Assembly (NCBI GenBank): GCA_019120125.1
Contig: DWVR01000057.1
Span: 1 to 64,000 of the forward strand
Direction of reading: 5' to 3'
DNA length: 64,000 bases
Origin: Candidatus Phocaeicola excrementigallinarum
GTDB taxonomy: Bacteria > Bacteroidota > Bacteroidia > Bacteroidales > Bacteroidaceae
The translations under genes and the position numbers were made by a program. This document shows, in pieces, positions 1 through 64,000 of this stretch. The notes beneath the pieces are model-generated. The model was given only the letters and a program-made list of their open reading frames with translations. It was not told the origin of the DNA and made no database searches. Positions within the stretch are counted from its first letter, which is position 1. Each line of letters begins with the position of its first letter.

Positions 1-67
1 ACCGTGTTATCAACACAGCCACGAGATTTACCTTAAAAGGTGATAGTTTAAGAAGAAAACATTAACT

Positions 68-451
68 TTGCCACGTCAGAACTGTAACAGCATCGCCGTT
101 TTTGCTGTAACAGTCTGCTCCGTTTTTTGCATCTTGCCTGTTAAATCCATAAAAACGATTCTATCATATATATCCTCACATCCTGACTTCATAGAGTTTC
201 ATAAAAACACATCCAATCCTGATGAAATAGTATTCAATACTTTGATTTATAATCTCATTTCTAAGGAATGTATAAACAACACATGTCTAAGGTACATAAA
301 ATGGAAAAAATCCCCATCACCTGACAATGTCACAATTGAGGATCAAGATATTATTAAAGAATGTCTTAATAATCCAGATATACTTTTCATCAGAAAAATA
401 GATTCTATAAAGACATGTAATTTCATTAAAGAATTAATCTCGAAACATTAA
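68..451 (+). pseudogene. C-terminal remnant of a GT14 (core-2/I-branching type) glycosyltransferase
   Basis: The 127 codons from a TTG start read like only the last third of a family-14 beta-1,6-N-acetylglucosaminyltransferase. Recognisable parts are a 'SHPDFIEFHKNT..PDEIVFNTLI' stretch, 'LRYIKWK', 'SPDNVTIEDQDII' and the 'LFIRKID' ending. Whole members are about 280-300 residues, so the sugar-nucleotide half is missing. The frame is closed upstream by TAG at 44-46. A different frame (3-65) looks like the tail of another reading frame ending in TAA. It overlaps the next gene by one base (TAATG), as a former operon member would. The stretch is A+T rich. I infer a truncated or recombined gene; a very small novel protein is the alternative. 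Confidence 0.45.
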
Positions 452-1374
452 TGAATGTATCAATAATCATACCTGTATTCAACGGACAGAAGTTCATAAC
501 CAACTGTATCCAATATCTATTGAGGCAGACCTACCAGAACTGGCAGGCATTGTTCATCAATGACGGAAGTACAGACAACACATTAGAGACTTTAAAACAA
601 TTCGCAAACCAAGACAACAGAATCAAAATCATTACCCAGAAAAACCAAGGTGCCGCTAAAGCACGGGAAACAGGCATAAAAGCAGCCCAAGGTGATTTCA
701 TTACATTCCTAGATGTCGATGATACGCTTTCTAACTCTTTTCTAGAGAAATCAATTGCTCAATTTACTCCAGAAACTGATATAGTTGTCAGCACATTCAA
801 TATAATACAGGAGAATCAGACTATACGCAAAAACATCAAACCCGGATACTTTGACAAAAAAGAATACCTGAAAAAAGTTCTAACAGGACATTACGGCTGG
901 GAACTATGTGCCAAGATGTATCGCAGATCTCTGTTTGAACAACCTTTAAACACCCCAGCAAATATAAGAATAGGTGAAGATGCAGCTATATTCATACAGC
1001 TCATACTCCGATCCAGAAGAATCAATGTGCTTAACGAACCTTTATACAACTATATCCAATACAACAGTTCAGCATCACACGTACAATCAAAGGAATATGC
1101 AGAAGAGACATTGAAGGCTGGCTTCTTTATAAAATCCATTCTTGAACAAGATGAGATTTATAATACCATCAATAGCGAAGCCCAAGCAATGTTATTGCTT
1201 TTCTTCTCCAACTCCACACGTAAAGCATATTTAGGGAATAAGCACCCTTTAGTACAAAGGGTGCATAATGAAGCGTATTCATTTAAGTCCTTGAACTTAC
1301 TTCCCTTAAAAAAAAGTATATATATCACATTTTATTTCCTTTTTGGGAAACATATCAATAAAATAATTCACTAA
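451..1374 (+). CDS. Glycosyltransferase family 2 (GT-A fold)
   Basis: Predicted cytoplasmic or membrane-associated sugar transferase that would add one residue to a capsule or exopolysaccharide repeat unit. The N-terminus 'VSIIIPVFNGQKFI' and 'INDGSTDNT' are the standard GT2 nucleotide-binding strand, and 'FLDVDD' (residues 86-91) is the metal-binding DxD. The 307-residue length is normal. Donor and acceptor cannot be read from sequence. The start overlaps the preceding stop (TAATG) and the stop overlaps the next start (TAATG), so it is cotranscribed and probably translationally coupled. Its A+T content is clearly higher than that of the genes downstream, which suggests a swapped capsule cassette. 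Confidence 0.9.
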   Translation: MNVSIIIPVFNGQKFITNCIQYLLRQTYQNWQALFINDGSTDNTLETLKQFANQDNRIKIITQKNQGAAKARETGIKAAQGDFITFLDVDDTLSNSFLEKSIAQFTPETDIVVSTFNIIQENQTIRKNIKPGYFDKKEYLKKVLTGHYGWELCAKMYRRSLFEQPLNTPANIRIGEDAAIFIQLILRSRRINVLNEPLYNYIQYNSSASHVQSKEYAEETLKAGFFIKSILEQDEIYNTINSEAQAMLLLFFSNSTRKAYLGNKHPLVQRVHNEAYSFKSLNLLPLKKSIYITFYFLFGKHINKIIH

Positions 1375-2177
1375 TGTTTTCTGTACTTCTATCTATATAC
1401 ATAAAAGAACAGCCTGATTATCTCATACAGAGCTTAAACAGTTTGTTTGCACAAACATTGTTGCCCAATGAAGTCATCTTGGTCAAGGACGGTCCGCTGA
1501 CACCGGAACTGGATGCTGTCATCGCCGAATACCAATTGAAGTATCCTATCCTGAAAGTCATTCCATTACCCCACAACCAAGGGTTAGGGAATGCACTCAA
1601 CGAGGGATTGAAGCATTGCTCACACGAATTGGTGGCACGTATGGACACAGACGACATAGCCAAGCCTGACCGGTTTGAAAAGCAAATAAAGGTATTCCAA
1701 GAGCATCCGGAAATAGACATCTGCAGCGCGTGGATTGAGGAGTTTGAGGGAACTCCGGATAATATACTTGCCACCAGAAAGCTCCCGGAAACACACGAGG
1801 AGATACTGAAATATGCCAAACATCGGTGTCCGATAAACCATCCGGTTGTGATGTACAAGAAAAGCGCGGTGCTCAAAGCCGGAGGATATAAGGGATTCCC
1901 GGAAGATTACCGTCTGTGGATCAACATGCTGATGACTGGAGCCAGATTCTACAACATACAGGAAAGCCTGCTTTACTTCCGCTTCTCGAGTGCAATGGTA
2001 AAACGGAGAGGAGGATGGAAATACGCCATGGCTGATGCCAAATCACAACTGGACTTCTACAAGATGGGATTTCTCAGCCTCCCGACATTGGTCTACAATC
2101 TTTCGGTACGGATGTCCGTCAGGCTGACCCCCAACTTTATACGTGCATTGATCTATAAAAAGCTGTTGAGAAAATAA
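1374..2177 (+). CDS. Glycosyltransferase family 2, AmsE/WaaE-like
   Basis: Second GT2 enzyme of the capsule cluster. 'FSVLLSIYIKEQPDYLIQSLNSLFAQT' and 'NEVILVKDGPLT' form the N-terminal nucleotide-binding part, 'NQGLGNALNEGL' is a common motif of the AmsE-like subgroup, and 'ARMDTDDIAKPDR' contains the DxD (about residues 91-94). The 267-residue size fits that subgroup. It starts on the stop codon of the preceding GT2 gene. Base composition rises in GC from this gene onward, so the boundary near 1374-1400 looks like the edge of a variable cassette. Sugar specificity is unknown. Confidence 0.9.
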   Translation: MFSVLLSIYIKEQPDYLIQSLNSLFAQTLLPNEVILVKDGPLTPELDAVIAEYQLKYPILKVIPLPHNQGLGNALNEGLKHCSHELVARMDTDDIAKPDRFEKQIKVFQEHPEIDICSAWIEEFEGTPDNILATRKLPETHEEILKYAKHRCPINHPVVMYKKSAVLKAGGYKGFPEDYRLWINMLMTGARFYNIQESLLYFRFSSAMVKRRGGWKYAMADAKSQLDFYKMGFLSLPTLVYNLSVRMSVRLTPNFIRALIYKKLLRK

Positions 2178-2193
2178 CCTCTCTTCCGGAAAA

Positions 2194-3237
2194 ATGAAAA
2201 AGCTTTATACGACATCGGCATATAAGCTATATCACAAGCGATGCTGTGAACGTATAATGCGGCATATCCGAAAAAGGAAACGGCAAACAAAGAGACTGTC
2301 CCGGCAGAATAAGCCGGATAAAAAAGACTGTCCATACAAAAAGGTCCTGACAGCCCCACAGGGGTTCAGCTTTCTGGAGAGCATGACTGAATGCGCGCAA
2401 TTCTTTGCGAGAATGCGCTCTTCGGCATATATCCATTTCAAAAGCAACCAAAAGTCCATTACAATAGATCTTGCTCATGTAAACGAAATAGATTTCGCGT
2501 CTGTAATGACCCTGACCGCCATCTGTGAGGAATTGAAATGCGAAGGAATAAACGTTTACGGCAATTTTCCTGAAAACAGCTTCTGCCGCCAGTTCCTGAT
2601 AGACTCCGGATTCCTGAACAAGAAATATGATGCGTACAGACATCCGTATAGGCTGCAAAGCAAGACTGAATTCATGTCGTTGGAACGGGGACAAGAAAAG
2701 CTGAGAATAGAGAATTTCATCAAAATAAGGGACTTAACCCTACACATTTCCAGGCATTTGTTCGGCGAAGAAAAAGAGAATCTGAATCTGACCACTTTAC
2801 TGAAGGAGATTTGCGGCAACTCCATAGAATGGAGTTCGGCATATAAACGCCAATGGACAATGGGAGCAAAATTCGAGAAAGACAAAGTGGTTTTGGTTGC
2901 CATAGATCTGGGACAAGGCATTTTGAACTCGCTTCACAGAAAATTCACGTCTGTGCTGGAAGACTTGATGACCCTCACACCGGATTTCCAGATTCTGGCG
3001 AAAGCCTTTGACAGGAAATACGGATCGGCATCGCGCGACGAGAACAGAAACAAGGGACTTCCAAGCATCAAAAAAGCGTATGAGGACGGGTTTATAAAAA
3101 AGTTGACCGTCATCACAAATAATGCCGGACTGCATTTCGATAATCCTGACAAAAATCTTACTTTTGCAAAGGATAGAAATGCGTTCAAAGGTACTCTCTA
3201 TCTTTTTGAAATAGATAACACATGCTTTAAACAATAA
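2194..3237 (+). CDS. STAS-like plus histidine-kinase-type ATPase (GHKL) domain protein
   Basis: Regulatory protein of unknown target, 347 residues. A very basic segment (about 16-36) is followed by a STAS-like region (about 85-135, 'ITIDLAHVNEIDFASVMTLTAICEEL') and then a GHKL ATPase-like region. In the latter, 'LLKEICGNSIEWS' (about 202-214) matches an N-box with Glu and Asn, 'DLGQGI' (238-243) a G1 box, and 'RNKGLPSIKKA' (285-295) a lid/G2 region. No phosphoacceptor histidine helix is visible, so it resembles anti-sigma/anti-anti-sigma switch proteins more than a sensor kinase. The DUF4325 gene follows after 6 bp and a membrane protein gene after that, suggesting a three-part module. Function in the capsule locus is inference only. 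Confidence 0.7.
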   Translation: MKKLYTTSAYKLYHKRCCERIMRHIRKRKRQTKRLSRQNKPDKKDCPYKKVLTAPQGFSFLESMTECAQFFARMRSSAYIHFKSNQKSITIDLAHVNEIDFASVMTLTAICEELKCEGINVYGNFPENSFCRQFLIDSGFLNKKYDAYRHPYRLQSKTEFMSLERGQEKLRIENFIKIRDLTLHISRHLFGEEKENLNLTTLLKEICGNSIEWSSAYKRQWTMGAKFEKDKVVLVAIDLGQGILNSLHRKFTSVLEDLMTLTPDFQILAKAFDRKYGSASRDENRNKGLPSIKKAYEDGFIKKLTVITNNAGLHFDNPDKNLTFAKDRNAFKGTLYLFEIDNTCFKQ

Positions 3238-3243
3238 ATATAT

Positions 3244-3660
3244 ATGGTTTTTTACATTGCAAAGGATTATTCACCGTATACAGGAATCCGCCATTGTGAC
3301 ACAAGTGATTTCTCCGGTGAGGATTTCTATCATACGAAACTGAATGCCGCATTCAAGGAAGCGTTTGAGAAAAAAGAAAAACTTACGCTGGTACTTGACG
3401 GAAGTAAAGACGGATATGCCCCGTCTTTTCTGGATGAGGCTCTGGGCAATCTTGTATATGATTTCGGCGAAGAAAACGTCCGGAATCATGTGGAAATCGT
3501 ATCAGAACGTGAGTCGCAATGGCCGGCTATGCTATATCAGCGGACTTATCCTGAATGGGAAAAAAGAAGGATAGACCAGAACCCTCCGGTGCAGACCGCA
3601 TCCCATCCGGCATGGTATAGACTGGTGAATGGGAAAATAGAATGTAAAGTATGGAATTAA
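3244..3660 (+). CDS. STAS-like DUF4325 domain protein
   Basis: A 138-residue soluble protein matching the DUF4325 'STAS-like' pattern: 'SGEDFYHTKLNAAFKEAFEKKEKLTLVLDGSKDGYAPSF' split around a small conserved core, then 'LDEALGNLVYDFG' and 'NHVEIVS'. This family is commonly encoded next to GHKL-ATPase proteins, and here it follows one after 6 bp, so the two probably work as a partner-switch pair. The C-terminal 45 residues (Trp/Tyr-rich) extend past the usual domain. No membrane segment is visible. Biochemical role unknown. Confidence 0.65.
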   Translation: MVFYIAKDYSPYTGIRHCDTSDFSGEDFYHTKLNAAFKEAFEKKEKLTLVLDGSKDGYAPSFLDEALGNLVYDFGEENVRNHVEIVSERESQWPAMLYQRTYPEWEKRRIDQNPPVQTASHPAWYRLVNGKIECKVWN

Positions 3661-3670
3661 TCTATAAGAA

Positions 3671-4192
3671 ATGAATCCGTCAATCATCTGCCTGCCCTTA
3701 TCCGACATAATAGACATTATTTCTGTTATCGTGGACGGAATAGGTATTATCGTGGCCGGATCTGTCGCAATATGGGTAGTGAACACCATACAAAAAAGAA
3801 TAGACAACCAACGCTCCATAAAAAACCATCTGATTGACGAGGTAATTGAAATCAGAAGGTCATATAGGGAAATCATCAACCAAACCACATGTGGCGAGCT
3901 CAGACCTAAAGATATAAAAAGCAGGCTAAGAGTATTGAGCTCAAGAATCACGGACCTGATCAACCTTATCAACATCCAGTTCAAACCAAAAGTGATAGAC
4001 AAGGATTTTCTTTTACCCTATCAATTGGACTTGAACCAGATAATTACAGATGATGAGAACTTCAGCTTAGAGTACAAGGCGAACAGGAAATTTCTTCTTA
4101 CACAAAGGTCACAAGAAAAGATGGCTGTTTTCTCCGCAGAAAAAGACCATCTCTTTAACGAACTGATTGTAAAAATCAACAAAGCAGAATAA
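3671..4192 (+). CDS. Small membrane-anchored protein of unknown function
   Basis: Not recognised as a named family. It has 173 residues: a long hydrophobic N-terminal segment (about 8-42, rich in Ile/Val) that could form one or two membrane helices, then a charged mostly helical cytoplasmic tail ('RRSYREIINQTT', 'IKSRLRVLSSRITDLINLI'). It lies 10 bp after the DUF4325 gene and 16 bp before the Wzz gene. It is therefore probably the membrane partner of the STAS/ATPase-DUF4325 pair, but this rests on position alone. Confidence 0.6.
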   Translation: MNPSIICLPLSDIIDIISVIVDGIGIIVAGSVAIWVVNTIQKRIDNQRSIKNHLIDEVIEIRRSYREIINQTTCGELRPKDIKSRLRVLSSRITDLINLINIQFKPKVIDKDFLLPYQLDLNQIITDDENFSLEYKANRKFLLTQRSQEKMAVFSAEKDHLFNELIVKINKAE

Positions 4193-4208
4193 CAAATCTT
4201 CCATAAAA

Positions 4209-5321
4209 ATGAAAGAGCAGAACAATACCCAACAAGACACTTCGCAAAATGTCAATGAAATAGACCTTGTAGCACTTTTCAAAAAGCTTTTTGACAAACG
4301 GAAAAAGCTTTATAAGGCAATAGGGATTGGCGTAATTATAGGGCTGGTAATCGCCTTCAGCTTACCCAAACAATATCAGGTGGAAGTCACCCTATCGCCT
4401 GAGTCCGGGACAAGCGGATCAGGCAACATGGCCGGAATCGCATCCATGCTTGGCATGGGAGGCATGGGAGGACTTGGAGAAGACGCACTGAACGTCAGCA
4501 TGTTCCCGGAAATCGTAAAGACCACTCCTTTCCTGTTGGAAATGCTGGAGACACCGCTTCAGACGAAAGAAGAGGAGACCATGATTCTTTATGACTACTT
4601 GGACACGCAAAAACGTCCGTGGTGGAGCCATATCATGGGATTGCCGGGACAGGCCATCGGAGGAATTATGGCGCTGTTCAGGGATAAGGCAGAGGAAACG
4701 GACAGCATACAGAAAATCGACCCTTTCCATCTGACACAGGAACAAAGCGGAAGAATCGGTATGCTGAAAGGAATCCTAAACGCGGAAACAGACAGCAAGA
4801 CCAGCATGACTAAAGTGAGCGTTACCCTGCAGGACCCTGTGGCGGCCGCATTGGTGGCGGACAGTGCCGTGGTCAAGCTGCAACGGTACATCACGGACTA
4901 CCGTACCCGAAAGGCGCAGGAGGACTACAACTATCTGACCAAAGTGGCGAAAGAGACGGAACAGGACTATATCAAGGCACAACAAAGATACTCCCAGTTC
5001 ATGGACGCAAACAGGAACGTGAATCTGCAATCGATGAAGGCGGAAGGTGAGCGTCTGCAGAATGCGGCCATGACGGCTTACCAAATCTACAGTCAGATGG
5101 AGACGCAGCGCCAGCTTGCCCGGGCCAAGGTGCAGGAGGCGAAGCCGGTGTTCGCGGTGGTGGAACCCGCTACTGTGCCGCTGTTCCCCTCCTCGCCCAA
5201 GAAGATGATGATTCTGGTTGTGTTCGTATTTCTCGCCGTAGTGGTGGAATCGGCATGGATTCTGTTCGGTGAGGATTTATGGAAAAGCGTCAAGGCGGAA
5301 ATGAAGAAGCCGAAAGAATGA
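4209..5321 (+). CDS. Wzz-type polysaccharide chain-length determinant
   Basis: Inner-membrane co-polymerase that sets chain length of capsule or O-antigen-like polymer made by a Wzy polymerase. The short cytoplasmic N-terminus ('EIDLVALFKKLFDKRKKLYKAI') is followed by TM1 at about 36-53 and a long periplasmic helical region. The Pro-rich 'VPLFPSSPKKM' signature precedes TM2 (about 330-352), which is the standard Wzz architecture. A Gly/Met-rich stretch after TM1 (about 70-95) is typical of Bacteroidales members. At 370 residues it is of normal size and has no C-terminal tyrosine kinase domain. It is the last plus-strand gene before a convergent Rpn gene. Confidence 0.88.
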   Translation: MKEQNNTQQDTSQNVNEIDLVALFKKLFDKRKKLYKAIGIGVIIGLVIAFSLPKQYQVEVTLSPESGTSGSGNMAGIASMLGMGGMGGLGEDALNVSMFPEIVKTTPFLLEMLETPLQTKEEETMILYDYLDTQKRPWWSHIMGLPGQAIGGIMALFRDKAEETDSIQKIDPFHLTQEQSGRIGMLKGILNAETDSKTSMTKVSVTLQDPVAAALVADSAVVKLQRYITDYRTRKAQEDYNYLTKVAKETEQDYIKAQQRYSQFMDANRNVNLQSMKAEGERLQNAAMTAYQIYSQMETQRQLARAKVQEAKPVFAVVEPATVPLFPSSPKKMMILVVFVFLAVVVESAWILFGEDLWKSVKAEMKKPKE

Positions 5322-5358
5322 ATCAGGCACCAGTCTGACTACGAACCTCTTGAAAACA

Positions 5359-5399
5359 TCCGCCTGTTCCCAACGATACAATCGCAAGGAACAGGCGGA
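5359..5399. terminator. Hairpin between convergent wzz-type and Rpn genes
   Basis: A perfect 12-bp inverted repeat (TCCGCCTGTTCC at 5359-5370, its complement at 5388-5399) with a 17-nt loop lies in the 105-bp gap between two converging genes. There is no long T run on the plus side; on the minus side the hairpin is followed by a short T tract. A bidirectional terminator is the simplest reading. Confidence 0.55.
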
Positions 5400-5426
5400 A
5401 TCGCATAACAGAACGGGGGAGATCTC

Positions 5427-6413
5427 TCACAAAGAAATGATCTCATCCGGCGTAAGCCCTGTGATTCTGGCAATAACCTCAACAGGAATGCCTTCTTGTT
5501 TCATTTTGCACGCATTCTCGAATTTTTCCTCCTGGCGACCTTCTGCACGGCCTTCAGCTCGTCCTTCTGCAAGCCCCGCCGCACGACCTTCTGCACGGCC
5601 TTCTGCACGGCCTTCAGCACGACCTTCAGCAAGCCCTTCTGCACGGCCTTCTGCACGGCCTTCTGCACGGCCTTCTGCAAGCCCCGCTTCACGGGCTTCA
5701 CGGCGGGAACTGCTGATCTGCATCTTTGCCGTACTCACCATGTCCCAGAAACGGTCGTATGCCTGAAGCTGACTTTTCGTAAAGGCGGACTCCTCCAACT
5801 GAGTGACCGCCTTGCTGATGTCAGGATTCTCAAGCAGCTCTCCCGGCACTTCACGTGTCTTTTCGTCTATCTCCGTAAGATAACGGAGCCAAAGCACCTG
5901 CATCTTCCGGTCGTTGAATGTTTTCGGAGTGAATTTGGGCAGTTCGATGAAAATAAAACGCAATCCTTCAATCACTTCTTTTGTCTCAGCTACTTCCACA
6001 ATCTTGAAATCGTGATAATAATTCTTGCTCTCGGAGAATGTGTCGTTGACAAGATTCAACGAATAAACAGGTTGCAGGAGTTCGTAATCACATCCCCTTT
6101 CCAACTGACTGACATACGCTTTCGATGCATTGAAAAGCACACGCTGCTTATAAGCGGAGGTCCACATCATCTGCATCTCCACTATAAACTGCCGGCCTTT
6201 CCTGTCTCTGCACCGCACGTCTACAATGCTGTCCTTGCGCAAGGGATTCATCGGGACCAGTTCCGGACTCATGTATTCCACCCCGACAATATCTTCCTCC
6301 GTACTATCGAACGGAAGAAGCGCGTTCAGAAAACTTATAATCAAATCAGGATGCTCGCCAAACACTTTCTTGAAAGTGAGGTCGGCTTTCGGATCAAGAT
6401 ATCTCATAGTCAT
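5427..6413 (-). CDS. Rpn-family PD-(D/E)XK nuclease/transposase-like protein
   Basis: Member of the Rpn (recombination-promoting nuclease) / PDDEXK_2 group. The N-terminus 'MRYLDPKADLTFKKVFGEHPDL' is the family hallmark, and 'DSIVDVRCRDRKGRQFIVEMQM' supplies the Asp and Glu-x-Gln of the nuclease core. The C-terminal third is a run of 'AEGRAEGLAEG' repeats followed by 'GIPVEVIARITGLTPDEI', a helix typical of these proteins. A longer frame opens at 6524, but a promoter -7 element on this strand (6441-6448) lies inside it, so I place the start at the ATG ending at 6413 (328 residues). Related proteins are DNA endonucleases that raise recombination; the cellular role here is unknown. It interrupts the strand order of the capsule locus. 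Confidence 0.85.
   Translation of the reverse strand: MTMRYLDPKADLTFKKVFGEHPDLIISFLNALLPFDSTEEDIVGVEYMSPELVPMNPLRKDSIVDVRCRDRKGRQFIVEMQMMWTSAYKQRVLFNASKAYVSQLERGCDYELLQPVYSLNLVNDTFSESKNYYHDFKIVEVAETKEVIEGLRFIFIELPKFTPKTFNDRKMQVLWLRYLTEIDEKTREVPGELLENPDISKAVTQLEESAFTKSQLQAYDRFWDMVSTAKMQISSSRREAREAGLAEGRAEGRAEGRAEGLAEGRAEGRAEGRAEGRAAGLAEGRAEGRAEGRQEEKFENACKMKQEGIPVEVIARITGLTPDEIISL
5536..5695 (-). repeat. 12-bp tandem repeats encoding Ala-Glu-Gly-Arg/Leu units
   Basis: About 13 near-identical copies of a 12-bp unit (plus-strand form GGCCTTCTGCAC) inside the Rpn-family gene. Because the unit is a multiple of three, gain or loss of copies keeps the frame. Variants with CAAGCCCC change Arg to Leu or Ala. 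Such tracts are prone to slippage, so repeat number probably differs among strains. Confidence 0.85.
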
Positions 6414-6440
6414 GCAGTCGTTTAACAGTTTCAATGAAAG

Positions 6441-6474
6441 CAAATATACAAAAAATCTCATCTGCACGGCCAAA
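6441..6474 (-). promoter_or_regulatory. Predicted promoter of the Rpn-family gene
   Basis: On the minus strand TATATTTG (6441-6448) matches the Bacteroidetes -7 box TAnnTTTG, with TTTG (6471-6474) 22 nt upstream as a -33 box. It would start transcription near 6434, about 20 nt before the chosen ATG, and it rules out the longer upstream start. Confidence 0.6.
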
Positions 6475-6491
6475 ATGCAAGGTCTTTTTCG

Positions 6492-6499
6492 TACCTTTG
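6492..6499 (+). promoter_or_regulatory. Predicted -7 promoter box of the Wzi gene
   Basis: TACCTTTG matches TAnnTTTG and lies 25 nt before the Wzi ATG at 6524. It suggests that Wzi, the lipoprotein and UpxY form a transcription unit separate from the upstream capsule operon. Confidence 0.55.
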
Positions 6500-6523
6500 A
6501 ATGCAAATTAAATCTCTTTATCA

Positions 6524-8011
6524 ATGAAAAGACTGATACTGACTACAGCAATCGCTCTATTGACAGGGGGTATCCCGTATGCGCAATCCGATACGGAACT
6601 GGAATACAGGGTGGAGATGGGAGCCACTGCCGGAGGAGGCACGTACGCGCCGCTCTGGTTTACCGCCAACCGATACGGACTGGCCAGCACGGAGCCTAAC
6701 TCGGGCTACCTGAGGGCAGGCATCGCCTACGAGAAGGAATTGAGAAGGAACTGGAAAATCGCGGCCGGAATGGATCTGGCCGGAGCCATAAACCATGAAA
6801 AGAGCTTCAATGTGCAGCAGCTTTATGCGGACTTGTCGTGGAAGGTGCTGACGCTGAGTGTGGGCATCAAGGAACGTCCGGGATTTCCGCTTGAAAAGAA
6901 TACGGCACTGAGCAGCGGCATGATGGTGGAAGGCCCGAACGCGCATCCGGTGCCGCAAATCAGAGTCGAAATGCCGGAATATTGGAACGTGCCAGGCACA
7001 AAAGGATGGTTCGCCTTTAAAGGACACCTTGCATACGGATCGTTCGCGGAATATGAATGGCAGCGGGACTATGTGAAGCCGGGACAGTATTTCACCGAAG
7101 GGGTGCTCTACCACAGCAAGTCGCTGATGCTTCGTCTCGGCAACAAGGAGAAGTTCCCTCTGGAGTTTGAGGTGGGCATCCTGATGGCGGCCCAGTTCGG
7201 AGGCAACCGTTACCAGAAGATGGAGGACGGGACGGTGCGTCTGGATGTGGACATGCCGGACAACCTGAAGGCTTACTGGAAGGCGTTTTTCCCTCAGACG
7301 GGGGGAACAGACACACCGGAGGGCGAGCAGGTGAACGTTGAGGGAAACCATCTGGGAAGCTGGAATTTCGCGCTGAACTATTATGTGGGCGACTGGAAGT
7401 TCCGCGCCTATCTGGAACATTATTTCGAGGACACCTCGGAAATGTTCTGGGAATATGGAAGATGGAAGGACGGACAACTGGGACTGGAAATCACCTTTCC
7501 GAAAAACCGGTGGGTGACTTCAGCCGTATATGAGGCACTTGGTACAAAAGACCAGGCCGGTCCGCTATTGTTCGACAGTTTCTGGGGACAGTTTCCGGAA
7601 TATCAGATCAGCGGATGCGATGAGTATTACAACCATTACATCTACGGCGGATGGCAATATATGGGAATGGGAATGGGAAACCCTCTCCTGCCCGGACCTC
7701 TCTATAATGAAGACCATTCGATAAGCTTCCGCAGCAACCGCGTAAGGGCACAACATCTGGGCCTGTCGGGCAATCCGTCGGACGAATGGAGCTACAGAGT
7801 GCTCATATCCTTCGCACGCCATTGGGGAACCTACGGAAACCCTCTCGACAAGCAGCGGAAACAGTTCAGCTCGCTCTACGAGGCAACCTACTCTCCACGC
7901 CGGGCAAGCGGATGGAGCGCATCGCTCGCGCTGGGGCTGGACAGAGGAAACTATCTGGGAAACTCCACGGGCGGCATGCTGACCATCAGGAAAACAGGTA
8001 TCATCTTCTAA
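6524..8011 (+). CDS. Wzi-family capsule assembly outer-membrane protein
   Basis: Predicted outer-membrane beta-barrel that anchors or organises surface capsule. It has a clear signal peptide (residues 1-20, 'MKRLILTTAIALLTGGIPYAQ'), then alternating aromatic strands typical of a barrel. The segments 'APLWFTANRYGL', 'PEYWNVPGTKGWFAFKGHLAYG' and 'QYFTEGVLYHSKSLMLRLG' are characteristic of the Bacteroidales branch of the Wzi superfamily. The 495-residue length is normal. It has its own predicted promoter and is followed after 12 bp by a lipoprotein gene. Confidence 0.88.
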   Translation: MKRLILTTAIALLTGGIPYAQSDTELEYRVEMGATAGGGTYAPLWFTANRYGLASTEPNSGYLRAGIAYEKELRRNWKIAAGMDLAGAINHEKSFNVQQLYADLSWKVLTLSVGIKERPGFPLEKNTALSSGMMVEGPNAHPVPQIRVEMPEYWNVPGTKGWFAFKGHLAYGSFAEYEWQRDYVKPGQYFTEGVLYHSKSLMLRLGNKEKFPLEFEVGILMAAQFGGNRYQKMEDGTVRLDVDMPDNLKAYWKAFFPQTGGTDTPEGEQVNVEGNHLGSWNFALNYYVGDWKFRAYLEHYFEDTSEMFWEYGRWKDGQLGLEITFPKNRWVTSAVYEALGTKDQAGPLLFDSFWGQFPEYQISGCDEYYNHYIYGGWQYMGMGMGNPLLPGPLYNEDHSISFRSNRVRAQHLGLSGNPSDEWSYRVLISFARHWGTYGNPLDKQRKQFSSLYEATYSPRRASGWSASLALGLDRGNYLGNSTGGMLTIRKTGIIF

Positions 8012-8023
8012 ACTACAGACAAC

Positions 8024-8467
8024 ATGAAACGGAACCTATATATCGGCATCTGCCTGCTCATGGCGGTGCTGGCACTGGGAGGATGCAAGAAAGCTCCCAT
8101 CAATCCCGACATAGAGGGACACTGGCAACTGCTGGAATTCACGACCAAGGCAGACGGACAGACTCATGAATGCGAACGGATCTACTACAGCATCCAGCTT
8201 TGGGTGATTGAGGTGGCGGAAAAAGGAGGTCCTTTGGAACTGACTTCGTTTCGCGGACGCTACAGGTATGACGAGACGGACAATACCATCCGCATAAAGG
8301 ACCTGAGCACGTATGATGTGCCGGAACTCTCACGGCCTGCGGAGGTGTGGGAGCTGTTGCCGTATGGCCTGAACTGTACGAACCCGACTTTTGAGGTGGT
8401 AAGCGTGGACAAGCGTTGGATGACTTTGGAATCGGACTACGCGATACTCAAACTCAAGAAATTCTGA
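8024..8467 (+). CDS. Lipocalin-like lipoprotein
   Basis: Small lipoprotein of 147 residues. The signal peptide ends in a lipobox (LGGC, Cys about residue 21). The mature part begins 'IEGHWQLLEFTT', the opening of lipocalin-like domains in Bacteroidales, and ends 'WMTLESDYAILKLKKF', a terminal strand pair. Ligand unknown. Encoded between Wzi and UpxY with gaps of 12 bp and 3 bp, so probably one operon; a role in capsule attachment is possible but not shown. Confidence 0.65.
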   Translation: MKRNLYIGICLLMAVLALGGCKKAPINPDIEGHWQLLEFTTKADGQTHECERIYYSIQLWVIEVAEKGGPLELTSFRGRYRYDETDNTIRIKDLSTYDVPELSRPAEVWELLPYGLNCTNPTFEVVSVDKRWMTLESDYAILKLKKF

Positions 8468-8470
8468 CAC

Positions 8471-8986
8471 ATGGACAAGGAAGAACATTGGTATGCCCTC
8501 TATGTGAGGATGCATCATGAGAAAAAGACCGCCGCAAGACTGGATGAGCTGGGTGTGACCAACTATCTGCCTGTGCAGGAAACGGTACGCCAATGGAGCG
8601 ACAGAAAAAAGAAGCTCACCGTAGTGGTGATCCCGATGATGATCTTCGTGCGGACCGATGAGCAGGGAAGGCTGGAACTGATCAGGAACTTCCCTTCCAT
8701 CACAGGAGCCTTGATTGACAGAAGCACGCACCGCCCTGCCATCATCAGGGATGAGGAAATGGAAAGGTTCAGATTCATGCTGGATTTCTCGGAACAGACG
8801 GTGCATTTCATTGACAAGCCGCTGGCTCCGGGGGACAAGGTAAAAGTAATCAAAGGTCCTCTGACCGGACTGGAAGGTGAACTGATCTATCTGGACAACA
8901 AGTCGGAGATTGTGGTCAGAATCGACCAACTGGGATCCGCCTCCGTGGAGATTCCGGGAGGATATGTGGAAAAACTTTATAAATGA
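8471..8986 (+). CDS. UpxY-family NusG-like transcription antiterminator
   Basis: Specialised NusG paralogue that keeps RNA polymerase elongating through long polysaccharide operons in Bacteroidales. The NGN domain (about 5-110, 'HWYALYVRMHHEKKTAARLDE', 'IPMMIFVRTD') is followed by a KOW-type C-terminal domain (about 118-168, 'LAPGDKVKVIKGPLTGLEGELIYLD'). The 171-residue length is normal. In well-studied Bacteroides capsule loci upxY is the first gene and is followed by upxZ. Here it is the last gene of its run, and no upxZ-like frame follows before the convergent TlpA gene. It may act in trans or on an operon whose start is outside the window. Confidence 0.88.
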   Translation: MDKEEHWYALYVRMHHEKKTAARLDELGVTNYLPVQETVRQWSDRKKKLTVVVIPMMIFVRTDEQGRLELIRNFPSITGALIDRSTHRPAIIRDEEMERFRFMLDFSEQTVHFIDKPLAPGDKVKVIKGPLTGLEGELIYLDNKSEIVVRIDQLGSASVEIPGGYVEKLYK

Positions 8987-8988
8987 AA

Positions 8989-9052
8989 ATGAAGAGTGAG
9001 GAATGAAGAATTACTGTGAAATGCAGCTCTGTCTTCATCCCTCACTCTTCAT
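8989..9052. repeat. Dispersed long hairpin, family 1 (copy A)
   Basis: Inverted repeat with 21-nt arms differing at one base (left arm 8989-9009, right arm 9032-9052; core GAAGAGTGAGGAATGAAGA) around a 22-nt loop. It lies between the convergent UpxY and TlpA genes and could act as terminator. A second copy of the same arm sequence is at 56811-56878. Confidence 0.8.
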
Positions 9053-9063
9053 CCTATAAGATT

Positions 9064-10164
9064 TTATTTGAAGAGCTCGGCCAATTTGGCATCCATCTCC
9101 TCGCCGCGCAGATTGCGGGCTACAATCGTACCGTCCTGAGCGATGAGCACTGTTGATGGGATGGAACGCACGCCATACAGCTTGGCTCCCTCACTCTGCC
9201 AGCCTTTCAGGTCGGACATCTGCGGCCAGGTGATCTTCAGGTCGGCAATGCCTTTCTTCCAGCTTTCCAGATTGCTGTCGAGAGACACGCCTACCACACC
9301 GAATCCTTTTGCCTTGTATTTGGCATAAGCGGCCACCACATTCGGCATTTCCATACGGCAGGGACCGCACCAGCTTGCCCAGAAGTCCACCAGAGTATAT
9401 TTGTTCCTGCTTACATAATCAGACAGCCTTACTTCTTTTCCTTCCGGAGTATCCAACGCGAAATCAATGTATTTCTGACCCTCGGAAGTCTTTGCCACTG
9501 TCTCCACATATTCTTTCAGACGCACGAAATCAGGCTTGGAAGCCAACGGTGCGGGAACTTTCGCAAGCAAAGGCTGCACATCCGCCACTTCAAACGAAGA
9601 GCCGAACATACACAGCAGTTCCACGCCGGCCGCCTTGTCTAGATTGTTGGAGATGATCTCCAGCACACGACTGGAACCCGCCTCTTCCTTTTCGTCAAGC
9701 ACCTTCGCCAGTGAATCCTTCTGGGCCACAGTCAATGTGGAATCGGTGGTCATCTTCTCGTAAACGGATTTCATTTCCTTATTGATGCTCTGGAACTCAT
9801 CCATGAATCCCTGAAGAGCATCATTATTGACTGTTCCTGACACATGACTTGCCTCCGGGTTCATGTTCACGGTCACCGTACCCGGCTCCACAAACAGCAT
9901 GGCAGCCATGTGGTTGTCACCTTTCATATAAGTCACATAACGGACAGCGGCGACCGAATCGGGAGTCCCCGTAAACTCGAACGTGCCGTTCTTTACAACC
10001 GTTGAATCCAATGCCACGAAACCGTCTTCCGTACGGTCCTGCAAATAAACGGTATCACCGTCCGCCGCACCTTCCGCCGTACCCTTGATCGTATAACCGG
10101 CTTTCTCCTGACATGCCGCCAACGCCATTACTCCCGCAGCGGCAAACCAAACTAATCTTTTCAT
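9064..10164 (-). CDS. TlpA-like thiol-disulfide oxidoreductase lipoprotein with DUF4369 N-terminus
   Basis: Periplasm-facing lipoprotein with a C-terminal thioredoxin fold. The lipobox 'LAAC' ends the signal peptide (Cys about 19). Residues about 22-120 match the beta-rich DUF4369 domain ('YTIKGTAEGAADGDTVYLQDR'), a helical linker follows, and about 225-366 is an AhpC/TSA-TlpA domain with the active site 'WASWCGPCRMEMP' and the cis-Pro loop 'VRSIPSTVLI'. The 366-residue length is typical for this Bacteroidales family. Proposed role is reduction or isomerisation of periplasmic disulfides. It is a single gene, convergent with UpxY. Confidence 0.9.
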   Translation of the reverse strand: MKRLVWFAAAGVMALAACQEKAGYTIKGTAEGAADGDTVYLQDRTEDGFVALDSTVVKNGTFEFTGTPDSVAAVRYVTYMKGDNHMAAMLFVEPGTVTVNMNPEASHVSGTVNNDALQGFMDEFQSINKEMKSVYEKMTTDSTLTVAQKDSLAKVLDEKEEAGSSRVLEIISNNLDKAAGVELLCMFGSSFEVADVQPLLAKVPAPLASKPDFVRLKEYVETVAKTSEGQKYIDFALDTPEGKEVRLSDYVSRNKYTLVDFWASWCGPCRMEMPNVVAAYAKYKAKGFGVVGVSLDSNLESWKKGIADLKITWPQMSDLKGWQSEGAKLYGVRSIPSTVLIAQDGTIVARNLRGEEMDAKLAELFK

Positions 10165-10210
10165 GAATCGTTTTTTTGTTTTATGAGTTAATGATATGCT
10201 TCATCAGACA

Positions 10211-10250
10211 AAAAAAGAGAATGAAGAACCCGCACCGGCAATTCTTCATT
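10211..10250 (-). terminator. Rho-independent terminator of the WecA-like gene
   Basis: AATGAAGAA (10220-10228) and its complement (10242-10250) form a 9-bp stem. Read on the minus strand the hairpin is followed by a T-rich tract (complement of 10210-10219). It sits 10 nt past the stop of the gene ending at 10260. The arms resemble part of the family-1 hairpins. Confidence 0.65.
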
Positions 10251-10259
10251 CACCATCCG

Positions 10260-11381
10260 TCATTGTTTGTTTCCCTGCCCCTTTTTCTTCTTCGCGATAA
10301 TCCAGTCGAACCAAAGGTGCATCAACGTCCACGCCACCACATCAATGACAAACACCCACGTATTGTTCATATAATGGATGGCGATCATCGTAAAGGCACA
10401 GAAACAGGCCGAGACAAACTGGATGGTCACCAAGGCACTGCGGGGAGAGAATCCCATCGCAAGGAACTTATGATGGATATGGGACTTGTCGGGCAGGAAA
10501 AGAGGCTTGTGGTTACGGGCACGACGCATCACGACACGCACCACATCCAGACAAGGCACCATCAGCACGCTGAAAGAAACCAGTACAGGACTGCTCATCG
10601 GAGAAACGCGCAAGGACGGGTCGTACATGCTGTACTTTATCACCAGGAAGCTCAACAGGAAGCCCAGTGTCAGACTGCCCGTATCGCCCATGAATATCTT
10701 ACGCCCACGGTCGGCGTTTCCGAACACATTATACACAAAGAAAGGAATGATCACTCCCACGGTAGCGAAAGCCAGCAGGGAATGCAACCAGTATTGGTAA
10801 TGGATAAACAATACACCGAACACGATCAACGCCACCATGCTGAGTCCCGACGCCAGACCGTCGATTCCATCAATCAGGTTGATGGAGTTCGTGATGAACA
10901 CCACCAGGAGGATTGTCAAAGGAATACCGACCATCGGACTGATCTGGTAAATGCCGAACAGGCCATAGAAACTGTTCACGTACAGTCCTGACACCGGGAA
11001 CATCATCGCGGCCAGAATCTGGACAAGGAATTTCTTGCGGTAGCGCACCCCTACCAGATCATCGGCAATACCCACGATATACAACAAGGTCAGCCCTCCC
11101 ATCAGGAAAAGCATCTCGCAGGCAATGCGCTCCATCCCGACACCGTCAGAGAAAGTCCCGATCAGCAACCGTATGCCCGTAAACACACATACACAAAACA
11201 GGATGACCGGGAAAAAGGTCACGCCACCCAGACGGGGAATCGGACGCTTATGCACCTTGCGTTCGTTCGGTTCATCGAACAACCGCTTCCTCAACGAGAT
11301 AATCAAGATATTAGGGATAATGACACGCCCCAAAAACACGGCGCACAAAAAAGCCGCAATGATTATGTATAAGTTCTCCAT
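10260..11381 (-). CDS. WecA/MraY-family undecaprenyl-phosphate glycosyl-1-phosphate transferase
   Basis: Polytopic inner-membrane enzyme that starts polysaccharide or O-antigen assembly by moving a sugar-1-phosphate (HexNAc-1-P in characterised WecA) from UDP-sugar to undecaprenyl phosphate. Family motifs are 'RKVHKRPIPRLGGVTFF' near the N-terminus, 'GIADDLVGVRYRKKFLVQ' (Asp-Asp), 'NSINLIDGIDGLASGLS' and 'FMGDTGSLTLGF'. The HxH-type loop 'DKSHIHHKFLAMGFSPRSA' comes later. There are about ten membrane segments in 373 residues, normal for the family. It has its own promoter and terminator and stands outside the capsule operon, so it may serve several glycans. Confidence 0.92.
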   Translation of the reverse strand: MENLYIIIAAFLCAVFLGRVIIPNILIISLRKRLFDEPNERKVHKRPIPRLGGVTFFPVILFCVCVFTGIRLLIGTFSDGVGMERIACEMLFLMGGLTLLYIVGIADDLVGVRYRKKFLVQILAAMMFPVSGLYVNSFYGLFGIYQISPMVGIPLTILLVVFITNSINLIDGIDGLASGLSMVALIVFGVLFIHYQYWLHSLLAFATVGVIIPFFVYNVFGNADRGRKIFMGDTGSLTLGFLLSFLVIKYSMYDPSLRVSPMSSPVLVSFSVLMVPCLDVVRVVMRRARNHKPLFLPDKSHIHHKFLAMGFSPRSALVTIQFVSACFCAFTMIAIHYMNNTWVFVIDVVAWTLMHLWFDWIIAKKKKGQGNKQ

Positions 11382-11474
11382 AAGTTTTTTGTGTATGCAC
11401 TTTATTTTTCAACCTTCCCGCAAGACATCCTCCGGCTGTGCCCGGAAACACCGTCCGTAAAAGGTAGTTGAATG

Positions 11475-11506
11475 CAAATGTAGCTGAATTTTCATTACCT
11501 CCCAAA
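11475..11506 (-). promoter_or_regulatory. Predicted promoter of the WecA-like gene
   Basis: On the minus strand a -33 TTTG (11503-11506), a 20-nt spacer and a -7 TACATTTG (11475-11482) match the Bacteroidetes consensus very well. The transcript would have a leader of roughly 85-90 nt before the ATG at 11381. Confidence 0.7.
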
Positions 11507-11581
11507 AAAGAGACTGATGATTTTTTTCACAAGACAGATTTTCATGGTTTTCTTTAGGAAAAGACAAATTACACCCTACAC

Positions 11582-12271
11582 TCATACACATAAAAGCAAA
11601 AAGCAACATGCCCCACAGATCCATCCGAGAGTCTCGGACGAAAGACCCGCACACATGGCGAGACCGGTGTAATCCAACGACGCGAAAAAGAAGAGCACAA
11701 AAAACAGGGTGACCAGATAGTCTGATTTCCTGACGAACATGGCGGACATCCCTCTCACCACATCCCTGTCACTCAGATAAGCGTCGGACGCGATACCATA
11801 GGCCACCGACGGCAAGGCAATTCCAAATGAAACGACCCACCAGAATCCGTCGGCCAGCGGAGACCCCTGGAAGCTTCCGACCACACTGCTTGCCACTCCC
11901 CACGGCCCCCATACCAACAACAAAAGGATACCGATGTACGTTCCAAAAGTCACGGCCGACAGGACAAGCGCACGACGCTCTTTCCGGGACAAGCTCTCCC
12001 GCTGCCCGGACACCATGGAACGACAGGCCTTCCCGATTCCGGAATCCGACCATAACCCGAGTCCCGGAAAAAGAGCCAAGATGACCGGCAGGGCAAGCGG
12101 AGAAAGATACACCGTCCCCAGCGTCCGAAACACCCAACGGAGGCCCTCATCGCCCAACAGACTGCGCACTCCGGACCATCCATATACAGACCCCACCCAT
12201 GACACGAATGTCACCAGACCGGTCAAAAGGAAAAAGCAGGTGGCAGGATGGGGGAAACGCTTATTCTTCAT
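11582..12271 (-). CDS. Short AbgT-related membrane protein
   Basis: Polytopic membrane protein of 229 residues with about six hydrophobic segments. The opening 'PHPATCFFLLTGLVTFVSWVGSVYGW', then 'LLGDEGLRWVFRTLGTVYLSPLALPVILALFPGLGLWSDSGIGKA', resembles the first third of AbgT (p-aminobenzoyl-glutamate) transporters, which are about 500 residues. The rest of an AbgT fold is absent, so it is either a reduced relative or something that only shares this region. Its start overlaps the end of the response-regulator gene by 11 bp, so it is the third gene of a sensor-regulator operon. Confidence 0.55.
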   Translation of the reverse strand: MKNKRFPHPATCFFLLTGLVTFVSWVGSVYGWSGVRSLLGDEGLRWVFRTLGTVYLSPLALPVILALFPGLGLWSDSGIGKACRSMVSGQRESLSRKERRALVLSAVTFGTYIGILLLLVWGPWGVASSVVGSFQGSPLADGFWWVVSFGIALPSVAYGIASDAYLSDRDVVRGMSAMFVRKSDYLVTLFFVLFFFASLDYTGLAMCAGLSSETLGWICGACCFLLLCV

Positions 12272-12998
12272 CAGGCTCCAGATTGTCTATATCCAGAATA
12301 CGGAGCTCGAACGCGCGTGTCACCAGACGGCAGGCATTCACTCCAGTCCGCTCATCGGCCCTGAAAAGACGGTTCACCAGCTCGTTCTGGCGTTTCTCTA
12401 CCGACTTCACCCCGAACGGCATCCCCTTCAGGTTCGTGATCATCTCCTTGGTATATCCCAAAGCCAGATGGCGCAACAGACGCTCGTCATACTCGTCAAT
12501 GTCATAATCCACAACCGCTTCCTGCCGCCGCTGCCCGGCTTCGACAGTCTGCTTGAAACGCTCCACGATCTTCTCCAGGATCGGCTGGTTGAACACCAGC
12601 CTTCTGCCGTCCATCACCGCCTGTACATCAGTGGCGGTCAGCAGCTCTCCGGTCTTCAGGATAATACCCACCGCACCCGCGTTGAGGGCATCCACCCACA
12701 GCTTCTCGTTGAGCACCTCTCCGGTAAAAATCAGCACTTTGATTTCCGGACGTTCCTTGTGCAGACGGGAACAGATCTCCACGCCGATGGTCGTGGAGCC
12801 GCCCAACCCAAGATCAAGCAACACCATGTCCGGTGTCTTGGCCTCAAGCAAGGTCCAGAACTCCGCCTCGGTCATGGCCGTTCCGATCACCTCGGCATCC
12901 GGTATTTCATGACGGAAAATCTCCTCTGTTCCCTTCAACTCCAGCTTCACGTCCTCTACGATAATCACTTTAAACTTTTCCATATTGTCATCATTCAT
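12261..12998 (-). CDS. Response regulator with non-classical C-terminal output domain
   Basis: Receiver domain at about 8-130: 'KVIIVEDVKLELKG' (acidic pocket), 'PDMVLLDLGLGG' (phosphoacceptor Asp about residue 62), 'KVLIFTGE' (Thr) and 'GIILKTGE' (Lys). The C-terminal part (about 155-235) has an acidic 'YDIDEYDERLLRHLALGYTKEMITNLKGMPFGVKSVEKRQNEL', which looks like a LuxR/sigma-4-type helix-turn-helix ('LLRHLALGYTKEMI...VKSVEKRQNEL'). The predicted function is DNA-binding regulator driven by the sensor gene just upstream, whose stop overlaps this ATG (ATGA arrangement). Confidence 0.85.
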   Translation of the reverse strand: MNDDNMEKFKVIIVEDVKLELKGTEEIFRHEIPDAEVIGTAMTEAEFWTLLEAKTPDMVLLDLGLGGSTTIGVEICSRLHKERPEIKVLIFTGEVLNEKLWVDALNAGAVGIILKTGELLTATDVQAVMDGRRLVFNQPILEKIVERFKQTVEAGQRRQEAVVDYDIDEYDERLLRHLALGYTKEMITNLKGMPFGVKSVEKRQNELVNRLFRADERTGVNACRLVTRAFELRILDIDNLEPDEE

Positions 12999-15900
12999 TG
13001 TTTCTCGTTCATTTTTTTGCGGAAAGGCACGGTAAACCAGACTTTAAAGCCTCCCCCCTCTGCCTTGCAGGCATTGATGCGGCATCCCCGTTTCCCGGCA
13101 AACTCGTCATGGTCGCGTACAATCTGCTTGCACACCAGATATTCCGTACCGGTCAACGTCTGCCCGTTATCCTGCGCGCACATCCGTTTCTTGTCCGGAT
13201 AAAACAGCGCGTCCAGTTCTTCCTGCGACATATCCCTCCGGCTGTCCGTGAAAGAGACCCTCACGAAACTGCCGTCCCTGACCACATCCAGTCTCAACCT
13301 ACCGGATACGGGAACACGTACGGCCTCATCCACCAGATTTTCCAACAGAAAACGCAGCAACACGGCATCACCCGTAGCATAAAGCGGTTCGGCACCGACC
13401 TCCAGTTCCAGCTGGAAATCCAGTCTCCGTGTCTGCCGAGCCACATATTTCCGCATTCCCTCCGCCAGTTCCTTCATGTCGACTTCCGAGCGACGGAACG
13501 TGACCTCTTCCAGTTGGCGGGCCGCACACGAAGTCAGCAAGGAGAATACATCCTTATAATATTCCACCAGTTCCGCCATGTCACCAAGCATTTCCTTTCT
13601 CTCCGCAGGGTCAGCCGCACCCAACCGGCCGGCCATCTGCCGGATACGGTTCGGATAGTAGACCGTCTCGTGCTTAATGGTCGAAAGACAGTTGTCAAGC
13701 ACCATGTTCTGCACATGGAGCTGGTTTTCCTCAAAAACAGCCCTACGTGCCTCGTCCTGTGCCAACTCGATATCATGGAACTTGCGGTTTACCTGCACGA
13801 TGGTATTATACAGAATGACAGCCAGATAGTTGCCCACCAGCTCCACAAGCAGCCTGTCCTCCTCGCGGACATACGGACGGGCCATCCGCAAAGCCATCAC
13901 TCCCACACAATGCCTCTCACCTCCCGCTTCGACCCACAAAGGCAGGCAACTCCATTCCAGTCCTTCCGCCCACTGCAAACGGCGGATCTCATAGCAGCGC
14001 CGCACACGGCCGTACCACTCCTCATCGGCCACTTTCCGGTAACAGGCGAACTTCAATTTATGAGTCTCCTCGTCAACCACCGCCAACGCCAGATTGTCGA
14101 GCGCGACCAGCTCGTTCATCTCCCTGAACATATGGCGGACAACACGCTCCGCCACATCACCCTCGCCTTCCGTACGCATCGAAGCCGAAAATACGGCACG
14201 GTTAATGGCAAACACCTCCTCGATATGATACCGATAGCGCAGACGGCGACGGAGATACAGGCCGTAATAAGCGGCCAGACATCCCAACACGATCAGCACG
14301 AAAATGCAGAGAGCAATCCGCTTGTTGCCTGCCGACTTCCGCATCTGGACACAATACTCCTCCAACGACGTGTCCCGGCTAAGCCGCTTGTAGAGTGAGG
14401 CATACGCACCGTTGTTATACCTGTAACGGCGGAAATCCTTCAGTGCCAGCGAAGCCACCGCCACCTCATTGCGCACGTCAAGCAGGATATGATAATCCGT
14501 ATCGAAACGGTCGGCAAGCCAGGCCAGCTCGCCCGACTCTCCCTCACCGTCCAAAGCCAGCAGGGGACCTTCTTTTCCGGAATATTCCTGATAATGTGCG
14601 TTCATATAATGAAACACACTGTCTGCCAGTTCAATGGCCGAACGATAATCTCCGTTCACATTACAGTCGTACACCCAATTGGCATAATAGTCGGCTATGG
14701 CCAACAAGCTGTCATAACCGCTCACTTCCGCAGCACTGCCCGGAACGTCCTGAAGCCCGGACCCCGTACGGCCACACCCTCCCAGACAAGCCATACAGAC
14801 CACACCTGCCACCAACAATGCCTTTCTCACTCCCTTGGGAAGCCGGAAGCAGAACCGGCTTCCTTTCCCTACCGTACTCTCAATACGGAACCGGCACACC
14901 TCAAACACCTTATTGGTCTTGCGGTATTTCTCGATGATGCCTTTGCAGTTCATCAGTCCGAAACCATGCCCTTTTTGCCCATGCAGGAGTGAAGCGTCCG
15001 CAGCCGTCTCCATACCGATGGCACTCGGATCATACACCTTCTCATCCAGAATACGGTGAATGTCGTTTTCCGACAGTCCCGGTCCGTCGTCACTTACCGA
15101 GATCTCCACATAATCCTCCGCTTCCGTGGCGGACAAGGATATATGCCCTCCTTCCTGCGTATATTTCCGCGCGTTCTCCGCCAGTGTATTGATCATGAAC
15201 AATGTCAGCGCCTTGTCAGCCTTCACGACTGCGGAAGTGTCTTCCACGGTCAACTGCTGGCGCCTCATCTCAAAGGAACGCCGTCCCTTGGCCACCACCG
15301 AAAACAGTTCCTGCAAGGCGAAATTCTCGATCTTCAGGCTCAACGTGCCCTGACGCATTTTGATCCATAATGCCAGTATATCATTGTATTCATTGATCTT
15401 GTCCGTCAGCTCTCCGATATAGCCCAACTTGTTTTCCGTCACATCCTCCGGCATTTTCCCGATACCCGACCTCAATTTCCGTATCTCGTTCGCCACGCGG
15501 TCAATGAACGGCAGAATGCCTGTCACAATGGCCAGACAAGCCTTCTTCACCTCGTTCCGACATTTGTTTTCCACCAGATGCTGGCGATGGACGTACTGTT
15601 CTTTCTCCAACCGCTTTCTTTCATCGTCAAGGGACACCAGGTTCAAACCGTTCTCCAGCGTCCAGGCCAGATAAGGCAGCAACAGCTCCACAAGGTCGCT
15701 GTCTTCCTTCTTCATAGGTAAGGACAAAGCCAGCCACAAGGTGCCTACCGCCCCGGACTTTCCCGGCGACACCAAAGGAAACGGCCGGACTTCCCCTTTC
15801 TCCGGCCGGAAATCCTCCCTCTCCTCCTCTGCCGCCCACGTGATCCGGATCCCGTCCGCATGAAACATCTCCTGCAAATCTCCCTTCACGGCCTTGCACA

Positions 15901-17413
15901 CCGCCTCGGCCACTTCTTCCTGTGTCGTGGCATCGGCCGGTACCGCACCGGTCACCCGCTGGCAAAGCAGAAGCAGACGCTTGAGGCGCGCCACGTACAA
16001 TCCGTTCCTCCTTTTCCAGTAACGGTTCAACAGGACAAACAATACCGCCATCACCAGAAAACCGCCTATGACCATCGTCAACAACACATTGAGCTGTCTT
16101 CCCTCACGCTCCAAAGCTGAATACCGACTCTCCAGCTCCTTGTCCTGACGGGTGTAGTCAAGAATGTCAAGATAGACATTACGGTTATAGTCCGACTCGG
16201 CCTTCATCCCCAAGGCCGAGTAACTTCGGCTCAACTGCTCACGCAGACGCGCAATCCATTCGGGTACGGTCTTGATGCCCTCATCATTGATCCATCTCAG
16301 TTCGATGGACGATGTCTGTCCCGGAATGTAAGTCCGCAGCCGGTCCGTAGTATCCTCACAATGATAATATCTCTCATGATGCAGGTTCACATAGTCGAGC
16401 GCCGCCTTCAGGTTCGGCAACGCCCTGTCAGACTGTCCCGCAAAATTATAATAGGTCGCAATGGTCCGGTAAGTGCCCGAAATCTGGTACCAGTCACCAT
16501 AATCCTTGAACAGTCTCAATGCATGGCGGGCAAAATTCAAGGGCAGGCTGTCCAGGGGAAGGCCTTCCGGATTCACCATCCGCAACAGTCCCGGCCTCTC
16601 CCGTTCCAGCAGCACACGGTTGCTCCTGAAATTGAGCAGCTCCGCCATGGCCTGAAGGGAATTGGCCTCGAAATAGACATATCCCCCCTTGGCACTCTCC
16701 TGCAAACATTCCACCAGGTACGAGAACTCACCCTTCACCACTTCCTCGCGGGTGGACGCCTCATACATGCCGCCCGAGCCACGCATATACATATAGTAAA
16801 GCCACTGCCCCCTGTCGCCGCGCAACATGACCGGAGAAATGGAGTCAATGGAGGCCAAAGACTCCCGGTCCTGCTCCAGATAATAATAGTAGACGCCCGA
16901 CACGATATAGAATTCCGAAAGGGCATAATTCAGCCTTTTCCGCAAACGAGGGTCACGAAGATAGCCACGGTCCTCCTGAAGCCGCCTCATACGCCTCAAG
17001 GCACTGTTCCGGTAATCATAGAACTCCTTGTTCATCGATGTACGCTGGCAAATCTTCATCAGTCCCACATCGGCGACAAGACGCTCTATCTCGTTCCTGC
17101 CCGTTTCGGAAGCCTGCCGATAGAGTCCGGCGGAACGCTCGAAATCCATCTTCATGAAAGCGCAGAAAGCCAGACCGTTCAAGGCCTCCGCACGCCGGTA
17201 GGCACTTCTGTCCGCCACAAGCAACGCGCTTTCAGCCAGACGTTCCGCCTCCGCCAGGTTCTTGTAACGCATCTCATACGAAAGGCTGTTGAGCGAATCG
17301 GCCTGCCTGTCCGCCTCGGCCAGACGTGCCGGGCGCACACAGCCGCACATGGCCAGCAAACCGAGCCATAGCGCAAGAACCAATCCTCCATCCAGTCTGA
17401 GTATAGCTTTCAT
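12995..17413 (-). CDS. Giant double-module sensor (DUF5112/DUF5113-type) with histidine-kinase parts
   Basis: About 1472 residues; I use the ATG at 17413, since the frame above it opens only with TTG. Module 1: signal or TM segment (about 6-25, Cys-rich), a TPR-like periplasmic region (about 30-430), TM about 443-464, a GAF-like linker, and a GHKL ATPase (about 720-860) with N-box 'NTLAENARKY', 'DDGPGL' and 'GQKGHGFGLMNCKGII'. Module 2: a second hydrophobic segment with a lipobox-like LGGC (about 864-880), a periplasmic part, TM about 1034-1053, a GAF-like region, the helix 'CLSTIKHETVYYPNRI' with a candidate phosphoacceptor His (about 1248), and a degenerate ATPase-like end. The equivalent helix of module 1 ('CLAIVTGILPFIDRV') lacks the His. 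It heads an operon with the response regulator. Confidence 0.85.
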   Translation of the reverse strand: MKAILRLDGGLVLALWLGLLAMCGCVRPARLAEADRQADSLNSLSYEMRYKNLAEAERLAESALLVADRSAYRRAEALNGLAFCAFMKMDFERSAGLYRQASETGRNEIERLVADVGLMKICQRTSMNKEFYDYRNSALRRMRRLQEDRGYLRDPRLRKRLNYALSEFYIVSGVYYYYLEQDRESLASIDSISPVMLRGDRGQWLYYMYMRGSGGMYEASTREEVVKGEFSYLVECLQESAKGGYVYFEANSLQAMAELLNFRSNRVLLERERPGLLRMVNPEGLPLDSLPLNFARHALRLFKDYGDWYQISGTYRTIATYYNFAGQSDRALPNLKAALDYVNLHHERYYHCEDTTDRLRTYIPGQTSSIELRWINDEGIKTVPEWIARLREQLSRSYSALGMKAESDYNRNVYLDILDYTRQDKELESRYSALEREGRQLNVLLTMVIGGFLVMAVLFVLLNRYWKRRNGLYVARLKRLLLLCQRVTGAVPADATTQEEVAEAVCKAVKGDLQEMFHADGIRITWAAEEEREDFRPEKGEVRPFPLVSPGKSGAVGTLWLALSLPMKKEDSDLVELLLPYLAWTLENGLNLVSLDDERKRLEKEQYVHRQHLVENKCRNEVKKACLAIVTGILPFIDRVANEIRKLRSGIGKMPEDVTENKLGYIGELTDKINEYNDILALWIKMRQGTLSLKIENFALQELFSVVAKGRRSFEMRRQQLTVEDTSAVVKADKALTLFMINTLAENARKYTQEGGHISLSATEAEDYVEISVSDDGPGLSENDIHRILDEKVYDPSAIGMETAADASLLHGQKGHGFGLMNCKGIIEKYRKTNKVFEVCRFRIESTVGKGSRFCFRLPKGVRKALLVAGVVCMACLGGCGRTGSGLQDVPGSAAEVSGYDSLLAIADYYANWVYDCNVNGDYRSAIELADSVFHYMNAHYQEYSGKEGPLLALDGEGESGELAWLADRFDTDYHILLDVRNEVAVASLALKDFRRYRYNNGAYASLYKRLSRDTSLEEYCVQMRKSAGNKRIALCIFVLIVLGCLAAYYGLYLRRRLRYRYHIEEVFAINRAVFSASMRTEGEGDVAERVVRHMFREMNELVALDNLALAVVDEETHKLKFACYRKVADEEWYGRVRRCYEIRRLQWAEGLEWSCLPLWVEAGGERHCVGVMALRMARPYVREEDRLLVELVGNYLAVILYNTIVQVNRKFHDIELAQDEARRAVFEENQLHVQNMVLDNCLSTIKHETVYYPNRIRQMAGRLGAADPAERKEMLGDMAELVEYYKDVFSLLTSCAARQLEEVTFRRSEVDMKELAEGMRKYVARQTRRLDFQLELEVGAEPLYATGDAVLLRFLLENLVDEAVRVPVSGRLRLDVVRDGSFVRVSFTDSRRDMSQEELDALFYPDKKRMCAQDNGQTLTGTEYLVCKQIVRDHDEFAGKRGCRINACKAEGGGFKVWFTVPFRKKMNEKQ

Positions 17414-17598
17414 TATCAATCAAGTATCAAAACATTAAGAATACTTGCGGGCAAAACCCGGAATAAACTGCCACAAATGTAGAAAGAATCTTTGAGAATG
17501 AACAACAAAGGACAAGGAATCAACGGGAAACTTCTTAAAGTACAATAAAAATGCCATACACTCCATGTCCTTTTTACCGTAATCTCACAGAATTACCT

Positions 17599-17606
17599 TA
17601 CTTTTG
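17599..17606 (+). promoter_or_regulatory. Predicted -7 promoter box of the DedA gene
   Basis: TACTTTTG matches TAnnTTTG about 50 nt before the DedA ATG. On the other strand TACATTTG (complement of 17474-17481) is a candidate -7 for the sensor operon, so the 242-bp gap holds two divergent promoters. Confidence 0.55.
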
Positions 17607-17655
17607 CAGGCGAAAAAGAATCATTGTGGAATTTTAATCATTTTATCAACGGCAC

Positions 17656-18303
17656 ATGGAGTTTTTACAACTTATCATCGATTTCATCCTGCACATAGAC
17701 CATCACATGGTCCAACTGGTACAAGACTATCATCTGTGGACATACGCCATTCTGTTTGTCATCATTTTCTGTGAAACCGGCCTTGTGGTAACCCCGTTCC
17801 TGCCGGGCGACTCACTGCTCTTCGTGGCCGGAGCCATCACGGCCCTGCCGGAAATGCCACTCGAGATAGGCTATCTGGTAGTGGTGGTGTTCACCGCCGC
17901 CGTGCTCGGCGACTCATGCAACTATATGATCGGGCATTTCTTCGGGAAAAAGCTGTTCAGCAATCCCGATTCCAGGATATTCAAGCAAAGCTATCTCGAC
18001 AAGACCCATGACTTTTTCCGCAAATACGGCGGCAAGACCATCATTCTGGCCCGGTTTGTCCCCATCGTACGCACATTCGCGCCTTTTGTGGCCGGTATGG
18101 GAAAGATGAACTATTACTATTTCATGATCTACAACCTCACCGGCGCGGCCTTATGGGTGGGGATATTCTGCTTTGCCGGCTATTTCTTCGGTGACCTGCC
18201 GTTTGTACAGCAGAACCTGAAGCTCTTGCTGCTGGCCATCATCGTCATTTCCGTGCTTCCGGCAGTCATCGAGGTGATCCGCGCCAGACTGAAAAAAGCG
18301 TAG
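17656..18303 (+). CDS. DedA-family membrane protein
   Basis: Inner-membrane DedA/VTT-fold protein of 215 residues. Family signatures are '[23 protein letters not shown]', '[17 protein letters not shown]' and '[32 protein letters not shown]' (the FxxRxxPxxR-like motif). The C-terminal 'GDLPFVQQN' is also common in DedA proteins. Relatives act in lipid-carrier recycling or phospholipid flipping and in membrane energetics; the substrate here is not known. It is monocistronic and is followed by a palindromic array. Confidence 0.92.
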
Positions 18304-18356
18304 GGCACGACACGGCCTGAGAGACAGGAACTTCCAGGTCGAATCACACACTCCTG

Positions 18357-18440
18357 AAAACATCAAGGCGTTTTACCTGAAACGCCGAAGTGTTTTTTAA
18401 AAACGTCAAGGCGTTTTGACCAAAACGTCTTGACGTTTTT
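18357..18440. repeat. Four-unit palindromic array (copy A)
   Basis: Four imperfect 18-20 nt palindromes of the form AAAACGTCAAGGCGTTTT sit head to tail at 18357-18375, 18379-18398, 18399-18417 and 18422-18440, with centres 20-23 nt apart. Each unit is itself a potential hairpin, and neighbouring units can also pair. A second four-unit array of the same family lies at 62417-62503. Here it fills the gap between dedA and the alcohol dehydrogenase gene. Confidence 0.85.
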
Positions 18441-18502
18441 TCCAGGGTCAACAGACAGTGTGTAAACCACGTTTTCTTTCAAGGTTTATCCACGGATTTT
18501 AT

Positions 18503-18510
18503 TATTTTTG
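18503..18510 (+). promoter_or_regulatory. Predicted -7 box that fixes the dehydrogenase start
   Basis: TATTTTTG matches TAnnTTTG and would start transcription near 18517. The frame is open further upstream (a possible start at 18508), but that start would lie before the transcript begins, so the ATG at 18538 is preferred. Confidence 0.6.
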
Positions 18511-18537
18511 CCAAAAGAAACCATTCAACAGAACCGT

Positions 18538-19713
18538 ATGAACAACTTTGTCTTTTATAGTCCTACCGAATTCGTTTTCGGAAAGGACACGGAATCGAGA
18601 GTGGCTGAGATGACAGCCAAATACCATGGGACGAAAGTACTGATAGTCTATGGCGGCGGTTCAGTCGTACGCAGCGGCCTGCTTGACAGAATCAGGAAGA
18701 CTCTTGACGAGGCACATATCAGCCATATTGAACTGGGCGGAATACAGCCTAACCCTACAGACCTGAAAGTCTATGAGGGAATCGAACTGGGACGACGCGA
18801 AAAAGTGGACTTCCTGTTGCCCGTCGGCGGCGGATCGGTCATTGACACCGCAAAAGCCATTGCCTGCGGCATCCCGTACGAAGGTGACTTCTGGGACTTT
18901 TTCATTGGAAAGGCGGTTCCGCGACAAGCCTTGCGCCTGGGGGTGGTGCTCACCATTCCGGCGGCCGGCAGTGAAGGTTCCGGCAACTCGGTCATCACGA
19001 AGACAGACGGGCTGAAGAAATTGAGCCTGCGCACACCGGAAGTGCTACGGCCCGCCTTCGCCATCATGAATCCGGAGCTGACTTTCACCCTCCCGCCCTG
19101 GCAGACCGCCTGCGGCATCACCGACATGATGGCCCACATCATGGAACGCTATTTCACCAATACCGAAGAGACTGAAGTGACCGACCGCCTGTGTGAAGGT
19201 ACACTGAAGGCAATCATCGAAGAAGCGCGCAAGGTGATGAAAGAGCCTCGTGACTACGGAGCACGTGCCAATATCATGTGGGCAGGAACCATCGCACACA
19301 ACGGCATATGCGGCGTAGGCTGTGAAGAGGACTGGGCCTCGCATTTCATGGAACATGAGGTCAGTGCCGTATATGACGTGACTCACGGAGCGGGACTCGC
19401 CGTCATCTTCCCGGCATGGCTGACCTATATGGCCGGCCACCACGCAAGGAAAGCGGCACAGCTCGCCAACCGTGTCTGGAATGTACCCGAGTCGGACAAC
19501 CTGAAAGCGATGGCACTGGAAGGAATCGAGAAAATGAAAGAGTTCCTGCACGAGATCGGCATGCCCGTCACTTTCAAGGAACTGGGAATCGAACATCCGG
19601 ACATTGACCTGCTGGTAAGAAAACTGCATGAGAATAAGGGTGAGCTTGTAGGCAATTACGTCAGACTCGACCGACAGGCCACCCGGGAAATTTACGAGAC
19701 AGCAAACCGATAA
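18538..19713 (+). CDS. Iron-containing alcohol dehydrogenase, YqhD/BdhA type
   Basis: Cytoplasmic NAD(P)H-dependent aldehyde/alcohol oxidoreductase of the group III metal-dependent family. 'FGKDTES' at the N-terminus, 'VYGGGSVVRSGLL', 'LPVGGGSVIDTAKAIA' and 'TIPAAGSEGSGNSVIT' are Rossmann and cofactor motifs typical of YqhD. 'MMAHIMERYF' and 'VTHGAGLAVIFPAWL' hold metal-binding His residues. It has 391 residues from the chosen ATG, close to E. coli YqhD. YqhD itself reduces a wide range of toxic aldehydes with NADPH. A Nim-like flavoprotein gene follows after 11 bp, suggesting a detoxification pair. Confidence 0.9.
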   Translation: MNNFVFYSPTEFVFGKDTESRVAEMTAKYHGTKVLIVYGGGSVVRSGLLDRIRKTLDEAHISHIELGGIQPNPTDLKVYEGIELGRREKVDFLLPVGGGSVIDTAKAIACGIPYEGDFWDFFIGKAVPRQALRLGVVLTIPAAGSEGSGNSVITKTDGLKKLSLRTPEVLRPAFAIMNPELTFTLPPWQTACGITDMMAHIMERYFTNTEETEVTDRLCEGTLKAIIEEARKVMKEPRDYGARANIMWAGTIAHNGICGVGCEEDWASHFMEHEVSAVYDVTHGAGLAVIFPAWLTYMAGHHARKAAQLANRVWNVPESDNLKAMALEGIEKMKEFLHEIGMPVTFKELGIEHPDIDLLVRKLHENKGELVGNYVRLDRQATREIYETANR

Positions 19714-19724
19714 ATCTGAAGATC

Positions 19725-20219
19725 ATGGAATTCAATAATAGTCAGATACGCCGTCAGGACCGTCTGCTTGACGAGGAACGTGCGATGGAAATCATCAAGG
19801 AAGGGGAATATGGAGTACTGTCCATGCAGGCGGAGGACGGTGAAGGAGCCTACGGAATCCCCGTCAGCTATGTCTGGGACCGTGGCAACTCCATCTATAT
19901 ACACTGCGCGCCGGCAGGAAAGAAACTGCGCTGCATTGACGCATGCCATAAGGTGTCATTCTGCATCGTGGGAAAGACCAAGGTCATTCCCGACAAGTTC
20001 ACCACAGCTTATGAAAGTGTCGTATTGGAATGTACCGCCCACCGCAGCCTGCACGAAGCGGAGCGGATGTCGGCCCTCTCGCTGCTTCTGAGCAAATATT
20101 GTCCCAACGACAAGATCCGGGGAATTGAGCAGGCCAACAGATCATTCGCAAGGACAGAAATCATCCGTCTGGACATCGGACGCATCAGTGCCAAATCCAA
20201 ACACATGCCACAAGAATAA
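19725..20219 (+). CDS. Pyridoxamine-phosphate-oxidase-like flavoprotein, Nim-related
   Basis: Split-barrel FMN-binding protein of 164 residues. 'IRRQDRLLDEERAMEII', 'GVLSMQAEDGEGAYGIPVSYVW', 'IYIHCAPAGKKLRCI' and 'KVSFCIVGKTKVIPDKFTTAYESVVLEC' follow the pattern of the Pyridox_ox_2/Nim group, which includes the 5-nitroimidazole reductases. Whether this protein reduces nitro compounds cannot be told from sequence; most chromosomal members have unknown substrates. It follows the YqhD-type gene by 11 bp and ends at a long hairpin. Confidence 0.8.
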   Translation: MEFNNSQIRRQDRLLDEERAMEIIKEGEYGVLSMQAEDGEGAYGIPVSYVWDRGNSIYIHCAPAGKKLRCIDACHKVSFCIVGKTKVIPDKFTTAYESVVLECTAHRSLHEAERMSALSLLLSKYCPNDKIRGIEQANRSFARTEIIRLDIGRISAKSKHMPQE

Positions 20220-20225
20220 AAACGG

Positions 20226-20301
20226 ACGTAAAAAAACAGAGGCATAGAGAAAATATTCTGTGAATTGACAGAATAAAGACCTGTGCCTCTGTCTATTACG
20301 T
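20226..20301. terminator. Long nested hairpin between convergent genes (family 2, copy A)
   Basis: Outer arms ACGTAA...ACAGAGGCATAG (20226-20247) and their near-complement (20281-20301) enclose a perfect inner stem TATTCTGT/ACAGAATA (20254-20261 and 20268-20275). It lies between the convergent Nim-like and DUF4293 genes, so a bidirectional terminator is likely. The outer arm resembles the hairpin at 29659-29737 (CAGAG.CACA words). Confidence 0.65.
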
Positions 20302-20314
20302 CCTTGACTTGTAT

Positions 20315-20767
20315 TCAACGGATTCTATCGTAGGATCTCACCAGCATCTCATCCCTATTGATTCCTCTGATGGCCAACCAGTTGAGAATAATGGACACCA
20401 GCGGCAGACAGAGCGACCACGATGGCGCGAACCCACTATCATCCTGTCCGTCAGCGAAAATGATGAGACAGGCCGCCACCACATAATAGGCAACCAGCAG
20501 GAAAGTGCCGGTTATCGCCAGCCGGATCTGCAGCCTGCGCTTCTTATAAAGAAAGATTGCAGCCAGAGACAGGGCAGCAACCACCACGAGCAGAAAAAAC
20601 AATACACAGGGCTTCAGGCTCAATGTCCCGTCAACCAGCGTATAGTGGAGGTTCGTCATCTCCCACACCCCGGCATCATTATAGAAATCACCGACCGGCA
20701 GTGCCATGGATACAACCATCAGCACAGCGACCAGAAACAAGTAGACAGTCTGTATTCTCTGTATCAT
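20315..20767 (-). CDS. DUF4293 family membrane protein
   Basis: Small Bacteroidota-specific membrane protein with four hydrophobic segments in 150 residues. The start at the ATG ending at 20767 gives 'MIQRIQTVYLFLVAVLMVV', the normal N-terminus of this family; a longer upstream frame would overlap rpoZ. The periplasmic loop 'MTNLHYTLVDGTLSLKP' and 'YKKRRLQIRLAI' are also seen in relatives. Function unknown. It follows rpoZ by 7 bp in a bamD-rpoZ-DUF4293 operon, an arrangement common in this order. Confidence 0.8.
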   Translation of the reverse strand: MIQRIQTVYLFLVAVLMVVSMALPVGDFYNDAGVWEMTNLHYTLVDGTLSLKPCVLFFLLVVVAALSLAAIFLYKKRRLQIRLAITGTFLLVAYYVVAACLIIFADGQDDSGFAPSWSLCLPLVSIILNWLAIRGINRDEMLVRSYDRIR

Positions 20768-20774
20768 ACCGTTT

Positions 20775-21110
20775 TTACTGAAGTTTCTCCTTCTCCTTCG
20801 CCGGATTTCTGTAGTACACCTTACCTTCGATATACTCTTGGGTGGCAATCAGAGTCGGTTTCGGCAATTTCTCATAATAACGTGAGATCTCAATCTGTTC
20901 CCTGTTTTCAAACACTTCTTCCAGATTGTCGTTGTAGGAAGCGAATTCCTGCAATTTCTTGGAAAGATCGTTCTTCATTTCCGCCGCAATCTGATTGGCA
21001 CGTTTGCCGATGACAGCCACAGTCTCGTAGATGTTGCCTGTATCTTCACAGAGTTCCATCAAGTCACGAGTCACCGTGGTGGTAGGAGCATTTGTCTTCT
21101 TGTAATCCAT
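20775..21110 (-). CDS. rpoZ: RNA polymerase omega subunit (Rpb6-like)
   Basis: Omega subunit, which helps assemble and stabilise RNA polymerase by clamping beta-prime. 'TVTRDLMELCEDTGNIYETVAVIGKRANQIAAEMKNDLSKKLQEFA' contains the omega/Rpb6 signature, and 'TLIATQEYIEGKVYYR' closes the Bacteroidota form. The 111-residue length fits. It lies 38 bp downstream of bamD in the same direction and 7 bp before DUF4293. Confidence 0.9.
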   Translation of the reverse strand: MDYKKTNAPTTTVTRDLMELCEDTGNIYETVAVIGKRANQIAAEMKNDLSKKLQEFASYNDNLEEVFENREQIEISRYYEKLPKPTLIATQEYIEGKVYYRNPAKEKEKLQ

Positions 21111-21148
21111 AATTCTTATTCAGTTAAAAATATATCGTTAATATGGTT

Positions 21149-22003
21149 TTATTCCGCATAAACGCTGTCTCCCTCATCTCCAGACACATACTTGCTGGCT
21201 TCTTCATGGATTCTCTCCACTTCCTTCATATACTTGCTTTGAGGGAATTCATTGATAAACGCATAATACTCATCAATGGTCTCACGCATACGTTCCTCCT
21301 TCTTTTCCAGAACACTCTCACGTGCCATGCCATAGCGCGCACGGAGAATCAGGATCATGAGCTCTTCCCGCATCTTGGTGTAAGGATAGTCGTTCAATAC
21401 ATTCTGGGCCGTAATGATGGCGGCCAGATAGTTGTTGCCCGTGCTGCTATAAGAAGCGTTGCCCGTATAAGATCCCAGGTCATAATACAGTCTGGCCGAC
21501 ATATATTCCTTTTCCACGAGCTTGTCCTGAAGCTCAAAGATCATGTCCTGCGCCTGCTGCTTCCGTATGCTTGCCGGGAAATACTCCATGAACATCTGAA
21601 GCTCATTGATCGCCTTATAAGTGCTCGACTGGTCAAGGCGAGGCTCGGGAGTATCAAGAAAAAGCGCCTTTCCACAGAAGAAACGTGCCAGTTCCGTATA
21701 TGTTCCCCGTGGATAAGTGGTGTAATACGTATTGAAATATTGTGAGGAAGTCACATAATCCCCCTGATTGTAATAGGTCATCGCCAACATATAGAGTGAC
21801 TCCTCACCGTTGACCGTACCTTTCAGAATAGGAATCAGCTCCTCAAGGATAACGGCTGCCCTGGTATTCTGACCTTGGGCAAAATAACTCTTCGCCGCCT
21901 CATACTTGTATTCGTAGTCCGTACTTTTCAGAATGGCATTATATTCACCGCATGAGCTCAACAGCCCGGCGGAAACCAGCGCCATCATCATATATTTCTT
22001 CAT
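21149..22003 (-). CDS. bamD: BamD outer-membrane assembly lipoprotein
   Basis: Periplasmic lipoprotein of the BAM complex that inserts beta-barrels into the outer membrane. The lipobox 'LLSSC' gives a lipidated Cys at about residue 18. TPR-like helical pairs follow: 'YEYKYEAAKSYFAQGQNTRAAVILEELIPILKG', 'ESLYMLAMTYYNQGDYVTSSQYFNTYYTTYP' and 'INELQMFMEYFPAS'. I prefer the ATG at 22003 (284 residues) over the one at 22015, which would leave only about 10 nt of leader. First gene of the bamD-rpoZ-DUF4293 operon. Confidence 0.9.
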   Translation of the reverse strand: MKKYMMMALVSAGLLSSCGEYNAILKSTDYEYKYEAAKSYFAQGQNTRAAVILEELIPILKGTVNGEESLYMLAMTYYNQGDYVTSSQYFNTYYTTYPRGTYTELARFFCGKALFLDTPEPRLDQSSTYKAINELQMFMEYFPASIRKQQAQDMIFELQDKLVEKEYMSARLYYDLGSYTGNASYSSTGNNYLAAIITAQNVLNDYPYTKMREELMILILRARYGMARESVLEKKEERMRETIDEYYAFINEFPQSKYMKEVERIHEEASKYVSGDEGDSVYAE

Positions 22004-22031
22004 TTCAGTCCGCATAGTTGTGATAGTCGTG

Positions 22032-22039
22032 CAAAATTA
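22032..22039 (-). promoter_or_regulatory. Predicted -7 box of the bamD operon
   Basis: TAATTTTG on the minus strand matches TAnnTTTG. On the plus strand TAATTTTA (22124-22131), one base off consensus, may serve uvrB, so the gap between bamD and uvrB holds divergent promoters. Confidence 0.55.
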
Positions 22040-22157
22040 CTCTTTTCCGGCGAATAATACAACTTGCGGCCATTTTTTTAGATTATTTTTCTCCCGCCAG
22101 AAGCCCGGAAACGAAATTATACGTAATTTTACAACCATATCAACAAAACACGACACT

Positions 22158-24191
22158 ATGGATTTTGAACTAGTCTCTGATTACAGGCCCACAGGCGACC
22201 AGCCGGAAGCCATCGCACAACTTACCGAAGGCGTCCTGAGCCATGTGCCGGCACAGACATTGCTGGGAGTGACCGGCTCCGGCAAGACATTCACCATCGC
22301 CAATGTCATCAGAAATGTCAACAAGCCGACTCTTGTACTGAGTCATAACAAGACACTTGCCGCACAGCTGTATGGCGAGTTCAAGAAGTTCTTCCCCCAC
22401 AACGCGGTGGAATATTATGTCTCATACTACGACTATTACCAGCCGGAAGCATATATTCCCTCCACTGACACATACATCGAAAAAGATCTCGCCATCAATG
22501 ACGAGATAGACAAGTTACGGCTGGCAGCCACCTCCGCCCTGCTTTCCGGACGGAAAGACGTGATTGTGGTATCATCCGTGTCATGTATCTACGGTATGGG
22601 GAATCCGGCCGACTTCTACAACAATGTCATCGGCATAAAGAAAGGAAAGATGCTTGACCGCAACGTATTTCTCAGGCAACTCGTGGACAGCCTTTATATG
22701 CGCAACGACATTGAACTGAACCGTGGAAACTTCCGGGTAAAAGGTGACACGGTGGACATTTTCCTGGCATACACGGACAATATCCTGCGCGTGATGTTCT
22801 GGGGAGACGAGATAGACGCGATAGAAGAAATCGATCCGGTATCCGGACACACCACAGCCTCCTTTGAGGAATATAATATCTATCCGGCCAACCTGTTCAT
22901 GACCACCAAAGAAAGTACCCTACGGGCACTGCGTCAGATTGAGGACGACCTGACCGTCCAGGTAAGGCAGCTTGAAGAGATGGGGAAAGCCCTGGAAGCC
23001 AAACGACTGTATGAACGTGTTACCTACGACATGGAAATGCTGCGCGAGCTGGGACACTGCTCGGGCATCGAGAACTATTCACGCTATTTTGACGGACGCG
23101 CGCCCGGCACCCGTCCTTATTGCCTGCTCGACTTCTTTCCCAAAGATTACCTGATGGTTATCGACGAAAGCCACGTAAGCATTCCGCAGATCCGCGCCAT
23201 GTACGGAGGCGACCGGGCACGGAAAACCAATCTGGTGGAATACGGATTCCGGCTGCCTGCCGCACTGGACAACCGTCCGCTGACATTCGATGAGTTTCAC
23301 GACATGAGCAAACAGGTAATCTATGTAAGCGCCACGCCCGCCGATTATGAGCTCAAGGAAAGTGAAGGCGTTGTAGTGGAACAGGTGATCCGTCCGACAG
23401 GTCTGCTCGACCCGGTCATTGAGGTACGTCCCAGCCTCAACCAGATAGACGACCTGATGGAAGAGATAGAACAACGCGTAGAGAAGCAGGAACGCGTGCT
23501 CGTGACCACACTCACCAAACGGATGGCGGAAGAGCTCTGTGAATATCTGACCAACAACGGGGTGCGCTGCGCATATATCCACAGTGACGTGGAGACATTC
23601 GACCGGATCCAGATTATGGATGACCTGAGACAAGGGGTCTACGACGTACTGATAGGTGTGAACCTGCTCCGTGAAGGACTTGACTTGCCGGAAGTGTCAC
23701 TGGTGGCCATACTCGATGCGGACAAGGAAGGTTTCTTACGCTCACACCGCTCACTGACCCAGACCGCCGGACGTGCCGCGCGCAATGTGAACGGTAAAGT
23801 CATTATGTATGCCGACCACATAACGGACAGCATGCGACAAACGATTGACGAGACAAACAGGCGGCGTGAGAAACAGCTGGCGTATAATGAAGCTCACGGC
23901 ATCACTCCCAAACAGATTATACGCTCGCGCGACAATGCGCTGCTGGAAATCAACGGAAGACAAACCGGACAAGGAAACAGCCCGAAACAACCGAAAGCAT
24001 ATACAGACACGCCTGCCCTCTATGCCGCAGCCGATCCGATAGTGGAATACATGTCAAAAGAGCAGCTTGAGAAGAGCATCAGCCGCACACGCAAACTGAT
24101 GCAGGAAGCTGCCAGAAAACTTGACTTCATCGAAGCGGCGCAATACCGTGACGAACTGCTCCGTCTGGAGGATATGCTGAAGCAGAAATAA
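22158..24191 (+). CDS. uvrB: UvrABC system protein B
   Basis: DNA-damage recognition helicase of nucleotide excision repair, which receives lesions from UvrA and recruits UvrC. 'GVTGSGKTFTIANVI' is Walker A, 'YYVSYYDYYQPEAYIPSTDTYIEKD' is the beta-hairpin region that probes DNA, 'VIDESH' is motif II, and 'VGVNLLREGLDLPEVSLVAILDADKEGFLRS' is motif V. A C-terminal UVR coiled pair (about 635-670, 'ARKLDFIEAAQYRDELLRLE') binds UvrC. The frame is open for 75 codons upstream, but 'MDFELVSDYRPTGDQPEAI' is the true UvrB start. The result, 677 residues, is normal. Confidence 0.97.
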   Translation: MDFELVSDYRPTGDQPEAIAQLTEGVLSHVPAQTLLGVTGSGKTFTIANVIRNVNKPTLVLSHNKTLAAQLYGEFKKFFPHNAVEYYVSYYDYYQPEAYIPSTDTYIEKDLAINDEIDKLRLAATSALLSGRKDVIVVSSVSCIYGMGNPADFYNNVIGIKKGKMLDRNVFLRQLVDSLYMRNDIELNRGNFRVKGDTVDIFLAYTDNILRVMFWGDEIDAIEEIDPVSGHTTASFEEYNIYPANLFMTTKESTLRALRQIEDDLTVQVRQLEEMGKALEAKRLYERVTYDMEMLRELGHCSGIENYSRYFDGRAPGTRPYCLLDFFPKDYLMVIDESHVSIPQIRAMYGGDRARKTNLVEYGFRLPAALDNRPLTFDEFHDMSKQVIYVSATPADYELKESEGVVVEQVIRPTGLLDPVIEVRPSLNQIDDLMEEIEQRVEKQERVLVTTLTKRMAEELCEYLTNNGVRCAYIHSDVETFDRIQIMDDLRQGVYDVLIGVNLLREGLDLPEVSLVAILDADKEGFLRSHRSLTQTAGRAARNVNGKVIMYADHITDSMRQTIDETNRRREKQLAYNEAHGITPKQIIRSRDNALLEINGRQTGQGNSPKQPKAYTDTPALYAAADPIVEYMSKEQLEKSISRTRKLMQEAARKLDFIEAAQYRDELLRLEDMLKQK

Positions 24192-24197
24192 AAACAA

Positions 24198-24239
24198 GAA
24201 GCCGCCCCTACTCCCTTGCAGGAGAGATGAGGCGGCTTC
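24198..24239. terminator. Terminator between uvrB and a convergent small gene
   Basis: GAAGCCGCC (24198-24206) and its complement GGCGGCTTC (24231-24239) form a strong stem. On the minus strand it is followed by a T-rich tract (complement of 24186-24197), so it terminates the gene ending at 24264 and probably also uvrB. Confidence 0.75.
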
Positions 24240-24263
24240 CTTATCAAAAGGACCTGCCGGTCA

Positions 24264-24632
24264 TTATTTCGATTCTTCCAACTTGATGCCTTTGTTGTTG
24301 AGTGTCATCGCCATCAGACGCACATAACTTGAATACTGTTTCGCGTCCAAAGTCTGCTTCATCAGCTTCAGGTTGGCATACACAGCGTTACGCACTTTCT
24401 GGTTCTTGTTTGATTTCGAGCGGTTGGCGACAGCCATCTCTTCCTTGAAGAAATCACAGATGTCAGCCACCTTCTCATGCTGCACGCTGTTAAGATTCAG
24501 ATACTTCGTCAGTTTCGCCTTATTGATTGTACCGTCCCAACCGGCGGATGTGCTGTTATCCTTTACGTCTTCAGCAAATACTGAAACAGAAAACGCCAAA
24601 GCGGCTACCAATGTCATACCTAATTTTTTCAT
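24264..24632 (-). CDS. Small secreted protein of unknown function
   Basis: A 122-residue protein with a clean signal peptide (residues 1-20, ending 'SVFA'). The mature part is mostly helical and basic: 'LTKYLNLNSVQHEKVADICDFFKEEM', 'NQKVRNAVYANLKLMKQTLDAKQYSSYVRLM'. The pattern of a helical, periplasmic, roughly 100-residue domain recalls Spy/CpxP-like proteins, but I do not see their LTxxQ motif clearly, so no family is assigned. It has a good promoter and its own terminator, so it is monocistronic. Confidence 0.7.
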   Translation of the reverse strand: MKKLGMTLVAALAFSVSVFAEDVKDNSTSAGWDGTINKAKLTKYLNLNSVQHEKVADICDFFKEEMAVANRSKSNKNQKVRNAVYANLKLMKQTLDAKQYSSYVRLMAMTLNNKGIKLEESK

Positions 24633-24994
24633 AATACCTAAAATTTACTTGTCCTAAAAACTTTTTACCTAAAAAACAATCTTAAATAGTCTAGCCCGGG
24701 CTTTATCTTTTTACCGATGCAAATATAGGGATATGTTCTACAACACAAAAACATCCCCCTGAAAAAATTCCGTTCCACATATCATTTATTGATATAAATC
24801 AAAGAATCGGTATCAAAATGAATGATTGCTTAACGGTTTTGTAATATTTGCAACAAATATTAAAGCATATCCGCTCTTAATGCAAGACAACAACACCGGG
24901 AAAGTTCATGAACGGGCAACCGCCGTAACAAAATAAACCGTATTTTTGCCGAGACAAAAAACGGAAACAGTTTTCTTATAATATTTAAGGTATC
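24633..24994. promoter_or_regulatory. 362-bp divergent control region
   Basis: Gap between the small secreted gene and the COG0523 GTPase gene. It contains a minus-strand promoter (TTTG at 24746-24749, 18-nt spacer, TATATTTG at 24720-24727), a perfect palindrome (24842-24862) and a plus-strand -7 box TATTTTTG (24941-24948). The rest is A+T rich with no open frame I can support. Confidence 0.6.
24842..24862. promoter_or_regulatory. Perfect 9-3-9 palindrome, candidate operator
   Basis: TAATATTTG (24842-24850), spacer CAA, CAAATATTA (24854-24862): a perfect dyad of operator size, about 80 bp upstream of the -7 box of the metal-chaperone-like GTPase gene. COG0523 genes are often controlled by Zur-type metal repressors, so a metal-responsive operator is a reasonable guess; the motif itself is not one I recognise. 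Confidence 0.45.
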
Positions 24995-26227
24995 ATGAAA
25001 GTAAAAGAAATCCCCGTACTGCTGTTGACCGGCTATCTGGGAAGCGGCAAGACAACATTGGTCAACCATATCCTTGCCAACAAGAAAGGCATCAGGTTTG
25101 CGGTCATCGTAAACGACATCGGTGAAGTGAACATAGACGCGGACTTAATCCAGAAAGGCGGCATTGTAGGTAAAAAGGACGAGAGCCTGGTGGCCCTGCA
25201 GAATGGATGCATCTGCTGCACGCTCCGGACCGACCTTATCGAGCAGGTTTTTGAACTGATGAAGATGAACCGCTTCGACTACATCGTCATTGAGGCAAGC
25301 GGTATCTGTGAACCGGAACCTATCGCGCAGACCATCTGTTCCATTCCCCGGCTGGGGGGCGCCTATTCCAAATACGGAATCTGTCGGTTAGACTGCATCG
25401 TGACAGTGGTCGATGCCTTACGCATGCAGAGTGAGTTTGCATGCGGAAACGATCTGACCCGCAAGCATATCGATGAAGAAGACATCGAGAACCTGATTAT
25501 CCAGCAGATAGAGTTCTGTAATATCATCCTGCTCAACAAAGCGTCGGAAGTAAGTCCTGAAGAACTGGCACGCATCAGGCAGATTATCCAAACACTGCAA
25601 CCGGCCGCTGAAATCATTGAATGCGACTATGCAAGTGTCGATCTTAACCGGATCATTGACACAAGACTGTTCAACTTCGAACACGTGGCCACTTCCGCCG
25701 GATGGATCCGTGAAATCGAACGCCAGGCCACCGACGAAGAGGAAAGAGAGGCGAAGGGGGCGGGCCACCACCATACGCATGAAAATCATGAACATGAGCA
25801 TACGCACGAAGAAGAGCACGGGCATCACCACCATCATCATCCGGAAGGCGGAGAAGTGGAAGAATACGGTATCGGCACGTTTGTCTATTACCGTCGTCCG
25901 GCATTCGACATCCATAAGTTCGACCACTTTATCGCCACAAAATGGCCACGCAACATCATCCGCACCAAAGGAGTCTGCTATTTCAAGCACAACCCGGACA
26001 TGTCGTTTCTCTTTGAACAGGCCGGCATGCAAAAACAGATCCGTGAGGCGGGACTCTGGTACGCGACCGCACCCGAAGAGGATCTCGTCAAACTCATGCA
26101 GCAGGAACCGGGACTGATGCGCGACTGGGATGAGAAGTACGGCGACCGCATGATCAAGCTGGTGTTCATCGGGCAGCATCTTGACAAAGAACAGCTGACA
26201 CGAGACCTTGACGCCTGCCTGGAATAA
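24995..26227 (+). CDS. G3E/COG0523 GTPase with His-rich metal-binding insert (CobW/ZNG1-like)
   Basis: Predicted metallochaperone GTPase that loads zinc (or another metal) into client proteins. 'GYLGSGKTT' (about 13-21) is the P-loop, 'NGCICCTLR' (Cys 72, 74, 75) is the conserved CxCC metal site, 'VIEASGICEP' follows Walker B, and 'NKAS' occupies the guanine-recognition NKxD position. Residues about 257-283 are a His/Glu-rich metal-binding tract with a run of six His. The C-terminal domain includes 'RNIIRTKGVCYF'. The 410-residue size is typical. Regulation through the upstream palindrome is possible. Substrate metal is inferred, not shown. Confidence 0.9.
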   Translation: MKVKEIPVLLLTGYLGSGKTTLVNHILANKKGIRFAVIVNDIGEVNIDADLIQKGGIVGKKDESLVALQNGCICCTLRTDLIEQVFELMKMNRFDYIVIEASGICEPEPIAQTICSIPRLGGAYSKYGICRLDCIVTVVDALRMQSEFACGNDLTRKHIDEEDIENLIIQQIEFCNIILLNKASEVSPEELARIRQIIQTLQPAAEIIECDYASVDLNRIIDTRLFNFEHVATSAGWIREIERQATDEEEREAKGAGHHHTHENHEHEHTHEEEHGHHHHHHPEGGEVEEYGIGTFVYYRRPAFDIHKFDHFIATKWPRNIIRTKGVCYFKHNPDMSFLFEQAGMQKQIREAGLWYATAPEEDLVKLMQQEPGLMRDWDEKYGDRMIKLVFIGQHLDKEQLTRDLDACLE

Positions 26228-26268
26228 AAAAACTCATTGAAAAGACAAGGACCAAACCATGTTTTTTG

Positions 26269-26276
26269 TATTTTTG
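26269..26276 (+). promoter_or_regulatory. Predicted -7 box of the YitT gene
   Basis: TATTTTTG matches TAnnTTTG and lies 20 nt before the ATG, in the 69-bp gap after the GTPase gene. It suggests that YitT has its own promoter. Confidence 0.5.
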
Positions 26277-26296
26277 CTGCATAAAAATGTTGTTTT

Positions 26297-27259
26297 ATGA
26301 AGCGAACGATCTTATCTTGGGCCAGCATTCTGCTGGGATGCACCATGCTGGCTGTTGGATTTGTCTTTTTCATCAATCCCTACAACATAGTGCCGGGAGG
26401 AGTCTACGGAGCCAGCATTGTGCTCCACAACCTGTTTCCCGGCATTCAGGTAGGTACATTCGGCTATATGTTCGACATTCCGTTGTTCATTCTCTCGGTA
26501 ATCCTGCTAGGATCCAAATTGGGCGGACGGACGATTGCAGCCGCGCTGACCACTCCGTTGCTTATGAACCTGATTTCCCGACTGGCCTATCCCGATGAGG
26601 AAGCATTGAGAAGCCTCGACCCGTCGCTGTTGCTAGGCGGAAGCCTTGACCTGTCAGACCATCTCATGCTGACCTGTATCATGGGCTCGGTTCTCATCGG
26701 CATCGGCACAGGCATTGTGGTACGCAACCAAGGCACCACCGGCGGCAGCGATATCGTAGGAATGTTGCTTCAGAAATACTGTCACATACGTTTCTCGAAC
26801 GCCATCCTGCTGGTCGACGGTGCCGTGGTATGCTTCGGACTGGTTGTCATCGGATTCGGCATCGGAAATGCAGAGGATGTGATCCGACCGTCATGGCACC
26901 TGTCGTTCTATTCATTGATAGCCATCTTCATCATCTCACGAGTCATCGCCTACGTCATCAACGGTTCGAAGAACGACAAACTGATATTTGTCATCAGTGA
27001 CAGCAAAATGACCGGACTCCATGAATACATTCTGAAGGACCTTGACCGCACCGCCACCTACATCAAAAGCAGCGGACTCTACTCCGGGGCTGACAAGGAA
27101 ATGCTTCTCTTGGTGGTAAGCTATAAGGAAGTGGCAGGCATAAAACTCAAGATAAAGCAGGTGGATCCACGTGCATTCGTCATCGTGACAGACGCATACG
27201 ACACTTTCGGAGAAGGCTGGAAGCAGCTTCCATCGCCCAATGACATCACACCGGAATAA
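26297..27259 (+). CDS. YitT family membrane protein (DUF161 + DUF2179)
   Basis: Polytopic membrane protein with about six segments in residues 1-215 ('GCTMLAVGFVFFINPYNIVPGGVYGASIVLH', 'GIGTGIVVRNQGTTGGSDIVGMLLQKY') and a cytoplasmic DUF2179 domain at about 225-315 ('KLIFVISDSKMTGLHEYILKDLDRTATYIKSSGLYSGADKEMLLLVV'). That two-part layout and the 320-residue length define the YitT family. Transported substrate and function are unknown. Confidence 0.9.
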   Translation: MKRTILSWASILLGCTMLAVGFVFFINPYNIVPGGVYGASIVLHNLFPGIQVGTFGYMFDIPLFILSVILLGSKLGGRTIAAALTTPLLMNLISRLAYPDEEALRSLDPSLLLGGSLDLSDHLMLTCIMGSVLIGIGTGIVVRNQGTTGGSDIVGMLLQKYCHIRFSNAILLVDGAVVCFGLVVIGFGIGNAEDVIRPSWHLSFYSLIAIFIISRVIAYVINGSKNDKLIFVISDSKMTGLHEYILKDLDRTATYIKSSGLYSGADKEMLLLVVSYKEVAGIKLKIKQVDPRAFVIVTDAYDTFGEGWKQLPSPNDITPE

Positions 27260-27291
27260 CCGGACAAATGTAAACCACAAAAAGCAAGCAA

Positions 27292-27978
27292 ATGAAAGAT
27301 ATAATCGATTTTCTGGACCGACTGGAAAAGAACAACAACAGAGAATGGTTTCACGCACACAAAAATGAATACCTTGCCGCACAAGAGCGGTTTAACACCT
27401 TCGCGGAAAAACTGCTGGCCGGAATTGCCGGTTTTGACCAGACAACAAGCGGACTTAGCGTAAAAGAGTGCACCTACCGCATCTATCGCGACACACGGTT
27501 CTCGCCCGACAAGCGGCCTTACAAATGCCATTTCGGCGTATTTGTCTGCCCACACGGAAAAAAGTCCGGTTACTCAGGCTATTATTTCCAGATAGGACCG
27601 CAGGAGTCGGGTTATCCAAGCGGAAACATGCTCGCATCGGGCAACTATCAGTTCGACCCAAAAGTGCTGCGCATATTGCGTGACGACATCAGCAACGATG
27701 ACGAAGAATTCCGACAAACATTGAAAAAGGCACCTCTTTTCAGCCTCGATGATTCTGACATGCTGAAAAGAGTGCCCAACGGATACCCCAAAGACGCACC
27801 CTACGCTTCATATCTGAAATACCGCACCTACTGTCTGATTTACGAACCCGGCAGACAATTCATGCTTGATGACAATCTGCTGGAACGGACGCTGGAGGCA
27901 TTCCGTTCCACCAAGTCTTTCATTGACTATGTGAATCGGGCGGTCGATTATGTCAATGAAGCGGAACCTCAACCGTAG
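27292..27978 (+). CDS. DUF2461 domain protein
   Basis: Cytoplasmic protein of 228 residues covered by a single DUF2461 (TIGR02453) domain: 'FLDRLEKNNNREWFHAHKNEY' at the N-terminus, 'CTYRIYRDTRFSPDKRPYKCHFGVFV' in the middle and 'GYYFQIGPQESGYPSGNML' after it. These are the most conserved blocks. Function unknown. It starts 32 bp after YitT, and its last 26 bp overlap the end of the convergent MBL-fold gene. Confidence 0.88.
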   Translation: MKDIIDFLDRLEKNNNREWFHAHKNEYLAAQERFNTFAEKLLAGIAGFDQTTSGLSVKECTYRIYRDTRFSPDKRPYKCHFGVFVCPHGKKSGYSGYYFQIGPQESGYPSGNMLASGNYQFDPKVLRILRDDISNDDEEFRQTLKKAPLFSLDDSDMLKRVPNGYPKDAPYASYLKYRTYCLIYEPGRQFMLDDNLLERTLEAFRSTKSFIDYVNRAVDYVNEAEPQP

Positions 27979-28834
27979 GTTCCTCAAAAGCCGGCATCGG
28001 CAAATGCATGCCTGCCATAGTCAGCCCGTTTTTCACCGCATAATCCAATATCAGCCGACGGGTGGCTATGGCCGCTTTTTTGTCCATATCATACGAGGCA
28101 CATATATCCGGATTGACCAGCTGCAAGGCCGCTCCATGCATCAGGTCGCCGACAACCAGCAATTTGCCGGCCTGATAAACCGTATGACCGGGAGTATGAC
28201 CGGCAGCCTGCACAGTCATTACATTACCCGGCAATACATCACCGAACTCAAACAAGTGCAGACAATCCTTATAGGCCTCCACCGTTTTCACCACCTGCGC
28301 CTTCTTTTCATCATCCATCTTCATCCAAGCATCGTATTCCGCTTTTGAGGCATAGACTTGCGCTTTCGGAAACACCACTGTGTCCCCTTTCATCATGCCG
28401 CCGATATGATCACCATGGAAATGGGTAAGATAAATATACTCCACATCCTCAGGCGAGACGCCAAGAGCTTTCATCCCCGTCAGCAGCTTACTGTCTGGGG
28501 TCCCCATACCGGCATCAAACAGGATGTACTTGCCCCCGGTCTCTACAAGGAATACACTGACAGTTGAAGGAATACCATCGTTCAGCCCCAACGAGTCAGC
28601 CAACTGAGCCGCATTTCCGTCAAACAAACTGACAGGCATCAGTTTGTCCTGACTATTATCCCGGATCCAGGACACCTTCACACTGTCCAGCTGAATGGTC
28701 TTTACACCCATATAGACCGTAGAAGTAATGGTATCAGAATCATCGGCAGAGGAATTACTGCCAGAGCCGCCACAGGCCGAGACCAGTGTCATAACTGACC
28801 CGACCAACAAAATCATTGATCTTTTTATTTTCAT
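27953..28834 (-). CDS. MBL-fold metallo-hydrolase lipoprotein
   Basis: Exported metallo-beta-lactamase-fold hydrolase of 293 residues. From the ATG at 28834 it has a lipoprotein signal peptide ending 'VSAC', then a Ser/Gly/Asp linker. The metal site is 'THFHGDHIGG' (HxHxDH), with later ligands in 'AAGHTPGH', 'VVGDLMHG' and 'AGMHLP'. The arrangement matches AHL-lactonase-like/quorum-quenching and other non-beta-lactam MBL hydrolases; the substrate cannot be assigned. The promoter on this strand supports the chosen start rather than the upstream one at 28888. Confidence 0.88.
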   Translation of the reverse strand: MKIKRSMILLVGSVMTLVSACGGSGSNSSADDSDTITSTVYMGVKTIQLDSVKVSWIRDNSQDKLMPVSLFDGNAAQLADSLGLNDGIPSTVSVFLVETGGKYILFDAGMGTPDSKLLTGMKALGVSPEDVEYIYLTHFHGDHIGGMMKGDTVVFPKAQVYASKAEYDAWMKMDDEKKAQVVKTVEAYKDCLHLFEFGDVLPGNVMTVQAAGHTPGHTVYQAGKLLVVGDLMHGAALQLVNPDICASYDMDKKAAIATRRLILDYAVKNGLTMAGMHLPMPAFEEPTVEVPLH

Positions 28835-28857
28835 CTGCACTGTAATTATAATCCACA

Positions 28858-28889
28858 CAAATATACAGTTTAATACGCAGGTAAACAAG
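28858..28889 (-). promoter_or_regulatory. Predicted promoter of the MBL-fold gene
   Basis: Minus strand: TATATTTG (28858-28865) as -7 and CTTG (28886-28889) as a weak -33 with a 20-nt spacer. Transcription would begin about 17 nt before the ATG at 28834. Confidence 0.55.
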
Positions 28890-29174
28890 GGTCATGACAC
28901 GCATTTAAAAACAGTTTCCACCAAACTGGCATTTATAGTGTCAGTCTGACATGCGCACAAGAGGCCATATTCAGCCAATAAAGTTTTCATAAGTTTAAAA
29001 CTGATGGACATTTGTTTAAAAACAAGGGACAATCGTAAAAATCAGACAACATAATATGTCAATCTGTCAAACGGGTACGGATTTTGTACATTAACAAGTG
29101 GATTCTGGAAGTGAAAGACAAAGGAATCCAGAAACAATATGTAAAACAACAATTAAAAATAGGAGATTACAACT

Positions 29175-29612
29175 ATGATGCCGACTAGAAGAAACTACAA
29201 TCAGAATTGGTTACCGAGTATCTTTAATGATTTCTTTGATAACGATTGGATGGAAAGAACGAACGCTACAGCTCCCGCAATCAATGTCATCGAAAGTGAC
29301 AAAGACTACAAAGTGGAAGTTGCCGCTCCTGGGATGACAAAAGACGATTTCAATATCCATTTGAGCGAAGACAATGAACTGGTCATCTCTATGGAAAAGA
29401 AGAACGAGACTAAAGAAGAGGACAAAGAAAACAAGAAATATCTGCGTCGTGAGTTCTCATACACAAAATTCGAGCAGAGACTGGTTCTTCCGGACGATGT
29501 AGAGAAAGACAGGATCAATGCAAATGTCGCTGACGGCGTGTTGACTATTGAACTCCCGAAACGTACCCCTGAAGAAAAGGCTAAAATCAATCGTGTGATT
29601 GAGATCCATTAA
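29175..29612 (+). CDS. Hsp20/alpha-crystallin small heat-shock protein
   Basis: Cytoplasmic ATP-independent holdase of 145 residues. The alpha-crystallin domain spans about 33-138 ('APAINVIESDKDYKVEVAAPGMTKDDFNIHLSEDNELVISMEKK', 'FEQRLVLPDDVEKDRINANVADGVLTIELPK'), and the C-terminal 'IEI' is the oligomerisation motif. An unusually good Shine-Dalgarno (AGGAGA, 29160-29165) precedes the ATG, rare in this genome. The 340-bp region upstream (to 28835) has no further gene. No CIRCE element is visible. Confidence 0.95.
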   Translation: MMPTRRNYNQNWLPSIFNDFFDNDWMERTNATAPAINVIESDKDYKVEVAAPGMTKDDFNIHLSEDNELVISMEKKNETKEEDKENKKYLRREFSYTKFEQRLVLPDDVEKDRINANVADGVLTIELPKRTPEEKAKINRVIEIH

Positions 29613-29639
29613 CCGGATTTCTTCAAGACAAGCGAAGAG

Positions 29640-29656
29640 AGCGTTTCGTAAACGCT
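29640..29656 (+). terminator. Short hairpin after hsp20
   Basis: AGCGTTT and AAACGCT form a 7-bp stem with a 3-nt loop, 28 nt past the hsp20 stop. It is close to a longer inverted repeat (29659-29737), and either or both may end the transcript. Confidence 0.4.
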
Positions 29657-29658
29657 AG

Positions 29659-29737
29659 AATACAGAGACACGAAGGTACAGAGTTATATGAGGTGATTAT
29701 CTGAAATATATTCTCTGTGCCTTTGTGTCTCTGTATT
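29659..29737. repeat. Long hairpin, family 2 (copy B)
   Basis: Inverted repeat with 25-nt arms (29659-29683 and 29713-29737) that differ at two positions, core ACAGAGACAC and its complement, around a 29-nt loop. The right arm runs into TTTTTT, so the plus strand can form a terminator. Words are shared with 20226-20301. The 289-bp gap that contains it has no gene. Confidence 0.75.
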
Positions 29738-29901
29738 TTTTGCGGCACACCTTTTCCCACGGATTCAAGAAGGATATTCAGTAAATGTCCCTAAAGGAAA
29801 ATGTACCGTTTAACTCATTCGGCTAAGCCACAGTTAAACCGCCCCATTCGAGCAACAAAAAAAGGAGCTACATTTTATCGTAACCCCTTGATTATCATTT
29901 G

Positions 29902-29976
29902 TCGGGGTAGCGGGATTCGAACCCACGACCCCCTGCTCCCAAAGCAGGTGCGCTAACCGGACTGCGCTACACCCCG
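29902..29976 (-). tRNA. tRNA-Pro (anticodon UGG)
   Basis: A 75-nt cloverleaf on the minus strand. The acceptor arm starts CGGGGTG, the anticodon stem-loop is CCTGC-TTTGGGA-GCAGG with UGG at positions 34-36, and the T arm contains GGTTCGAATCC. CCA is not encoded. An identical copy follows at 30014-30088. Confidence 0.95.
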
Positions 29977-30013
29977 GACAAATATAAATCTACTGAAACT
30001 TTCAGATTCTCCG

Positions 30014-30088
30014 TCGGGGTAGCGGGATTCGAACCCACGACCCCCTGCTCCCAAAGCAGGTGCGCTAACCGGACTGCGCTACACCCCG
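30014..30088 (-). tRNA. tRNA-Pro (anticodon UGG), second copy
   Basis: Same 75-nt sequence as the gene at 29902-29976, with a 37-nt spacer between the two. Both read UGG, which decodes CCN proline codons by wobble. Tandem duplication is the simplest origin. Confidence 0.95.
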
Positions 30089-30189
30089 TAAGAACCTTTT
30101 CCGAAAGCGTTGCAAAGATACCTTATTCTTCCGGAATATGCAAATTTTATCGGCTTTTATTCTTTTCCCATACACAAAAGGAAACATAA

Positions 30190-30233
30190 AAAAGGGGACA
30201 TTTCAGAGCCTTTCCTCCAAAGTGTCCCCTTTT
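30190..30233 (-). terminator. Terminator of the ATP synthase operon
   Basis: AAAAGGGGACA (30190-30200) pairs with TGTCCCCTTTT (30223-30233). On the minus strand the stem is followed by a T run (complement of 30186-30192). It lies about 20 nt past the atpG stop. Confidence 0.8.
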
Positions 30234-30255
30234 CCTTATATTCAGAAGCTGAAAA

Positions 30256-31149
30256 TCAAGCCATTGAGCCCCCCACAATATCCAACAGCTCGTTGGTAAT
30301 CGCCTGCTGGCGGCTCTTGTTATAGATCAAGGTCAGTTCCTGCAACAAATCGTTCGCGTTATCGGTAGCAATCTGCATAGCCATCGTACGGGCTGCATGC
30401 TCAGCCGCATTTGTATCAAGCAACACGGTATAAAGTTTCATGCATAACACTTTAGGAAGCAATTCTTCCATTATCCTCTCCGGCGACGGTTCAATAATGT
30501 AGTCCGCATTCATCAACAGAATGTCTGAACCATCCGCCTTCGCATCCTCCGCCTTGCCCGACAGGTCAATCGGCAGATAAGTCTCATGCGTCAACACCTG
30601 TGTAGAAGTTGACTTGAAATGGTTATACAGGAATTCCACACGCTGGATCTCCCCACTTAGGAAACGTTCCATAAGTTCCTCGGCCAAATCAGCCGCCTCC
30701 TTATAGTTCGGTTTCCCGCTCATGTGCTGATAATCGCCCATCGGCTTGAAGCCCTTCATTTTCTTCACGGCATCAGCCACTTTACGACCCACCGGATAGA
30801 TCAGCAGGTTCTCGCGCCCCACTTTCTCCGCATATTTCTCAATCAACTCATTCAGATGGCGGATTACATTCGCATTAAAACCGCCACACAAGCTACTGTT
30901 CGAAGCAAACACCACAATGGCAATCTTCTTCACATCATGATTCACGATGAAAGGCGACTCCACTGTAAGCCCCGCACCCAAAAAGTTGGTGAGCATGCGG
31001 TGTAGTCTGCGTTCATAAGGAAGCATGCTTTCGATAGCGCCTTGTGCCTTATGCAGCTTCGCCGAAGCCACCATCTTCATCGCTGAAGTGATTTTCAGCG
31101 TACTTTGGATGGAGTTGATTCTTCCTTTTACTTCTTTCAGTGATGCCAT
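30256..31149 (-). CDS. atpG: F1Fo ATP synthase gamma subunit
   Basis: Central rotor shaft of the F1 sector. The N-terminal helix 'LKEVKGRINSIQSTLKITSAMKMVASAKLHKAQ' and C-terminal helix 'DNANDLLQELTLIYNKSRQQAITNELLDIVGG' form the coiled coil inside the alpha3beta3 ring; 'NSSLCGGFN' is the conserved central motif. The 297-residue length is normal. Last gene of the operon, 5 bp after atpA. Confidence 0.97.
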   Translation of the reverse strand: MASLKEVKGRINSIQSTLKITSAMKMVASAKLHKAQGAIESMLPYERRLHRMLTNFLGAGLTVESPFIVNHDVKKIAIVVFASNSSLCGGFNANVIRHLNELIEKYAEKVGRENLLIYPVGRKVADAVKKMKGFKPMGDYQHMSGKPNYKEAADLAEELMERFLSGEIQRVEFLYNHFKSTSTQVLTHETYLPIDLSGKAEDAKADGSDILLMNADYIIEPSPERIMEELLPKVLCMKLYTVLLDTNAAEHAARTMAMQIATDNANDLLQELTLIYNKSRQQAITNELLDIVGGSMA

Positions 31150-31154
31150 GACGC

Positions 31155-32753
31155 TTATTCTTTAACTTTGAACTGTCCGGCTGTGTCTGCCGCTACTTTT
31201 TCGATAATCGCTGTAACTTCATCATTGATTTTACCACTACCCAATACATCCAACACATCAGCCTGATGGTTGGCACGCATTGTGGTAAGGAAAGCGTCCT
31301 GGAACGCACGCACCTTATCCAAAGGCACCTCATGCATCAGTCCGCGAGTTCCGCAATACAGGATGGCCACCTGCTCACCCACAGGCATCGGCGAATATTG
31401 AGGCTGGATCAGCAGCTGGTTGTTCTTACGTCCACGGTCGATTGTCATGGCCGTCACAGGATCCATATCGCTGCTGAACTTGGCGAACGACTCCAATTCA
31501 CGGTATTGAGCCTGGTCAATCTTTAATGTACCAGCCACTTTCTTCATACTCTTCACCTGCGCGCTACCGCCGACACGGGATACCGAGATACCCACGTTGA
31601 TGGCCGGGCGGAATCCTTGGTTGAACAAGTCCGTCTCCAAGAATATCTGACCATCAGTAATTGAAATCACATTGGTCGGGATATAAGCGGATACGTCGCC
31701 TGCCTGCGTCTCAATAATCGGCAGTGCAGTGAGTGAGCCGCCGGCCTTTACCCTACCTTTCAGACTGGCAGGAAGGTCATTCATCTGCTCGGCCACTTCC
31801 TGCTGGGAAATGATCTTTGCGGCACGTTCCAGCAAACGGGAATGCAAGTAGAAGATATCACCCGGATACGCCTCACGTCCTGACGGACGGCGCAGAATCA
31901 GAGATACCTCACGATATGCAACAGCCTGCTTCGACAAGTCATCGTAAACAACCAACGCATGGCGGCCCGTGTCACGGAAATACTCACCGATGGCAGCACC
32001 CGCAAACGGAGCGAAATACTGCAAGGCCGCAGGATCGGAAGCCGTAGCCGCAACCACGACCGTATAGTCCATCGCCCCCTTCTCACGCAAGGCATTTACC
32101 AAGCTGGCCACCGTAGAACCTTTCTGACCTACAGCCACATAAATACAGTAAACCGGATCTCCGGCCTCATAGTTATGGCGCTGGTTGATGATGGTATCGA
32201 TAGCAATGGCCGTCTTACCGGTCTGACGGTCACCGATGATAAGCTCACGTTGTCCACGACCGATAGGAATCATCGCGTCGATAGCCTTCAGACCGGTCTG
32301 AAGCGGTTCCGTTACCGGCTGACGGAAAATAACTCCCGGCGCCTTACGTTCCAACGGCATCTCGCACGTTTCGCCACCAATCTCGCCACGTCCGTCCAAA
32401 GGCACGCCCAACGGGTCAATGACACGTCCCAACATACCCTCACCCACATTGATGGAAGCGATACGGTTAGTGCGTTTCACAATCATGCCTTCCTTGATCT
32501 GGTCGGTCGGTCCCAGAAGCACAGCTCCCACATTGTCCTCCTCCAGATTCATCACGACTCCCATGACACCGTTTTCAAACTGCAGCAGCTCGTTGGCTTC
32601 CGCATTACGCAGGCCGTAAATACGGGCCACACCATCGCTCACCTGCAGCACGGTACCCACTTCGTCGAATTTCAATGACGTGTTGATTCCCTCCAGCTGC
32701 TGGAGCAACACATCTGAAACTTCACTGGGTTTTATGTTATTGTTTTCTGGCAT
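31155..32753 (-). CDS. atpA: F1Fo ATP synthase alpha subunit
   Basis: Non-catalytic nucleotide-binding subunit of F1. The P-loop '[11 protein letters not shown]', '[13 protein letters not shown]' and the signature '[15 protein letters not shown]' are present, with the arginine finger in the last block. It has 532 residues. It is followed by atpG and preceded by atpH with an 82-bp gap, the largest gap within the operon; that gap holds only short inverted words (TTGGAA/TTCCAA) and no gene. Confidence 0.98.
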
Positions 32754-32835
32754 ACTTCTTTAATTGAAAATTCAGGATTGAGAATTGGAAACCGGAAACA
32801 CATATCCACACCTCCAACATCCAATTCCAAGCCCA

Positions 32836-33393
32836 TTAAACTATTCTTCTGTTTTTCGCAATAAACTGCTGTTCCACACGTTTCAACTGGTTAGCCACGC
32901 TTGCATCCAGACGGTAACCTGCAAGCTCGATGGTATAACCTCCTATCAAATTCGGATCCACCTTTGTCACCAGCTGAATACGAGCTCCATTCATTTTTTT
33001 CGACATCGTCTTGCTCAGATAATCCGCGAGCTTAGGCGATGGGACAGCAGTCGTCAGTTCGCCGATGAGAATGTTTTTGTCCTCCCGATACAGATCGATA
33101 TACGACCAGGTCATGAACTGCAAGAATTTTTCTCTTTTCTCGCCCAATACCAGAGTGAAGAAACGCATCAGCTCCTTGCTCACGCCATCCCCGCCTGCCG
33201 CTTTCTGCAGCAGCTTCAGTTTTGTCTGCGCGTCCAATACAGGGTTCTCCACCGCATGACGCAGGTCGGCAATCCCGACAAAGTTATGGGCAAGTGCCTT
33301 CACCTCCTCATATACCTTATCTTCTTTCTTTGCCAGTTTGACATAAGCCAACAAAGCTTTCGCATAACGTCTGGAAACAACTCCCGTATTCAT
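32836..33393 (-). CDS. atpH: F1Fo ATP synthase delta subunit
   Basis: Peripheral-stalk subunit (OSCP equivalent) joining the alpha subunits to the b dimer. 'ISRRYAKALLAYVKLAKKEDKVYEE' style N-terminus (here 'VVSRRYAKALLAYV'), and the typical end 'VDPNLIGGYTIELAGYRLDASVANQLKRVEQQF', mark the family. 185 residues. It lies 6 bp after atpF. Confidence 0.95.
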   Translation of the reverse strand: MNTGVVSRRYAKALLAYVKLAKKEDKVYEEVKALAHNFVGIADLRHAVENPVLDAQTKLKLLQKAAGGDGVSKELMRFFTLVLGEKREKFLQFMTWSYIDLYREDKNILIGELTTAVPSPKLADYLSKTMSKKMNGARIQLVTKVDPNLIGGYTIELAGYRLDASVANQLKRVEQQFIAKNRRIV

Positions 33394-33399
33394 AACCTA

Positions 33400-33903
33400 T
33401 TATTTTTTAGAGGATTCAAGCATCTCATCCAACATACGGTCGATCAAAGCATTCTGCTCTTTCGCGTCGGCCAACTTGCTCCGCATGATTTTTTCCGCGA
33501 TGCCGACCGAAAGCACGGCCACCTGACGGCGAATGTCGCGGATTGCGCTTTCCTTTTCGGTTTCAATCTGCTTCTTCACCTCAGCCATGAGCCGCTGCCC
33601 TTCAACCACCGCACGGTCCTGAGCGTCTTTCACGATACGGTCGCGCGTCACGGCGGCCTCGCTCAGAATGCGGTTCTGTTCTTCACGGGCTTGAGCCAGA
33701 ATCTTTTCGCCCTCCAGCTTCACATTGGCCAACTGTTCATTTGCCTCACGCGCAGCCTTCAGCGAATTGTCGATATATGCTTTCCGGCCCTCTACTGCCT
33801 TGATGATTACGGGGAAGCCATATTTCGCCAACAGAACGAACACGACTCCGAACGTAATGACCATCCAAAACAGTAGCCCCGGATCCGGAGTTAATAATCC
33901 CAT
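33400..33903 (-). CDS. atpF: F1Fo ATP synthase b subunit
   Basis: Peripheral-stalk subunit of 167 residues. One N-terminal membrane helix (about 8-28, '[21 protein letters not shown]') is followed by a long charged coiled coil ('[41 protein letters not shown]'). It lies between atpE and atpH in the operon. Only one b-type gene is present, as expected for a homodimer. Confidence 0.95.
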
Positions 33904-33915
33904 AATTTATCTTTT

Positions 33916-34182
<267 letters not shown>

Positions 34183-34210
34183 TTAATTGGTTATACTTTT
34201 TATTTATTTC

Positions 34211-35275
34211 TTATTTCTCATTGTGTTCTTTCACCCTTGACAGACCGATAAACACAGCCGAAAGCATCGTGAACACATACGCTTGGATGAATGCCACCAA
34301 CAGTTCAAGAGCATTCATGAAAATACCGAACGCTACTGCGACCACCGTCATCGACCCATTGATTACCGCTCCTGCCTTTACCGTGATGAATATGATTGCT
34401 ATCAGACTCAACAAGGCGGCATGACCGGCCATCATATTGGCGAAAAGTCGGATCATCAGGGCAAACGGTTTTGTGAATATACCGAAGAATTCAATCAACG
34501 GCATCATAGGAATCGGGACTTTCAACCATGTCGGCACTTCCGGCCAGAAAATCTCTTTCCAGTATGCCTTCGTACCGAAAATGTTGGTAAAAAGGAACGT
34601 ACACAAGGCCAACACCATTGTTATGGCAATATTACCGGTCACGGTCGCACCACCCGGAAATACCGGAATCAATCCCATCAGGTTGTTCACCAGTACAAAA
34701 AAGAAAGCGGTCAGCAGGTAAGGCGCATAGCGTTTGTAATCCTCACCTATACAACCTTTGATCACATCCTCATAAATGGACATTACCGTGGCCTCAACCA
34801 TTCCTACGCCACCTTTCGGAGCACCTTGCTCCAACGGATGTTTCTTGTACCAACGTGCGCAACCTAGCATGATCACCACCAGCAGAGCACTGTTGATGAA
34901 GAGCCCCAGCACATTCTTGGTAATGGAAATGTCAAGAGGACGCACCTCCTCACCGGCAGCATTCCGTTCCACTATCTTACCGTCATTGGCACCGCCTTCC
35001 GCGATATACAGGCCCTCGTATTCCTCACCACCTTCAAGATGAGAGGAAGAGAACACGTGCCAACCTGTACTGCTCTTCACGATAACCGGAAGCGGAATGG
35101 TCAGATGCACATCGCCGAATGTAGCGATATGCCAATCGTACGCATCGCCGATGTGTCCGAATATCAGCTCGTTCACATCCACTTCTCCTTCACCGCCGGT
35201 TTCCGCCTTCAGCGTCATGGAAGGGATTGCCAGCAACAGCAGCAGTGTTATTACTATGTACCGTATTTTTTTCAT
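34211..35275 (-). CDS. atpB: F1Fo ATP synthase a subunit
   Basis: Stator channel subunit of Fo. It has 354 residues, longer than the roughly 270 of E. coli: an apparent cleavable signal peptide (1-24) and an extracytoplasmic stretch of about 100 residues precede the membrane part, the usual Bacteroidota form. 'ALMIRLFANMMAGHAAL' contains the essential Arg, and 'LELLVAFIQAYVFTMLSAVFIG' is the terminal helix. Its first 86 bp overlap the end of the atpI-like gene in another frame. Confidence 0.95.
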   Translation of the reverse strand: MKKIRYIVITLLLLLAIPSMTLKAETGGEGEVDVNELIFGHIGDAYDWHIATFGDVHLTIPLPVIVKSSTGWHVFSSSHLEGGEEYEGLYIAEGGANDGKIVERNAAGEEVRPLDISITKNVLGLFINSALLVVIMLGCARWYKKHPLEQGAPKGGVGMVEATVMSIYEDVIKGCIGEDYKRYAPYLLTAFFFVLVNNLMGLIPVFPGGATVTGNIAITMVLALCTFLFTNIFGTKAYWKEIFWPEVPTWLKVPIPMMPLIEFFGIFTKPFALMIRLFANMMAGHAALLSLIAIIFITVKAGAVINGSMTVVAVAFGIFMNALELLVAFIQAYVFTMLSAVFIGLSRVKEHNEK

Positions 35276-35684
35276 TGTTAACTTGTTTACTTAGTTTCAG
35301 TCTCGCCTCAAAACGAAGGAAGAAACGGGTTTCAAAAAACAGGAACGCAAAATAGAAAAAGACGAATGTCGCCACAAAGGACACCACATCCTTTCCTATC
35401 ACGAAACCGTAGAATATCAGTATAAGGGCACTCAGGATGAACTTCACCACCTTACATACCAGATAAGTCATCGCTATTTTATCCGCCCCCAGCATATAGC
35501 TGAAAGCAAACATGTAGATGTAAAGGAACCCGAAAAGATAGAAGAACACAGGAATCAACGGGAACCAAGCGAAATACCATTGTGGGATGAACACGTGGAA
35601 AACCAATAATGTCAACCCCGTCAGCACCACGCCAAATACCGTAAGCTCCTTAATGAATTTCCTCTTGACTGTATCCAACAACAT
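35190..35684 (-). CDS. AtpI-like membrane protein of the ATP synthase operon
   Basis: Membrane protein of 164 residues with four hydrophobic segments ('LTVFGVVLTGLTLLVFHVF', 'YFAWFPLIPVFFYLFGFLYIYMF', 'YLVCKVVKFILSALILIFYGFVI', 'VVSFVATFVFFYFAFLFFETR'). Position between atpC and atpB and the fold of two hairpins fit the AtpI/assembly-factor role, though similarity to E. coli AtpI is not obvious. I use the ATG at 35684, because the frame above opens only at a GTG that overlaps atpC. Its 3' end overlaps atpB by 86 bp, which may couple their translation. Confidence 0.7.
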   Translation of the reverse strand: MLLDTVKRKFIKELTVFGVVLTGLTLLVFHVFIPQWYFAWFPLIPVFFYLFGFLYIYMFAFSYMLGADKIAMTYLVCKVVKFILSALILIFYGFVIGKDVVSFVATFVFFYFAFLFFETRFFLRFEARLKLSKQVNNEKNTVHSNNTAAVAGNPFHDAEGGNRR

Positions 35685-35727
35685 CTCCTCAAGCGTTATC
35701 GGTCCGTCTGCCCAACAACCTCTCTTT

Positions 35728-35973
35728 TCAGAGTTCGGCACAGACTGACACCTGATTGTCTCTGACTTCTACAAATCCGCCCTTGACTGCCACGGACCGA
35801 GATTCTTTTCCTGCCACATACCTCACTTCCCCGACCGCCAAAGACGAAATCAGCGGAGCATGGTTCACCAATACCTGGAATTCCCCCATTTCGCCGGGCA
35901 ATTCCACCATATCCACTTTTCCGTCAAAAACCGTACGTTCAGGTGAAGCGATAACCAGATGAAGTTCTTTCAT
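35728..35973 (-). CDS. atpC: F1Fo ATP synthase epsilon subunit (short form)
   Basis: 81-residue epsilon consisting only of the N-terminal beta-sandwich ('MKELHLVIASPERTVFDGKVDMVELPGEMGEFQVLVNHAPLISSL' in part). The C-terminal helical hairpin that inhibits ATP hydrolysis in longer forms is missing, so that form of regulation is probably absent. It lies 23 bp after atpD. Confidence 0.93.
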   Translation of the reverse strand: MKELHLVIASPERTVFDGKVDMVELPGEMGEFQVLVNHAPLISSLAVGEVRYVAGKESRSVAVKGGFVEVRDNQVSVCAEL

Positions 35974-35996
35974 TACGTTCTAGCCTTTAATTAAAC

Positions 35997-37851
<1,855 letters not shown>

Positions 37852-38265
37852 TCACCCCTCCAACAAAGTTGCCACAATCTTTCTGCTTCCACCATGATTC
37901 CGGAACTCACAAAGATAAATTCCTTGCCACATGCCCATATTCAAACGGCCTCCCGTAACCGGAATGGTCAGACTTGGACCCACCAGAACCGACTTGGCAT
38001 GGGCGGGCATATCGTCCGCCCCTTCAAGCGTATGGTCATACCACGACTCACGTTCCTTTACCAGATTATTGAATATCTTTTCCATATCGCTCCGCACATC
38101 CGGGTCGCAATTCTCATTGATGGAAAGCGAGGCACTGGTATGCTTGATAAAAAGATTCAATAACCCCGTCTGAGGCAGTCGTCCACCCAGATGCAGAAGT
38201 ATCTCATCGGTAATCAGATGAAAGCCCCTTGAACGGGCTCTCAATGCAAATTCTATCTGTCTCAT
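37852..38265 (-). CDS. YjbQ family protein (UPF0047)
   Basis: Soluble protein of 137 residues from the ATG at 38265. 'LLNLFIKHTSASLSINENCDPDVRSDME', 'YDHTLEGADDMPAHAKSVLVGPSLTIPVTGGRLNMGMWQGIYLCEFRNHGG' in sections are the conserved His/Glu/Asp blocks of the YjbQ fold. Members show weak thiamine-phosphate-synthase activity in some studies, but the physiological role is unsettled. The longer upstream frame overlaps the permease gene and is not needed. Confidence 0.88.
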   Translation of the reverse strand: MRQIEFALRARSRGFHLITDEILLHLGGRLPQTGLLNLFIKHTSASLSINENCDPDVRSDMEKIFNNLVKERESWYDHTLEGADDMPAHAKSVLVGPSLTIPVTGGRLNMGMWQGIYLCEFRNHGGSRKIVATLLEG

Positions 38266-38300
38266 AAACCCAAAAGATTTTTTAATTACGCCATAAGGAC

Positions 38301-39482
38301 TCATTTTACAATTGAGTCGATTTTCCTTCGTATCGCAACAATGTTCAACACGGACACACCGGCAAACAATAGAATGCCAACTACTACCGACCACCACATA
38401 CTGCCAACTTCCAGCTGAGGGAACATGCGCCCCAATACATCCAAGTAACCTTCACGGACGAGGGATACCATGAATAACCCCAATATCAGCACCACCGCGT
38501 TCAACACAATGGTTAGCGACTGATACGGAAGCGCTACTCTGACCGGGCTATAGCCTATAAGCAGCAAGTTCTCCAGCTTGTGTGTGTTTTTCTGCAACAG
38601 CAGGTAAACGCTCAACATAAGGATATAGAATGACAGAACACTGATAACCAGACCTACCATAAGCACAATACCCACAATCACCCTCAGAAACCAAGCGGTC
38701 TTTCCCGCATCCAGTTTGTCACCTTCTGCCTCATACCCTTTTTCCTCAAAATACTTTGCGATACGGTCATCGGCAGGATTGTTCACTTCCAGTATCAACC
38801 GGGACGGGCCAGCCTCTTTTGATTCCCCATAAATGGCATTCGCCCGATCCATGAAAGCCTCAGGCACCAATATCGTATTCAAGCGGTCGGAGAATCCTAC
38901 AATCCGTCCCCTCATCTGTTTTGACTGTCCCTTTCCACTCATCCGGATGTCAAGCTTCATCATGCCCATCACCCCTTCCGAAAGTTGGGGAAGGCTTCTG
39001 CTTTGTGCAAAGCCAAAATTGTAAAGATTCAGATAGTTTCGCGGAAGAACGATAGGAATCTCCTCCTGTCCCGGAAGGAATGTCCAGTCCTTCAAGTCAA
39101 TGTCCACATACCTATCAGGCACCGCCTCTAAAAACAAGGCGGTGGAAAGCCGCATGCCTTGCAGTCCCATTCCTGCGGATACTTTGAAGCGTGCTGCCGT
39201 AAACTCACCCACGCTCTTCGTGAAAGGCTGTTCCTCAAGTTCTCTCACCTCACTCTTACTGAACGCACTATTCCGTCCCATCACAGACCCGAGTGTGCTT
39301 ACCTGCTTACTTACAATCACATAATCTTCCTTCATGAAACTGTCACCTTGAATGAATACAGGCAAAACATCCCTATAAAACTGAACACCCATCAGTATAA
39401 TCACCATTCCACACAGATTGGCCAGCGCAAAACCAGCCAATTGCGGCACACTGATGTGCTGCCGTAATAATTTCCAAATCAT
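38301..39482 (-). CDS. ABC transporter permease, FtsX/MacB-like
   Basis: Inner-membrane permease of 393 residues. TM1 (about 15-37) is followed by a large periplasmic domain (about 40-260), then three TM segments (about 270-300, 325-350, 365-385). This is the FtsX/MacB type with 'LENLLLIGYSPVRVALPYQSLTIVLNAVVLI' as the cytoplasmic coupling region. Start at the ATG ending 39482; the upstream TTG would overlap the ATPase gene. It pairs with the ATPase gene 14 bp upstream. Cargo unknown. Confidence 0.8.
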   Translation of the reverse strand: MIWKLLRQHISVPQLAGFALANLCGMVIILMGVQFYRDVLPVFIQGDSFMKEDYVIVSKQVSTLGSVMGRNSAFSKSEVRELEEQPFTKSVGEFTAARFKVSAGMGLQGMRLSTALFLEAVPDRYVDIDLKDWTFLPGQEEIPIVLPRNYLNLYNFGFAQSRSLPQLSEGVMGMMKLDIRMSGKGQSKQMRGRIVGFSDRLNTILVPEAFMDRANAIYGESKEAGPSRLILEVNNPADDRIAKYFEEKGYEAEGDKLDAGKTAWFLRVIVGIVLMVGLVISVLSFYILMLSVYLLLQKNTHKLENLLLIGYSPVRVALPYQSLTIVLNAVVLILGLFMVSLVREGYLDVLGRMFPQLEVGSMWWSVVVGILLFAGVSVLNIVAIRRKIDSIVK

Positions 39483-39496
39483 AGTCCGTCCACTTT

Positions 39497-40150
39497 TCAA
39501 AGTCTCATCACTCGGTCATAATCCATAAGAAGATGCTTCCCTATGGATGTCACAATCACACCTGCTCCTTGACGTCCAGTTTCTTCAGCCAATATACGGC
39601 TCATTATCACGGCATTTCCGTCATCAAGATGGCTCACCGGCTCATCAAGCAGGATAAAATCAAAAGGCTGGCATAATGCCCTGACAAACGCCACCCGCTG
39701 TTGTTGGCCGAATGACATCCTGCCTACTTTCTCCTCCCGCTTGTCTGCTATACCAAGTTCCTCAAACCAACGGATTATCCGCTTCTTGTCACAAAATCCT
39801 GTAAGATTGTTCTTTATCTGTACATTCTCCCAAGCGGTCAGTTCCTCAAACAACCGAAGTTCCTGAAACAATATACTCAACGAACGTTTGCGGATCTCCA
39901 CCCACTGACCTGCCGAAAGACTTCTGATATTCTCTCCGTCAAAGGAGATGATTCCCTGATAATCCTTTCGATATCCGTACACAAAACTGCACAATGACGA
40001 TTTTCCTGTCCCTGATGCCGCCTCAATCAAACAGGTCTGTCCTTTGGAAAAAGCCACATGCTTATGCCAGACATCCGATACGACACCATCACATCCGGCA
40101 AACACCTCTGGCAAAGTCTGTTGCAATTCTATCGTCTTCACTTTACACAT
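39497..40150 (-). CDS. ABC transporter ATP-binding protein
   Basis: ATPase partner of the FtsX-like permease, 217 residues from the ATG at 40150. 'IEAASGTGKSSL' is Walker A, 'ILFQELRLFEELTAWENVQI' is the Q-loop region, 'GRMSFGQQQRVAFVRAL' is the signature with 'SFGQQ' in place of 'LSGGQ', and 'FILLDEPVSHLD' is Walker B/D-loop. Similar to LolD/FtsE/MacB ATPases. The Phe-for-Gly change in the signature is unusual and may mean altered ATPase kinetics. Confidence 0.88.
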   Translation of the reverse strand: MCKVKTIELQQTLPEVFAGCDGVVSDVWHKHVAFSKGQTCLIEAASGTGKSSLCSFVYGYRKDYQGIISFDGENIRSLSAGQWVEIRKRSLSILFQELRLFEELTAWENVQIKNNLTGFCDKKRIIRWFEELGIADKREEKVGRMSFGQQQRVAFVRALCQPFDFILLDEPVSHLDDGNAVIMSRILAEETGRQGAGVIVTSIGKHLLMDYDRVMRL

Positions 40151-40211
40151 AAAAAATAAAGGGTATGTCAGTCTAAATGCCACAGGCATACCCACATTCC
40201 CAAAAATTCCA

Positions 40212-41744
40212 TCAATTATTCTCCACAAGCTGCTTGAGTGCGTTCTCTTCCCGATTCCTCATCTTCCACTCCATACGCACCGTTTTCCCATCATCCGACT
40301 TTATGACCAGATAATCAGAGAGTCTCAGTACAAAAAAGACCGGAGACATACCCTGCACAGAGGTCCACATTCCGCTTTCTTCTCCCATCATCCTCAGATT
40401 CAGAGACACGAAATAACGTTTTCCTTTCACCTCCCCGCTCCACTCACAATTCCTCAAAGTCAATCCCGGCACTCGGCAGTCAACCAGCGAGCGGTCATTA
40501 GTCAAATAGAAATGCCCGTTCCTTACACCGAACCAGAACGATGCCGCACCCGCGCCCAATCCCATCATGGAAGCGTCAGAAATCCGGAACTCATATTCCT
40601 CTTGCGACAAATTCACCAGTCTCATCATACCTCCCGTAAGGGCTAGCAAAGGCTTCAAATCCTCGAACGTACGCAAGAAATCATGGTTGGTCACATCAGC
40701 ATATGCAATAAAAGCCGCACTCCGTTGAGGTTCAGGCATGGCAAATACCATATCCCCTTTCATAGAATTGAATATCATCTGGAAATCAATTGGCATCATG
40801 GAGTTCTCGAACTGCCGGCGGATGGTGGGATTCTCACAAAGCAGACTATACAGCTTGCCTCCATCCACGTTTCCGGTCATCCAAAGTCCCGTATTGGCAG
40901 GGAAAAGATCCATATAGTTTCCCTTCACTTCTCCAGTCGCCTCCATCTGCATTTTCCATATTCTCTCTGTCAACTTGTCAGTAGTCATAAGTTCCGACTC
41001 CAGCACAACCATCCCTTCCTCAAAATTCAAGGTAAGGAATGATCTCACATCTTCCAGCCTCAGGTCAGCCGACACTCCCATCGTGAGTGGGGCCATGTAT
41101 TGCCTCGGCATCAAAGCGAGAGAGACCAGCGCCGCCACATCCTTCGCACTATCCTTCACTTTTCCGAAACCGGACTGCGCCGCAAACCCTCCTTCTTCCT
41201 TCTGACGAAGCCACATCGAAGCCCTGTGCTGCAAGTCTTTCGGGTCACCTCCATCCGTATCGGCCAGCAACAGAAAAGCTTCATCGGTGTATGCTGCCAA
41301 AGCCGTACCTCCAACCACCGTCCATGTGCATCCATCACTTTCGACCAATGATTCACAAATCCGCTGCTCCTGTAAGACCTCCATCAGCCGATCCATCTTG
41401 CTTCCGCTCGACACACGCGCCAACATACCTATCGTCCCGCCTTGTGGGGAAGCGAAGAAATACACCTTGTCGGTCAGTTCCAATCCACTTTCCGACGGAT
41501 CTTCCACAATCCGGTCAATCAATCCTTCCGCACCCCGCATCTCACTTTTCAACGCTCCAACCGCCGCCTCTACGGTACTCTTGTCCGCACCACTTTTACC
41601 GGCCATCTGTTCCAGATTCACCGCCACAACGGCGGCAGCATCCTCCGGAAGCGCATTCACATATTTGCCTCCATCAGCACAAGAAGCCAGCATCAGTACC
41701 AATGCTCCATACACAGGCCAAAAGAAACGATTCGTAAACATCAT
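40212..41744 (-). CDS. DUF4836 family lipoprotein
   Basis: Bacteroidales-specific lipoprotein of about 510 residues. After the signal peptide ('YGALVLMLASC') it begins 'YVNALPEDAAAVVAVNLEQMAGKSG', the usual start of the DUF4836 family, and has repeated blocks such as 'SGLELTDKVYFFASP' and 'AFIAYADVTNHDFLRTFEDL'. Function unknown; proteins of this family are abundant in Bacteroides surface and periplasmic fractions. Start chosen at the ATG at 41744, downstream of the rsmE stop at 41767. It forms a run with the ABC pair. Confidence 0.85.
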   Translation of the reverse strand: MMFTNRFFWPVYGALVLMLASCADGGKYVNALPEDAAAVVAVNLEQMAGKSGADKSTVEAAVGALKSEMRGAEGLIDRIVEDPSESGLELTDKVYFFASPQGGTIGMLARVSSGSKMDRLMEVLQEQRICESLVESDGCTWTVVGGTALAAYTDEAFLLLADTDGGDPKDLQHRASMWLRQKEEGGFAAQSGFGKVKDSAKDVAALVSLALMPRQYMAPLTMGVSADLRLEDVRSFLTLNFEEGMVVLESELMTTDKLTERIWKMQMEATGEVKGNYMDLFPANTGLWMTGNVDGGKLYSLLCENPTIRRQFENSMMPIDFQMIFNSMKGDMVFAMPEPQRSAAFIAYADVTNHDFLRTFEDLKPLLALTGGMMRLVNLSQEEYEFRISDASMMGLGAGAASFWFGVRNGHFYLTNDRSLVDCRVPGLTLRNCEWSGEVKGKRYFVSLNLRMMGEESGMWTSVQGMSPVFFVLRLSDYLVIKSDDGKTVRMEWKMRNREENALKQLVENN

Positions 41745-41766
41745 CCAGAATTTTAAGATTATTCTA

Positions 41767-42465
41767 TCAACTATTGACAATATTCATCAGATGTACCGCC
41801 ACAAGGGCCGCAGTCTCCGTACGCAAACGCGACTTGCCGAGACTTACCGACTTGAAACCATGCTCTTCGGCCATCTGTACCTCTTCGGGACTGAAGTCCC
41901 CCTCCGGGCCGACCAGCACCACCGCTTCCTCACCCCGTTGAAACACATCCTTCAGCAAAGGCTTCTCCCCTTCATGACAATGACAGATGAATTTCTGTCC
42001 AGAAAATTCCCTGTCCATGAAACGGGAAAAATCAACCATCCCGTTCACTACCGGCTTCCTCGCCTTGAGCGACTGCTTCATGGCCGACACCACGATCTTC
42101 TCTACCCGTTCCGTCTTGATGACCTTTCGTTCCGAAAAATGACAATTCAGGAAGCTCAACTCATCAAGCCCGATCTCAGTAGCCTTCTCCGCCAGCCACT
42201 CCACACGGTCCATGTTTTTCGTCGGAGCCATGGCCAAATGCAGATGTCCTTCCCAAAGCGGACTCTGCGCGATAGTCTGGGTCACCTTCACCTGGCAACG
42301 CTTACCGGAAGCCGCACTGATGACCGCGCGATAAAAGCTTCCCTTACCGTCTGTCAAAACAATCTCGTCACCTTCTCTCAAACGGAGGACCCGAAGGCAA
42401 TGTCCCGCCTCCTCCTCCGGCAGTTCCGGATCTGTCAAAATATCCGGTGCATAAAACAAATGCAT
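41767..42465 (-). CDS. rsmE: 16S rRNA (uracil-1498-N3)-methyltransferase
   Basis: SPOUT-class methyltransferase that modifies U1498 of 16S rRNA using S-adenosylmethionine. An N-terminal PUA-like part ('EEAGHCLRVLRLREGDEIVLTDGKG') precedes the knotted SAM domain: 'VEWLAEKATEIGLDELSFL', 'VVLVGPEGDFSPEEV', 'VSLGKSRLRTETAALVAV'. It has 232 residues from the ATG at 42465; the frame above starts only with TTG. It is upstream of DUF4836. Confidence 0.95.
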   Translation of the reverse strand: MHLFYAPDILTDPELPEEEAGHCLRVLRLREGDEIVLTDGKGSFYRAVISAASGKRCQVKVTQTIAQSPLWEGHLHLAMAPTKNMDRVEWLAEKATEIGLDELSFLNCHFSERKVIKTERVEKIVVSAMKQSLKARKPVVNGMVDFSRFMDREFSGQKFICHCHEGEKPLLKDVFQRGEEAVVLVGPEGDFSPEEVQMAEEHGFKSVSLGKSRLRTETAALVAVHLMNIVNS

Positions 42466-42536
42466 GTTATCTGTCAAAATTTAAAAAGTTAACGCACAGA
42501 CAAGACCCACATATTCCACATAAAAGCCGGCCCTCA

Positions 42537-43103
42537 CTATTCGGCCTCTTTCTTCCTACGTCTGATCTCATCCCTGATTTCCGAAGCTCTCTCATAATCC
42601 TCCGCCTTTACGGCATCATCCATCGCTTTCTGCAACATGTCCAGACTCACGCTGTTCACCGAAAGCGTATAGGTAGACCCATCCTCCGAAATATTACGGA
42701 GCATTTCCCGGTCCAACAAGTCTTCCACCACAAACACCGGAAAATCCATGTAATACGACAGACAAATGGCATCCGTAGTCCGCGAGTCCACCCGGTACTC
42801 CAGACCGTCAGGACGTTCCACATAAATAAAGGAAGAATAAATGCCGTCGGAAACGTCATAGATAAGCGCCTTCTTGATTTTCAGGTCGCCTTGCCTCAGC
42901 AGATTGCCAACCATCTCATACGTCAACGGACGGGGGGTCTTATAGGCCATACGCGCTATTTTAATGCAATGCGCTTCATGGGCACCGATAATAAGAGCCA
43001 GTTTGCGTCTCGCCACACCGATCTCTTCCAGCACCAACGCATACGCATTAGAAGGACGCAACACGGTCGACATGTCGAGTACCCTCATTGCTATTTCATT
43101 CAT
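42537..43103 (-). CDS. Bifunctional-nuclease (DUF151) family protein with C-terminal UVR motif
   Basis: 188 residues. The BFN domain covers about 25-135: 'LALIIGAHEAHCIKIA', 'PLTYEMVGNLLRQG', 'IDVSDGIYSSFIYV'-like strand ('IYDVSDGIYSSFIYVE') and 'VDSRTTDAICLSYYMDFPVFV'. A short acidic and basic UVR (UvrB/UvrC interacting) helix pair ends the protein (about 153-185, 'AVKAEDYERASEIRDEIRRRKK'). This combination is common in Bacteroidota. Plant and bacterial homologues have nuclease activity reported; the native substrate is unknown. 13 bp after the MFS gene. Confidence 0.88.
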   Translation of the reverse strand: MNEIAMRVLDMSTVLRPSNAYALVLEEIGVARRKLALIIGAHEAHCIKIARMAYKTPRPLTYEMVGNLLRQGDLKIKKALIYDVSDGIYSSFIYVERPDGLEYRVDSRTTDAICLSYYMDFPVFVVEDLLDREMLRNISEDGSTYTLSVNSVSLDMLQKAMDDAVKAEDYERASEIRDEIRRRKKEAE

Positions 43104-43116
43104 ATAACCTCCTTAG

Positions 43117-44382
43117 TTAACTGTTTTTTTCATGTCTATACTTGAATATCAGCGAAAAGGCCACCGCCACCACCAACGCGTATGCCGCAAAGATGAACCA
43201 GGCCTTGCTCCACCCTTCCACCTGTGGGAGGGCGGAATTGAAATCCACGAACCTGTTCACCACCCACTGTGCGCCCAACGTACCTACCGTAGCGCCGATG
43301 CCATTGGTCATGATAATGAACAGTCCCTGCGCGCTGGAACGGATTGAAAGATCCGTCTCCTTGTCCACGAACAATGAACCGGACACATTGAAAAAATCGA
43401 ACGCCACGCCATAGACAATCATCGAAAGGATGAACATCCACACTCCGTCACCCGGATTTCCCAGTCCGAACAGACCGAAACGCAACACCCACGCCATCAT
43501 GGCTATCAACATCACGCGCTTTATTCCGAAACGTCCCAAAAAGAAAGGTATCAGCAAGATACAACAGGTCTCGCTGATCTGAGAGAGGGAAATCAACAGA
43601 TTCGCATGCCGTACACCGAATGTGTCCGCATATTCAGGCATGGCGCTGAAACTCGTGATAAACGGATTGGCAAACCCATTGGTTATCTGCAACGATACAC
43701 CCAAGAGCATCGAGAAAATAAAGAATACCGCCATCTTCCGATCCTTGAAAAGCATGAACGCCCGCAATCCCAACGCGCTGGCCAACGACCTGTGTCCCTT
43801 TCCGGTATCCCGGCTTACAGGGCACTCAGGCAACGTATTGGCATAGACGGCCAACAACAGGCCCCAAACAGCACACGCGAAAAACTGCATGCAGTTCTGC
43901 TGGAAACCCAAAAGGTCGACCAGCCACATGGAACAGATAAAACCGATTGTGCCGAACGTACGGATAGGAGGAAAAGCCTTAATAGTCTCCTGTCCAGCTT
44001 TCTCAAGCACCGTATACGCTACCGAATTCGATAATCCCAGTGTCGGCATATAGAATGCCACGCTTGCCGAATAAAAGGCGAACAGAGGAGTAAACTCCAC
44101 GTGGGGACCCATCGTCATCGCGTAATAGCCTCCGCCCGCCATGAACATGGCCGCCAACAGATGACTAAATCCCAGCAGACGCTGGGCAGGCACCCAACGG
44201 TCAGCCACAATACCCAGCACGGCAGGCATGAACAGCGACACAACACCCTGCATCGCATAGAACAGACCTATATGGCCGCCCAGTCCTACCTTCGCCAAAT
44301 ATGTTCCCATTGACGTAAGATACGCTCCCCACACGGCGAACTGCAGGAAGTTCATCACAATCAGTCTGATCTTGATATTCAC
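43117..44382 (-). CDS. MFS nucleoside permease, NupG/XapB type (NHS family)
   Basis: Twelve-helix inner-membrane symporter of 421 residues. 'IKIRLIVMNFLQFAVWGAYLTSMGTYL' and 'GLFYAMQGVVSLFMPAVLGIVADR' are the first helices of the nucleoside:H+ symporter family, and 'KAFPPIRTFGTIGFICSMWLVDLLGFQ' is a later signature. Start codon is GTG at 44382, giving the family N-terminus; the next ATG would cut into TM1. It is predicted to import nucleosides. It sits in the same orientation as the SLBB exporter gene, 13 bp away. Confidence 0.88.
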   Translation of the reverse strand: MNIKIRLIVMNFLQFAVWGAYLTSMGTYLAKVGLGGHIGLFYAMQGVVSLFMPAVLGIVADRWVPAQRLLGFSHLLAAMFMAGGGYYAMTMGPHVEFTPLFAFYSASVAFYMPTLGLSNSVAYTVLEKAGQETIKAFPPIRTFGTIGFICSMWLVDLLGFQQNCMQFFACAVWGLLLAVYANTLPECPVSRDTGKGHRSLASALGLRAFMLFKDRKMAVFFIFSMLLGVSLQITNGFANPFITSFSAMPEYADTFGVRHANLLISLSQISETCCILLIPFFLGRFGIKRVMLIAMMAWVLRFGLFGLGNPGDGVWMFILSMIVYGVAFDFFNVSGSLFVDKETDLSIRSSAQGLFIIMTNGIGATVGTLGAQWVVNRFVDFNSALPQVEGWSKAWFIFAAYALVVAVAFSLIFKYRHEKNS

Positions 44383-44395
44383 GACCGTATCGTTT

Positions 44396-46996
44396 TTAGT
44401 TCTTCATCAATGCCACTATGGAAGTGATCATCGTGGCGAGTGAAGCGAACGAGGAAGCTCCCGACATCAATGTCGCAAAGTTGAAGTTCCGTTTCTTGCT
44501 CGGCACTACAATCTCGCATCCCGGCTCTATCTGGTCTTTTCCGCCTCCCTTTACCTTGGCCACTTGCCCGTTCATGTAAATGATGAACTTCTGACGTTTC
44601 TTCGCATTATTCGAATATCCACCGGCCTGGCTCAGATAATAGTCCACTCCTTTTCCTTTTATATAGGATACGGTGTTCGGCAACATCACCGCACCGTTGA
44701 TCTTCACTGTATTATTGTATTCCGGCACCCGGATGGTATCCCCCGCACGGAGTACAATATCGGCATCGCTTCCCGGATTAGCCAACGCCTTTTCCAGATC
44801 GATACCTACCGTAAACGTACTGTCCACTTTCAGGTCGAGCGCGCTGATCTCCTCCGTACCCAACTCTTTGCGGATCATTCGGATCACATCTTCCATACGC
44901 TTCAGCTCCTCGCTGTTGGCCACGCGGATCAGCTTCGCTCCTCTTACATAAGCAAAACTGTTCACACCGCCCGCACGGGTGATGATGCTGCTCAGACGCT
45001 CGCTTTTCGTATTCAAGGCATACTGGCCGTCGAAAAGTACCTCACCTTGTACCGTAACATTTTTCTGCTCGCTGAAGCTCGGACTACGGCGCACATACAC
45101 CTGATCATACGGTTCAAGGGTGAATCCCGGCTGGCCATCGATCACAAAACCGTTTTTCAACTGGAATGTGAAGTTCTGGCCCACCGTAGGAGTCTCCTCC
45201 GTACTTTTCGGATCGCGGATGCGACGTGAAATATCCACCCTCGCGATAGAGGCCGATTCTTTCAGACCGCCGGCCGTAATCACCAGGTCTTCCAGACACA
45301 TGTTCTCCGCATAAGTGTATTCTCCGGGCTGATTCACCTCCCCGAATATCTTCACCGTTCCCAGATCCTTCAGGTCATGGATACTCGGAACGTACAATAT
45401 ATCATTCTTCTGCAACGGCATGTCCGGACTGGTCCCGTCCAGAATGCCTTTGATGTCCACCGAAATCACCTCTTTCGTCAGATTCTCACGCTCACGGTAG
45501 AGTACGGCCCTCGAAAGGAACGCGTCGCCAAGCAGACCGTCGGCCTTCTCCACCAGCTGGCGCACCGTGTTCAACGAACCGCTCAGCTCGTAAACGCCCG
45601 GATGATAAAGGGCACCGCGCACTTCCAGACGGTTGGAGAAACGGTCCAGAATGGAATCCACGGTCACCACATCTCCGTCCATGGTCTTGAACGCCGAGAA
45701 GTCCAGCTCATCCACCGTCGCCACCGAATACTCCCGGCCGTTCTTACGCTGCACGCTCACCGACTTCTTATAGGCATCGGCCATAAATCCGCCCGCATAA
45801 TCCAGTAGGGCCGCCATCGTCTCACCGTCCTTCATCTCATAGAACATCGGACGCTTCACTTTTCCCGTGATTTTCACCAACTCGTCATACGCCGGTACAA
45901 TCACCACATCCCCGTCCTGCAGACGGATATCATCCTCAATACGCCCGTTCAGGATATAGTCGTACACATCCAGCGAGGCCACCGACTTGCCGGCCCTCGA
46001 CACCCTTACGTTACGCAGACTACCTATATCACTCACTCCGCCCGACGCATACAATGCGTGGAACACGGTAGAGAACGATGAGAGCACGTACGATCCCGGG
46101 GCCCGCACCTCGCCCATCACGTTCACCTGGATGGTGCGGATATTCCCAAGCGTTACCTGTATGTTGTTCGCCGAATCAGCATAAATCGTTTTCAACTGCT
46201 CCTTGAGCACCTTACGCGCTTCATCGACGGTCATGTTGTTCAAATACACCGGACCCAGGTTCGGAATGTTCACATACCCATCAGGCGAGACTTCCTCACG
46301 GATAGTGGTCTGGCTGGCTCCCCAGATATCTATAATCACTTCATCGCCAGGGCCCAGACAATAGTTGGCCGGAGTGGCCACATTGTTGTTCGGCTCGAAG
46401 GTCAGATTCTCGATATTGAAGATATTGCGTCCGAACACCTGATTTTCCGGATCCTCTTCCTTCTCCTCATCCTCTTCATCCTCATAATCCTCGCCTTTCA
46501 GCAACTTCTCCAGTTCAATGCGCTTTCTTTTCGACTCCCGCATCTCTTTCGACATGAGATACTCATCAGAACGTTCGACCTTCTCATTTTTTTTCGCCTC
46601 TTTCTTTTTCTGATAGTTGTCAAGGCTCTTGCTCTTGAGCAGGTCATTATTCTCCGGAGTGTCATCCTTCTTCTTATTCACTTCTCTGCTCCGGGAGTCA
46701 GGCGACTTCTGCCCATTCATCAGGCCCTGGCCCACCATACCGTTGGGATACATTCCGCCGCCCATAGACGACTGCATCTGCGAATACACGTCGCGCGCCT
46801 TAAGCAACTGTTCCTGGGTAGCCCCCATGTTCTGTAGTTCAAGCACAATGGTTCGTTCGTCCTTTCCCTGCTGCAACCCCTGTTGCACGTACTGGTTCAC
46901 TTGAGTGTCGGTCAACTGCATCTGCGCCATCATGTCCACGGCACCACATGTCAACAAGCAAAAAACAAGTCCGATGAGCTTTCTTCTCATATTCAT
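44396..46996 (-). CDS. SLBB-domain polysaccharide export protein (Wza-like, large)
   Basis: Outer-membrane polysaccharide exporter-type protein of 866 residues. It has a signal peptide (1-24) and a linker with a strongly acidic tract (about 168-182, 'EDYEDEEDEEKEED') that is flanked by Lys-rich stretches. A Poly_export domain (about 210-290, 'LGPGDEVIIDIWGASQTTIREEVSPDGYVNIPNLGPV') follows, then several SLBB repeats ('VMGEVRAPGSYVLSS', 'KIFGEVNQPGEYTYAENM', 'TVQGEVLFDGQYALNT', 'KINGAVMLPNTVSYI'). The C-terminus has one hydrophobic helix ('SFASLATMITSIVALM'). It lies 37 kb from the capsule genes at the left edge and no other export gene is beside it. Confidence 0.9.
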   Translation of the reverse strand: MNMRRKLIGLVFCLLTCGAVDMMAQMQLTDTQVNQYVQQGLQQGKDERTIVLELQNMGATQEQLLKARDVYSQMQSSMGGGMYPNGMVGQGLMNGQKSPDSRSREVNKKKDDTPENNDLLKSKSLDNYQKKKEAKKNEKVERSDEYLMSKEMRESKRKRIELEKLLKGEDYEDEEDEEKEEDPENQVFGRNIFNIENLTFEPNNNVATPANYCLGPGDEVIIDIWGASQTTIREEVSPDGYVNIPNLGPVYLNNMTVDEARKVLKEQLKTIYADSANNIQVTLGNIRTIQVNVMGEVRAPGSYVLSSFSTVFHALYASGGVSDIGSLRNVRVSRAGKSVASLDVYDYILNGRIEDDIRLQDGDVVIVPAYDELVKITGKVKRPMFYEMKDGETMAALLDYAGGFMADAYKKSVSVQRKNGREYSVATVDELDFSAFKTMDGDVVTVDSILDRFSNRLEVRGALYHPGVYELSGSLNTVRQLVEKADGLLGDAFLSRAVLYRERENLTKEVISVDIKGILDGTSPDMPLQKNDILYVPSIHDLKDLGTVKIFGEVNQPGEYTYAENMCLEDLVITAGGLKESASIARVDISRRIRDPKSTEETPTVGQNFTFQLKNGFVIDGQPGFTLEPYDQVYVRRSPSFSEQKNVTVQGEVLFDGQYALNTKSERLSSIITRAGGVNSFAYVRGAKLIRVANSEELKRMEDVIRMIRKELGTEEISALDLKVDSTFTVGIDLEKALANPGSDADIVLRAGDTIRVPEYNNTVKINGAVMLPNTVSYIKGKGVDYYLSQAGGYSNNAKKRQKFIIYMNGQVAKVKGGGKDQIEPGCEIVVPSKKRNFNFATLMSGASSFASLATMITSIVALMKN

Positions 46997-47049
46997 TTCT
47001 GTAAACGGTTACTTTTAATGAGTTTCATATTTTTACTCTAAATTACTTG

Positions 47050-47057
47050 CAAAGATA
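47050..47057 (-). promoter_or_regulatory. Predicted -7 box of the SLBB exporter gene
   Basis: TATCTTTG on the minus strand matches TAnnTTTG, 54 nt before the ATG at 46996. Confidence 0.5.
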
Positions 47058-47272
47058 ATATTTTCCGCCGAATCCGGAAACTGTTTTAAAGGCTGTTTTG
47101 ATTTTTCCAGAAAAATTCCGGCAGAATACACAGAATTTTCCTGGAAGAAATGCCTGCCAGACCAACACAAAACCACAACCAACCGCCATTATCTCCAATT
47201 TTCAGGAGATTTGCTTGCTCGTTCCGCAAAAAACAACGTCCTTTGCAGGCGCAAACTACATACGAAGGTATT

Positions 47273-48280
47273 ATGGCAGACAATTATATCGAAAAACAAT
47301 ACGAAACTTACGAGGCGCGGAAAGCAGCCTGGGAAAAGGAGAACAGATACAAACGGAAAAAGACGGCCGGGCAAACTAGTTCTGCCAACCGTCCGTGTGA
47401 ACGCCTGTTCCACGACCACGGAAAAAAGATTGTGGCCATCCATGACCTTTCCGGCGTGGGGCGCGTGTCGCTCATGGCGGTCATCCCCATCCTCACGTCG
47501 ATGGGCCTGCAGGTGTGTCCGCTCCCCACGGCCATCCTTTCCAACCACACGCAATATCCGGTCTACTCTTTCCTCGACCTGACCGAAGAGATGAAACGCA
47601 TCATCTCCAAATGGGAAGAACTGAACTTCCGCTTCGACGCCTTCTATTCGGGCTATCTGGGTTCGCCCCAGCAGGCGCAGATTGTGGAAGGCTTCATCCG
47701 GAAATTCCGACGCCCCACCGACTTGGTAGTGGTGGACCCCGTCATGGGAGACAACGGAAACCTTTACAAGGGCATAACCGAGGACATGGTGACGGAAATG
47801 AAAAAGCTGATCTGCCTGGCCGACATCATCACACCGAACATGACGGAGCTTTTCCGCCTCCTCGACATGCCTTTCCAAGAAAGCCTGACCGACGCGGAGC
47901 TGAAAGCCGCGCTCAAAGCCTTGTCGGACAAGGGGCCGAGCATCGTCATCGTAACCAGCGTACCGGTAAAGGATGACCCTCATTCCACGTCAGTATATGC
48001 CTACAACCGCTTCGGAAACCGTTACTGGAAAGTAACCTGCCCCTATCTTCCGGCCCACTATCCGGGCACGGGCGACACGTTCACAAGCGTCATCACCGGC
48101 TCACTCATGCAGGGCGACAGCCTGCCCATCGCACTCGACCGGGCCACGCAGTTCATCCTGCAGGGCATACGCGCCACTTTCGGCTACGAGTACGACAACA
48201 TGGAGGGAATCATGCTCGAAAAAGTGCTCCACAACCTCGACATGCCCATTCAGGTGAGCAGCTACGAGCTGGTGGAATGA
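47273..48280 (+). CDS. Pyridoxal/pyridoxamine kinase (PdxK/PdxY-like) with N-terminal extension
   Basis: Ribokinase-fold enzyme predicted to phosphorylate B6 vitamers for PLP salvage. The kinase part starts near residue 50 with 'KKIVAIHDLSGVGRVSLMAVIPILTSMGLQVCPLPTAILSNHT'. The anion hole and base are in 'YLPAHYPGTGDTFTSVITGSLMQG', which has the catalytic GTGD Asp. Residues about 1-45 ('MADNYIEKQYETYEARKAAWEKENRYKRKK' in parts) form a charged helical extension not needed for catalysis. I recall similar 'DNYLEKRxEDYE' tails at the ends of unrelated enzymes. A longer frame opens at 47150 but lacks such a start. Confidence 0.82.
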   Translation: MADNYIEKQYETYEARKAAWEKENRYKRKKTAGQTSSANRPCERLFHDHGKKIVAIHDLSGVGRVSLMAVIPILTSMGLQVCPLPTAILSNHTQYPVYSFLDLTEEMKRIISKWEELNFRFDAFYSGYLGSPQQAQIVEGFIRKFRRPTDLVVVDPVMGDNGNLYKGITEDMVTEMKKLICLADIITPNMTELFRLLDMPFQESLTDAELKAALKALSDKGPSIVIVTSVPVKDDPHSTSVYAYNRFGNRYWKVTCPYLPAHYPGTGDTFTSVITGSLMQGDSLPIALDRATQFILQGIRATFGYEYDNMEGIMLEKVLHNLDMPIQVSSYELVE

Positions 48281-48378
48281 CAAAAGCCCTGCTTTCGGAA
48301 CATTTTTCGCTCCTTTCCGACAAACGAAATCCGGTTTTTTCTCACCACCTTTGCAAAAAGAAAACAAACCGGACTTAT

Positions 48379-49197
48379 ATGAGCATGAACCACATCCCAC
48401 ATATACCGACCCTTCTCTTCGCCGGAATGCTGATACTGACGGGATGCGACATGATTGAATACCACCCCTACGACATGGACATCGACGGAGAGACGGACAT
48501 CAATGCCACGAACATCCGCCACATCGAATCCGCACTTGAAGGGCGGAAGGAGATTGCCTTCGCCGTGATAAGCGACACGCAACGGTGGTATGACGAGACG
48601 GAGGATGCAGTGGAAGCAATCAACGCGCGCAAAGACATCGACTTCGTGGTGCATACGGGCGACCTGTCGGACTTCGGGCTGAAGCTGGAGTTCGAGAAGC
48701 AGCGTGACATACTGAACCGTCTGGACGTGCCTTATGTGTGCCTGCTGGGGAACCATGACTGTCTGGCCACGGGCGAGGAAGTGTTCCATCGCATTTTCGG
48801 TGAGGAGAACTTTGCGTTCACGGCCGGCAACGTACGCTTTGTCTGCCTTAACACCAACGCATTGGAATACAATTATACCACGGCCGTACCCGACTTCAGC
48901 TATCTGAAAACGGAACTCGAGACAATCCCTCCACAGGCAGAAAAGACAGTGGTGGCCATGCACGCCGGCCCGTTCTCCGAGCAGTTCAACAACAACGTGG
49001 CTTATTTCTTCGAGGAAACCATCAAACGTTTCCCCGACCTGCAGTTCTGCATCTATGGCCACGGGCACAGCGTGGAGGTCAACGAATTCTTCGACGACGG
49101 CATCCTTTATTACGAGTGCGCCTCGGCCAAGAAACGTTCCTATCTCCATTTCACTCTCAACGACAACGGATATACTTATGAAGCGATTAATTATTAA
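48379..49197 (+). CDS. Metallophosphoesterase lipoprotein
   Basis: Calcineurin-like phosphoesterase, 272 residues from the ATG at 48379. The lipobox 'ILTGC' indicates export. Metal-site motifs are 'AVISDTQ' (Asp with Gln where many have His), 'VVHTGDLSDFG', 'LLGNHDCL', 'VVAMHAGPF' and 'YGHGHSVEV'. The substrate is not predictable. A longer frame opens 34 codons earlier, overlapping the kinase gene, but has no signal sequence. A candidate -7 box (CACCTTTG, 48346-48353) is one base off consensus. Its last 20 bp overlap the next gene. Confidence 0.85.
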   Translation: MSMNHIPHIPTLLFAGMLILTGCDMIEYHPYDMDIDGETDINATNIRHIESALEGRKEIAFAVISDTQRWYDETEDAVEAINARKDIDFVVHTGDLSDFGLKLEFEKQRDILNRLDVPYVCLLGNHDCLATGEEVFHRIFGEENFAFTAGNVRFVCLNTNALEYNYTTAVPDFSYLKTELETIPPQAEKTVVAMHAGPFSEQFNNNVAYFFEETIKRFPDLQFCIYGHGHSVEVNEFFDDGILYYECASAKKRSYLHFTLNDNGYTYEAINY

Positions 49198-49858
49198 GAT
49201 ATTCCTTCTGCTTGGCATTCTGCTGGCCTTGCCCGGATCCGCATCTGCCCTCCCCTCCGACTCGACCGGCACGGAGACTTCTGCCTGCCGGACAAGACGC
49301 TGGGACAAGCGTGTACATCTGAAATACAAGCGTTGGGAGCGCCTGAAGCCTACGCACGTCAAATTGCAATACGCCGGTGGGATGGGCATGTTTTCCGTAG
49401 GTGCCGGATGGGACTATGGCAAGCGGTGCCAGTGGGAGACCGACTTCCTGTGGGGATTCCTCCCGAAGCGGTACGGCGCGGGACGCACACGCTCCACATT
49501 CACCGTGAAGCAGAACTACATCCCGTGGAGCGTCAGCATCGACAACTGCTGGGCCGTGGAACCGTTCTATTGCGGCCTGTATCTGACCACCATCACGGGC
49601 GACGAGTTCTGGAAAAAGGAACCGGGACGCTATCCGAACAAATATTATAACTTCAGCACGAAAATCCGCCCGTACCTCTTCATCGGTCAGCGGTTCGGGG
49701 TCAGCCCGGGCCACGACCTTGTCCGCAACATCTCCGTTTTTTACGAGGTGAGCACCTGCGAGCTGTATCTCATCAGCAAGTTCACCAACCGCAGCCTCAG
49801 CATGAAAGACATCTTGCGCTTCTCTTTCGGAGTGAAAGTGCAGATGTTCAGGGACTGA
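49178..49858 (+). CDS. Putative outer-membrane beta-barrel protein
   Basis: 226 residues from the ATG at 49178, with a signal peptide (1-23, 'IFLLLGILLALPGSASA'). The mature chain is rich in aromatic and alternating residues ('VKLQYAGGMGMFSVGAGWDYG', 'YCGLYLTTITGD', 'ISVFYEVSTCELYLISKFTN') and ends with a strand-like 'LRFSFGVKVQMFRD', which fits a small outer-membrane barrel. I do not recognise a named family. It overlaps the phosphoesterase stop by 20 bp, so translation is coupled, and the two may act together at the envelope. Confidence 0.65.
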   Translation: MKRLIIKIFLLLGILLALPGSASALPSDSTGTETSACRTRRWDKRVHLKYKRWERLKPTHVKLQYAGGMGMFSVGAGWDYGKRCQWETDFLWGFLPKRYGAGRTRSTFTVKQNYIPWSVSIDNCWAVEPFYCGLYLTTITGDEFWKKEPGRYPNKYYNFSTKIRPYLFIGQRFGVSPGHDLVRNISVFYEVSTCELYLISKFTNRSLSMKDILRFSFGVKVQMFRD

Positions 49859-49865
49859 AAAAACG

Positions 49866-49931
49866 TCCAGGCACTACGTTACAATCATATCCGGACATGA
49901 GAGACAGGAACATTCGTCCGCCTGGATTTTT
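49866..49931 (+). terminator. Probable terminator before the C1 peptidase gene
   Basis: TCCAGGC (49866-49872) and GCCTGGA (49920-49926) enclose an inner CGGAC/GTCCG pair and are followed by TTTTTCATTTT. The loop is long, so confidence is moderate. Confidence 0.45.
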
Positions 49932-49950
49932 CATTTTGCCCTGAAAAGAT

Positions 49951-49958
49951 TATTTTTG
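49951..49958 (+). promoter_or_regulatory. Predicted -7 box of the C1 peptidase gene
   Basis: TATTTTTG matches TAnnTTTG, 29 nt before the ATG. Confidence 0.5.
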
Positions 49959-49987
49959 CAGACAGAATAACAAAAACGACTGAAAAC

Positions 49988-51400
49988 ATGAATACAAAGA
50001 CTTTCATCTTCTCGGGCCTGATGCTGGCCGCCCTGTCTCTGCCGGCCACCGCCCGGAACAACGACGGAGGCATATCGCAGGATATGCTCGAACAGATCAG
50101 ACAGAACCAGCCCCACACGCCTGCCAACCGGGCCTTACTGAATGCCATCGCGGCCAACAGTATTGACGCACTGGCCGTGAACCATGCCAACAAAGGACCC
50201 GTCGACACCTACTTCAACGTAGAGACTCCCTCACAGAACATCACCGACCAACAGCAGAGCGGACGCTGCTGGATGTTCAGCGGATTCAATGTGCTGCGCT
50301 CCGATTTCGCACGCCGCACGGACTCGCTCACCGTAAACCTGTCGCATGCCTACCTGTTCTTCTGGGACCAGCTGGAAAAAGCCAACCTGTTCCTGCAGGG
50401 CGTAACCGACTGTGCCGACAAGCCGATGGATAACGAGCGCGTGCGTTTCTTTTTCATGAATCCCGTAGGCGACGGAGGAACCTATTGCGGAGTGGCCGAC
50501 CTGGTGTCGAAATACGGCCTCGTACCGGCCGAGACGATGCCGGAAACTTTCTCCAGCGACAATACCTCAAGAATCACCGGTCTGATGAAATCAAAACTCC
50601 GTGAGTACGGCCTGCAACTACGTGCAATGGTGGCCGACGGAAAAACGGAAGCCGACATCAAGGCCGAAAAGACAAAGATGTTAGCCACAATCTACCACAT
50701 GCTGACTCTTGCCATAGGTGAACCACCGACAGAATTCACCTACGCGTTCAAGAACGCCCAAGGACACGCCGTCACCGAAACAAGAACCTACAATCCGATG
50801 ACCTTCGCGGGAGAGATTCTCGGCGACAAGCCGGTGAAAGGCTCATTCATCATGGTGATGAACGACCCGCGCCGCGAATACTACAAGACATACGAAGTGG
50901 AGTATGACCGCCACACTTACGACGGCACGAACTGGAAATACCTCAATCTACCGATGGAAGACATCGCACAGCTGGCCATCGCCTCGCTGAAAGACGGACA
51001 CAAGATGTACAGCTCATACGATGTGGGCAAGTTCCTCGACCGCAAACGGGGCTACTGCGACATACGTAACTACGACTACGGCTCACTCTTCGGCACCACG
51101 TTCGGCATGGACAAGGCCCAGCGCATCATGACCTACGACAGCGGCTCCACACACGCCATGACGCTCACGGCAGTCAATCTGGACAAGGACGGCAAACCGC
51201 TGATGTGGAAGGTGGAAAACAGCTGGGGAGCGGAATTCGGCCAGCAAGGTTGCCTGATCATGACCAACGAATGGTTCAACGAATACATGTTCCGCCTTGT
51301 GGTGGACAAGAAATACGTCCCTGCCAAAATGCTGAAGCAGTACGAACAGAAACCGGTGACAGTGATGCCGGAAGACCCTCTGTTCCTGCCCGACGAATAA
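49988..51400 (+). CDS. Aminopeptidase C-like papain-family (C1B) peptidase, exported
   Basis: Bleomycin-hydrolase/PepC-type cysteine aminopeptidase of 470 residues, with a signal peptide (1-22, 'GLMLAALSLPATA'), so the enzyme is periplasmic rather than cytoplasmic. Catalytic residues are visible: Cys in 'QQSGRCWMFSGFNVLR' (about residue 94), His in 'GSTHAMTLTAV' and Asn in 'WKVENSWGAEFGQQG'. 'NLSHAYLFFWDQLEKAN' is a family block. Predicted role is trimming of peptides. A TPP riboswitch begins soon after its stop. Confidence 0.92.
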   Translation: MNTKTFIFSGLMLAALSLPATARNNDGGISQDMLEQIRQNQPHTPANRALLNAIAANSIDALAVNHANKGPVDTYFNVETPSQNITDQQQSGRCWMFSGFNVLRSDFARRTDSLTVNLSHAYLFFWDQLEKANLFLQGVTDCADKPMDNERVRFFFMNPVGDGGTYCGVADLVSKYGLVPAETMPETFSSDNTSRITGLMKSKLREYGLQLRAMVADGKTEADIKAEKTKMLATIYHMLTLAIGEPPTEFTYAFKNAQGHAVTETRTYNPMTFAGEILGDKPVKGSFIMVMNDPRREYYKTYEVEYDRHTYDGTNWKYLNLPMEDIAQLAIASLKDGHKMYSSYDVGKFLDRKRGYCDIRNYDYGSLFGTTFGMDKAQRIMTYDSGSTHAMTLTAVNLDKDGKPLMWKVENSWGAEFGQQGCLIMTNEWFNEYMFRLVVDKKYVPAKMLKQYEQKPVTVMPEDPLFLPDE

Positions 51401-51435
51401 CCGCACGGATTTTTCCGTATTTCGTTTTTTATTTC

Positions 51436-51443
51436 TATCTTTG
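51436..51443 (+). promoter_or_regulatory. Predicted -7 promoter box of the thiamine operon
   Basis: TATCTTTG matches TAnnTTTG and lies about 14 nt before the first conserved riboswitch helix, so the transcript would begin with the aptamer. Confidence 0.6.
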
Positions 51444-51456
51444 CCGAAACAAAGAC

Positions 51457-51529
51457 AAAGGGGTGCCCTACCGGACGGGCTGAGATCATACCCTACGAAC
51501 CTGATGCGGTTAATACCGACGAAGGGATT
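51457..51529 (+). promoter_or_regulatory. TPP riboswitch (THI element)
   Basis: Conserved blocks are in order: GGGGTGCC (51460-51467), GGGCTGAGA (51477-51485), ACCCTACGAACCTGATG (51490-51506), then TTAATACCGACGAAGGGA. These form the aptamer that binds thiamine pyrophosphate and shuts down expression. The next gene is thiS, 80 nt downstream, so translation initiation of thiS or transcription of the operon is the likely control point. Confidence 0.93.
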
Positions 51530-51610
51530 GTTCGTTCCGACATGCTTTTTCTCATTCTCCCGTCCCTCTGTATGTCCCCTTTGCGGTATTCACCTCAAAA
51601 CAGACTGATT

Positions 51611-51811
51611 ATGAAAATATTGGTAAACAACAAAGAGACGGAACTGACAGAAGGAAACACCATCGCCGATCTGACACGCCAACTGGAACTCCCGGCCCAG
51701 GGAGTGGCCGTCGCGCTCCACAACCGCATGGTTCCGCGTACGCAATGGGAAGAACAGACACTGAAAGAAGGCGACAGCCTGGTCATCATCAAAGCGGCAT
51801 GTGGAGGATAA
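51611..51811 (+). CDS. thiS: Thiamine sulfur-carrier protein
   Basis: 66-residue ubiquitin-fold carrier ending in Gly-Gly ('IIKAACGG'), which is adenylated by ThiF and carries the sulfur for thiazole. The ATG at 51611 follows the riboswitch; an upstream frame start (51542) lies inside the leader and is rejected. 'VNNKETELTEGNTIADLTRQL' is the standard first half. First gene of the operon, 4 bp before thiE. Confidence 0.95.
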   Translation: MKILVNNKETELTEGNTIADLTRQLELPAQGVAVALHNRMVPRTQWEEQTLKEGDSLVIIKAACGG

Positions 51812-51815
51812 GGCT

Positions 51816-52442
51816 ATGGGACTTCAGTTCATCACACATTTCACAGACAAGTATTCATACTTCGACTCGGCACGCATGGCCCTTGAGGGAGGCTGCCGGT
51901 GGATCCAGCTGCGCATGAAAGACATGCCGACCGACGAAATCGAGCGGACAGCCCTTCTTATCCAACCATTGTGCAGGGAATACGGAGCCACGTTCATCCT
52001 CGACGATCAGGTGGAACTGGCCCAAAAGATTCATGCCGACGGCGTACATCTGGGAAAGAACGACATGCCCATCGCCGAGGCCCGGAAACTGCTGGGGAAG
52101 GATTTCATCATCGGAGGAACGGCCAACACGTTCGAGGATGTGAAAGCCCATTCCGAAGCGGGAGCCGACTACATCGGATGCGGCCCGTTCCGGTTCACCA
52201 CCACCAAGAAGAACCTCAGCCCGATACTGGGTCTGGAAGGTTACCGTCACATCATCACCCGTATGAAAGAAGAGGGAATCCGTTTGCCCGTGGTGGCCAT
52301 CGGAGGAATCACCTGCGATGATATCCCGGCCATCCTGCAGACGGGCGTGTCGGGCATCGCGCTGAGCGGCTCTATCCTCCGTGCGGAGAACCCGGTGGAA
52401 GAAACGCGACGTATCGTGGCACTCACCGGCCGAACAGACTAA
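51816..52442 (+). CDS. thiE: Thiamine phosphate synthase
   Basis: TIM-barrel enzyme that joins HMP-PP and thiazole phosphate to give thiamine phosphate. 'GGCRWIQLRMKD', 'FILDDQVELAQKIHADGVHLGKNDMPIAEAR', 'GADYIGCGPFRFTTTKKN' (TTTK loop) and 'VVAIGGITCDDIPAILQTGVSGIALSGSI' are the active-site blocks. A Shine-Dalgarno-like GGAGG (51803-51807) sits before the ATG at 51816. It has 208 residues. A second ThiE/TenI-like gene ends this operon. Confidence 0.92.
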   Translation: MGLQFITHFTDKYSYFDSARMALEGGCRWIQLRMKDMPTDEIERTALLIQPLCREYGATFILDDQVELAQKIHADGVHLGKNDMPIAEARKLLGKDFIIGGTANTFEDVKAHSEAGADYIGCGPFRFTTTKKNLSPILGLEGYRHIITRMKEEGIRLPVVAIGGITCDDIPAILQTGVSGIALSGSILRAENPVEETRRIVALTGRTD

Positions 52443-52463
52443 AACCCGCTTGCAAATGAACCC

Positions 52464-52537
52464 ACCACAGATTACACAGATTGATGACTCCATTATTGGC
52501 ATGATACGAAAACATATAAATCTGCGTACTCTGTGGT
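52464..52537. repeat. Long hairpin in the thiE-thiG gap (family 3)
   Basis: Arms of 19 nt (52464-52482, core ACCACAGATTACACAGATT, and 52519-52537) differ at three bases and flank a 36-nt loop. It occupies most of the 139-bp gap inside the thiamine operon. As an RNA structure it could affect mRNA stability or partial termination between thiE and thiG. Confidence 0.7.
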
Positions 52538-52581
52538 AAAAGTCATACAAACTGATCATACATCCTATAAAACATACACAA

Positions 52582-55076
<2,495 letters not shown>

Positions 55077-55102
55077 ATGAAATTGCGGAAGGGAGTATCT
55101 AA

Positions 55103-55654
55103 ATGTATGACCCCAAGATTCATCACCGCAAAAGCATAAGGTTGCCCGAATATGATTACAGTGCAGAAGGTTTTTATTTCATCACAATCTGCACACAGGA
55201 GAAAAGATGTGCGTTCGGAAAAATCGTTGACAAGGAGATGGTATTAAATAAGGCAGGAAAGATTGTGAAAGACGAATGGTTAAGAACAATAGAAATAAGG
55301 AAAGACGATGTCACATTACACGAATTCATTGTGATACCAAATCATTTTCATGCCATTGTTCAGATTTGTAGGGGCGTATCGAATACGCCCGAAAACATCC
55401 ACAAGGACAATCACATAAATGATTGCAAGTGCATTCAGGGCGTATTCGATACGCCCCTACAATCACCATCAAAATCATTAGGTGCAATTGTACGTGGGTT
55501 TAAAAGTGCAGTCTCCAGACAATTAGGCCATTCCGTCTGGCAACGAAACTATTACGAGCACATCATCCGCAACCAGCGTTCATACGAAATGATTGCTGGC
55601 TATATTTTAAACAATCCCTATGTCTGGGAAAAAGATATGTTTTATATACCTTAA
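55103..55654 (+). CDS. REP-associated tyrosine transposase (RAYT, Y1/HUH type)
   Basis: 183-residue single-strand transposase-like protein. 'RRKSIRLPEYDYSAEGFYFITICTQ'-like N-terminus (here 'HHRKSIRLPEYDYS'), the HUH metal motif 'IPNHFHAIV' and the nucleophile helix 'YYEHIIRNQRSYEMIAGYILNNP' place it in the IS200/REP-associated group. Residues about 89-120 are an insert encoded by an exact 23-nt inverted repeat pair (55368-55390, 55438-55460). Base composition is more A+T rich than thiC and thiH on either side. It lies in frame orientation between thiC and thiH, 6 bp before thiH, without breaking either gene. It may be catalytically active; this is not testable here. Confidence 0.9.
   Translation: MYDPKIHHRKSIRLPEYDYSAEGFYFITICTQEKRCAFGKIVDKEMVLNKAGKIVKDEWLRTIEIRKDDVTLHEFIVIPNHFHAIVQICRGVSNTPENIHKDNHINDCKCIQGVFDTPLQSPSKSLGAIVRGFKSAVSRQLGHSVWQRNYYEHIIRNQRSYEMIAGYILNNPYVWEKDMFYIP
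55368..55460. repeat. REPIN-like inverted pair inside the transposase gene
   Basis: Two 23-nt sequences (55368-55390 and 55438-55460, core GGGGCGTATCGAATACGCCC) are exact reverse complements with a 47-nt spacer. Each one is also a near-palindrome around TCGA. The 93-nt unit is a multiple of three and is translated as 'GVSNTP...GVFDTPL'. This matches the REP-REP layout mobilised by RAYT proteins. Confidence 0.88.
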
Positions 55655-55660
55655 AAAAAG

Positions 55661-56800
55661 ATGTTTAGCGACGAATTAGAAAAAATAAACTGGGAGGAGA
55701 CGACCGAAGCCATCTACTCCAAAACCGAGGCGGATGTGCTCCGTGCGCTCGGGAAATCCCATTGCGACGTAGATGATTTCATGGCTCTCATCTCGCCTGC
55801 GGCTGAAAAGTATCTGGAACCGATGGCACGGCTCAGCCGGAAATATACGGAGGAACGGTTCGGGAAAACCATATCGATGTTCATTCCGCTTTATCTGACC
55901 AACTCTTGCACCAACTCGTGCGTGTATTGCGGATTCCATATCAGCAACCCCATGGCACGCACCATCCTGACACCCGAAGAGATTGAAAACGAATACAAGG
56001 CCATCAAGAAACTGGGCCCGTTCGAGAATCTGCTCATCGTGACGGGTGAGAACCCGGCCAAGGCGGGTGTGCCTTATCTGGCAAAAGCACTGGACTTGGC
56101 GAAACCCTACTTCTCGAACCTGAAAATCGAAGTAATGCCGCTCAAGACGGAAGAATATGCCGAACTGGTGAAACACGGCATGAACGGAGTAATCTGTTTC
56201 CAGGAGACCTATCACAAGGACCGTTACAAGATTTATCACCCGCGCGGCATGAAATCGAAGTTCGAGTGGCGTGTCAACGGCTTCGACCGCATGGGACAGG
56301 CCGGAGTGCACTCCATCGGCATGGGCGTGCTCATCGGTCTGGAAGAATGGCGCACGGATATCACCATGATGGCCTATCACCTGCGCTACCTCCAGAAGCA
56401 TTACTGGAAGACAAAATACAGTGTCAACTTCCCCCGCATGCGTCCGGCCGAAAACGAAGGATTCCAGCCGAACGTCATCATGAGCGACAAGGAACTGGCG
56501 CAGGTCACCTTCGCCATGCGTATCTTCGACCACGACGTGGACATCTCCTACTCTACCCGTGAACCGGCCTACATCCGTGACCACATGGCCTCGCTGGGTG
56601 TCACCACCATGAGTGCGGAGAGCAAAACGGAGCCGGGCGGCTACTACACCTATCCACAGGCGCTCGAGCAGTTCCACATCAGTGACGACCGTACGGCCGT
56701 AGAGGTGGAGAAAGCCCTCAAGGCCATGGGACGAGAACCAGTATGGAAGGACTGGGACGCCTCATTCGACCATGTGGCACACACGCTATTAATGCAATAA
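55661..56800 (+). CDS. thiH: 2-iminoacetate synthase (tyrosine lyase)
   Basis: Radical SAM enzyme that cleaves tyrosine to dehydroglycine for thiazole formation in anaerobes. The 4Fe-4S motif is 'NSCTNSCVYCGFH' (Cys 83, 87, 90). 'EVMPLKTEEYAELVKHGMNGVICFQETYHKDRY' and 'MGVLIGLEEWRTDITMMAYHL' are typical ThiH blocks. 379 residues. It follows the transposase by 6 bp and is followed by a family-1 hairpin. Confidence 0.96.
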   Translation: MFSDELEKINWEETTEAIYSKTEADVLRALGKSHCDVDDFMALISPAAEKYLEPMARLSRKYTEERFGKTISMFIPLYLTNSCTNSCVYCGFHISNPMARTILTPEEIENEYKAIKKLGPFENLLIVTGENPAKAGVPYLAKALDLAKPYFSNLKIEVMPLKTEEYAELVKHGMNGVICFQETYHKDRYKIYHPRGMKSKFEWRVNGFDRMGQAGVHSIGMGVLIGLEEWRTDITMMAYHLRYLQKHYWKTKYSVNFPRMRPAENEGFQPNVIMSDKELAQVTFAMRIFDHDVDISYSTREPAYIRDHMASLGVTTMSAESKTEPGGYYTYPQALEQFHISDDRTAVEVEKALKAMGREPVWKDWDASFDHVAHTLLMQ

Positions 56801-56810
56801 CAGATTAAAC

Positions 56811-56878
56811 GAAGAGTGAGGAATGAAGAATTCAGATTACGCCATAGCGCGTCTCTTATTCTTCATTCCCCACTCTTC
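56811..56878. repeat. Dispersed long hairpin, family 1 (copy B)
   Basis: Left arm from 56811 (GAAGAGTGAGGAATGAAGAA) and right arm ending 56878 pair over about 21 nt with one mismatch, around a 28-nt loop. It shares its arms with 8989-9052. The right flank repeats the word ATTCTTCATT just before the thiF ATG (56886-56895). It lies inside the thi operon. Confidence 0.8.
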
Positions 56879-56898
56879 ATTTTTAATTCTTCATTCTC

Positions 56899-57615
56899 AT
56901 GAACGGATTATCACCACACGAAAAAGAGCGGTATGACCGACAGATTCTCCTTGAAGAAATCGGAGAGGAAGGACAGATGAAACTGAAAAACGCACGGGTG
57001 CTGATTGTCGGCGTGGGCGGACTCGGCTCACCCGTCGCCTTATATCTGGCCGGAGCAGGTATAGGACATCTGGGACTTGTGGACTATGACATGGTAAGTG
57101 AAAGCAATCTCCAACGGCAAGTGCTCTACTCTGAGGCAGAAACAGGAAAACCGAAAGCGCTCTGCGCAAAGAAACGGCTGGAAGCACTCAACCACACCAT
57201 CCGGATTGAGGCATATCCGACAAAGCTCACGGAAGAGAATGCCGGAGAAATCATCGGCAACTATGACATCGTAGTGGACGGATGTGACAATTTCTCCACA
57301 CGCTATCTCATCAACGACACCTGCGTAAGGCTCGGAAAGGTATATGTGTATGGCGCAATCCGTGAGTTCGACGGACAAGTGGCCGTGTTCAACCATCAAG
57401 GAGGCCCCAACTACCGTGACCTTTTCCCCGATGAGAAAGGCACACTGAACCTTCCCCGACCTTCAAAAGCCGTATTGGGTGTCACTCCCGGCATCGTGGG
57501 CTGCATGGAGGCCAATGAAGTCCTTAAAATCATTCTGGGATATGGCGCCACCCTGAGCGGAAAACTATGGCACATCGACCTCAAGACGCTGGATAGTTAT
57601 ACGATTTTCTTGTAA
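56899..57615 (+). CDS. thiF: ThiF/MoeB-type adenylyltransferase
   Basis: E1-like enzyme that adenylates the ThiS C-terminus. 'RYDRQILLEEIGEEGQMKLKNARVLIVGVGGLGSPVALYLAGAGIGHLGLVDYD' includes the nucleotide loop, and 'DIVVDGCDNFSTRYLINDTC' is the catalytic region. It has 238 residues. I see no CxxC pairs for the structural zinc found in MoeB and E. coli ThiF, so this is a zinc-less variant. MoeB is the alternative assignment, but the operon argues for ThiF. Confidence 0.9.
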   Translation: MNGLSPHEKERYDRQILLEEIGEEGQMKLKNARVLIVGVGGLGSPVALYLAGAGIGHLGLVDYDMVSESNLQRQVLYSEAETGKPKALCAKKRLEALNHTIRIEAYPTKLTEENAGEIIGNYDIVVDGCDNFSTRYLINDTCVRLGKVYVYGAIREFDGQVAVFNHQGGPNYRDLFPDEKGTLNLPRPSKAVLGVTPGIVGCMEANEVLKIILGYGATLSGKLWHIDLKTLDSYTIFL

Positions 57616-57642
57616 ACATTAGGAGAATTTGAACAGTAGTGC

Positions 57643-57650
57643 TAACTTTG
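57643..57650 (+). promoter_or_regulatory. Possible internal promoter before the TenI/ThiE-like gene
   Basis: TAACTTTG matches TAnnTTTG, 23 nt before the ATG at 57673. It could allow expression of the last thi gene when the riboswitch shuts the operon. Confidence 0.5.
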
Positions 57651-57672
57651 CGCCTTATTTTTAAATACCCGA

Positions 57673-58281
57673 ATGAAACTGATAGTAATTACAACACCTC
57701 AATACTTTGTAGAGGAAGACCAGATCATCACGGCCCTATTCGAGGAAGGGCTGGACATCCTGCACCTGCGTAAGCCGGACACAGCCCCCGTATATGCGGA
57801 ACGTTTACTTACACTCATTCCGGAAAAATACCACAAGCGCATCGTCGTCCACGACCATTTCTATCTGAAAAACGAGTATAAGCTGAAAGGCATCCATCTG
57901 AGCCACCGCAATCCGCTGGTTCCCGACAACTATTCAGGACACATCAGCGCATCCTGCCACACACTGGAAGAAGTGGCGGCCGACAAGAACACCTGTGACT
58001 ACGTGTTCCTCAGCCCCATCTTCGACAGCATCTCCAAAGAAGGATACACCTCCGCCTTCACCCCAGAAAAGATCCGTGAAGCCGTGCAGCAAGGCATTAT
58101 CGACAAGAAAGTGGTCGCATTGGGAGGCGTGAACAAGGAAAACATCCTGAGAGTAAAAGACTTCGGATTCGGCGGAGCAGCTGTCCTCGGCGACATCTGG
58201 AACCGGTTCAATCCGGCCGTAGACTACAACTACAGGCCGCTGATCGACCATTTCAGAAAGCTGAAAGCCCTGTCCGACTGA
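57673..58281 (+). CDS. ThiE/TenI-like thiamine phosphate synthase superfamily protein
   Basis: TIM-barrel protein of 202 residues related to ThiE and TenI. 'LDILHLRKPD', 'RIVVHDHFYLKNEYKLKGIHLSHRN', 'ISASCHTLEEVAADKNTCDYVFLSPIFDSISKEGY' and 'VVALGGVNKENILRVKDFGFGGAAVLGDIW' cover the fold. The phosphate-loop 'TTTK' of true ThiE is replaced by 'SISKEGY', as in TenI, a thiazole tautomerase. I therefore favour TenI-like function. Last gene of the thiamine operon, with a possible extra promoter. Confidence 0.8.
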   Translation: MKLIVITTPQYFVEEDQIITALFEEGLDILHLRKPDTAPVYAERLLTLIPEKYHKRIVVHDHFYLKNEYKLKGIHLSHRNPLVPDNYSGHISASCHTLEEVAADKNTCDYVFLSPIFDSISKEGYTSAFTPEKIREAVQQGIIDKKVVALGGVNKENILRVKDFGFGGAAVLGDIWNRFNPAVDYNYRPLIDHFRKLKALSD

Positions 58282-58333
58282 CCGGAAAAAACAAATTTAT
58301 GCCTAATCGCTTGTCTGCTTGCGATAAAAGGCG

Positions 58334-58341
58334 TACCTTTG
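58334..58341 (+). promoter_or_regulatory. Predicted -7 box of prs
   Basis: TACCTTTG matches TAnnTTTG, 33 nt before the ATG at 58374. It makes an upstream in-frame start at 58353 less likely, as that codon would fall at the transcript's first nucleotides. Confidence 0.6.
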
Positions 58342-58373
58342 CAATATAATATTTGGCAATTATAATATTTACA

Positions 58374-59312
58374 ATGAGCGCAACAACACCTTTTAAAGTA
58401 TTCTCGGGTACAAATTCGAGATACCTTGCTGAAAAGATCTGTAAAAGCCTGGGCTGCGAGCTGGGGAACATGAACATCACCCACTTCGCCGACGGTGAGT
58501 TTGCTGTATCCTACGAAGAATCCATTCGTGGACAGTATGTATTCCTTGTACAATCCACTTTCCCGAACTCAGACAACCTGATGGAGCTCCTGCTGATGAT
58601 TGACGCCGCAAAACGCGCTTCGGCCAAGAGCATCATCGCCGTAATCCCTTATTTCGGATGGGCACGTCAGGACCGCAAGGACAAGCCTCGTGTGTCTATC
58701 GGTGCCAAACTGGTGGCAAACCTGCTGAGCGTGGCCGGCATTGACCGTCTGATCACAATGGACCTGCACGCGGACCAGATCCAGGGATTTTTCGACATCC
58801 CGGTGGACCATCTGTATGCCTCTACCATTTTCGCACCTTACATCCAGTCACTCAATCTGGAGAATCTGGTCATCGCCACTCCCGATGTAGGAGGCTCGAA
58901 ACGAGCCAGCACCTACGCCAAATTCCTTGATGTGCCTCTGGTGCTCTGCCACAAGACACGCGAAAAGGCCAACGTGGTGGCATCCATGCAGATTATCGGT
59001 GACGTAAAGGACAAGAACGTGATCCTTATCGATGACATGGTAGACACAGCCGGCACCATCACGAAAGCGGCTGACATCATGAAAGAGGCCGGAGCCCGCT
59101 CCGTACGTGCCATCGCCTCACACTGCGTCATGTCAGGCCCCGCCTCGGAACGCGTGCAGAACTCGGAACTGGAAGAGATCGTGTTCACCGACAGCATTCC
59201 GTACTCACAACGTTGCGCAAAGGTGAAACAGCTTTCCATTGCCGACATGTTCGCCGAGACTATCCACCGCGTAATGACAAACGAATCTATCAGCTCACAA
59301 TATCTGATTTAA
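58374..59312 (+). CDS. prs: Ribose-phosphate pyrophosphokinase (PRPP synthetase)
   Basis: Makes PRPP from ribose 5-phosphate and ATP for nucleotide, histidine and cofactor synthesis. 'FADGEFAVSYEESIRGQYVFLVQST', 'PYFGWARQDRKDKPRVSIGAKLVANLL', 'TMDLHADQIQGFFDIPVDHLYA' and the PRPP-binding 'VILIDDMVDTAGTITKAAD' are standard class I motifs. 312 residues from the ATG at 58374. Single gene with its own promoter and terminator. Confidence 0.97.
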   Translation: MSATTPFKVFSGTNSRYLAEKICKSLGCELGNMNITHFADGEFAVSYEESIRGQYVFLVQSTFPNSDNLMELLLMIDAAKRASAKSIIAVIPYFGWARQDRKDKPRVSIGAKLVANLLSVAGIDRLITMDLHADQIQGFFDIPVDHLYASTIFAPYIQSLNLENLVIATPDVGGSKRASTYAKFLDVPLVLCHKTREKANVVASMQIIGDVKDKNVILIDDMVDTAGTITKAADIMKEAGARSVRAIASHCVMSGPASERVQNSELEEIVFTDSIPYSQRCAKVKQLSIADMFAETIHRVMTNESISSQYLI

Positions 59313-59338
59313 AAGCTTAAATTCATACTCCAAACAAG

Positions 59339-59376
59339 AAAGGATTTGCAGTCTGTCGGATTACAAATCCTTTTTT
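59339..59376 (+). terminator. Rho-independent terminator of prs
   Basis: AAAGGATTTG (59339-59348) pairs with CAAATCCTTT (59364-59373), a 10-bp stem followed by TTTTTT. It ends the prs transcript 27 nt past the stop. Confidence 0.85.
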
Positions 59377-59418
59377 ATTGCCGCTCCCAGCCATTCACCA
59401 TCCATCACACCTACCACA

Positions 59419-61071
59419 ATGAAAATCCTCTGGCTCGACCTGAACAGCTCCTACGCACACGCATCCCTTGCCTTGCCGGCACTCCACGCACAAGTGAAAG
59501 ACAACCCCGATTACGAATGGGATGTGGTGTCCGCCACCGTCAACGAGAATCCGGGACTGATTGCCGGTCATGTCTACGGACGGCAACCCGATCTTGTCGC
59601 AGCCACCTGCTGGCTGTTCAACCATGAGGCACTGACGCATATCCTCAGCCGGGTCAAGGCGCTGCTGCCACATTGCATGATGGCGTTGGGAGGGCCGGAG
59701 TTTCTGGGAGACAACGAATGCTTCCTTCGCCAGAACACTTTCATCAATGCGGTGTTCCGCGGCGAAGGGGAAGACACATTCCCCAAATGGCTGGAAATCT
59801 GGAACGAGCCGGACAGATGGGAAAGCATCACCGGCCTCTGCTATCTGGACCACAAAAACCGATACCACGACAACGGACTGGCGCGGGTCGTGCATTTTGA
59901 CCGGCTGGTTCTTCCCGAAGAAAGCCGGTTCTTTAACTGGAGCAAGCCTTTCGTGCAACTGGAGACCACGCGCGGATGCTTCAACACCTGTGCCTTTTGC
60001 GTAAGCGGATCCGAAAAGCCTGTCCGCAGTCTGCCCGTCTCTGTCATCCGTTCACGTATCGAAACCATCCACCGACACGGCATCCGCAACATACGGGTAC
60101 TGGACCGCACTTTCAACTATAGCGAAAACCGTGCAAAAGCATTGCTCAACCTGTTCCGGGAGTTTCCCGACATCCGTTTTCATCTTGAAATCCATCCGGC
60201 CCTGATTTCCGACGGACTGAAAAAGGAACTTGCCGACATGCCTGAAGGATTGCTCCACCTGGAAGCCGGCATACAGAGCCTGCACCAGGACGTGCTGACG
60301 GCAAGCCAACGGACAGGCGGACTGGATGACTCACTACGGGGTCTGGAATACCTCTGCGGCCTGCCCAACCTTGAAACACACGCAGACCTCATCGCCGGAC
60401 TTCCCCTCTATCACCTGGAACAGATATTCGAGGATGTACGTACCCTTGCCTCCTACCATGCCGGAGAAATCCAACTGGAATCACTGAAAGTGCTTCCGGG
60501 AACAGAAATGCGCCGACATGCCGAGAAATTGGGGATAGACTACTCACCCCTCCCACCCTACGAGGTCTTGAGAACCCATGAGATTTCTCCCGACGAACTG
60601 CAGACGGCCCGCCAGCTTTCCCGCCTCATCGACGGATTCTACAACGCGAAAGCCTGGCAAGGCGTCACCCGACAACTGATAGTGAAGCAAAAAGACTTCC
60701 TCCGCCGTTTCCTTGACCACCTTGTCGGCATGGGGGTCATTGACCAGCCGCTGAGTCTGGAACGGCGTGGCGTAATACTCTACGAATTCTGCCGACAATG
60801 CTATCCCTCCTGTCTCACGTCTGTCACACGCGCATGGATCGAGGCTGGAATGTCACTCAAGAAGTCCCCTGCCGGGAAAGTACGTACCAAACATGTGATC
60901 CCTCCGTCACACTGGCAAGTCAAGTCCGGCATCTACAACGAGACATTACGCCTGTGCCGCCTTGACGATCCCGACACAAATACCATCTTCTGGTACGGTT
61001 TCAATACCGACATACAGCATCCCGTCCCGGTGTTCCAGGCCGTCTCTCCCATCGGATCCATCGAAGAGTGA
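59419..61071 (+). CDS. B12-binding-domain radical SAM protein with DUF4080
   Basis: 550 residues. The N-terminal Rossmann-like cobalamin-binding-type domain (about 1-130, 'DLNSSYAHASLALPALHAQV', 'MALGGPEFLGDNECFLRQN') is followed by the radical SAM core with 'RGCFNTCAFCVSG' (Cys 187, 191, 194) and 'RVLDRTFNYSENRAKALLNLF'. The last ~200 residues match DUF4080 ('LVKLLPGTEMRRHAEKLGIDYSPLPPYEVLRTHE'-like, 'LEYLCG' region). The family probably acts on unknown small molecules or tetrapyrrole-like or lipid substrates; no reaction can be assigned. It lacks the B12 DxHxxG His motif in full, so cobalamin binding is doubtful. Confidence 0.88.
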   Translation: MKILWLDLNSSYAHASLALPALHAQVKDNPDYEWDVVSATVNENPGLIAGHVYGRQPDLVAATCWLFNHEALTHILSRVKALLPHCMMALGGPEFLGDNECFLRQNTFINAVFRGEGEDTFPKWLEIWNEPDRWESITGLCYLDHKNRYHDNGLARVVHFDRLVLPEESRFFNWSKPFVQLETTRGCFNTCAFCVSGSEKPVRSLPVSVIRSRIETIHRHGIRNIRVLDRTFNYSENRAKALLNLFREFPDIRFHLEIHPALISDGLKKELADMPEGLLHLEAGIQSLHQDVLTASQRTGGLDDSLRGLEYLCGLPNLETHADLIAGLPLYHLEQIFEDVRTLASYHAGEIQLESLKVLPGTEMRRHAEKLGIDYSPLPPYEVLRTHEISPDELQTARQLSRLIDGFYNAKAWQGVTRQLIVKQKDFLRRFLDHLVGMGVIDQPLSLERRGVILYEFCRQCYPSCLTSVTRAWIEAGMSLKKSPAGKVRTKHVIPPSHWQVKSGIYNETLRLCRLDDPDTNTIFWYGFNTDIQHPVPVFQAVSPIGSIEE

Positions 61072-61120
61072 CCGGACACAATTCACCGGACAAAGATTAG
61101 GAAAATAGACACACAAATTA

Positions 61121-61128
61121 TAACTTTG
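61121..61128 (+). promoter_or_regulatory. Predicted -7 box of the Mks/Wadjet-like operon
   Basis: TAACTTTG matches TAnnTTTG, 22 nt before the ATG at 61151, in the 79-bp gap after the radical SAM gene. It marks the likely start of the condensin-like operon. Confidence 0.6.
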
Positions 61129-61150
61129 CCCGGATTTTTCAGACTAGACT

Positions 61151-62380
61151 ATGTACGTATTCCGATCCATACACGAAATCACCAACACCATTGCAGTAGC
61201 CAGAGGACTGCTCACGGCGATGTTCGAGAAAAGGAAATCACTCAGTTTCCGCTATGCCGACGCACTCGCCCTGCTCAAAGACGATGAGAACCGCCTGAAA
61301 CTTCTTCTTGAAAAAGAAGTCATCCGACAGAACGGCAATTTTGTGGAACTCGACGCACGCTTTCTCGATTTTTTCGAAATGTTGCTTGAGGCGAATGAGG
61401 AAATCAACACTGCCGCCATCAACGAAAACATCGAGTACCTGCACGAACTGATGGACTATTATGGCAAGGAACAGATCGCATCGCGCAAGGAAAGCTATGT
61501 GAGAAACATCAAGATGACTTTCCAGAAAATCGAGCGGACCACCCTCCGTAACGTCATGAACCTGCAAAGCAGCATCGACCATGCCTTCAAACATGAGCCG
61601 ACCTACCAGATAAAGATCGCCAAGCTTGAGAATCTCGACAAGAAGCGCGTCAATATCCAGCAGCTTATCGACACCACGGAGAACCTGATCCTTCATGAGG
61701 AAAGGAGATTCTTCCAGCAAGCCACTGACGAGGAACTGCAACGCATACTGCTCGAACTAAGGAGCGGACTGCAGCTCTCCGCCCACAGCCTGATCCGGGC
61801 GCAACAAGACATCATCAACTACCTGAACCAGATAAAAAGCCAGGTCATTCTGGTAGAGAAAATCAGGAAACTGAAATACCTGCATGACACCTTTGAACTT
61901 CGTGCGCGGAGCAACCTCACCGAAGTAGTGGCACGGGAACACTCGGTACTCATGGAAGGCACCCCACCTTCATCGTTCAAGCTATCCGTGAACTATCTGG
62001 GCACCGACGAGGCACGGCCCGTGATACTCAAAGTGCTCCGCAACCTGCAATACCGCGAGACCGTACGCAGCAACGAGGCCGGAGCGTTCAGCGAGGAGGA
62101 TATGGAAATACCTGCCATGTACGAGCAAGTCATCGACCTCGACGAGACGACAAGCGATTATCTGCAAGCCCAGGCTCAGGTATGCTGGAACAACGCTCAA
62201 GCCAGACAGGAAGACCTGTTCTCCTATCTGATGCGGTATACCTTCAAACGGGATGTGGGCGAGCAGGAACGCACCACCATCTTCTGCCAGATTGTCTCGC
62301 TCTATGAGTCGCAGTTCCGCATCAGCGACACATACGGAACCTATAAGGAATTTGAGTATGCCAAGGTATATCCGGCCTGA
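61151..62380 (+). CDS. MksF/JetA-like condensin subunit (kleisin-type)
   Basis: 409-residue, almost wholly helical and charged protein: 'FRSIHEITNTIAVARGLLTAMFEKRKSLSFRYADALALL' is a winged-helix-like start, the middle has long coiled stretches ('YVRNIKMTFQKIERTTLRNVMNLQSSI', 'ATDEELQRILLELRSGLQLSAHSLI'), and 'FKRDVGEQERTTIFCQIVSLYESQF' closes it. Size, helix pattern and order before a roughly 200-residue MksE/JetB-like and an SMC-type ATPase gene match the kleisin gene of MksFEB/Wadjet (JetA) operons. Sequence alone is not specific enough to choose between chromosome-organising Mks and plasmid-targeting Wadjet. Confidence 0.75.
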   Translation: MYVFRSIHEITNTIAVARGLLTAMFEKRKSLSFRYADALALLKDDENRLKLLLEKEVIRQNGNFVELDARFLDFFEMLLEANEEINTAAINENIEYLHELMDYYGKEQIASRKESYVRNIKMTFQKIERTTLRNVMNLQSSIDHAFKHEPTYQIKIAKLENLDKKRVNIQQLIDTTENLILHEERRFFQQATDEELQRILLELRSGLQLSAHSLIRAQQDIINYLNQIKSQVILVEKIRKLKYLHDTFELRARSNLTEVVAREHSVLMEGTPPSSFKLSVNYLGTDEARPVILKVLRNLQYRETVRSNEAGAFSEEDMEIPAMYEQVIDLDETTSDYLQAQAQVCWNNAQARQEDLFSYLMRYTFKRDVGEQERTTIFCQIVSLYESQFRISDTYGTYKEFEYAKVYPA

Positions 62381-62561
62381 CACCACACTCTTCCACAATA
62401 CAAAAAAACAAGAAATAAAAACGCCTTGACGTTTTACTTAAAACGCCCTGACGTTTTGCCTGAAACGCCGAAGCGTTTTTCCAAAAACGTCAAGACGTTT
62501 TTTCAGGCCTCGTAGAACACTGTAACATAACCATTTAAAAAACCGAAATTATCCGACCGAC
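62381..62561. other. Gap between MksF-like and MksE-like genes
   Basis: 181 bp within an operon, much longer than is usual for linked subunits. It is largely filled by a palindromic array (62417-62503), plus a short A+T-rich stretch before the next ATG. No frame or promoter box could be supported. Confidence 0.6.
62417..62503. repeat. Four-unit palindromic array (copy B)
   Basis: Units at 62417-62434, 62440-62457, 62462-62480 and 62483-62503, form AAAACGCCTTGACGTTTT with variants, with centre spacing of about 22 nt. Same family and unit count as 18357-18440. In transcribed RNA it could form several hairpins between the two subunit genes. Confidence 0.85.
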
Positions 62562-63149
62562 ATGGAACTGAACATACGAATACCCGACCATACGTCCGTC
62601 CTTTTCGACTACCTGCAGAAAGGGCAGTTCATCTGCTCGAACAGTTGCGACGAGACGGTACGCGACATGTATGAGATGATAGACGACAATTTCGAGGCGC
62701 TCTCACTCTATTTCTTGCAGATTGGCTACACGCTGGAGCGCGGAAACGAATATTTCTACTTCTCACGGACAGAACCCCGGGCCACTCTCGAGCAGAAAAT
62801 CCTGCGCGCATACTACTGGATTGACGTACTTGACCTGTTCAAGACTTACGACGAGACATTCGGTGCGGGCTGCCGCTTCCAGCCGGAACAGATTCTGGTG
62901 GAAGCCAACATCAACGTGGCCCTGCAAAACAAGCTCGACGGAATGAGAAAACACTTCTCCGACAGGGAAGTCCGCAAGGACGTGCTCGACAATATCATCC
63001 GCCAGCTCGCAAAAGAATCGTTCATCGAACTGGAAAACGAGAAATCGAACACCTACAAGGTGCTCAGCGCATGGCACTATCTGGAACGATTGATAGAAAG
63101 CATCCAAATTTTTGACGAAACAGAAGAAGAAAATGAGAAACCTGAATAG
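62562..63149 (+). CDS. MksE/JetB-like condensin subunit
   Basis: 195-residue protein expected to be the KITE-type winged-helix partner of the kleisin. 'HTSVLFDYLQKGQFICSNSCDETVRDMYEMIDDNFEALSLYFLQIGYTLERGNEYFYFSR' and 'FRQPEQILVEANINVALQNKL'-like blocks, then 'RKDVLDNIIRQLAKESFIELENEKSNTYKVLSAWHYLERLI', match the size and pattern of MksE/MukE/JetB proteins. Its end overlaps the start of the SMC-type ATPase gene by 17 bp, typical of coupled subunits. Confidence 0.72.
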   Translation: MELNIRIPDHTSVLFDYLQKGQFICSNSCDETVRDMYEMIDDNFEALSLYFLQIGYTLERGNEYFYFSRTEPRATLEQKILRAYYWIDVLDLFKTYDETFGAGCRFQPEQILVEANINVALQNKLDGMRKHFSDREVRKDVLDNIIRQLAKESFIELENEKSNTYKVLSAWHYLERLIESIQIFDETEEENEKPE

Positions 63150-64000
63150 AATCATTTTTATCAACAGTGCAAACATCCCGTATGCCGATGACATCTATCT
63201 GGACGGAAATGTCCACTTCATCGGCACCCAGGGAGTAGGAAAAAGCACCATCCTGCGCGCCATCCTGTTCTTCTACAACGCCGATACCCAGAAACTGGGA
63301 ATCCCTGTGGAAAAACAGAGCTATACGGAATATTATTTCCCCTACTCCAACTCATACATCGTCTATGAGGTGGCCACAGAAAACGGGGCGTTCTGCATAC
63401 TCAGCTTCAAGTCGATGGGACGTGTGTGCTACCGCTTCATCGACTCTCCCTACCGCAAGGAGTTCTTTATCGGAGAGAACCGTACGGCATATTCCGGCAC
63501 CGACCGCATCCGCGCGGCACTCGATCAGTGGAAGGTGGACTACTCACGCATCATCTACACATACGACGAGTACAGGAACATTCTGTACGGAAACGGGACA
63601 GACCCGGAAATGGGACGCTACGCGCTTATGGAAAGCAAACAATACCAGAATATACCACGCACCATACAGAACGTGCTTCTCAACTCCAGACTCGATGCCG
63701 AATTCATAAAGAAGACCATCATCTCATCCATCAACGAGGACGAGACAGCCATTGACCTGAACACCTATAAGGAGCATCTCAAGAACTTCGAGACCCGTCT
63801 GCGCGACATCGAGGAGTTTCAGAAACGGGAGACCCAGAAGCAGGCAAAGGAAATCACCGCACTCTCACAACAAGTGTCCCGCCAACAGGCGGCACTGGTG
63901 CAAGGATGTCGCGAACTGGCCACCGCCTACCGCAAGGCAACGGAAATGCTGCCGCAATGGAACGGAAAAAGACAAAAAGCGGAAACGGAACGCGACGGAT
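63133..64000 (+). CDS. SMC-like ATPase (MksB/JetC/MukB-type), truncated by window edge
   Basis: Open from the ATG at 63133 to the end of the window (289 codons), so only the N-terminal part is seen. 'VHFIGTQGVGKSTILRAILFFYNAD' contains Walker A (residues 31-39). The ABC-head extension 'YTEYYFPYSNSYIVYEVATENGAFCILSFKSMGRVCYRFID' follows. A coiled coil begins near residue 220 ('KEHLKNFETRLRDIEEFQKRETQKQAKEITALSQQVSRQQ'). This matches MksB/JetC-type ATPases. Signature and Walker B motifs would lie beyond the window. Whether a JetD/MksG nuclease gene follows cannot be seen, so the assignment as Mks or Wadjet stays open. Confidence 0.82.
   Translation, partial: MRNLNRIIFINSANIPYADDIYLDGNVHFIGTQGVGKSTILRAILFFYNADTQKLGIPVEKQSYTEYYFPYSNSYIVYEVATENGAFCILSFKSMGRVCYRFIDSPYRKEFFIGENRTAYSGTDRIRAALDQWKVDYSRIIYTYDEYRNILYGNGTDPEMGRYALMESKQYQNIPRTIQNVLLNSRLDAEFIKKTIISSINEDETAIDLNTYKEHLKNFETRLRDIEEFQKRETQKQAKEITALSQQVSRQQAALVQGCRELATAYRKATEMLPQWNGKRQKAETERDG

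What the first reader, a model, noticed from the sequence alone, without database searches (positions are those of the whole stretch)
61151..64000. Condensin-like MksFEB / Wadjet (JetABC-like) cluster at the right edge
Seen: three genes in order, a helical 409-residue protein, a 195-residue winged-helix-type protein and an SMC-type ATPase with GTQGVGKST, the last two overlapping by 17 bp. Known: MksFEB and JetABC(D) share this order; JetD/MksG cleaves plasmid DNA. Inference: a defence or chromosome-folding system in a Bacteroidales genome, possibly divergent from the characterised types. The decisive fourth gene is outside the window.
Basis: partly seen in the sequence, partly recalled or inferred. 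Interest (0 to 1): 0.75.

Follow-up and report, generated by a model that had tools for sequence, protein, structure and literature searches.

The report
Nuclease-free MksFEB condensin in Phocaeicola
This gut bacterium carries a three-part DNA-looping motor whose relatives use a fourth part to cut up plasmids, but here the cutting part is gone; because the whole genus also lacks the usual bacterial chromosome-organising motor, this is a good candidate for part of the missing chromosome organiser in these gut bacteria.

Summary
The window ends inside a three-gene operon, mksF-mksE-mksB: 409 aa, 195 aa and 1218 aa (read to the end outside the window), with a 17-bp overlap between the last two. 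MksE hits Pfam MksE (9e-42), MksB hits DUF3584 (1e-64), and the MksF model matches MukF and JetA.

A strong terminator hairpin follows mksB and the genome has no MksG match. The genus is Phocaeicola. In it, two Mks types occur. Type B always has a fourth gene where the contig reaches it, a JetD-like nuclease. Type A (this locus, also P. vulgatus) lacks it in 18 of 20 loci with readable downstream DNA; two relatives keep it at exactly that position. MksF, E and B stay under strong purifying selection (dN/dS about 0-0.09). All 61 Phocaeicola genomes lack ScpA, ScpB and a true Smc.

Best reading: a MukBEF-superfamily condensin related to Wadjet/MksBEFG, acting on the chromosome rather than cutting plasmids. 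Composition is well supported; function is inferred, and 10 of 37 good genomes have no Mks at all, which tempers a housekeeping claim.

The parts
61151..62380 (+). mksF, kleisin subunit, 409 aa: N-terminal winged helix, long helices, flexible linker, C-terminal winged helix
   Evidence: no Pfam/PADLOC/NCBIfam match of weight (8-10); AlphaFold2 model pLDDT 77.5 (70); the first nine PDB fold matches are chains of MukBEF, MukF or JetABCD entries
62417..62502 (.). four palindromes (AAACGYC..GRCGTTT type) spaced 22 bp in the mksF-mksE gap; fold into a strong hairpin as RNA; role unknown (possible attenuator or a dispersed intergenic repeat)
62562..63149 (+). mksE, KITE (winged-helix) subunit, 195 aa
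   Evidence: Pfam PF21980 MksE 9.2e-42, over cut-off
63133..64000 (+). mksB, SMC-type ATPase; the first 289 of 1218 aa lie in the window, the gene continues to contig position 66789. Walker A GTQGVGKST (31-39); signature LSNVGSEGTD (1114-1123) and Walker B LHCMMDE (1151-1157) lie outside the window and are conserved
   Evidence: (PF12128 1.4e-64)

Best explanation
The locus encodes a complete MukBEF-superfamily SMC complex, MksF (kleisin), MksE (KITE) and MksB (SMC ATPase), that lacks the MksG/JetD nuclease. Shown here: gene content, family and fold assignments, absence of the nuclease, intact ATPase motifs, purifying selection, and absence of ScpA, ScpB and a true Smc in the genus. Inferred: MksB dimers closed by MksF, with MksE bound to it, load on DNA and extrude or hold loops using ATP. 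Without MksG the complex has no known way to cut closed circles, so it most likely acts on the chromosome (compaction, segregation), as MksBEF does in P. aeruginosa. It probably arose from a four-subunit plasmid-cleaving ancestor by loss of mksG.
For: MksE PF21980 9e-42, a family that also rings in C. glutamicum and E. coli controls; MksB DUF3584; MksF fold matches MukF/JetA. No fourth gene, and a terminator hairpin of -28.2 kcal/mol (z -8.95) right after mksB. No MksG match in the window's genome or in the one-contig genomes G207 (P. vulgatus) and G155. In relatives the fourth gene is JetD-like (PADLOC JetD1 5e-10; PF09983 just under cut-off) with a TopoVI-A/Spo11 fold. dN/dS about 0-0.09 across type A pairs. 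MksF identity tracks UvrB identity, Spearman 0.70, n=20; shared housekeeping neighbours prs and B12-radical-SAM in seven loci each. ScpA 0/61, ScpB 0/61, Smc over cut-off 0/61 in the genus; ScpA 0/148 in the order but 127/148 in the phylum sample. Precedent: P. [quoted passage not shown]
Against: 10 of 37 good Phocaeicola genomes have no MksB of any kind and no Smc-ScpAB, so the complex is not required in the genus; the closest relative by UvrB, G192, is one of them. Two type A loci keep MksG, so the clade has been in defence use at least in part. On bare counting, two gains of MksG cost fewer steps than several losses. The contig ends 287 bp after mksB and the assembly is 93% complete. No expression, Hi-C or knock-out data.
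Confidence: 0.62

Rival explanations
1. Plasmid control without cutting: MksFEB recognises and compacts or silences small circular DNA, or interferes with its segregation, so it remains a defence or plasmid-control system without MksG.
For: Nested among MksG-bearing complexes; patchy presence within the genus resembles an accessory system.
Against: Mostly vertical inheritance among housekeeping neighbours; in C. glutamicum mksG deletion has the same plasmid effect as mksB or mksF deletion (PMC10123090), so the SMC part alone gave no plasmid control there.
Confidence: 0.2
2. Ordinary Wadjet/MksBEFG whose nuclease lies just beyond the contig end or elsewhere in the genome.
For: Contig ends 287 bp after mksB; in L139 and L144 mksG sits about 700-900 bp further on; assembly 93% complete.
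Against: Terminator right after mksB. No MksG match in the genome with a type A MksG query. One-contig genomes of relatives lack it, and 18 of 20 readable type A loci lack it.
Confidence: 0.1
3. Decaying remnant of a Wadjet system that has lost its effector and its function.
For: Nuclease gone; one type A mksB (L127, a draft assembly titled P. sartorii) is split into two frames.
Against: dN/dS about 0-0.09 for F, E and B over large synonymous distances; ATPase motifs conserved; mksB open in 21 of the 22 type A loci examined.
Confidence: 0.04
4. SbcC/RecN-like ATPase with unrelated neighbours.
For: Shared P-loop ATPase fold.
Against: MksE at 9e-42, constant F-E-B order in dozens of genomes, MukF fold of ORF1.
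Confidence: 0.01

Closest known systems
[quoted passage not shown] PMC10586767, PMC7485682)
   Same: Three subunits described as acting without a nuclease, MukBEF superfamily; chromosomal role
   Different: Pseudomonas also has SMC; Phocaeicola has no Smc-ScpAB. Different phylum, with nuclease-bearing members nested in the same genus and clade
MksBEFG of Corynebacterium glutamicum / Wadjet JetABCD
   Same: Subunit order F-E-B, KITE family PF21980, SMC ATPase, kleisin with MukF/JetA fold
   Different: No MksG/JetD fourth gene, so no known way to cut plasmids
MukBEF of enterobacteria
   Same: Kleisin fold, KITE subunit, gene order F-E-B (order from memory); no nuclease
   Different: MksB is 1218 aa (MukB about 1486, from memory), and the MksB profile finds no MukB of known structure by sequence at E 0.01
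Type B MksFEBG of Phocaeicola (this work, L097-L112)
   Same: Same gene order, MksF 32-36% identical, same genus
   Different: Carries the DUF7281/JetD-like nuclease gene; sits in a separate branch of the MksB tree

Membership tests
MksBEF (MukBEF-superfamily condensin) | KITE subunit MksE | tested here: met
   PF21980 9.2e-42, 143.6 bits against cut-off 27
MksBEF (MukBEF-superfamily condensin) | SMC ATPase with Walker A, signature and Walker B motifs and a long coiled-coil region | tested here: met
   PF12128 1.4e-64 (32); motifs conserved in 21 homologues. Coiled coil read from sequence only
MksBEF (MukBEF-superfamily condensin) | Kleisin subunit MksF | tested here: met
   AlphaFold2 model; the first nine PDB fold matches are all chains of MukBEF, MukF or JetABCD entries, but TM-scores are low (0.15-0.28) because of flexible helices
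MksBEF (MukBEF-superfamily condensin) | Organises the chromosome | not testable with these tools
   needs Hi-C, imaging and knock-out
Wadjet / MksBEFG plasmid defence | MksG/JetD nuclease (TopoVI-A-like, TOPRIM) with the complex | tested here: not met
   absent downstream and in the genome; 287 bp to the contig end and 93% completeness leave a small gap
Wadjet / MksBEFG plasmid defence | Recognised by defence-system models | tested here: not met
   PADLOC: 0 hits for F and E; MksB only 44 residues of JetC at 4e-4
Smc-ScpAB | ScpA and ScpB partners, SMC_prok_B score | tested here: not met
   0/61 genomes in the genus for each

The most novel reading that the evidence does not exclude
In a gut genus that lacks Smc-ScpAB altogether, a plasmid-cleaving Mks complex was disarmed by losing its nuclease, probably more than once, and recruited as the cell's only condensin. 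It would be one of the 'currently unidentified SMC complexes' proposed for Bacteroides-like bacteria.
Probability: 0.35. Interest if true: 0.75.

Novelty: new variant of a known kind. Interest (0 to 1): 0.55.

Why it matters
A Hi-C study of mouse gut bacteria found no known condensin in its two Bacteroidetes species, yet saw arm alignment in B. [quoted passage not shown] Here the absence of ScpA extends to a sample of 148 genomes of the order, and a concrete candidate complex is named in Phocaeicola, including P. vulgatus ATCC 8482. It is not shown to be the answer for Bacteroides itself: the two genomes sampled from another genus of the family had no MksE. The genus also holds near-identical complexes with and without the nuclease (G165 and G157, about 92% identical DNA up to the mksB stop), a natural comparison for how an SMC motor moves between defence and chromosome work.

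Tried and rejected
Profile searches of the four subunits against PDB sequences gave nothing credible; the MksE hit to PsaD and the MksB hit to a helical spike construct look like composition matches. PF23947 (DUF7281) proved too insensitive to find type A MksG, so absence rests on a direct MksG protein query. I sought an empty site in G192 by fetching 60 kb near uvrB; the comparison returned no homology to the window, so nothing can be said. A replacement effector next to type A loci was looked for: no downstream gene family is shared by more than four loci. MksG relics: tblastn of six MksGs against up to 5 kb downstream hit only L089 and L092. The acyl-carrier-protein hit of MksF (10) is far below cut-off and taken as chance.

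Full report
CHECK. The window is the first 64,000 bases of a 67,076-base contig (C35) of a 2.75-Mb, 93% complete draft genome. Reading on, mksB ends at contig position 66789 and encodes 1218 aa. Only 287 bp follow before the contig ends.

IDENTITY. MksE is a clear PF21980 member (9.2e-42); the same family also rings in C. glutamicum and E. coli in the control set. MksB matches DUF3584 (PF12128; PADLOC's JetC model of that domain is described as MukB-like) over most of its length (1.4e-64), with Walker A, signature and Walker B motifs conserved across 21 homologues. MksF has no sequence match of weight in Pfam, PADLOC or NCBIfam. Its AlphaFold2 model (35 sequences, pLDDT 77.5, pTM 0.42) has winged-helix ends around long helices, and its best PDB fold matches are chains of MukBEF, MukF and JetABCD entries. 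TM-scores are low, so this is support for the fold family, not a precise model.

NO NUCLEASE. Directly after mksB lies a 19-bp stem (-28.2 kcal/mol, z -8.95), a terminator-like hairpin; several other type A loci, P. vulgatus among them, also show a hairpin there by eye. A direct search with a type A MksG found no match in this genome, nor in the one-contig genomes G207 and G155.

TWO TYPES IN ONE GENUS. A scan of named genomes places the genus as Phocaeicola (P. vulgatus, plebeius, coprocola, coprophilus, barnesiae, faecium). Of 61 genomes, 33 carry MksF: 22 type A (72-100% identical to the window) plus one fragment, 16 type B (32-36%), 6 with both. DUF3584 finds the same 33 genomes, so there is no sign of a third type. 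Type B loci have a fourth gene of 278-302 aa wherever the contig reaches it. Type A loci lack it in 18 of 20 cases with readable downstream DNA; the window and L096 reach too close to a contig end to count. The two exceptions are G161 (P. faecium) and G165.

THE FOURTH GENE IS A JETD-TYPE NUCLEASE. The G161 protein scores as JetD in PADLOC (5e-10) and just under the cut-off for JetD_C. Its model (pLDDT 86) has TopoVI-A and Spo11 as the top six fold matches, the fold reported for MksG (PMC10123090). E153 and the D203/D205 pair are invariant in 23 homologues.

LOSS OR GAIN. Type A plus Parabacteroides form one supported branch in a tree where nearly all other members carry MksG. The two type A MksGs are each other's closest relatives among 78 (support 100/99). 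G157 and G165 share about 92% identical DNA up to 5 bp past the mksB stop, where G165 begins mksG with an overlapping TAATG; G157 keeps TAATG followed by unrelated sequence. These favour loss. Against it, bare step counting prefers two gains, and the two type A MksGs are only 43% identical where about 59 +/- 5.5% is typical for MksBs this close. Fast evolution of a dispensable nuclease, or two related acquisitions, would both explain that.

STILL IN USE. In type A pairs dN/dS is about 0-0.09 for MksF, MksE and MksB. MksF identity to the window follows UvrB identity (Spearman 0.70, n=20; 0.77 without the discordant G161; identities), and neighbours such as prs and the B12-radical-SAM gene recur. 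Inheritance is therefore mainly vertical, with losses.

NO OTHER CONDENSIN. ScpA 0/61, ScpB 0/61 and Smc over cut-off 0/61 in the genus; ScpA 0/148 in the order. The ScpA model works in the phylum: 127 of 148. MksE occurs in only 20 of 148 genomes of the order, so Mks cannot be the general solution there, and 10 of 37 good Phocaeicola genomes have neither system.

READING. Composition: nuclease-free MksFEB, well supported. Function: chromosome organisation by loop extrusion is inferred from family knowledge and the P. aeruginosa precedent (PMC10586767). The link to the unidentified SMC complexes of Bacteroides (PMC10197239) is a lead for Phocaeicola, not an answer for Bacteroides. I found no paper in the held library describing this complex, but the library is partial.

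Noticed in passing
window 62417-62502 and 18350-18440: Tandem 16-bp palindromes (AAACGYC..GRCGTTT type) spaced 22 bp, in gaps between genes: 6 matches of AAACGN6CGTTT in the window against 0.12 expected. Similar arrays lie in other Phocaeicola loci (L079, L080, L082, L085). Dispersed repeat or protein-binding array; unexplained.
   Followed up: partly
window 55103-55654: Short ORF with a weak Y1 transposase match (PF01797, 0.002, under cut-off) sits between thiC and thiH, same strand; in G156 the two genes are only about 65 bp apart. Looks like a REP-associated transposase in a thiamine operon.
   Followed up: partly
L002 6946-6998 (contig C35 66946-66998, outside the window): Large hairpin, 20-nt arms, RNA fold -45 kcal/mol, near the contig end; no copy of its arm in the window with up to 2 mismatches.
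   Followed up: partly
L097-L112, fourth genes: Pfam DUF7281 (PF23947) appears to cover JetD/MksG-like nucleases: type B fourth genes match it, and a type A one that matches it models as TopoVI-A.
   Followed up: partly
L130, L186 (Parabacteroides): Parabacteroides MksFEB, the sister branch of type A, also lacks an adjacent MksG.
   Followed up: partly
order of the window: ScpA missing in all 148 sampled genomes of the order and MksE present in only 20; most have no condensin found by these models.
   Followed up: partly
L127 6968-10653: mksB of this type A locus (record titled P. sartorii) is split into two overlapping frames; sequencing error or real break not resolved.
   Followed up: no
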